In this document: one piece after another, positions 1 through 33,059 of the stretch
Layout of the letters: each line of letters opens with the position of its first letter
Position numbering within the stretch: position 1 is the stretch's first letter
Assembly: GCA_903887815.1 (NCBI GenBank)
Contig: CAISRK010000202.1
Coordinates: 1-33,059 of the forward strand
Origin: an uncultured Bacteroidales bacterium
Lineage (GTDB): Bacteria > Bacteroidota > Bacteroidia > Bacteroidales > UBA4417
Direction: 5' to 3'
DNA: 33,059 nt
The notes under the pieces: model-generated
The model's database searches: none
The model's input: the letters and a program-made list of their open reading frames with translations, nothing else
Told to the model about the DNA's origin: nothing
Position numbers and translations under genes: made by a program

Positions 1-434
1 ACCGACCAGACTTTTTTGCCATTTGTAGCATCGATGCAATACAGCCTGCCCAAACCGGAGCAATCATAAATGAGGTTACCAACTACCGAGGGTGTTGAAC
101 GCGATCCGGGATACGAAATCACCCATTCATCACCACAATTGGCTTTCCACAGGAGTTGGCCGTTATGATCGTAAGCAAAAAGATAACTTATGCTGTCAGT
201 TTCACCCGTTATATATACCCTGTCGGCAGTAATTGCAGGCGGACCGTACCCGTTGCCGACCTCGTTGCTGCTCCAGAGCAAAGCCGGACCTTCTGCCGGC
301 CAGGAAGCTAATAGATTTTTTTCATCATAAACACCATCCCGGTTAAGCCCGCGAAATTGTGCGACAGTTTGTGCATATATTCCTGTTGAGGCGAAAATCA
401 AAATACAGGCCAGGTAAAATACTTTACGGATCAT
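1..434 (-). CDS. PQQ-like beta-propeller repeat secreted protein (partial, runs off the left edge)
   Basis: Own translation of the minus strand from ATG at 434: MIRKVFYLACILIFASTGIYAQTVAQFRGLNRDGVYDEKNLLASWPAEGPALLWSSNEVGNGYGPPAITAD... It has a signal peptide and clearly resembles the 736..1971 product. Confidence 0.8.
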   Translation of the reverse strand, partial: MIRKVFYLACILIFASTGIYAQTVAQFRGLNRDGVYDEKNLLASWPAEGPALLWSSNEVGNGYGPPAITADRVYITGETDSISYLFAYDHNGQLLWKANCGDEWVISYPGSRSTPSVVGNLIYDCSGLGRLYCIDATNGKKVWS

Positions 435-679
435 GATCTAAGAATTATGAATTAGTTATTTAGAGATACTACTATTTTCAGCGAAAGCCACAATAAACAA
501 GGTAAAAATATACTTTTGACCGATATGTCGGATAATATTTTTATAAATGCCGGGAAATAATCGCTGAAATACGGGAATAAATCTTCAACCCCCTTTGGGG
601 ATTAGGATGAAGATGGGGCGAGGGGCCATCGGGGGACAAGGGGATAAGGGGAAAGAGCGACAAGGAGACAAGGAGAAAC

Positions 680-703
680 CTGTCAGGGTAAATTACCTGA
701 CAG
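680..703. repeat. Inverted repeat CTGTCAGG-8nt-CCTGACAG
   Basis: Direct reading: CTGTCAGG (680-687) GTAAATTA CCTGACAG (696-703). If one G is bulged the arms extend through TAA/TTA. Confidence 0.8.
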
Positions 704-735
704 ACTTAAATCTTTTGGAAAATGAGAGACAGATA

Positions 736-1971
736 TTATTTCAAACCGTAAACCATCATTGAGTTTCCATGGCGGATATACAGGCGGCCTTTTGCAATAA
801 CCGGGTGGGCCCAGTGCTGGGCAGTACCGAACGGGACTTTAAAACCACTTATTTTTTTAAAGCCGTCTGCTGTTGGTTCAACCAGGGATACTTCACCTGT
901 TTCGTCGTAGATATACATCATTCCGTCGGCTGAAATAATCGTTCCGAATTTACCGTTCAATTTATCATAGGCAAGTTCTTTCCCCGTTTTCCAGTCGAGG
1001 CAATGCAGCCCTTTGATTTTATCACCAAGCCCGTAAATTTTGCCGCCAATCAAAACAATTCCGCCCATACGACTGTCGAGGACTTCATTTTTCCAGGCTT
1101 TTTCAACAGAAGTTCCGTCGGCCGAAAGCTTTAACATAACCCCGCCACAACCATAGCCGGAAACACAATACAAGTAACCGTCGCTGTAAAGTGGAGTATT
1201 GGCATGAACCGACCATTGGTTTACCTGGTCGTAGCTCCAAAGTTTTTTGCCAGTTTCGGCATCAAGCCCGAGGATAGATTTCTGAGTGTTGGTAACCAGT
1301 ATTTTGCGGCCTCCTATTGTTACAAGCAACGGCGAGCAGTAAGCACTTGTTTCGCCATTTCCGGCACTACTCCAAACCAGCTTTCCTGTGTTTTTATCTA
1401 AAGCAATTATGTTATTTAGAATGCCTCCTACTGTGCAAAATAATTTATCCCCGTCGATCAAAAGGTTTTCAGTTACTCCCCATTGTATATTGCGGCCGTC
1501 ATATTGCCTCGATTTATCGAGCGAATCTTTTAAAACCTCAACCGCCCAAAGTTCCGATCCTTTATCTGCCGAAAGGCATACAATTTTACCCAATCCGCTC
1601 ATCAGGTATACTTTCCCATCGTTTACAAGTGGTGTGGAGCGTGTTCCCGGGAAACTTTCGATAAATTCATCACCGTACGGCGTTTTCCAGGCTGGTTGCC
1701 CGTCGGGAGAGAACGCGAAAATATGACCTTTACCCCCGACTGATCCGGCGGTGTAAATAAGTTTGCCGTCAACCGCTACCGATGCATACCCGTCGCCAAG
1801 GCTTTCGTTGTGCCAGAGCAGAATAGGCCCTTCTGCGGGCCATGCCTTCAGCAAACCGGTTTCGTTATAATTCCCGTCGCGGTGCTCTCCACGCCATTGG
1901 GTAGCTTCCTGTGCAAGTGTAAAGGATGAAAAAAATGCAATGCAAACAATTGCAGTGAAAAGGGATTTCAT
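736..1971 (-). CDS. PQQ-binding-like beta-propeller repeat protein (BamB / alcohol-dehydrogenase-like propeller), secreted
   Basis: 411-aa ORF with a signal peptide and repeated propeller blades (KIVCLSADKGSELWAVE, NIIALDKNTGKLVWSS, SILGLDAETGKKLWSYD). Confidence 0.85.
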   Translation of the reverse strand: MKSLFTAIVCIAFFSSFTLAQEATQWRGEHRDGNYNETGLLKAWPAEGPILLWHNESLGDGYASVAVDGKLIYTAGSVGGKGHIFAFSPDGQPAWKTPYGDEFIESFPGTRSTPLVNDGKVYLMSGLGKIVCLSADKGSELWAVEVLKDSLDKSRQYDGRNIQWGVTENLLIDGDKLFCTVGGILNNIIALDKNTGKLVWSSAGNGETSAYCSPLLVTIGGRKILVTNTQKSILGLDAETGKKLWSYDQVNQWSVHANTPLYSDGYLYCVSGYGCGGVMLKLSADGTSVEKAWKNEVLDSRMGGIVLIGGKIYGLGDKIKGLHCLDWKTGKELAYDKLNGKFGTIISADGMMYIYDETGEVSLVEPTADGFKKISGFKVPFGTAQHWAHPVIAKGRLYIRHGNSMMVYGLK

Positions 1972-2195
1972 AGGTTATCCGGGTTAAAAATTTTGATAAA
2001 ATTACAATTAAAACAGATATTGCGATAAGGTCTGTTGTCAGGAAACTGTTTTTAGCCATCTAATGGCATATTTTCTTCCATGTAAGCGGGAATTGACGAT
2101 ATTTGTTCGGCTGCTTTTAAAATCCAGGAAAGCAGTTTCAAGAACATTTCCGATCCTCAACTGTTCAACTTCACTTAATACAAAATCGGTTTATT

Positions 2196-2828
2196 ATGAA
2201 AATAGTAATTTTTGGCGCCAGCGGGAAAACAGGCAGCCTCGCTGTAGAACAGGCCCTGGAATTGGGGCACCAGGTAACGGCTTATGTACGCCGCTCGGGC
2301 GCTGTATCACAACAACATCCTAACCTGAAAATTCTAATAGGCGAGTTGAACGATAGTTCCAGCTTATCCGAAGCAATCAAAGGTGCCGATGCCTGTATTT
2401 CAACGCTTGGAGGTGCTTCGCTTACGAAACATGCCGCCGAGGTTGCAACAGGGATCGAAAATATTATTAAAACCATGGAACTTACCGGAGTCAGCCGGTT
2501 TATCTATCTTTCGAGCATAGGTACAGGCGAAAGCCGGTATTTTATGGGACCAATCATGCGGTTTTTTATTGTCGATCTGATGCTGCGTGTTCCGATGGCC
2601 GACCATACAGCTAATGAGCGCCGACTTGCTGCAAGTAAACTGCAATGGACCGTTGTAAAACCGGGAAGCCTTACTGATGGGCCCAAAACAGGAAACCTGA
2701 AGCACGGCAGCGAAAAAATCATGCTCAAAGGCAGCCCAAAAATATCAAGAGCAAATGTTGCTGCATTTATGCTGGCCCAACTTACCGACAGCACTTACGT
2801 GAAAAAAGCCGCCTGGCTTTATGAATAA
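2196..2828 (+). CDS. NAD(P)-binding SDR-like oxidoreductase / NAD(P)H-binding protein
   Basis: 210 aa with an N-terminal Rossmann motif MKIVIFGASGKTGSLAVEQALELGHQVTAYVR. Confidence 0.85.
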   Translation: MKIVIFGASGKTGSLAVEQALELGHQVTAYVRRSGAVSQQHPNLKILIGELNDSSSLSEAIKGADACISTLGGASLTKHAAEVATGIENIIKTMELTGVSRFIYLSSIGTGESRYFMGPIMRFFIVDLMLRVPMADHTANERRLAASKLQWTVVKPGSLTDGPKTGNLKHGSEKIMLKGSPKISRANVAAFMLAQLTDSTYVKKAAWLYE

Positions 2829-2898
2829 AAAGGCCGCGCTTGATTCAAAGGGACAATCGTTGTAATGCATTCCCGCTTTTGGGTGGAGTTTAAAATTC

Positions 2899-3002
2899 AA
2901 GACCCAAGACCCAGGATCCAAATCCCAAATTCCAAGGGCGTTCTGCTTATTACTGGAATTTGATACTTGGTTCCGATGGCTCAGGATTGGATTTTGGGTC
3001 TT
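2899..3002. repeat. Long imperfect inverted repeat between convergent gene ends
   Basis: Outer arms AAGACCCA (2899-2906) / TGGGTCTT (2995-3002). Inner arms CAAATTCCA (2926-2934) / TGGAATTTG (2954-2962). Partial complementarity lies between them. Confidence 0.7.
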
Positions 3003-3034
3003 AATAAATTATAGAATGCAAGAACTTCAAAGTC

Positions 3035-4684
3035 TTACCTCATCCGCTTGTATTCATTTATCAGCCCGTTGGTAGAAGCATCAAGACTATTCACTTCGGC
3101 ATCGCCTTCCAGTTCGGGTAAGATGAGGTTGGCCAGCTGTTTTCCCAGCTGAACGCCCCACTGGTCGAAACTGTAAATATTCCAGATCACTCCCTGGACA
3201 AATATTTTCTGCTCGTACATGGCTATCAGTGAGCCTAATGTGCGTGGAGTGAGTTTTTTAAAAAGGAATGAGTTGGTGGGAATATTTCCTTCGAAAACCA
3301 TATAAGGAAGCAGTTCGTCAATCTCGGCCTGGCTTTTACCGGCTACTTTTAATTCTGCTTCGACCTGTGCAGCCGTTTTCCCAAGCATAAGGGCGCCGGT
3401 TTGGGCGAAGAAATTGGCAAGCAGTTTTGGATGGTGGTCACCCAGGGGATTGTGGCTGATCGCAGGTGCCATAAAATCGCAGGGAATCATTTTTGTACCC
3501 TGGTGAATAAGCTGGTAAAAAGCATGCTGGCCATTGGTTCCGGGCTCGCCCCAAAGGATAGGGCCGGTTTGATATGTAACTCTTTTACCATTCCGGTCGA
3601 CCGATTTGCCGTTGCTTTCCATATTTCCCTGCTGGAAATAGGCTGCAAAACGATGCATATACTGGTCGTAAGGAAGAATGGCTTCGGTTTCGGCGCCGTA
3701 GAAATTATTGTACCAAATTCCAATCAGGGCCAGGATTACCGGGATGTTTTGTTCGAAATCAGCTTCCGCGAAATGGCGGTCCATGGCAAAAGCGCCTTCG
3801 AGCAGCTCTTCGAAATTATCGAAACCTATGCCGCAGGCAATCGAAAGCCCGATGGCCGACCAAAGCGAATAGCGCCCGCCGACCCAATCCCAGAAACAGA
3901 ACATATTCCTGGTGTCGATTCCAAAAGCCGAAACGGCTTTCGCATTGGTGGAAAGGGCAACGAAATGGTTTTTTACAAACTCATGATCAACGGCCTTTGC
4001 CAGAAACCAGTCGCGTGCCGTTTCGGCATTGGTCATGGTTTCCTGGGTGGTAAACGTTTTGGAAGCAATGATAAAAAGGGTCGTTTCAGTGTCAACTCTT
4101 TTCAGTGTTTCGGCTATATGTGTGCCGTCCACATTCGAAACGAAATGCAGGCTGATGTTTTCTTTCCGGTAATGTTTAAGTGCTTCGGTAACCATAAGCG
4201 GCCCAAGGTCGGAACCGCCAATACCGATGTTCACTATGTCGCTGATCGGTTTTCCCGTATATCCTTTCCAGGATCCCGAAATGACACTTTCGGAGAAGGT
4301 TTTCATCTGCTCCAGCACGGAATTTGCGTCGGGCATTACATCTTTCCCATCGACATAAACCGGTGTGTTTGCCCGGTTGCGTAAGGCTGTGTGAAGCACC
4401 GGACGGTTCTCGGTTTTATTGATCCGCTCACCCGAAAACTGGCTGGCTATGGCATCTTTCAAGCCGCATTCGCGTGCCAGTTTCATTAAAAGAGAAAAGG
4501 TTTTATCATCGAAAATGTTTTTCGAAAAATCTACAAGGAGATCTTTAAATTTCAGTGAGTATTTTTCGAAACGGTTTGCATCCCCGGCAAAGAGATCTTT
4601 CATCTGCGTTCCTTCGAACGTTTTGAAATACGCTTCAAGTTCTTTCCAGGCTGCAGTATTGGTTGGATTTACGGATGGGAACAT
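3035..4684 (-). CDS. pgi: Glucose-6-phosphate isomerase
   Basis: 549 aa with PGI signatures ([77 protein letters not shown]). Confidence 0.97.
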
Positions 4685-4732
4685 AAAATAGAGGTTAAAG
4701 GAATTCTGTTTTCAGGGAATGATCCGAGGGTG

Positions 4733-4740
4733 CAAAGGTA
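4733..4740 (-). promoter_or_regulatory. Bacteroidetes-type -7 promoter element (TACCTTTG) for pgi
   Basis: The minus strand reads TACCTTTGC about 50 nt upstream of the pgi ATG and matches the TAnnTTTG consensus. The -33 element is not clear. Confidence 0.55.
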
Positions 4741-4827
4741 CTAAAGTTGGAGAAAGATAAACTCCAGGCTAAATATGCCTTTAAAACTGAATGCAGAATA
4801 TTGTTTAATAAAAAGAGAATAAGCCGG

Positions 4828-5835
4828 TTAAACAGGGACGCGCTGCAGTTTCTCTTCCATTTGCAGGAGCAACTCCGATGCTTCCTCATACCCGTGCGCC
4901 CTCATAAATGCGTCCCTCCAATGGGCTGCGCCTTCGAATCCGCTGAGATAAATTTTAAAAAAGCGTTTCAGAATATTGTAATCTTTATCAGCACCCCAGG
5001 TATTGCGGTATAGCGATATGTGTTTGTTCATCAGGCTGATGCGATGCTGAGGAGTTATTTCCATTGCTTGCTTGTTGAACATCCACGGGTTTTTAAACAC
5101 CCCGGTTCCAACCATAACGCCATCCACCCCGTATTGATCAATGCGGTTCATTGCATCGGAATAACTGGTTACATCACCATTGCCCAGAATTACGGTTGAA
5201 CTCCCGGAAGCGTTCCGCATTTGCACAGCTTTGCCGATTTCATCCCACAATGCAAGCCCGTTCGACATCATTTTACGTGTCCGGCCATGAACAGTGAGGG
5301 TTTTGGGTTTGGCTTCCAGTACATGCCCAATCCATTCTTCGGTAGTGATGCGGCTGAAACCTATTCTTGTTTTAACACTTACAGGCAGATCGGTGGATTC
5401 GGCTGCAGCGTAAATAATTTCTTTCGCCTGATCCGGGAAATTGATGAGGTTGGCACAGCTCCGGTTTTTCACTACTTTTTTTACCGGGCAACCCATATTG
5501 ATATCGATTCCGTCGAAAAGCTGCATGTCGGATATCAACTTTGCACTCTGGCGGAATTTTTCGGGATCGCTGCCCCATATCTGGGCAACCAGTTTTGTAT
5601 TATGCGACTTGAGCAACTGCATTTCACTGGCATTTACCAGCAGGCGTTCAATCACTTTTGGGCGTCCTTTTTCGTGGCACAAACCATCGGTGGAGGTGAA
5701 CTCGGTAAAAACCACATGCAAAGCATCAGGATCCGATACGGAAAGCACTACCTCGCGGAAAACGGTGTCGGTAACATCCTCCATGGGAGCCAGCGCAATG
5801 ATCGGCTTATTGAGCGATTGCCAGAAATTATCCAT
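4828..5835 (-). CDS. dus: tRNA-dihydrouridine synthase
   Basis: 335 aa with IALAPMEDVTDTVFREVV, DGIDINMGCPVKKVVK, PVSVKTRIGF and ILGNGDVTSYSDA. Confidence 0.92.
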   Translation of the reverse strand: MDNFWQSLNKPIIALAPMEDVTDTVFREVVLSVSDPDALHVVFTEFTSTDGLCHEKGRPKVIERLLVNASEMQLLKSHNTKLVAQIWGSDPEKFRQSAKLISDMQLFDGIDINMGCPVKKVVKNRSCANLINFPDQAKEIIYAAAESTDLPVSVKTRIGFSRITTEEWIGHVLEAKPKTLTVHGRTRKMMSNGLALWDEIGKAVQMRNASGSSTVILGNGDVTSYSDAMNRIDQYGVDGVMVGTGVFKNPWMFNKQAMEITPQHRISLMNKHISLYRNTWGADKDYNILKRFFKIYLSGFEGAAHWRDAFMRAHGYEEASELLLQMEEKLQRVPV

Positions 5836-6925
5836 TGAAAACAGCCTCTTCCGTTCCAGATTTATTGTCCAGCAGGAAGGGCGACAACCTGCTCTTGTAT
5901 ATTTTGCTTCCCAAGTATTTATTATGGTTTTTCACCCGTAGTTCTATGCGTGTTTCCAATGGAAGCCTGATAATCTCCTTACATTCGTCGGAACAGCATT
6001 TATCATATTTAGCAGCACATTCAGCACATTGAATAAACAACAGGTGGCAATCGTCGTTTGCACAGTTTATATGGGTATCGGCGTGTTTACCACATTGGTG
6101 GCAATGCGAAATCACCTGCCCGTCGACGGTTTCGCCCAGGCGTTCGTCGAACACGAAGTTCTTGCCTATGAACTTCGAAGGCAATCCAAGCTGTTTGATC
6201 TGCTGGGCATACTCAATAATACCGCCGTAAAGCTGCGACACATCCTTAAACCCGTTATGCAGCAGGAACGAACTGGCTTTCTCACAGCGGATGCCACCCG
6301 TGCAGTAAAGCAGGATTTTCCTGTCCTTTTCGGATTCAAAATCGCGGACCACCATCTGTATAGCATCTTTAAACGTATCGGCATCCGGGCATACCGCATT
6401 TTCGAAACGCCCGATCTCGCTTTCGTAATGGTTGCGCATGTCGATGACCAGTGTTTCGGGTTTCTCCGCTAATTCGTGAAATTCAATAGCTGACAAATGG
6501 TTGCCAACCTTCGACAAATCGTATGAGTCATGATCCAGCCCATCGGCAACAATCTTGGGCCTCACTTTTATAGTAAGCTTGTAGAACGATTTCCCGTCGT
6601 CGACGAGGGCATATTTGATCGGCATTCCGGGCAGTCCGGGGATGGAATCAAGCTGCTGGAGGAACGCCTCAAGGTTATGTTCGGGAACGCTCATCTGTGC
6701 GTTAATCCCTTCACGGGCCACATAAATACGGCCGAAACAATTCAGCTCCGCCCATTTACCGAACAGCGAATTACGGAATTCGACGGGGTTTTCGATGTTT
6801 ACATAGCGGTAAAACGAAAGTGTTTTCCGGCTAAAGGTTTCATTAACAAGATGTTGTTTCAGTATTTCTTTGTTTACTCTGTTCTCAAGCATGCGGATAA
6901 AGTGATATTTAACAGGAATGACCAT
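5828..6925 (-). CDS. trhO: Rhodanese-domain tRNA uridine(34) hydroxylase (TrhO/YceA family)
   Basis: 365 aa with GRIYVAREGINAQMSVP, VIDMRNHYESEIGRFENA and the rhodanese loop LLYCTGGIRCEKASSFL; Cys-rich C-terminus. The real start may be an internal Met (MLENRVN). Confidence 0.88.
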   Translation of the reverse strand: MVIPVKYHFIRMLENRVNKEILKQHLVNETFSRKTLSFYRYVNIENPVEFRNSLFGKWAELNCFGRIYVAREGINAQMSVPEHNLEAFLQQLDSIPGLPGMPIKYALVDDGKSFYKLTIKVRPKIVADGLDHDSYDLSKVGNHLSAIEFHELAEKPETLVIDMRNHYESEIGRFENAVCPDADTFKDAIQMVVRDFESEKDRKILLYCTGGIRCEKASSFLLHNGFKDVSQLYGGIIEYAQQIKQLGLPSKFIGKNFVFDERLGETVDGQVISHCHQCGKHADTHINCANDDCHLLFIQCAECAAKYDKCCSDECKEIIRLPLETRIELRVKNHNKYLGSKIYKSRLSPFLLDNKSGTEEAVFNG

Positions 6926-7046
6926 CCTGGTATTTCATAGGAAAGATCAAATTATGGGTTAAGATAACAATAGTAGGCAGGGAAATGTTTAAATAGCGCC
7001 GTTGTACAACTGATTACCGACAAGTGGAAAACATGTTGGTGTGAAG

Positions 7047-7079
7047 AACCCTCCAGGGGTTTTACCCAACCCGAGGGTT
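7047..7079. repeat. Hairpin-forming inverted repeat AACCCTC...GAGGGTT
   Basis: AACCCTC (7047-7053) and GAGGGTT (7073-7079), with nested GGGT (7057-7060) / ACCC (7064-7067). A T-rich run follows on the + strand. Confidence 0.65.
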
Positions 7080-7114
7080 AGTTTTTATTGATACATTATA
7101 TTGACTTAAACCTG

Positions 7115-7900
7115 TTACCTGTTCCCGAACACCAGGTCCAGTGTAGGCCAGATCTGCCATTTGGGTGTCTCATATGGATATTGGCCGTAACACAGCGCGT
7201 ATCCGCTCCTTATGCATAGCTTTTTACCAACGGCCCACATAAGGGTACCCGAATTTTCGAAAAAGAAATTGTTATCGGGCCGGGAAATTAAAAATGCCTG
7301 TACACCTTCTTCGTAAAACCATTTACGGAACACACTTCCTTTCACCGAAAGGCCGGGCCTGATGGATGTGCCTTCGTAGTAGTGTGCCATACGCGGGTAA
7401 AAGAGTGGCAGGTCAATGGTTGCCTGTGGATCGGGTTTCCCGCCGCGAAGGGCAAATACAAATCCCAGCTTTGCCGTTGCCAGCATCAAAGGAGTAATCT
7501 TACGCGAAACAACCAAGGCATTATTTACCGAAAGGATAAAAGAAAAATCATACTCGGGCGAAATAATGCCGCCGGTTCCTTTCAGGCTCATTATATTTAA
7601 AAACGGTGTTGGAACACTCAGGCTGTGCTCACTGGCAATAAAATAATTATTCTTTTTCCCGTACGAAATTTTTAAACCTGCACCTGGTACCAGGGGAAGC
7701 ATAAGCACATTGGTGTACGCTTCCATTTTGTCATTTATTCCGTAACGGAAAGATTGAAAAATACCGCTTTCCCATTTGCCGGCAGGCACTAGAAAAGCAG
7801 TATTATAACTCCATTTTTTAACCAATGGGTCTTCCTGCGCAAAACCGGCGTTAACGCAATAAACGAATAATAGGCAAAGTATTGATTTCCTGAACATCAT
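7115..7900 (-). CDS. Hypothetical secreted, probably outer-membrane beta-barrel protein
   Basis: 261 aa with a signal peptide (MMFRKSILCLLFVYCVNAGFAQ) and alternating beta-strand-like segments. No family recognised. Confidence 0.65.
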   Translation of the reverse strand: MMFRKSILCLLFVYCVNAGFAQEDPLVKKWSYNTAFLVPAGKWESGIFQSFRYGINDKMEAYTNVLMLPLVPGAGLKISYGKKNNYFIASEHSLSVPTPFLNIMSLKGTGGIISPEYDFSFILSVNNALVVSRKITPLMLATAKLGFVFALRGGKPDPQATIDLPLFYPRMAHYYEGTSIRPGLSVKGSVFRKWFYEEGVQAFLISRPDNNFFFENSGTLMWAVGKKLCIRSGYALCYGQYPYETPKWQIWPTLDLVFGNR

Positions 7901-8005
7901 TGTCGTATTTTAGAACAGCGCGGCGGCTGTATTATTTATCCTGATTTTTTATTAATAAAATCTCCGTATTTCCCTGGTTTCTGACCATCAACATTTTAAC
8001 TTTTG

Positions 8006-9124
8006 CTACTCTTTTATTAACACGAACTCTGCACTCACAGGAGCATGATCCGATTCGCTGAAAAATTCCTGGTGTGTTTTAGCTGAGCCTGTGCGCCAGC
8101 GGTAGTTGGTAAACAGGTAGTCGAGAGTGCGGTCCCAGGTATGATCGGGGCGCGTAGTATGGGTGAAATGAGCCGCCTGGTTCTGGAGGTATTCTGAAAG
8201 AGGGAAAGCACATTTGTAGGCATTGTAAATCGGGCGAAGCCACTCATTTTCATTGGTATAATTGCTGCCTGCCTTATGTTGCGGATCATCGCCGGGCTGG
8301 TGGAACGATTCGCCCGGGCAACTGTCCTCATAGCAATAATCGGTCGAATCGCTTCCGGGAGGCAGATCGTTAAGGTCGCCTCCGGCAACAAAGTACTTGC
8401 CGGCCGAATTGAGCTTGTCCAATTCAGATTTAAACTCTTCGTAGTGTTTTTTCTTGGTATCGTCGGTAGCAAATGCTGATGCATGAATATTTAGAAGCGG
8501 AATCTCCTTAAAACCCGGAATTTTTACATTCCCGGTCACAATGCATGAGTGGAGGTAAAAATAATTAATTATTCCGGCCTGGTCTTCACGGGTAGCCAGG
8601 TTTATACGTTTTGCATCAGTAATCGGCCATGGCGACAGAATTACCTGACCCATATCCATACGCCCAAGCCCGTCGCTGGGAATAAATTCAGCTTTCCATT
8701 CCGGCACATAAGCGGCGTAGTTAAAATAGGTATTATCAAGTATATACTGCAGTTCATCAATATAGGCTGTACGGTTCGATTTTACATCGCATTCCTGGAG
8801 GAAAAGAATATCCGGTTTCAACTGATTAATCGTGGCAACAATTGCTATCAGGCCAGGCATCACTTCTTCCTTTTTAAATACCGTGTTGTTGCCGCATGCA
8901 TCGCCGAACCACGGCTGACGGCCAATTCCGAAGCGGATATTCCAGGTTATAACCTTTAAAGTAGAATCGGGCAGGGGCGGGGCTACTACCGAACTTCTGG
9001 TATACAGTACGGCATCTTCTACATCATCAAAACCTGTTGCCAGCGGCTCGCAGGAATTTATTACCGGGCAGAGAACAGGCAGAATAAGAAAGAGAATTAT
9101 TTTTCTGGTAAATGAAATTTTCAT
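8006..9124 (-). CDS. Endonuclease/exonuclease/phosphatase (EEP) family lipoprotein
   Basis: 372 aa. Lipobox-like VINSC near the N-terminus; EEP motifs LKVITWNIRFG, ILFLQECD, FVAGGDLND, SESDHAPVSAEF. Confidence 0.87.
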   Translation of the reverse strand: MKISFTRKIILFLILPVLCPVINSCEPLATGFDDVEDAVLYTRSSVVAPPLPDSTLKVITWNIRFGIGRQPWFGDACGNNTVFKKEEVMPGLIAIVATINQLKPDILFLQECDVKSNRTAYIDELQYILDNTYFNYAAYVPEWKAEFIPSDGLGRMDMGQVILSPWPITDAKRINLATREDQAGIINYFYLHSCIVTGNVKIPGFKEIPLLNIHASAFATDDTKKKHYEEFKSELDKLNSAGKYFVAGGDLNDLPPGSDSTDYCYEDSCPGESFHQPGDDPQHKAGSNYTNENEWLRPIYNAYKCAFPLSEYLQNQAAHFTHTTRPDHTWDRTLDYLFTNYRWRTGSAKTHQEFFSESDHAPVSAEFVLIKE

Positions 9125-9269
9125 GATTTTGCTGCTATTTTATTCAAAAATAACAAAAGAATAGTTTCAACTTGATTAATCAGTGAAATATATATTCATC
9201 CTTCTGCATACATATTGATTTCTACAGGAATAGTAATCAGGAATAAAGGAAATATTCTATTTTTACCCG

Positions 9270-10076
9270 ATGAAAACCTCCGATCAACTCAATTCTGCCT
9301 GGCGCAAAACGGCCTCCGCCATCTACCGAAGGCCAACGGATTCGAAAATTTTTGGTTCGGTCGAAATCGACGTTACAGAACTGGAAACGTGGATTACTGA
9401 AAAACGCAAAAACGGCATCAAAGCCACGCTGACCCATGTTTTTGTGCTTGCCGCAGCCCGGGCTTTACGCGACGAAGTTCCTGAGTTAAATTCATTTATA
9501 CGGCGGGGTAATGTGGTGTTGCACGAAAATATAAATGTAATGGTTAGCGTTTTGTTGCGTGATACGAAAATGGGCTCTGTACTCATTAAAGATGCGGATA
9601 CGCTTACACTCGAAGGGTTGATCGAAGTGATGACCAGCGAAGTTAAAAACTCAAGGCAGGGTTCCGAAAATAAAACCATGCAGATGAAGGACAAACTGGC
9701 CCGGATTCCCTGGCCTTTCAGGGCCTGGGTTTTCCGCCTGATCAAAACCATAACAATGGATTGGGGTCTTTCATTCCCATCCATGGGGCTTTCGGCAAGC
9801 AATTTTGGTTCGTTTATGGTCTCAAATATCGGCAATGTCGGACTCGATATGGGATACCCGGCTTTGTTTCCCTCGTCGAACGTATCATTTGTTCTGATTA
9901 TGGGTGGTGTGAACCGCAAGCCGGCTGTGGTAGGCGATCAGATACTTCCACGCACCATATTATCGCTGGGTGCAGCACTCGATCACCGGGTTGTGGATGC
10001 ATCGCACGGCGGATTATTGTTCCGATATTTGAAACACATAGTTAAAAATCCGCATCTGCTCGATTCCCCTCTCTAG
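9270..10076 (+). CDS. 2-oxo acid dehydrogenase E2-type acyltransferase catalytic domain, stand-alone
   Basis: 268 aa with an E2/CAT-like C-terminus (LSLGAALDHRVVDASHGGLLFRYLKHIV). No lipoyl or E3-binding domain is present. Confidence 0.8.
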   Translation: MKTSDQLNSAWRKTASAIYRRPTDSKIFGSVEIDVTELETWITEKRKNGIKATLTHVFVLAAARALRDEVPELNSFIRRGNVVLHENINVMVSVLLRDTKMGSVLIKDADTLTLEGLIEVMTSEVKNSRQGSENKTMQMKDKLARIPWPFRAWVFRLIKTITMDWGLSFPSMGLSASNFGSFMVSNIGNVGLDMGYPALFPSSNVSFVLIMGGVNRKPAVVGDQILPRTILSLGAALDHRVVDASHGGLLFRYLKHIVKNPHLLDSPL

Positions 10077-13075
10077 TCAACCATCAGTTTGCCGGTTACA
10101 TGCCGGTTCGAGATTCGATCAGTAAAACGAATAATATAGCACCCCGACTGCAATCCGCTCCTGTCGATTTGTATCTGTTTAGAAGTTACGGGCTCAATTT
10201 GCCGCACTTTCTGACCCGTCAGTGTAAAGATTTCGAGAACCCCGTCATTAATTCCCAATGCGGTATGAATAGCTATTACAGCGTTGTTCCTGAACGGATT
10301 TGGCCTAACCGAAACAGAAAGATTTTCATTGTCGACAGGTTTTTCAAGGCTGACATAGAAACTGTTTTCAGCTCCCGGAGTGCCATGTGGAGGAATTGCA
10401 CTTGCAAACCAGTTAATCCCAAGTGCATTATCGAGTGCCGGCGATCTGAGTTGCAGGCTGGCACCCAGCCCGTCAGCTTCCGTAGGCCAGGGCGCAACAT
10501 CATCATAATGAACAGTATCGATAAGGGTACCTGAATTATTATACAACCGCAAAAGTTCGCCACCGCCTGCAAAACCAAATCCCATCGGCCCAACATAATT
10601 GCTTACTGAGGGGAAAAGGGTATGAAATGCCGTCATATCGAAAGCGATTACTATGTAACCCTTTGCCGGCATTATGGTTCCCGGGCTGAATTTATAAATG
10701 TGAAGATCGTCTTCATCTTTGAATTCCCAGTTTGAAATATCCAGAGAGTGATTCTGTGGATTGTAGAGTTCGACCCAGTCGCCCGGATTAAAACTTGCTG
10801 CAGAATTATAATTTATCTCATTTATAACCAGAGAATCGGAGAATACACGCGGTACAAAAATAGCTGTTATTACATCATTTGCAGTAAGCCGTATGGTGAT
10901 GTCATGGGCCCTGTCGTCAGGCAATACTGTACTGCTGTTTACCTGCCAGTGGTCGAACATAAACTGCTGGTTTGTTTCAATAGCCGACAATTTTGTATCC
11001 ATTCCGCCATAATAATTTCCATTCCATGGGAAATCCATCAATGTAAGCGAGTTGACTTTAACCTGCCCGGCCGCCTGGGGATACACGTTTACAAATATTT
11101 CATAGGGCCCTGTAATAGAATAACACTCCTTTAATCCTTCAGTAACCACAGTATAGCGGGTAGTTACAAAATTTCGTATTTTCTGTACGTTCCCGTTCCA
11201 TTCAGCAACACTTCCTCCCCAGCGGGTGCAATGTTTCGGCATCTCGGGAGCAATGAGCCCGACCATACTGTCGAGCAAATGGATCATCGTTGTGGGTTTA
11301 AAGGCCGTGTTGAGTAAATCGGCATACCGGGCAACATAATATTGTTCAAAACCCGGGTTTTGCCGGAGCTTGTTCAATACTTTTACATGACCTTCAGGAT
11401 CGGATGTACCCGTAATATTTTGCTGAAAACAAGGGGAAACATATGGGTTTTGGGCAGGAATGCCGGTATAATTAATGTAATGACCGAAGGTTGCATCTTC
11501 GTCCCAAAGCATATATGCCCAGCGCTTATGGCTCCCGTTCGGATTCAGCCCTTTCCACCAGGCAACATTCCAGTTAAGCCAGTCGGAACATACCGTGTAG
11601 GAATTTATAAGCATATAATCCACAAGACTTGCAGGATCAAACCGTTCCGTTACATACGAATAGTTTGCGGGCACGGTCATGTCATGAGTCATTATATAAG
11701 TGTAAAGGGCATTCCAGTCGTCGAAGGCAGCCTGGCCACCGTATTCAGCCCATGTGTTTCCCCATAGCATCAGGTAGTAAAGGTCATATCTTTCCTGGTC
11801 ATAATAATACTTGGTGAAGTCATGATCGTCGGGCTTTTCACGTACTGAATATACACCCCAGTACTGACCGTTGGCAAACACAATACAGCGGGCCGATTTC
11901 CTCTCGTCGAGGCTCATTCCTGCTTTTACCGAAATGGTTTGTACGAAGTCATCGCGTATAAGCGCACTCGAATCGATGCCGGGATAATTGTCGTCGCCAC
12001 AGGCGCGCAGAATTATTTTCTGGAACTCATCACGATCGGTATCCGAAAATAGATGTTCAAGCAGAGCATAATTATATCCGCATTCGTCACGCATTTTGTA
12101 ATCGAGGCTTCGCTGGGGGTGAACCCACGAATCCTGTCCGTGTTTGTCGAACTCACCATAGCCCTTGGTAGTGCACACCTGACTTGCATTATAATATTCA
12201 ATCGAACCCCAGGGTTTAATATTTCCGTTTCCGTTCAGCAACAGAAGCAGGTCGGTGCCGGCAACCGAAACCACAGGCAAAGTGAACGATTCGTTGATGA
12301 AATAGGTGTTGAAATCAATGAGACCCGGCAAAATAGTAGCATCCTCACTAAAAACCCGGGCTTTAAGCACAGCAGTTAAAGGTACCACAATGGGTTCAGT
12401 GTAAACGGTTGAGGTTGCAACAGGATCGTTTCCGTTAGTTGTGTAACGTATTTTAGAGTTTGGCTCTGTTGTAATAATACTTATCAGAATTCCACCTGAA
12501 TAAAAGCCGCCTTGCATACTCATTTCAGGCTTATCGGCATAACGCAAATAGGCAGTTGAATTATTAGAAGTTCCCGGTGTTGGCAAGCTAAAAACACGCC
12601 AGTCGGAACTGCCATTGGGTTTTCGTCCATTCGAATGTCCTTTTTGGGTGATTGACAGTTGCTGCTGGTCAATAATATTCCCGGCAGCGTTGGCTAAAAC
12701 GACATATTCGGAGTTGGTTTTAGTTTGTGTAAATTTAAAATTTGTATGAAAATTTCCGGGAGTTGCCATATTACGTCCCGAAGCCCACACGCGTATAAAA
12801 CCTGCATAGGGAATTGTTGTTCCCGCCGGAAATTTCCATTTGGCTGGTGCTGCAGGATTATCGCTCAGTGAATACCCACCAATGTTTACAGGGCCGGAAC
12901 CTGCATTGTAGAGTTCAATCCAGTCGCCATACTCCATGTAATTGTCGGCATAACTATCGATATTTGAACAGGAGTATTCGTTAATAACAACCTGGGCACA
13001 GGCTTTCTGATCCAGGAATAAAACTGAGAAAGGAAACAGCAGGCAGATTATAAAAGAGACGTAAGAAGGCTTCAT
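10073..13075 (-). CDS. CotH kinase-like protein with two lamin-tail domains and a type IX secretion C-terminal sorting domain
   Basis: Signal peptide from the ATG at 13075 (MKPSYVSFIICLLFPFSVLFLDQKACAQ). LTD-like VVINEYSCSN... and SLVINEINYNS...; CotH-like WGVYSVREKPDDHDF and RWAYMLWDEDATFG; C-terminal VSVRPNPFRNNAVI...LTGQKV...GCYIIRF. The 13147 start extends upstream of the signal peptide and is less likely. Confidence 0.85.
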   Translation of the reverse strand: MKPSYVSFIICLLFPFSVLFLDQKACAQVVINEYSCSNIDSYADNYMEYGDWIELYNAGSGPVNIGGYSLSDNPAAPAKWKFPAGTTIPYAGFIRVWASGRNMATPGNFHTNFKFTQTKTNSEYVVLANAAGNIIDQQQLSITQKGHSNGRKPNGSSDWRVFSLPTPGTSNNSTAYLRYADKPEMSMQGGFYSGGILISIITTEPNSKIRYTTNGNDPVATSTVYTEPIVVPLTAVLKARVFSEDATILPGLIDFNTYFINESFTLPVVSVAGTDLLLLLNGNGNIKPWGSIEYYNASQVCTTKGYGEFDKHGQDSWVHPQRSLDYKMRDECGYNYALLEHLFSDTDRDEFQKIILRACGDDNYPGIDSSALIRDDFVQTISVKAGMSLDERKSARCIVFANGQYWGVYSVREKPDDHDFTKYYYDQERYDLYYLMLWGNTWAEYGGQAAFDDWNALYTYIMTHDMTVPANYSYVTERFDPASLVDYMLINSYTVCSDWLNWNVAWWKGLNPNGSHKRWAYMLWDEDATFGHYINYTGIPAQNPYVSPCFQQNITGTSDPEGHVKVLNKLRQNPGFEQYYVARYADLLNTAFKPTTMIHLLDSMVGLIAPEMPKHCTRWGGSVAEWNGNVQKIRNFVTTRYTVVTEGLKECYSITGPYEIFVNVYPQAAGQVKVNSLTLMDFPWNGNYYGGMDTKLSAIETNQQFMFDHWQVNSSTVLPDDRAHDITIRLTANDVITAIFVPRVFSDSLVINEINYNSAASFNPGDWVELYNPQNHSLDISNWEFKDEDDLHIYKFSPGTIMPAKGYIVIAFDMTAFHTLFPSVSNYVGPMGFGFAGGGELLRLYNNSGTLIDTVHYDDVAPWPTEADGLGASLQLRSPALDNALGINWFASAIPPHGTPGAENSFYVSLEKPVDNENLSVSVRPNPFRNNAVIAIHTALGINDGVLEIFTLTGQKVRQIEPVTSKQIQIDRSGLQSGCYIIRFTDRISNRHVTGKLMVD

Positions 13076-13243
13076 AAAAGGCAGGCTTTTGGTTATAACT
13101 ATCACAAATTTAGTGATTATTACAGTTGTAATGTCGTTAAGTGGCACAGATTAACTTTTAAAGCAAGGCTCCCGGATTTGCTGAAACCAAAAACCGCAGA
13201 AATTTTTATCGCACTTTTGAGATTGCTGGTTTCTGATTTGATC

Positions 13244-14428
13244 CTAATTTTTCAATTTAAATATGACAGCCATATTATAAAGCACATCAACTGCTTTCCC
13301 GTCCTGTTTGCCGGGCGACCATTTCGGCATCATTTTCACCACGCGCAAAACTTCCTCATCGCATCCGCTGCCTATTCCCTGCAGAACTTTGAAATCAGCA
13401 AGATTGCCGTTTCTCTTTACCACAAAACTCACATAAACTTTACCTTGTATGGCATTTTCAATTGCTTTTTCCGGGTATCTGATATTTCGGGCAAGGAATG
13501 CAATCCTTTTTTCTTCTCCACCCGGGAAGGAAGGCATTTGTTCAACAATTGCAAAAACGGGCCTTGTTTCATCTTCGATTTCTGTTTTTTCAGTTACTGC
13601 AATTGAATATGTTCCCCCCGATGAGGGATGAACTTTATCGGACCCGGATATTTTTGCTTCTCCATTGGCTCCCGCAGCTTCTCTTTCTGGTGGCGTTTCA
13701 GGAAACTCTGATGCTTGTAAGGTGACGCTGCGTTTATCCTGGCTTATCACATCATCAGATATGATAATATCGGCTACAACCAGAGCGGGTCTCTGAGATC
13801 TTTTTTCCACATTATTTGTATGGCCTGGAATACCCTGTTTTTCCATCATTGAAACTGTAAGCGTATCCTGATTTGAAGTTCCTTCGAGCATTAAAATTTG
13901 GTCAGCACGCTCCTTGGCTAACGTCTGGGTATAAAGCTGGTTCTGAAGCCACAAAACATAGCCGATTACTATAAAAAGTAATAGAGTTGCTGCTGCTGAA
14001 AGCCATACAAAAGGCTGGTACGAGATGTGTTTTTTTTCAGCAGCTTCAATCCTTCCATGTGCATAAAGTCGTTTCCTGATGTGTTCGTTAATCACATCGG
14101 TTCTTTTGCGAAACAAGGCAGGAATGGGTTCATTTGTTTCGGTTTTGGCTTGAGATGCAAAAGGCTGATCATCCGAAGCATTAGTTTGCCCGGATTCTGT
14201 AGCATAAACCGATTTTTCAGTGTCCGCAGGCAGGGACTTGTTTTCATTAAGCCACATTTTCAACCCTTCGGCCGCATCGGCACACAATGGACATTCCTCT
14301 ATATGGTTTTGCGCCTGCAAAAGAGTTTTACCCTTCAACAGTCCGCTGACGAGCTGTAAAAGTGCATCGCCTGTGAGGCAACCTGAGGGCGTAAAGATTG
14401 CCGACGACATTTTATTTTTGTCATTCAT
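13244..14428 (-). CDS. Anti-sigma-factor-like (zf-HC2/ZAS motif) protein with TM segment and TonB C-terminal domain
   Basis: 394 aa. N-terminal NHIEECPLC (HX3CX2C); one TM segment (FVWLSAAATLLLFIVIGYVLWLQ); C-terminal FPGGEEKRIAFLARNIRYPEKAIENAIQGKVYVSFVV...GCDEEVLRVVKMMPKWSPGKQDGK. Confidence 0.88.
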   Translation of the reverse strand: MNDKNKMSSAIFTPSGCLTGDALLQLVSGLLKGKTLLQAQNHIEECPLCADAAEGLKMWLNENKSLPADTEKSVYATESGQTNASDDQPFASQAKTETNEPIPALFRKRTDVINEHIRKRLYAHGRIEAAEKKHISYQPFVWLSAAATLLLFIVIGYVLWLQNQLYTQTLAKERADQILMLEGTSNQDTLTVSMMEKQGIPGHTNNVEKRSQRPALVVADIIISDDVISQDKRSVTLQASEFPETPPEREAAGANGEAKISGSDKVHPSSGGTYSIAVTEKTEIEDETRPVFAIVEQMPSFPGGEEKRIAFLARNIRYPEKAIENAIQGKVYVSFVVKRNGNLADFKVLQGIGSGCDEEVLRVVKMMPKWSPGKQDGKAVDVLYNMAVIFKLKN

Positions 14429-15029
14429 AGCGTTCCAGCCTTTCCATCATTAGCTTCAGTTTGCGTTTGCCGTTTTGTATATAGCTTTTCACTTCATTGT
14501 AGGTATATCCTGTTATCTGTTCAACCTCTCGGTAGGATTTTTCATCGAGGTAAAACAACTCGATACATTGCTTTTGCTCAGAATTCAGTTCGCTGATGGC
14601 TGTTTCAAGATAACGTATCCGGTGTTCTCCATTACCGTCTATCAGATGATCGGGCAACAGGGATTCCATAATTTCCACATCCAGTTTCCTGAGATTTTCC
14701 TCTTTCACTTTTTCGCCCGACTTCCAGTGCCTTAGCTGCATAAGGCATTCGTTTTTTGTGATGGTATATATCCAACTCTTAAAATTAGTGATTTCTGATT
14801 TCTTTAGTAGTTCAAAGAGTTTCTCAAAAACCTGCATTACAGTATCTTCCGAATCCGCATCATTTCCAAGGTATTTATAGCAAACTGTAAATAAAAGGTG
14901 GGTATACCGTTCGTATAGTATCCCGATAATTTCCTTGTCGTGTGTAACCGTATAGCGCACTACCAGCTGCTCATCAGGTAATGAGAGCAGTTCCCTTTTA
15001 TCGTCTTTATGGAAAAAGCGTAGCGCCAC
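14421..15029 (-). CDS. RNA polymerase sigma-70 family (ECF-type) sigma factor
   Basis: 202 aa. Region 2-like ILYERYTHLLFTVCYKYLGNDADSEDTVMQVFEKLFE...FKSWIYTITKN; region 4-like LNSEQKQCIELFYLDEKSYREVEQITGYTYNEVKSYIQNGKRKLK. The start reads as GTG. Confidence 0.9.
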   Translation of the reverse strand: MALRFFHKDDKRELLSLPDEQLVVRYTVTHDKEIIGILYERYTHLLFTVCYKYLGNDADSEDTVMQVFEKLFELLKKSEITNFKSWIYTITKNECLMQLRHWKSGEKVKEENLRKLDVEIMESLLPDHLIDGNGEHRIRYLETAISELNSEQKQCIELFYLDEKSYREVEQITGYTYNEVKSYIQNGKRKLKLMMERLERYE

Positions 15030-15188
15030 AGTGGTGATGTTTATACAAAGATACCCTTTTTACAGGATTTTGGGATTGGAATTCTGGGTTAAAATGGGTA
15101 AAAAGCAAAGATCAAAAGTAGAAAGGACAACTCTACGGAATATTTCTCCTGAATAGTTAACATATGACCTTTGACTGCTAACCAAATC

Positions 15189-15207
15189 TTGATTGAATGC
15201 CAATCAA
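15189..15207. repeat. Inverted repeat TTGATTG-5nt-CAATCAA in the sigma/TonB divergent intergenic region
   Basis: TTGATTG (15189-15195), AATGC, CAATCAA (15201-15207); perfect 7-bp arms. Confidence 0.8.
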
Positions 15208-15246
15208 AACTCAACCTTTTCCTGTAACTCTCGTTAAATAAAAATT

Positions 15247-15276
15247 GAATGATAATGAATGACAATGAATGACGGT
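15247..15276. repeat. Three tandem 10-bp direct repeats (GAATGATAAT, GAATGACAAT, GAATGACGGT)
   Basis: Read directly from the sequence; consensus GAATGAYAAT with exact 10-bp period. Confidence 0.85.
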
Positions 15277-15442
15277 TTTATGACAACCATGATAACTTGT
15301 ATCCCTTACCTTCTTATTACTCCCATTCTTATCCTGTTATTTCTGTGCATTTTATGGAATTTTTAAAACCAGTGCATTAAATGGATGTAAACAGCCTGCT
15401 ATACCAGTTCACATATCAATTAACCGACTACTTAAAAGCAAA

Positions 15443-16231
15443 GTGATGAAAACCCCGGAAAAAATTGTCGCTCAGATGGATGAGATCATCTTCGAGCACC
15501 GCAACAAGATGTATGGTGCATATATTCTTCGCAAAATGTATAGCACTCAGCTTGTACGCGCTTTGATACTGTCGACAGCCATAATGGCAGCCGGCCTTAC
15601 ATACCCGGTTGTATACAGCTATAAAATCGTTACACCAGTCAGAGATATAGGCGATACCACCGGAGTTATATTTCTATCGAACCATCAGCCCGATAAACCT
15701 TTGGACCCTTTACCTGAGCCTCAAAAGGCAACAGAACATGTAAAAACACCAAGGTTTGTTGCTCCAATCCCTGTGGAAGGGGCGGTTGAAGATGAGGTGT
15801 CATTGAATCCGGATGACTATAATACGGAAAATATAAATCCTCCGGTTGATTTGGGCGAAGAACCGGCCATCACAAAGAAAACCGAAGTGATCGAAATTGA
15901 CGAAACCGAAAAACCCATTATCGATTTTGCCCAGGAAACACCTCTTTTCCCGGGCGGAGACAGCGAACGCCTCAAATTTCTTGCCGATAATATTACTTAT
16001 CCTGAAGATGCGGTTCAGAATGGGATTCAGGGGACTGTATATATTCAGTTTGTTGTTGATACGAAGGGTAACATTACTGATGTGAAAATGATGCGGGGCA
16101 TAGGCGGAGGATGCGATGAGGAGGCGATAAGAGTTGTAAAAATGATGCCTCAATGGCACCCGGGCCGTCAAAACGGCATGTATGTCAGAGTAAGGTACAC
16201 AATGTCCATATTATTTAAATTGAATAGCTGA
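15443..16231 (+). CDS. Energy transducer TonB
   Basis: 262 aa. N-terminus MDEIIFEHRNKMYGAYILRKMY typical of Bacteroidetes TonB, a TM segment, a Pro-rich linker, and C-terminal FPGGDSERLKFLADNITYPEDAVQNGIQGTVYIQFVV...GCDEEAIRVVKMMPQWHPGRQNG. Confidence 0.92.
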   Translation: MMKTPEKIVAQMDEIIFEHRNKMYGAYILRKMYSTQLVRALILSTAIMAAGLTYPVVYSYKIVTPVRDIGDTTGVIFLSNHQPDKPLDPLPEPQKATEHVKTPRFVAPIPVEGAVEDEVSLNPDDYNTENINPPVDLGEEPAITKKTEVIEIDETEKPIIDFAQETPLFPGGDSERLKFLADNITYPEDAVQNGIQGTVYIQFVVDTKGNITDVKMMRGIGGGCDEEAIRVVKMMPQWHPGRQNGMYVRVRYTMSILFKLNS

Positions 16232-16298
16232 AGCAGAAAAATTCACGGGAATCCTGAGAGCGAATTTCACAATCTTTCTTGCTGGGACATTATAAAGC

Positions 16299-16348
16299 AA
16301 CCCCCAGGGTATCAGACACCCGATTGGCGTGTAGATACGCTGGGGTTT
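16299..16348. repeat. Imperfect inverted repeat overlapping the 3' end of the flavodoxin/ferredoxin gene
   Basis: AACCCCCAGGGTATC (16299-16313) pairs at 13 of 15 positions with GATACGCTGGGGTTT (16334-16348). Confidence 0.7.
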
Positions 16349-17400
16349 GGAATTCTATACCTTCTCCAGAATTTCCAGGTAGTAAGCGAAGCGTAAGTGA
16401 TGATTTTGTTAAGTTTCGGGAACCTCATCAGGTAATGTATAAATTCATAGCCTGAATAGAAGGTAACAATCCATATTCCCCATTGCACAATAAATAGAAG
16501 AACTTTATACGCCATCCACGAATGGCCTAACCATAAAGCCACCAGTTCCGTAACTTTACCCGACAGCCAGGGATTTGCAAATGCAGTTAATAGAAATACA
16601 AGAACAAAAACAAGCGAATGAGCCGTTTCTATTGCTCGCTGGGGACAATAGTTCATGCATTTCATGCAACTTTCGCATGTAAATTTCCAGTAAGGCCGGT
16701 TCCCCGAAAGTATGATGGATTTTGTCGGACACTGTTCAATACAAACCATACAGTTATTGCAGTTGTAATTAGCAACAAAGGTTTTGGCAAGGATGTATCG
16801 CCCAACAAAATAATACCCGAATGCAAATGGGGCAACAAGTATATCGAGAGGAAGCAAAACAAACGATTTCAGAAATACATGTTTGCCCGCCAGGATGTTT
16901 ACAGCAAAGTTTTTGGTCAGTCGTTCGTAATGCTCAACCATCGAATCTATTACTTTTTTTCGTAAGCCGGGGTGGAGCGAAATCCAGTTTGAAGGCAGAT
17001 CGACCGGGTACATGGCCTTCACTTTATAGCCTTTAAAAAACATAATCAATGCAGGAAAATAGAGGGCAATTCCACTAAGCCCCGGTAAAAACAATTTGCC
17101 GAGTTTCATACCTGCACGTGTGTTCCCGATAAATACATCCGATCCCTTTAATAACCTGAACCGGAAAAGAAAACGGAGCATGGAATGAGGCATATTGAAA
17201 CCATGCGTTGCGGAGAAAAACCCGATTAAGGTTTTCCCGGTAAAACCGGCGATATCATTCGGGTTGAACTGGTGAAAGGATGTGATATGTGTTCGGAGGC
17301 CTTGTTCCTTTGCTTTTTCCACTATCCATTCTGAAACCCGTTTTGAATTTCCGGTTCCCGAATAATAGATTATAAGAAGGTTGTCGTAACTTTTTTCCAT
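16312..17400 (-). CDS. EFR1-type flavodoxin + dicluster [4Fe-4S] ferredoxin protein with hydrophobic C-terminal segments
   Basis: 362 aa. Flavodoxin-like LLIIYYSGTGNSKRVSEWIV; two CX2CX2CX3CP motifs (CNNCMVCIEQCP, CESCMKCMNYCP); hydrophobic LVFVLVFLLTAFANP and AYKVLLFIVQWGIWIVTFYSGY. Confidence 0.87.
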   Translation of the reverse strand: MEKSYDNLLIIYYSGTGNSKRVSEWIVEKAKEQGLRTHITSFHQFNPNDIAGFTGKTLIGFFSATHGFNMPHSMLRFLFRFRLLKGSDVFIGNTRAGMKLGKLFLPGLSGIALYFPALIMFFKGYKVKAMYPVDLPSNWISLHPGLRKKVIDSMVEHYERLTKNFAVNILAGKHVFLKSFVLLPLDILVAPFAFGYYFVGRYILAKTFVANYNCNNCMVCIEQCPTKSIILSGNRPYWKFTCESCMKCMNYCPQRAIETAHSLVFVLVFLLTAFANPWLSGKVTELVALWLGHSWMAYKVLLFIVQWGIWIVTFYSGYEFIHYLMRFPKLNKIITYASLTTWKFWRRYRIPNPSVSTRQSGV

Positions 17401-17638
17401 GGGTTTAAGCAGTTAAAATCGACAATTTGACTCAAAATTACTTATAAATGCTCTTGTCATACTAAACAATATTTTGAAATTCTTGTTTTTGCATTCCCCA
17501 ATCCCTAACTCCTAACCCCTGCTAAATATACTCTTTCTAAATTGCCTGTTAACGGAATAACAGGTGAATAAAAAATATAATTTTGCTCCGTGAAACTCTG
17601 AAAGGAGAAATTGAAAAAATATTTTGCATACGGCCATT

Positions 17639-20600
17639 ATGAATAAAATTACTGAACACCCGATTCTGGAAGTACCTGTAGTTGAAAAAGTTGACTTTCG
17701 GTATGAAGGAACCGCCGTTAGCGGGGAGAAAGGCTTTACTATTGCAGCAGCTCTGCACCAGGCCGGGTTTCCGGTCCACAGCCATAGTTTATCGAACCGC
17801 GAACGCAGTCTCGAATGCGGAATAGGCAAATGCGGGGCATGCGAAATGCTTGTCGACGGGCAAATCCGGCGTATCTGTATTACAAAAGTGGATAATGTAA
17901 AAGAGGTTAGCGAAATTCCGCATGATTATTCTCCTGTTGCGCGCGAAGTAAATACCGAAAAGCCGGTAGATGTTTATAAAACCACCGTTGCAATAATCGG
18001 AGCAGGACCTGCCGGTCTGGCCTGCCGCGAAGAGTTACTGAAACAGGGTGTGGATAACATCGTTATTGATAACAACGATAAGATAGGAGGCCAATTCCTG
18101 ATGCAGACTCACCAGTTCTTCTTTTTCGAGAAAGAAAAGAAATTCGGCGGGATGCGCGGTTTTGATATAGCAAAAACACTGGCAGGCGAAAGCCATGAAG
18201 GCATTTTTCTGAACAGTACCGTTTGGGATATACTCGAAGGAAAACGTATTGCCGTTAAGAATGTTGAAACGGAAGAGATCTATTACGTGGATGCCGAATA
18301 TATGGTAGTAGCCACAGGTGCAGTTCCGTTTATGCCCACTTTCGAAAATGATGATCTTCCAGGTGTTTACACTGCTGCGGTTGTTCAGAAAATGATGAAC
18401 AACGAACTCACCCTCCTGGGGAAAAGAGTGCTCACCGTGGGTGCCGGGAACATAGGCTACCTGACTTCATACCAGCTTATGCAGGCAGGTGCCGAAGTTA
18501 AAGCTATTATTGAAGCCCAGCCATTCGAAGGCGGTTTCCCTGTGCAGGCAAACCGGGTGCGCCGCCTGGGAATCCCGGTCATGACCTCGCATATCCTTTT
18601 AAAGGCTTTACCTAATGAAGATAACACAGGGATCATTGGAGCAGTGGTTGCCGAGTGCAAAAATTTCGAAGCTGTTCCCGGAACCGAGAAAATTATCGGC
18701 GATATTGATGTAATTAATATCTGTACAGGGCTGGTTGCCGACGACCAGCTGATTATTAAAGGGAATGAGATTTTTGGCCGGAATTGTTACGGTGCCGGCG
18801 ATGCTATTCGAATTGGTGAAGGTACCAGTGCTGTTTTGCGTGGTAACCAGGTTGCCTATGAAATTCTTCAGGATATGGGCGAAAATATCGATTACGATGC
18901 TTACCTGAATGTTTCGAAGGAATACATAGATTCGCAGCAGCATCCGCATCTGGTAATACCGGAACCTTATAAGCCAAGCGGGGAGCGCATGAACACGAAA
19001 CCCTTTGTGCAGATCGATTGCCTGTATGGTTTTGCCTGTAACCCCTGTGAGTTTGCCTGCCCGCATGGTGCAATTACCAAAACTTCTACAAGTACGGTCC
19101 CGCAGCTCGATTTCGAAAAATGCATCGGATGTATGGATTGCGTTTATCAATGCCCCGGGCTTGCTATTTTTGGTTATGCACCTAAAAAAGACTGGATTTT
19201 CCTGCCTATCGAGTATTTTGCTGAGGAAAAGAAGGAAGTTTATCTTGTTGATAACCAAGGGAAAAAACTTGGCAATGGCATTATCGAAAAAATCCTGAAC
19301 AAACCAAACAAAACAAATATTGCACGCGTTAAAGCCCTTGATATCCAGGGCGAAGCGCTGCTCGAGGTACGCGGTTTCATTTTAAAGGACAAATATCCTG
19401 AACCCATTATAATGAAGCCCACTGAATATAAAGGGGTTCACGAAATGTATGTTTGCCATTGCGATGATGTTACCCTGGGTGAAATTGTCAAAACCATAGG
19501 TGAACGGAAATTTATTTCGGTCGACGAAATCAAGCATACTACACGTCTTGGTATGGGGGCTTGCCGGGGTAAAAGGTGCATCCGCAGGGTTAAGCAGGTT
19601 TTACGCAGCAAAGGAATCAGCGTTGTTGGCGACGCTACGCCCCGTGGCCCGTTAAGCAACCAATTGGCAATGGGGGAATTGTTTCCAAAAAATGTCCGCG
19701 AAAATATTATTATCAACAACAGCAAAAACGCAGCCCGCATTGTTAAAGTTCCTGCTCTGATAGCCGGAGGAGGTATAGGGGGAAGTGCGTTATTCCGTTA
19801 TATGGCCGAAGCCGGGCTGAAACCGGCACTTCTTAATTACGGCCGCGGGGCTTCATGGCGTAATATTGCAGGCGGACGACCAGCTTTCAGTTTGCCCGAA
19901 ATCGCTGATATTGCCCGCCATAACCTTGAAATATTCAAAGAATTACAGAAAATAAGGGATATCAATTTCCTTTCAACGCGGTATATCAACTTTGCCCACG
20001 ACGATGCCACTTTCAAGGCTCTGGAAGATTCACGTTCCTGGTCGGATGCCTACATGGTTGATCCCAGGGATTACAAAAAGGAAATCTCTCCTAACATTAA
20101 TCCCGATCTCGGAAAAAATTACCAGGCAGCGCTTATCACCCGCGATTGCTGGCAGGCAACACCGGGTCGGGTTATTGATCTGATCAGGCGAATTGGGGTT
20201 GAAAAGGGAGGTAAGATATATGAGGACTGCCAGCTGCTGGATGTAAGAAAGGAAAACGGGAATTATATTGTTTTGGCAAGGGATCATGACAAGAAATATG
20301 TTGAATTCCATACACCGCATTTTGTTAATTCCCTGGGACCGGAAGCGGATAAATTTTCGAAACAGTTAGGAATCGAAACAGGTCTTTACCCGGTTAAACA
20401 CCAGGCATTTATTACTCGCAGACTACCGAATATGGGAATAAACGGACAGCCGCTTGATATGCTTATCGACCGTCGTAAATACAAAGGGTTTACCGCTGTA
20501 TATGGCCAGCAGTTAGGCGAAACCGGGCAGATTATCGGATGTGCTTCACCACAGGTTGAACCAATGGAAACGGATAAGAACCTGAAAATAAACTCAAAGG

Positions 20601-20875
20601 AATTCCTCGAAATTGTTTCCGAAGTTTTTGTCAGCTGGCTTCCTCAACTGTCTTCAGTTGGTTTCCAGGCAGTATGGGCAGGTTATTATGTCGAACCGCG
20701 TATGATTCTTGATCCCGACCTGGGCTTGTTTGTCGGTTTTCGTGGACAAGGTTTTATGCTTGGTCAGTACCTGGCGAAAATTTATGTCGACAAACTGATG
20801 GACAAAGGTGTTCCCTCTTATTTCGACCGGTTGAAACTGAGTGGTGACGGGCTACTGGAAAAAGCATTCAAATAA
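17639..20875 (+). CDS. Multidomain FAD-dependent oxidoreductase: [2Fe-2S] (Fer2_4-like) + pyridine nucleotide-disulfide oxidoreductase + 2x[4Fe-4S] + BFD-like [2Fe-2S] + DAO-like domain
   Basis: About 1078 aa from the ATG at 17639; the listed 17624 start is a TTG. Motifs in order: CGIGKCGACEMLVDGQIRRIC; VAIIGAGPAGLACREELLKQG; CLYGFACNPCEFACP and CIGCMDCVYQCP; CHCDDVTLGEIV...GACRGKRC; VPALIAGGGIGGSALFRYMAEAG and VYGQQLGETGQIIGCASPQVEP. Confidence 0.9.
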   Translation: MNKITEHPILEVPVVEKVDFRYEGTAVSGEKGFTIAAALHQAGFPVHSHSLSNRERSLECGIGKCGACEMLVDGQIRRICITKVDNVKEVSEIPHDYSPVAREVNTEKPVDVYKTTVAIIGAGPAGLACREELLKQGVDNIVIDNNDKIGGQFLMQTHQFFFFEKEKKFGGMRGFDIAKTLAGESHEGIFLNSTVWDILEGKRIAVKNVETEEIYYVDAEYMVVATGAVPFMPTFENDDLPGVYTAAVVQKMMNNELTLLGKRVLTVGAGNIGYLTSYQLMQAGAEVKAIIEAQPFEGGFPVQANRVRRLGIPVMTSHILLKALPNEDNTGIIGAVVAECKNFEAVPGTEKIIGDIDVINICTGLVADDQLIIKGNEIFGRNCYGAGDAIRIGEGTSAVLRGNQVAYEILQDMGENIDYDAYLNVSKEYIDSQQHPHLVIPEPYKPSGERMNTKPFVQIDCLYGFACNPCEFACPHGAITKTSTSTVPQLDFEKCIGCMDCVYQCPGLAIFGYAPKKDWIFLPIEYFAEEKKEVYLVDNQGKKLGNGIIEKILNKPNKTNIARVKALDIQGEALLEVRGFILKDKYPEPIIMKPTEYKGVHEMYVCHCDDVTLGEIVKTIGERKFISVDEIKHTTRLGMGACRGKRCIRRVKQVLRSKGISVVGDATPRGPLSNQLAMGELFPKNVRENIIINNSKNAARIVKVPALIAGGGIGGSALFRYMAEAGLKPALLNYGRGASWRNIAGGRPAFSLPEIADIARHNLEIFKELQKIRDINFLSTRYINFAHDDATFKALEDSRSWSDAYMVDPRDYKKEISPNINPDLGKNYQAALITRDCWQATPGRVIDLIRRIGVEKGGKIYEDCQLLDVRKENGNYIVLARDHDKKYVEFHTPHFVNSLGPEADKFSKQLGIETGLYPVKHQAFITRRLPNMGINGQPLDMLIDRRKYKGFTAVYGQQLGETGQIIGCASPQVEPMETDKNLKINSKEFLEIVSEVFVSWLPQLSSVGFQAVWAGYYVEPRMILDPDLGLFVGFRGQGFMLGQYLAKIYVDKLMDKGVPSYFDRLKLSGDGLLEKAFK

Positions 20876-20927
20876 AATCAATTCTAAAGCAGTAAGGGGA
20901 AGAAATGACTAATAGATAGCCGGAACT

Positions 20928-20965
20928 GAAAAGGGACAGTTTTAACAGGAAAAACTACCCTTTTC
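20928..20965. terminator. Hairpin between convergent gene ends, possible bidirectional terminator
   Basis: GAAAAGGG-ac-AGTTTT-aacagga-AAAACT-a-CCCTTTTC at 20928-20965; flanking sequence is T-rich but has no clean U-tract. Confidence 0.5.
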
Positions 20966-20987
20966 AACTATTCATTCTGTTTTGATT

Positions 20988-22322
20988 TTAGTCGTTTGTT
21001 GTTTCACCCCTCAATGTAGCCGCAGTGCAGGAAACCACCTTAACTTTAACATAATCGCCCGGATTATAATTCCCCCGGGCAAAAACGACCACCTTATTCT
21101 GGCTGGTACGTCCGAAAAGCTGCTGATCCGATCGTTTCGATACTCCTTCGGCCAAAACCTCAAATTCCTTTCCAATGTCAAGTTTGTTGCTCTTGAGCGA
21201 AAGTTCCTGTTGCAAGGCAATTATTTCGTCAAGCCGGCGACTTTTTACTTCTTCGGGAACATCATCAGGATATTTTTTAGCAGCAATAGTATTGGGTCGT
21301 TCGGAATATTTAAACATATAGGCATAATCATACTCAACTTCACGCATTGCCGAAATTGTTTCGTTATGATCATCGTCTGTTTCGGTACAAAAACCAGCAA
21401 TAATATCGGTTGTAATGGCACATCCGGGAATAATTCGTTTGATAGCCTCAATGCGGTCCATATACCAATCGCGGGTATAACCCCGTTTCATCATTCCAAG
21501 TACACGCGTGCTTCCCGACTGGATTGGGAGGTGTATGGATTTGCATATGTTTTCATGCGTAGCTATAACTTCCAGCAGTTTGTCAGAAATGTCTTTGGGA
21601 TGGGATGTTGCAAAGCGGACGCGAATCAATGGATTTACCTCGGCGACCTTCTCAAGCAAAGCAGGAAAATCGACCTGCATTTCATTTTCTTCCCAGCGGT
21701 ACGAATTTACATTCTGCCCCAGCAGGGTCACTTCCCGGAAACCCTGTTCGAAAAGTTCGCTGGCTTCTTTTATTATAGTTTGCGGGTTTCGGCTGCGTTC
21801 TTTGCCACGGGTATATGGTACAACGCAGTAAGCACAAAAATTTTCACAGCCCCTCATAATGCTGATAAATGCTGTGATTCCGCTTCCACCGGTTCGTACA
21901 GGATTGATATCGGCATACGTTTCGTCAGCTGATAGCAATACATTGATAGCTTTCTGCCCGCTTTCAACCTGCTCGAGCAGCTGCGGCAACTGACGGTAAC
22001 CATCAGGCCCAACAATCAGGTCGATATGGCGTTCTTCTTCCAGGAGTTTATCTTTCAGCCGTTCAGCCATGCATCCGAGGAGTCCTATAACAAGGCCGGG
22101 ATGTTTACGTTTAAGCGCATGAAGTTCGTTGAGGCGGTTGCGTACCCGCTGCTCTGCATTATCACGGATCGAACAGGTATTAAGCAAAATCAGGTCGGCG
22201 GCTTTTATATCGGTTGTAGGTTCGTAGTTCTGTTTTTCAAGTATGGAAGCCACAATTTCGCTGTCCGAAAAATTCATCTGGCATCCATAAGTCTCAATAT
22301 ATGATTTCTTTTTAAGTTCCAC
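20988..22322 (-). CDS. miaB: tRNA-2-methylthio-N6-dimethylallyladenosine synthase (MiaB)
   Basis: 444 aa. MTTase N-terminus ETYGCQMNFSDSEIVASIL, radical-SAM GCENFCAYCVVPYTRGKERSR, C-terminal TRAM-like region. Confidence 0.95.
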   Translation of the reverse strand: MELKKKSYIETYGCQMNFSDSEIVASILEKQNYEPTTDIKAADLILLNTCSIRDNAEQRVRNRLNELHALKRKHPGLVIGLLGCMAERLKDKLLEEERHIDLIVGPDGYRQLPQLLEQVESGQKAINVLLSADETYADINPVRTGGSGITAFISIMRGCENFCAYCVVPYTRGKERSRNPQTIIKEASELFEQGFREVTLLGQNVNSYRWEENEMQVDFPALLEKVAEVNPLIRVRFATSHPKDISDKLLEVIATHENICKSIHLPIQSGSTRVLGMMKRGYTRDWYMDRIEAIKRIIPGCAITTDIIAGFCTETDDDHNETISAMREVEYDYAYMFKYSERPNTIAAKKYPDDVPEEVKSRRLDEIIALQQELSLKSNKLDIGKEFEVLAEGVSKRSDQQLFGRTSQNKVVVFARGNYNPGDYVKVKVVSCTAATLRGETTND

Positions 22323-22366
22323 GTTAACAAATTAAAATTAGTGCAGTGACAGATTTTTTTAGGGTG

Positions 22367-22374
22367 CAAAATTA
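22367..22374 (-). promoter_or_regulatory. Bacteroidetes-type -7 element (TAATTTTG) upstream of miaB
   Basis: The minus strand reads TAATTTTGC about 45 nt upstream of the miaB start. The -33 element is unclear. Confidence 0.45.
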
Positions 22375-22572
22375 CAACAAATTCAATCACGGATTGTTGT
22401 TAATAAACATCAGACAATCAGATATATATGCAAATTATAGATACATCAATATGCCTGATCAACCGAAGTTATTTTTACTCCTTATGAACGCCTTTGGAAT
22501 AATATGTCCCGTCAGATGTAATTTTATTGCGTTACTTTGCACCCGTTTTTCCGGTATAAATCTGCTAAGAGT

Positions 22573-24900
22573 ATGAGTAAAAATCTTGTTATTGTTGAAT
22601 CACCGGCTAAGGCCAAAACTATCGAAGGATACCTTGGTAAGGACTTTATAGTGAAATCCAGTTTCGGCCATGTTCGCGATCTTTCGACCAAAGACCTTGG
22701 TATTGAGGTAAATAACCACTTCAAACCCATGTATGAAGTGATGCCCGACAAAAAGAAAGTGATCAGCGAACTGAAAAAACTTGCCGATAGTTCCGATACC
22801 GTTTGGCTGGCAACTGACGAGGATCGCGAAGGAGAAGCTATCTCGTGGCACCTAGCCGAAGTGCTTAACCTGGATCAGACCAAAACAAACCGCATTGTAT
22901 TTCACGAAATCACCAAATCGGCTATTACCGAAGCTATTAAATCACCCAGGAAAATAGATCAGAACCTGGTGAATGCGCAGCAGGCACGGCGTGTACTCGA
23001 CAGGCTGGTGGGTTTTGAGTTGTCGCCCATTCTCTGGAAAAAAGTAAAACCATCCTTGTCAGCCGGACGTGTTCAGAGCGTTGCCGTTAGGCTTATTGTT
23101 GAGCGCGAAGAAGATATCCGCAAATTCGAATCCACCTTTAGTTACAGGATAAGCGGATTGTTCGAAGTAGATAACGATAAAGGGAAAGCCACATTTAAGG
23201 CCGATCTTCAGAAAAGATATTCAACTGTGGAAGAGGCGCGTGATTTCCTCACATTATGCATTGCCGCATCTTTTTCAGTTGCCGATGTTGAAAAAAAGCC
23301 GGGTAAACGTTCTCCCGCACCTCCTTTTACAACCTCCACATTACAGCAGGAAGCCAGCCGCAAGCTTGGGTTCTCGGTAAGCCGAACCATGACTGTGGCC
23401 CAGCAGCTTTACGAAAGCGGGAAAATAACCTATATGCGTACCGACTCGGTTAACCTTTCGCAAACAGCATTAGGAATGGCAAAAGCCGAAATTAACAGCC
23501 AGTTTGGAGAAGCCTATCATAAAGCCCGCCAGTTTGCAACCAAAAGCAAAGGAGCACAGGAAGCGCACGAAGCCATTCGTCCGACCTATATGAACAGCAG
23601 CACTATTGACGGAGACGCTTCCCAGAAACGGCTTTACGAACTGATATGGAAACGTACCATTGCCTCTCAGATGGCCGACGCGATTCTTGAAAAAACAAAT
23701 ATTAACATTGATGTTTCCAAAAGCAAGGAGCAATTCATCGCGCTGGGTGAAGTGATTAAGTTCGATGGGTTCCTAAAAGTGTACATGGAATCGTCCGACG
23801 ATGATACTGAGCAAACCGAAGGCCTGCTTCCCCCGGTTAAAAAGGGTGAAGCTCTTGGAATGCATCATATTGAAGCTGTGCAGAAATTTACCACCAGCCA
23901 GCCACGGTATACCGAAGCCAGCCTTGTTAAAAAACTGGAGGAATTAGGTATCGGCCGGCCTTCGACTTATGCACCAACCATTTCGACTATTATAAAACGC
24001 GAATATGTTGTTAAGGAAGATCGGGATGGCAGTACACGGGATATCAAACAACTCCTGCTGAAAGACGGTAAAATAAAAGAGTCGGTAAAACATGAAAAGT
24101 TCGGGTACGAAAAATCCAAGCTTTTCCCTACCGATACCGGCGAACTTGTTACGCGTTTCCTGCTCCAGTATTTCGACGACGTAATGGATTACAATTTCAC
24201 TGCCAGTGTCGAAAAGGAGTTTGATGAAATTGCCGATGGGCTGAAAGCCTGGAACCTGATGATTGGCGAGTTTTACACTCCTTTCCATAAGAAAGTTGTC
24301 GAAACACTCGAAACCGGTGATAAAGCCAAAGGCGAAAAATTACTTGGCAAAGACCCGGAAACCGGGATGAATATTTATGTAAAACTTGGCCGCTTTGGTG
24401 CCATTGCACAGATCGGCGAAACCGATTCACCCGATAAACCCAAGTTTGCCGGCCTGCGTAAAGGTCAGACTCTGGAAAACATTACACTTGAAGAAGCCAT
24501 TAAATTATTTGATTATCCACGTCTGCTCGGGCAGTTTGAAGATTCGGATATTACGGTTGCCATAGGCCGTTTCGGACCGTATGTATTGCACCAATCGAAA
24601 TTCTGCTCGCTTAAGAAAACAGATGACCCTGCCACAATTACCATTGAACGAGCCATTGAACTAATCGAAGAGAAACGTTTGGAAAATGCAAATCGCACTA
24701 TAAAATCCTTTACTGAGCGCCCCGATGTTCTTGTTCTGAATGGACGTTATGGCCCATATATTGCGGTTGGGAAAAACAATATCAAAATCCCAAAAGGAAC
24801 TGAACCTTCGGCACTTACCCTTGAAGAATGCCTTAAACTGGCTGATGCATCACCTGCTCCGACAAAAAAGAAATTTGTGCCAAGGGGAAAGAAGTCATAG
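22573..24900 (+). CDS. topA: DNA topoisomerase I
   Basis: Canonical N-terminus MSKNLVIVESPAKAKTIEGYLGKDF at 22573; TDEDREGEAISWHL; LSAGRVQSVAVRLIVERE; ITYMRTDSVNLS; C-terminal GRFGPYV/GRYGPYIAV repeats. The listed 22537 start is an upstream extension. Confidence 0.96.
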   Translation: MSKNLVIVESPAKAKTIEGYLGKDFIVKSSFGHVRDLSTKDLGIEVNNHFKPMYEVMPDKKKVISELKKLADSSDTVWLATDEDREGEAISWHLAEVLNLDQTKTNRIVFHEITKSAITEAIKSPRKIDQNLVNAQQARRVLDRLVGFELSPILWKKVKPSLSAGRVQSVAVRLIVEREEDIRKFESTFSYRISGLFEVDNDKGKATFKADLQKRYSTVEEARDFLTLCIAASFSVADVEKKPGKRSPAPPFTTSTLQQEASRKLGFSVSRTMTVAQQLYESGKITYMRTDSVNLSQTALGMAKAEINSQFGEAYHKARQFATKSKGAQEAHEAIRPTYMNSSTIDGDASQKRLYELIWKRTIASQMADAILEKTNINIDVSKSKEQFIALGEVIKFDGFLKVYMESSDDDTEQTEGLLPPVKKGEALGMHHIEAVQKFTTSQPRYTEASLVKKLEELGIGRPSTYAPTISTIIKREYVVKEDRDGSTRDIKQLLLKDGKIKESVKHEKFGYEKSKLFPTDTGELVTRFLLQYFDDVMDYNFTASVEKEFDEIADGLKAWNLMIGEFYTPFHKKVVETLETGDKAKGEKLLGKDPETGMNIYVKLGRFGAIAQIGETDSPDKPKFAGLRKGQTLENITLEEAIKLFDYPRLLGQFEDSDITVAIGRFGPYVLHQSKFCSLKKTDDPATITIERAIELIEEKRLENANRTIKSFTERPDVLVLNGRYGPYIAVGKNNIKIPKGTEPSALTLEECLKLADASPAPTKKKFVPRGKKS

Positions 24901-25047
24901 TGGTTAACTGGGTATTTTTTGAATGCATTTTTACGGCTTTTTGTCCTAAATAGGTAATAGAAATTAATTTTACCGATCAATCACCATAGCCTATTCTCCC
25001 CTCTCCTGTCCCCTTGTCATTAGCCTTTACAACCAATACCCACTAAA

Positions 25048-26223
25048 ATGCATATCTCCAGCTACTTCAAACCGGTTCAGGATATCAAGCTGCCACATGT
25101 TGCAGCGCAAACAGGTAAAAGGTTAGGCGAGGTTTTTCATGCCCATACAACCGAAAGCGGGTTTCCCGATCTTACGGACATTGACCTTGCTATTTTTGGC
25201 GTGGATGACGACCGCAGCGCTGTGGATAACATGGGTTGCGGTATGGCTTCGGAGAGCGTTCGTGAATATTTGTACCGGCTTTTGCCCGGGAATTACAAAA
25301 TGCATGTAGCCGACCTTGGTGATATAATGCGCGGTAACTCGGTTAATGATACTTATTTTGCTGTAACCGCAGTGGTTGAAACACTCCTGGAACTTAACAT
25401 AGTCCCCGTTATAATCGGTGGCGGGCAGGATCTGACCTATGCCATGTACCGTGCGTATAAAAACCGTAAAAGCATTATCAATATTGCTGCCGTCGACAAT
25501 ATGTTCGACCTGGGCGAAAGCGAAGACCAGCTTAATTCCCGTTCGTACCTCAGCCATATCATACTCCACAAGCCTAACTACCTGTTCAATTATACAAATA
25601 TCGGATACCAGACCTATTTTGTCGAACAGGGAGCAATAGACCTTATGCATAACCTGTTTTTCGATATTTACAGGCTGGGAGTTCTGCGCAGCGATATTAC
25701 CCAGGTTGAACCACTTGTGAGGAATGCCGACCTGTTTTCGTTCGATATGTCAGCAATCAGGCAGGCCGATGCTCCGGGGAATGCGAATGTTACGCCAAAT
25801 GGTTTTTATGGTGAAGAGGCATGCCAGATTGTTCGCTATGCCGGTATGAGCGATAAAACTACTTCGGCTGGATTTTTTGAGATGAATCCGTCGCTGGACC
25901 GGAACGGGCAAACTGCCCATTTGCTTGCACAGATGATATGGTATTTTATTGATGGATTTTATCACCGCAACGATGACCATCCTTCGGGCAGTGCCGATAA
26001 TTATATTCGCTATACTGTTCAGGTTACCGATTTCGACGAAGGAATAGTTTTTTATAAAAGCAAACCTACCGACCGGTGGTGGATGGAAATCAAATGCTCC
26101 GATAACATACGCGAAAAATACCGCCGTCATTATATTGTTCCATGTTCAGCTGCCGATTACCAGCTGGCACTCGAAAATGAAATCCCTGACCGCTGGTGGC
26201 AGGCGTACCAGAAATTGATGTAA
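25048..26223 (+). CDS. Arginase/formimidoylglutamase (ureohydrolase) fold protein with non-canonical metal-site motifs
   Basis: 391 aa. Ureohydrolase-like blocks FPDLTDIDLAIFGVDDDR, VPVIIGGGQDLTYAMYRAY, IAAVDNMFDLGESE, ADLFSFDMSAIRQADAP. Confidence 0.75.
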   Translation: MHISSYFKPVQDIKLPHVAAQTGKRLGEVFHAHTTESGFPDLTDIDLAIFGVDDDRSAVDNMGCGMASESVREYLYRLLPGNYKMHVADLGDIMRGNSVNDTYFAVTAVVETLLELNIVPVIIGGGQDLTYAMYRAYKNRKSIINIAAVDNMFDLGESEDQLNSRSYLSHIILHKPNYLFNYTNIGYQTYFVEQGAIDLMHNLFFDIYRLGVLRSDITQVEPLVRNADLFSFDMSAIRQADAPGNANVTPNGFYGEEACQIVRYAGMSDKTTSAGFFEMNPSLDRNGQTAHLLAQMIWYFIDGFYHRNDDHPSGSADNYIRYTVQVTDFDEGIVFYKSKPTDRWWMEIKCSDNIREKYRRHYIVPCSAADYQLALENEIPDRWWQAYQKLM

Positions 26224-26266
26224 GACTTTAAAAAATGATTGAGGGTAAAAACGGGAAAGTAACTGT

Positions 26267-26294
26267 ACATCCGACATCCCACATCCGACATCAC
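26267..26294. repeat. Two tandem 14-bp copies ACATCCGACATCCC / ACATCCGACATCAC
   Basis: Direct reading; the second copy overlaps the ruvC stop codon (26291-26293). Confidence 0.85.
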
Positions 26295-26842
26295 TTTATC
26301 CTATCCGGATTATTACTTATAAACGAACCCCAGCCTGTGTAGCTTTTCCCGGCACCTTCAACAGTACGCTGAAAATAATGACAGCATGCAACGGCAACAG
26401 CATCGGTGGCATCGAAGTATTTGGGCTGTTCCTCAATATTGACCAGTCGGTTGATCATGGCCGAAACCTGCTCTTTCGAAGCATTTCCATGACCGGTAAT
26501 GGATTGTTTTACTTTACGCGGGGAATATTCAAAAATTGGGATATCACGATATAAGGCTGCAGCCATAGCCACGCCCTGGGCACGGCCCAGCTTGAGCATG
26601 CTCTGTACATTTTTCCCGAAAAAAGGTGCCTCCAGGGCCACTTCGTCGGGATGATAATTGTCGATAAGGGCCAGCACTTTCACGAAAATACTCCTCAATT
26701 TCAGCGGTTGTGAATCCAGGTGATCGAGTTTAATTACATCGAGAGCAATCAGTTCAATCTTTTTGCCTTTTTCGGCAATCAAACCGAATCCCATAATATT
26801 GGTCCCGGGATCAATTCCTAATATAATACGGTCGTTTGCCAA
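26291..26842 (-). CDS. ruvC: Crossover junction endodeoxyribonuclease RuvC
   Basis: 183 aa. ILGIDPGTNIMGFGLI, DEVALEAPFFGKNVQSMLKLGRAQGVAMAAA, YSPRKVKQSITGHGNASKEQV, DATDAVAVACCH. Confidence 0.96.
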   Translation of the reverse strand: MANDRIILGIDPGTNIMGFGLIAEKGKKIELIALDVIKLDHLDSQPLKLRSIFVKVLALIDNYHPDEVALEAPFFGKNVQSMLKLGRAQGVAMAAALYRDIPIFEYSPRKVKQSITGHGNASKEQVSAMINRLVNIEEQPKYFDATDAVAVACCHYFQRTVEGAGKSYTGWGSFISNNPDRIK

Positions 26843-26883
26843 TGCTTAGATAAAATGGTGGTTAACAATTTATTGTTTTCTTA

Positions 26884-27582
26884 TTATTTAACATGATGAA
26901 TATCAGCACTATAAAGATTCATTTTCAATAAAACTTCTGCAAGAATAATATCCTGCGGATGTGTAATTTTAATATTTCCTTTAAGCCCTTCAGTTAAATG
27001 CAAATGAAATCCTGCTGACTCTATTACGGCAGCATCGTCAGTAAAATTAGGTTTGTAAAATTGTTTGTAAGCCTGCTTTAATTCCGAAATCTTAATCACC
27101 TGAGGAGTCTGCATTACGCGAAGTGTCGATCGATCGATCTGTCGGGAGTTATCACCTTCAATTGCCCGTATTGTTTCGTTTAACTGAATTCCAGGAATCG
27201 CATTGCCAAAATCCAAAGCCTCACTATATAATCTGCCAAGAAATTCAACATTAATCACCGGTCGTGCTGCATCATGAACAGCAACTAAACCTTCATCTTC
27301 AATAACGCCCAATCCGTTTTTCACCGATTCAAAACGGGTCTCCCCGCCAGGAACAATTTGTACCAGAAATGCAATTTTGTATTCCAGGCACAATCCATTC
27401 CAGTAATCGATGTAATCAGGATGAACAACAACTATAATCTGTAACGAAGGATCGTATTCATGAAAAGCCTCAATGGAATACAGAATAACCGGTTTCCCAC
27501 CCAAAAGCATGAACTGCTTGGGCACATCGCCTTTCATCCGGCTTCCGGTTCCCCCCGCGACTATTATGGCGTATTTTTTCAT
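26884..27582 (-). CDS. ispD: 2-C-methyl-D-erythritol 4-phosphate cytidylyltransferase
   Basis: 232 aa. AIIVAGGTGSRMKGDVPKQFMLLGGKPVILYSI, VAVHDAARPVI, TDDAAVIESAG. Confidence 0.94.
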   Translation of the reverse strand: MKKYAIIVAGGTGSRMKGDVPKQFMLLGGKPVILYSIEAFHEYDPSLQIIVVVHPDYIDYWNGLCLEYKIAFLVQIVPGGETRFESVKNGLGVIEDEGLVAVHDAARPVINVEFLGRLYSEALDFGNAIPGIQLNETIRAIEGDNSRQIDRSTLRVMQTPQVIKISELKQAYKQFYKPNFTDDAAVIESAGFHLHLTEGLKGNIKITHPQDIILAEVLLKMNLYSADIHHVK

Positions 27583-27715
27583 TTTCAGTCTTTAGGCTGT
27601 AGGCATTTAGGCTATTAGTGTTTCTTTATTGTAGTATTTGTCCTTTTTTATTAAACTTCTTACATCGGTCTACGGTCTCAGGACTTCCGTCTACCGACTT
27701 ACGACTCCCGGCCCT

Positions 27716-28936
27716 TTATTTCACTAACAAGGCCAATCCGCCCTCCGACGTTTCCTTATAAATATCCGGCAAATCATGCCCTGTTTCTTTCATGGCAAGG
27801 CAGGTTTTGTCGAAACTTACACGATGCTGCCCGTCGGAAAGCAGCGCATAGGCGCATGCATCCATAGCGCGGCCGGCACCGATAGCATTGCGCTCAATGC
27901 AGGGAATCTGCACAAGTCCAGCCACAGGGTCGCAGGTTAACCCTAAATGGTGTTCCAGGCCCATTTCGGCAGCATATTCAACCTGGGCCGGAGTTGCACC
28001 GAAAAGTTGTGCACCTGCCCCGGCAGCCATTGAGCAGGCTGTACCTACTTCGCCCTGGCAGCCAACCTGTGCCCCTGAGATGGAAGCATTTTCCTTTACC
28101 AGGTTTCCAATAAGCGCAGCAGTTGCCAGCGCGCGAAGTATCTTGATATCAGAGAATGCATATGTAAGTTGCGAATGGTACAAAACCGCAGGCACTACAC
28201 CGCATGAACCGCAGGTAGGAGCGGTTACAATGGTTCCTCCGCCGGCATTTTCTTCCGAAACGGCAAGTGCATAAGCAAAAACCAAAGCACGCTTTTGTAA
28301 GGATCCGGCCGAACTTTTGGCTTTTATATAGTATGAAGAAGCTTTTCGGGGCAGATGCAGGATTCCGGGTAATACACCCTCATGCTCAAGGCCGCGCACA
28401 ATGGATTCCTTCATTGTATTCCAAACTTCGGCCAGAAACCCCCATATTCCTTCTCCTTCGTGTATTTCAACATATTCCCAAAGTGTGCGCCCATTCTGCT
28501 GGCACCATTTGAGGATATCTGTCATCTTGGTATGAGGATACACATTTATTTTCTGAGCTTTTAATTCCTCATCTTCAATATCCCCTCCGCCAACACTGAA
28601 AACGGTCCACTCATCCAGCAAGGTTCCTTTATCGTCGAGCGCCTCGAATTTCATCCCGTTGGGATGCTGCGGAAGAACGGTATCTTTTTCCCAGATGATT
28701 TTCACCTTGTCCTCGGGAAACGATTCCCTCAGGACTTTGTCAGTCAGGTGTCCTTTGCCGGTAGCGGCAAGACTTCCGTAAAGGGTTATGCGGATGACAG
28801 TTGCCGGTTCGTTTTTCAGCCTGAATTTTTCGGCAGCAAAACGCGGGCCCATAGTATGAGAACTCGATGGGCCGAGTCCGGTTTTATATATTTTTCGAAT
28901 GGATTCCACAGTGATTGATGGGTTTACTTTAAACAC
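27716..28936 (-). CDS. sdaA: L-serine ammonia-lyase (iron-sulfur dependent, single chain)
   Basis: 406 aa. IRKIYKTGLGPSSSHTMGPRFAAE, TAPTCGSCGVVPAVLY, ISGAQVGCQGEVGTACSMAAGA, HHLGLTCDPVAGLVQIPCIERNA. Confidence 0.95.
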   Translation of the reverse strand: MFKVNPSITVESIRKIYKTGLGPSSSHTMGPRFAAEKFRLKNEPATVIRITLYGSLAATGKGHLTDKVLRESFPEDKVKIIWEKDTVLPQHPNGMKFEALDDKGTLLDEWTVFSVGGGDIEDEELKAQKINVYPHTKMTDILKWCQQNGRTLWEYVEIHEGEGIWGFLAEVWNTMKESIVRGLEHEGVLPGILHLPRKASSYYIKAKSSAGSLQKRALVFAYALAVSEENAGGGTIVTAPTCGSCGVVPAVLYHSQLTYAFSDIKILRALATAALIGNLVKENASISGAQVGCQGEVGTACSMAAGAGAQLFGATPAQVEYAAEMGLEHHLGLTCDPVAGLVQIPCIERNAIGAGRAMDACAYALLSDGQHRVSFDKTCLAMKETGHDLPDIYKETSEGGLALLVK

Positions 28937-29016
28937 AAAACATTAAACTCAAAATGAAGAATGACGAACGCATGCAACAATTACTTCTTAATTTTTCATT
29001 CTGTGTTCAGTGTTTT

Positions 29017-29391
29017 TCATTTTTTCGAATTCAACTTGGCAGTATCAATACTTTTCAGGAAGATTGCTATTAATTCTTTACATTCAATTATGCAAATTTC
29101 AAGATTGGAATAGTCAATTATTAGTGGCTTTCTTTTAATGATCTGAAGAGCAATTGAAGATTCCTTTAGTTCTTTAAGACAGATTTTCATTTTGTGAATA
29201 AAATCATTCCGTGATTCGGCAACCTGCGCTTCTCCGTAATTGAATGCAGGAGAGGTTTCTGAACGTAGTAACTGGCCTGCAATATGATTACCGCTTCTTG
29301 TATCAGGCAATTTCTCAACAATGTCAATTATTGTAAGGGAAAAATCTATTAGGCGCTCTTCGAGATCGATTTTTTTTGTATTGTCAGTCAT
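29017..29391 (-). CDS. Four helix bundle protein (S23 / TIGR02436-like)
   Basis: 124 aa. IDFSLTIIDIVEKLPDTRSGNHIAGQLLRSETSPAFNYGEAQVAESRNDFIHKMKICLKELKESSIALQII is characteristic of the family. Confidence 0.88.
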   Translation of the reverse strand: MTDNTKKIDLEERLIDFSLTIIDIVEKLPDTRSGNHIAGQLLRSETSPAFNYGEAQVAESRNDFIHKMKICLKELKESSIALQIIKRKPLIIDYSNLEICIIECKELIAIFLKSIDTAKLNSKK

Positions 29392-29471
29392 AGCTAATTA
29401 TGTATTTGTCTTGCTTTTGGATATTTCAGCAACGTTAAAATTGTCAAGAGCTACTTTTTCACAAAGGTCAT

Positions 29472-29500
29472 AAAAAAAATCCCCTCTTCCGAAGGGATTT
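29472..29500 (-). terminator. Rho-independent terminator downstream of queA
   Basis: The minus strand reads AAATCCCTTC-GGAA-GAGGGGATTTTTTTT: a 10-bp stem with one G-T pair, GNRA-type tetraloop and T-tract, just after the queA stop at 29527. Confidence 0.85.
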
Positions 29501-29526
29501 CAATTTTATCAAGAATCTTTAATTGC

Positions 29527-30582
29527 TTAAAGTATAAGCATTGCATCACCGTAAGTAAAGAAACGGTATTTCTGTGCAACAGCTTCCTTGTAGGCTTTCA
29601 TCAGCAGATCATATCCTGCATAGGCAGCTACCATCATCATCATGGGTGATTGCGGCAGGTGGAAATTGGTGATCATACTTGAAGCTATACTGAAATCGTA
29701 AGGAGGGAATATAAACTTGTTGCTCCAACCGGTATATGGTTTGAGCTGACCCGAAATGGTCACCGACGATTCAACAGCTTTCATAGTAGTAGTTCCAACC
29801 ACACAAACTTTCCTGCGCGACTCAATGGAACGGTTTACGATCTGGGCCTGGTCTTCCTCAATTATTAATTCTTCGGAGTCCATTTTGTACTTGGTGAGGT
29901 CTTCCACATCAATAGCCCGGAAGTTGCCCAGGCCTGCATGCAGTGTTACCTCTGCAAAGTTAACGCCCTGCAGTTCGAGCCTTTTCATAAGTTCGCGGCT
30001 GAAATGAAGCCCGGCTGACGGTACAGCAACTGCACCTTCGTTTTTGGCATAAATGGTCTGGTAACGTTCTTTGTCGCTGGGCTCAATGTCGCGTAACCGC
30101 TGTAGTTCTTCAGGAAGCGGGGTCCGCCCCAGGGATTCGATAGTGCGTTTGAACTCGCTGTAAGGACCATCAAAAAGGAAACGCAGCGTACGACCGCGCG
30201 AAGTGGTATTATCAATTACCTCTGCTACCAGGGAATCGTCATCGCCAAAATACAGTTTGTTACCAATACGGATTTTACGGGCCGGATCAACTAGTACATC
30301 CCAAAGGCGGGCTTCGCTGTTAAGTTCACGCAGAAGAAACACAGTTATTTTAGCACCTGTTTTTTCTTTTTCCCCCAGTAAAAGGGCGGGGAATACTTTG
30401 GTGTTATTCAGAATAAAAACATCGCCGTCGCCAAAATAATTGAGAATATCCTTGAAAGTCTTATGCTCAATGGTTTGTTTTTTTCGGTCAAGTACCATTA
30501 ACCTCGACTCATCCCTGTTTTCCATAGGATGCAGGGCTACCAGCTCATTTGGCAGATGGTACCTGAATTGTGAGAGTTTCAT
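29527..30582 (-). CDS. queA: S-adenosylmethionine:tRNA ribosyltransferase-isomerase (queuosine synthesis)
   Basis: Start [19 protein letters not shown] at 30582; [58 protein letters not shown]. The listed 30621 start includes the promoter region. Confidence 0.95.
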
Positions 30583-30618
30583 ATGTAGAGTATTTTTATT
30601 TGATCGGGGAAAAGTTTG

Positions 30619-30649
30619 CAAAGGTAATGAATTTGGGCCCGGAAATCAA
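30619..30649 (-). promoter_or_regulatory. Bacteroidetes-type promoter for queA (-33 TTG, 20-bp spacer, -7 TACCTTTG)
   Basis: The minus strand reads TTG (30649-30647) then TACCTTTG (30626-30619), about 37 nt upstream of the ATG. Confidence 0.65.
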
Positions 30650-30746
30650 GGGTTTCCCAATATATAATGCAGTCTTTTAACGCTTTTTATGAAAAGCCGA
30701 TGGATTATTTAATAAAAACAAAGAATTCGCGAAAATCGGTGTATCT

Positions 30747-30755
30747 GGGGGGGGG
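30747..30755. repeat. G9 homopolymer tract in the queA/aspS divergent intergenic region
   Basis: Sequence reads tctGGGGGGGGGtagat. Confidence 0.9.
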
Positions 30756-30861
30756 TAGATAGTAATCGATTCAGTATCATTTATATATATGCATATAGTA
30801 TTGAAAATGGCATACCTGCGATAATGAATGGCGGTTCATCAATTTTAAAGGTTAAAATGCC

Positions 30862-30869
30862 TACTTTTG
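30862..30869 (+). promoter_or_regulatory. Bacteroidetes-type -7 element (TACTTTTG) for aspS
   Basis: TACTTTTGC lies 25 nt upstream of the aspS ATG at 30894 and matches TAnnTTTG. Confidence 0.6.
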
Positions 30870-30893
30870 CACTTTAAAAAAAATATCAAAACT

Positions 30894-32639
30894 ATGCTTC
30901 GTACACACACCTGTGGTGAACTCAATATGACCCATGTGGGGACAAATGTTATACTTACCGGCTGGATGCAGCGCTCGCGCGACCTGGGCGGAATGACGTT
31001 TATCGACCTTCGCGACCGTTATGGAATTACACAGTTGGTTTTCAATATGGAAACCAATTCGGCCTTGTGCGAACAGGCGCGGAAATTGGGTCGCGAATTT
31101 GTAATACAGGTTGCAGGGAAAGTTGCCGAACGCAGTAACAAGAATCCAAAAATGATAACCGGCGATATCGAAATCAGTGTTGAGAAACTTGATATCCTGA
31201 ACGAGTCGAAAACGCCTCCTTTCACGATCGAAGACAATACCGACGGGGGCGACGAACTCCGGATGAAATACCGCTACCTCGACCTTCGCCGTAATACCGT
31301 GAAACGCAACATGGAACTTCGCCACCGCCTGGCTTTCCAGACTCGAAATTACATGGATAGCCTCAATTTTATTGAAGTCGAGACTCCTGTTCTGATCAAA
31401 TCAACTCCCGAAGGTGCCCGCGACTACGTGGTGCCTTCGCGCGTAAACCCCGGTGAATTTTATGCTTTGCCACAGTCGCCGCAAACCTTTAAGCAATTGC
31501 TCATGGTAGCCGGTTTCGACCGCTATTTCCAGATCGTGAAATGCTTCCGTGACGAAGATCTCCGGGCCGACCGCCAACCTGAATTTACACAGATCGACTG
31601 CGAAATGTCGTTCATTACCCAGGAGGATATTTTCGATACATTCGAAGGACTTGTTGTACACCTTTTCAAAACCGTGAAAAACGTCGACGTGGTTAAACTG
31701 CCGCGCATTACATGGGCCGATGCAATGAAATATTACGGCAGCGACAAGCCCGATACCCGTTTTGGTATGAAATTTACCGAATTGAGTGACCTGGTAAAAG
31801 GAAAAGATTTTAAAGTATTCGACGATGCCGAACTGGTTGTCGGCATCAATGCCAAAGGCTGTTCGGAATATACCCGTAAACAGCTGGACGAACTCACTGA
31901 TTTTGTCAAAAAACCCCAGATCGGCGCCGGCGGATTGATTTATGTCCGTTACGCAGCTGACGAGAGCATTAAATCGTCGGTTGATAAATTCTATTCGCCA
32001 GAAGACCTTAAAAAATGGGCGGAAGCACTGGGTTCCAAACCTGGCGACCTGATGCTGATCCTTGCCGGCAAAGCCCATAAAACGCGCAAGGCCCTTAACG
32101 AATTACGCCTCGAAATGGGAAACCGTCTTGGACTGCGCAACCCTGAAACTTTTGCACCGCTTTGGGTGTACGATTTCCCACTGCTCGAATGGGACGAGGA
32201 ATCGCAACGCTTTTATGCTATGCACCACCCGTTCACTTCGCCAAAACCCGAAGATGTTGCCATGCTCGATACCAATCCGGGTGCCGTACGCGCAAATGCC
32301 TACGATATGGTTATCAATGGGGTGGAAGTGGGCGGAGGTTCAATCCGTATCCATAACAAACCGTTACAGCACAAAATGCTGCAATTACTTGGCTTCAGCG
32401 AAGAAGAGGCCCAGGAACAGTTTGGCTTCCTGATGAATGCATTCGAATTCGGCGCACCACCGCACGGAGGAATAGCTTTTGGTTTCGACCGGCTTTGTTC
32501 CCTGTTTGGCGGCAACGAATCAATTCGCGATTATATTGCATTCCCGAAAAATAATGCTGCCCGCGACGTGATGATTGATTCGCCTTCGCGTATTTCGGAC
32601 GACCAGCTGAAAGAGCTGAGTTTAAAAGTTTCAATATAA
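30894..32639 (+). CDS. aspS: Aspartyl-tRNA synthetase
   Basis: Start [44 protein letters not shown]; class II motifs [23 protein letters not shown] and [16 protein letters not shown]. The listed 30867 start overlaps the promoter. Confidence 0.96.
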
Positions 32640-32678
32640 TCAGCTTCTCCAACTAACTAGCAAATTTATTTTGTAACT

Positions 32679-32708
32679 ATCCCGGGATCCAAAACCCGGG
32701 ATTTTTTT
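32679..32708 (+). terminator. Rho-independent terminator downstream of aspS
   Basis: ATCCCGGG-atccaaaa-CCCGGGAT followed by TTTTTT; perfect 8-bp GC-rich stem. Confidence 0.92.
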
Positions 32709-32949
32709 GCCCGCTTCCGTCTGGACTCGATAAAAAATATCAGGTATTAAAATCATGATCTAATCAATAATAATTGCAGTATGGAGAATCTGCCATCGAT
32801 GGATTAAACATTAATCACATCCTGCTTGTTAGATATGTATTATTCAGATTGATACCTGAATTTTTTTTACTAGTGGAGACCAGAAACCATGTTATAAACG
32901 GGGCGATACCGAAAAGCTTTATGAGTAGGAAAAATAAAAACATAATTCT

Positions 32950-33059
32950 ATGCCAAAGTATGTTATTGAGAGAGAAATACCCGGTGCAGGGAAATTAACC
33001 AGCGAGCAGTTGAAAGCAATTTCACAGACTTCCTGCGGAGTATTAAACGAAATGGGTCC
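32950..33059 (+). CDS. DUF4242-like (SCO4226 family) small protein, truncated at the right edge
   Basis: Own translation: MPKYVIEREIPGAGKLTSEQLKAISQTSCGVLNEMG..., typical of DUF4242 N-termini (KYVIERxIPGAG). Confidence 0.75.
   Translation, partial: MPKYVIEREIPGAGKLTSEQLKAISQTSCGVLNEMG

Follow-up and report, generated by a model that had tools for sequence, protein, structure and literature searches.

The stretch of DNA analysed here (33,059 nucleotides; hereafter, the window) is part of contig C202 in a 4.26-Mb, 92%-complete assembly of an uncultured Bacteroidales bacterium, and the same-genus relatives with which it was compared are Bacteroidales MAGs. Two overlapping genes on the minus strand code for an ECF sigma factor and for a protein in which a putative zinc anti-sigma (ZAS) domain and a TonB C-terminal domain (CTD) are joined; a canonical TonB gene is transcribed divergently from them. 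The features of the locus are the following:

13244..14428, minus strand: anti-sigma/TonB hybrid, 394 aa, with a predicted ZAS domain, a TM helix, a disordered linker and TonB_C
13253..13486, minus strand: TonB CTD, residues 315-392 (PF03544, E=1e-17; PDB fold match)
13487..13945, minus strand: periplasmic linker, largely disordered (pLDDT <50 at residues 180-291)
13946..14014, minus strand: TM helix, about residues 139-161 (hydropathy, basic flank; AF2 helix 139-183)
14243..14428, minus strand: predicted zinc anti-sigma domain, residues 1-62, cytoplasmic, helices 20-27, 33-45 and 47-64 (AF2, Foldseek and PDB profile search)
14282..14305, minus strand: putative zinc ligands H42-x3-C46-x2-C49, with C17 at 14378-14380 (invariant in 13 homologues)
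14421..15029, minus strand: ECF sigma factor, 202 aa, regions 2 and 4 (Sigma70_r2, E=2e-12; Sigma70_r4_2, E=3e-11)
15044..15053, minus strand: housekeeping-type Bacteroidota promoter element TATCTTTGTA, immediately 5' of the sigma start codon
15351..15378, plus strand: candidate sigma target promoter TTTATGGAA-N14-GCATT, 67 nt 5' of the TonB ATG
15443..16231, plus strand: canonical TonB gene, divergent from sigma (ATG at 15446; YGAYILR juxtamembrane signature; TonB_C, E=7e-19)

On one side of this cluster, at 10073-13147 on the minus strand, lies a gene for a protein with CotH kinase and lamin-tail domains and a type IX secretion tail (Por_Secre_tail). On the other side are genes for a flavodoxin/4Fe-4S protein (16312-17400) and for a 1083-aa fused 2Fe-2S/Pyr_redox/Fer2_BFD/DAO oxidoreductase (17624-20875), both of which are syntenic beside the TonB-sigma cluster in most genus relatives.

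A preliminary description of this locus had reported a 394-aa product with an HX3CX2C motif, one TM segment, a linker and a C-terminal TonB domain, and every one of these sequence claims holds, as judged from the open reading frames, PF03544, an alignment of 13 homologues and an AF2 model. The motif, NHIEECPLC, corresponds to H42-x3-C46-x2-C49; H42, C46 and C49, as well as C17, D51 and G55, are invariant across the 13 full-length hybrid homologues, and the linker is variable. The match to PF03544 covers all 79 profile positions, and the single TM helix has its basic flank on the cytoplasmic side. Structure prediction of the protein alone, which had been proposed as a check, gave an anti-sigma-like N-terminal fold, the TM helix, the disordered linker and the TonB CTD. 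Ten other genomes of the genus have a full-length homologue, as do two MAGs from further afield that bear the labels Chitinophaga pinensis and Bacteroidetes; since every one of these homologues immediately follows the sigma gene, a chance or mis-assembled fusion was rejected.

The same description had assigned the N-terminus to the zf-HC2 type of anti-sigma factor. The zf-HC2 model of Pfam did not match the window protein at E<=1, but it matched 4 of the 13 close homologues (best 2e-4) and 29/61 order-level relatives (best 1e-7); an NCBIfam anti-sigma model matched six relatives (best 2e-9). When a profile of the 62-residue domain was compared with all PDB sequences, the ZAS anti-sigma factors DdvA (E=0.028) and RslA (0.07) ranked first. 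Residues 1-62 were modelled by AF2 with a pLDDT of 83, and 16 of the 17 PDB matches returned by Foldseek for this model were anti-sigma factors (ChrR, RslA, RsiW, RskA); ChrR superimposes on it with an rmsd of 1.1 A over 48 columns. The Foldseek E-values are weak (0.7-10) because the domain is tiny, and it is the unanimity of the matches that we count as telling. The view that the hybrid is a single-pass inner-membrane anti-sigma factor of the ZAS type is well supported by the sequence and model comparisons.

For the other end of the protein, the best PDB fold match is 6i97_D, a TonB CTD in complex with FoxA. The TonB_C domains of the genus hybrids share up to 66-68% identity with canonical TonB CTDs and lie nearest to them in a domain tree, in which 13 Fitch changes were counted between hybrid and TonB; as this tree is built from a single domain of 104 columns without support analysis, it only suggests that TonB_C was recruited repeatedly into hybrids.

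The sigma and hybrid genes overlap by 8 nt (ATGAATGA, at 14428-14421), confirming the earlier reading that the hybrid ATG overlaps the stop codon of the upstream sigma gene at 14421-14428; an overlap of the sigma stop with the next gene recurs in 48/66 Bacteroidales and 30/49 other Bacteroidota neighbourhoods. The TATCTTTGTA element is kept in 10/11 genus loci, and its copy 5' of sigma is the sole one in the window, against 0.10 expected. We assign the sigma-operon element TATCTTTG to the TAnnTTTG type, the Bacteroidota housekeeping promoter consensus, and the sigma operon is predicted to be transcribed from this element rather than from the sigma factor's own motif (see below). Autoregulation of sigma was considered and rejected, the conserved element 5' of the gene being of the housekeeping TATCTTTG type and not the sigma motif; the latter was found upstream of sigma, in the same direction, at one locus only (G645).

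The sigma subfamily is sharply bounded: a profile search of 396 Bacteroidota genomes found 50 members besides the query at E<=1e-44, with the next match at 1e-24, and there are profile matches in 104/295 Bacteroidales. The gene after sigma codes for an N-terminal ASD-like domain and one TM segment in 66/66 neighbourhoods of the order and 47/49 of the phylum, and all the full-length hybrid homologues found sit downstream of this sigma. The architecture first described, with a periplasmic TonB domain on a membrane anti-sigma factor whose gene accompanies that of its sigma, is thus supported by sequence, fold and conserved pairing. The zinc ligands (HxxxCxxC) are kept in 53/66 of the paired N-termini in the order, where shuffling gives an expectation of about 0.1%, but in 7/49 of the phylum cases, in which 'DPFLADALEG' stands in their place. 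The periplasmic part is TonB_C in 28/66 order and 23/49 phylum cases by a model built from hybrids (by Pfam instead, in 24/61, or in 24/37 of the longer proteins including the window protein), TPR repeats in about one third of the order members and CarboxypepD_reg with TonB_C in many others; it is absent in 13 phylum cases. This fits a sensor/anti-sigma design in which a putatively constant cytoplasmic module is combined with exchangeable periplasmic modules. The hybrid is not an isolated invention: these comparisons place it in a sigma/anti-sigma family, widespread in Bacteroidota, whose periplasmic domains are exchangeable. In other Bacteroidota families (L148-L197), the paired anti-sigma domain is mostly without zinc ligands and CarboxypepD_reg often stands beside TonB_C; a group of paired proteins of about 118 aa, also in L148-L197, is without any periplasmic domain.

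The gene divergent from sigma belongs to a TonB or TonB-VIT operon in 9/11 genus loci, and TTTATGGAA-N14-GCATC is found upstream of the divergent TonB in 9/9 linked genus loci, with a spacing of exactly 14 and small single-position deviations. The copy at 15351-15378 has an expectation of 0.00 in the window, by shuffling. In two genomes (G009 and G001), the TonB operon lies about 27-30 kb from sigma on the same contig and the motif is 5' of the operon there too. The regulon was scanned for by pattern search, with the reversed motif as a control. The 16 genus genomes gave 33 matches vs 9 for the control, and 40 sigma-bearing genomes of other families gave 88 vs 30; about a dozen of these lie within sigma genes, where they code for the conserved residues MES...HL, and were discounted as a coincidence of coding sequence. 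A set of 40 genomes that lack the sigma gave 28 matches vs 20 for the control, and promoter-like placement of the motif was seen in 15/30 and 11/32 cases with sigma vs 0/28 without; the motif is background in sigma-less genomes. Its conservation and placement strongly indicate that TTTATGGAA-N14-GCATC is the recognition sequence of the sigma factor, through which it would drive a regulon that is small and conserved.

It had been noted earlier that no TonB-dependent receptor lies in the window, so that any partner would be unlinked. No TonB-dependent receptor was found among the window ORFs scanned, the larger unscanned ORFs reading as housekeeping genes, and that part of the claim stands for the surroundings of the pair; what had been missed is that a TonB gene is linked, divergently, and has a conserved candidate sigma promoter. 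With this gene and promoter in place, the output would probably be TonB supply and not a single receptor.

The recurrent targets of the motif, found independently in many Bacteroidales families, are canonical TonB, VIT-vWA-TonB_C and MG2/alpha-2-macroglobulin-like (A2M) genes. A VIT-vWA-TonB_C protein of 801 aa matches VIT at 9e-37 and TonB_C at 6e-19, and the MG2/alpha-2-macroglobulin-like gene of the window genome, on contig C339, matches MG2 at 2e-15. Motif targets seen once or twice are SusC/CarboxypepD genes and a gene whose PBP1C-like label comes from its sequence alone. In the genome G001 the motif lies 377 nt upstream of exbB, which we note without relying on it as a target. The conclusion that the sigma factor controls a TonB/envelope regulon is, on this comparative evidence, the most likely one. 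The idea that only TonB_C-type anti-sigma factors control TonB genes was rejected, as genomes with the TPR type (G536, G598, G632) have matches at TonB, VIT-TonB or A2M; because these genomes share the targets, the regulon goes with the sigma factor and not with the TonB_C form.

Several individual loci were also recorded. Proteins of about 800 aa with VIT and vWA domains and ending in TonB_C are encoded at L198:5871-8276, L323:3196-5586, L324:3991-6417 and L325:2144-4549, with the motif 5' or at the head of the operon, and such proteins may resemble the vWA force transducers that have been proposed elsewhere (PMC12204202). MG2/alpha-2-macroglobulin-like genes lie about 40-135 nt 3' of the motif in different families (L328:2-3232, on C339; L326, L394, L402, L416 and L423). 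A secreted protein of 126 aa with repeats of the 'VDYDYQADIK' type is motif-headed (L347:1081-1461), and in two genomes of the genus a motif copy is followed, after about 430 nt, by a gene for a 71-aa membrane protein (L306 and L317, 1934-2149).

The hybrid shares with the ZAS (zf-HC2) anti-sigma factors RslA, ChrR, RsiW and DdvA a helical zinc domain (C...Hx3Cx2C) and a gene adjoining that of an ECF sigma, as well as the fold and profile matches; it differs from them by its added periplasmic TonB domain and in that the window protein falls below the Pfam zf-HC2 threshold. To our knowledge, none of these four proteins has a periplasmic TonB domain. With the TonB energy transducers the hybrid has in common a complete TonB_C, a single TM segment and a linker, but it has in addition the predicted cytoplasmic anti-sigma domain and a sigma-coupled operon. 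It is also without a motor-binding TM signature: hybrids carry neither SHLS, the proteobacterial form, nor YGAYxxR, which is juxtamembrane in the Bacteroidota TonB proteins studied here and of which the YGAY part was found in 0/13 hybrids vs 9/12 TonB proteins checked, being absent in the other 3/12. In the FecIRA and FoxIRA systems (PMC9249621, PMC11637429), an inner-membrane anti-sigma factor likewise extends a C-terminal domain into the periplasm, presumably to contact a TonB-dependent transporter; in the hybrid, however, the contact would be made by a TonB domain, no transporter is linked and the candidate target is TonB. A FecR domain did not match the hybrid at E<=1, and no linked TonB-dependent transducer with a signalling domain was found near the pair, which has the divergent TonB gene instead. 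Dma, also from Bacteroidota, has a similar arrangement of an N-terminal anti-sigma domain, a TM helix, a long disordered tether and a C-terminal domain toward the outer membrane, with an adjacent ECF sigma (PMC13088901). The C-terminal part of Dma is an outer-membrane beta-barrel and its sigma partner is ECF21 (PMC13088901), whereas the hybrid pairs with the well-bounded subfamily described above (within or outside ECF21), and its C-terminus shows no beta-barrel of the Dma kind but a TonB CTD, by PF03544, AF2 and PDB fold match. By its defining features, the hybrid is a putative ZAS-type anti-sigma factor, with predicted sigma binding, that ends in a TonB CTD, and not Dma, an anti-sigma factor of the FecR type or a conventional TonB. 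It is parallel to, and distinct from, Dma and FecR, and is a variant among ZAS anti-sigma factors; no description of a zf-HC2/anti-sigma and TonB fusion was found among the open-licence papers searched, a set without key ECF classification papers.

The best explanation of these observations, in which our confidence is evenly balanced, is that the sigma/anti-sigma pair couples transcription to the condition of the TonB system via the periplasmic TonB domain, through a docking step that we infer. The domain, itself unpowered, would probe TonB-dependent transporters by docking on their TonB boxes or N-terminal domains; the window genome has 27 Plug domains, and hence many possible unlinked partners. 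The docked fraction would reflect the number of receptor sites that genuine TonB leaves unserved; a shift in it would affect the stability or conformation of the anti-sigma factor and free sigma, which would then raise TonB and envelope functions. The direction could be either way: docking might release sigma, or it might protect the anti-sigma factor, just as contact with FoxA in the absence of signal shields FoxR from proteolysis in Pseudomonas (PMC11637429). The hybrid is probably not an energised TonB, because it is without the YGAY signature of most canonical TonB proteins at these loci and of exbBD-linked TonB, YGAY being a sequence correlate and not a proven motor contact. Against the explanation we count that the TonB_C form is unnecessary for the regulon, as some members of the sigma subfamily are paired with TPR repeats or with no periplasmic domain and genomes of the TPR type share the motif at TonB, VIT and A2M genes. 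Tentatively, and as something short of probable, we also propose a TonB-sufficiency circuit, in which the TonB docking domain of the anti-sigma factor would compete with TonB for the TonB boxes of transporters, and unserved transporters would directly release sigma for the production of more TonB and related envelope proteins.

Other readings of the locus start from the same proteins. Redox-responsive ZAS proteins exist, such as RsrA, and the zinc ligands are intact in the window protein; the signal might then be cytoplasmic, a thiol or zinc redox change at the ZAS site, with the TonB domain as a passive anchor. We think this improbable: outside the order, most of the related pairs are without zinc ligands and yet keep the TM segment and often TonB_C, so that zinc is not the conserved part. 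It is unlikely, though much less so, that the anti-sigma factor and regulon are as described but that TonB_C senses another ligand (peptidoglycan, a periplasmic partner such as the co-controlled VIT-vWA or A2M proteins, or its own dimerisation), as one of several interchangeable envelope-state sensors. The exchange of the periplasmic part among TonB_C, TPR repeats, CarboxypepD_reg with TonB_C, or nothing at all would be expected of such sensors, and the A2M, VIT-vWA and PBP1C-like genes give the regulon a flavour of envelope maintenance. However, the genus TonB_C domains are close to canonical TonB CTDs and that of the window protein has a receptor-bound form as its best structural match, and for these reasons a ligand shared with TonB is more likely; moreover, CarboxypepD_reg, frequent in such proteins elsewhere, has been implicated in the TBDT-TonB interaction in Bacteroides (PMC12204202).

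Very improbable, in our view, is that the hybrid works as a motor-driven TonB whose anti-sigma domain merely autoregulates the operon. The complete TonB_C and the single TM helix would suit such a protein, but not one of the 13 hybrids or of the 116 family members read has YGAY, which is present in the TonB proteins of the same loci and in the TonB of an exbB-exbD-exbD-tonB operon. The TM segment is without His, unlike the SHLS motor motif (PMC12204202), and the promoter of the sigma operon is of the housekeeping type and not the sigma motif, which speaks against autoregulation.

TonB supply has to be matched to many competing transporters, especially in Bacteroidota with their large sets of TonB-dependent transporters. 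The family described here makes it possible to test for a direct connection between periplasmic TonB-type contact and transcription, as it comes with a candidate sigma factor, anti-sigma factor, promoter motif and regulon. In it, one cytoplasmic anti-sigma module appears combined with different periplasmic sensor modules, and beside Dma it would be a second Bacteroidota solution for an anti-sigma factor reaching toward the outer membrane. With TonB itself apparently activated by the partner sigma, a TonB-like probe may serve the cell to tune its own supply of TonB; the TonB-sufficiency circuit, if true, would regulate envelope energy coupling by homeostatic feedback and would not be a substrate-specific uptake response.
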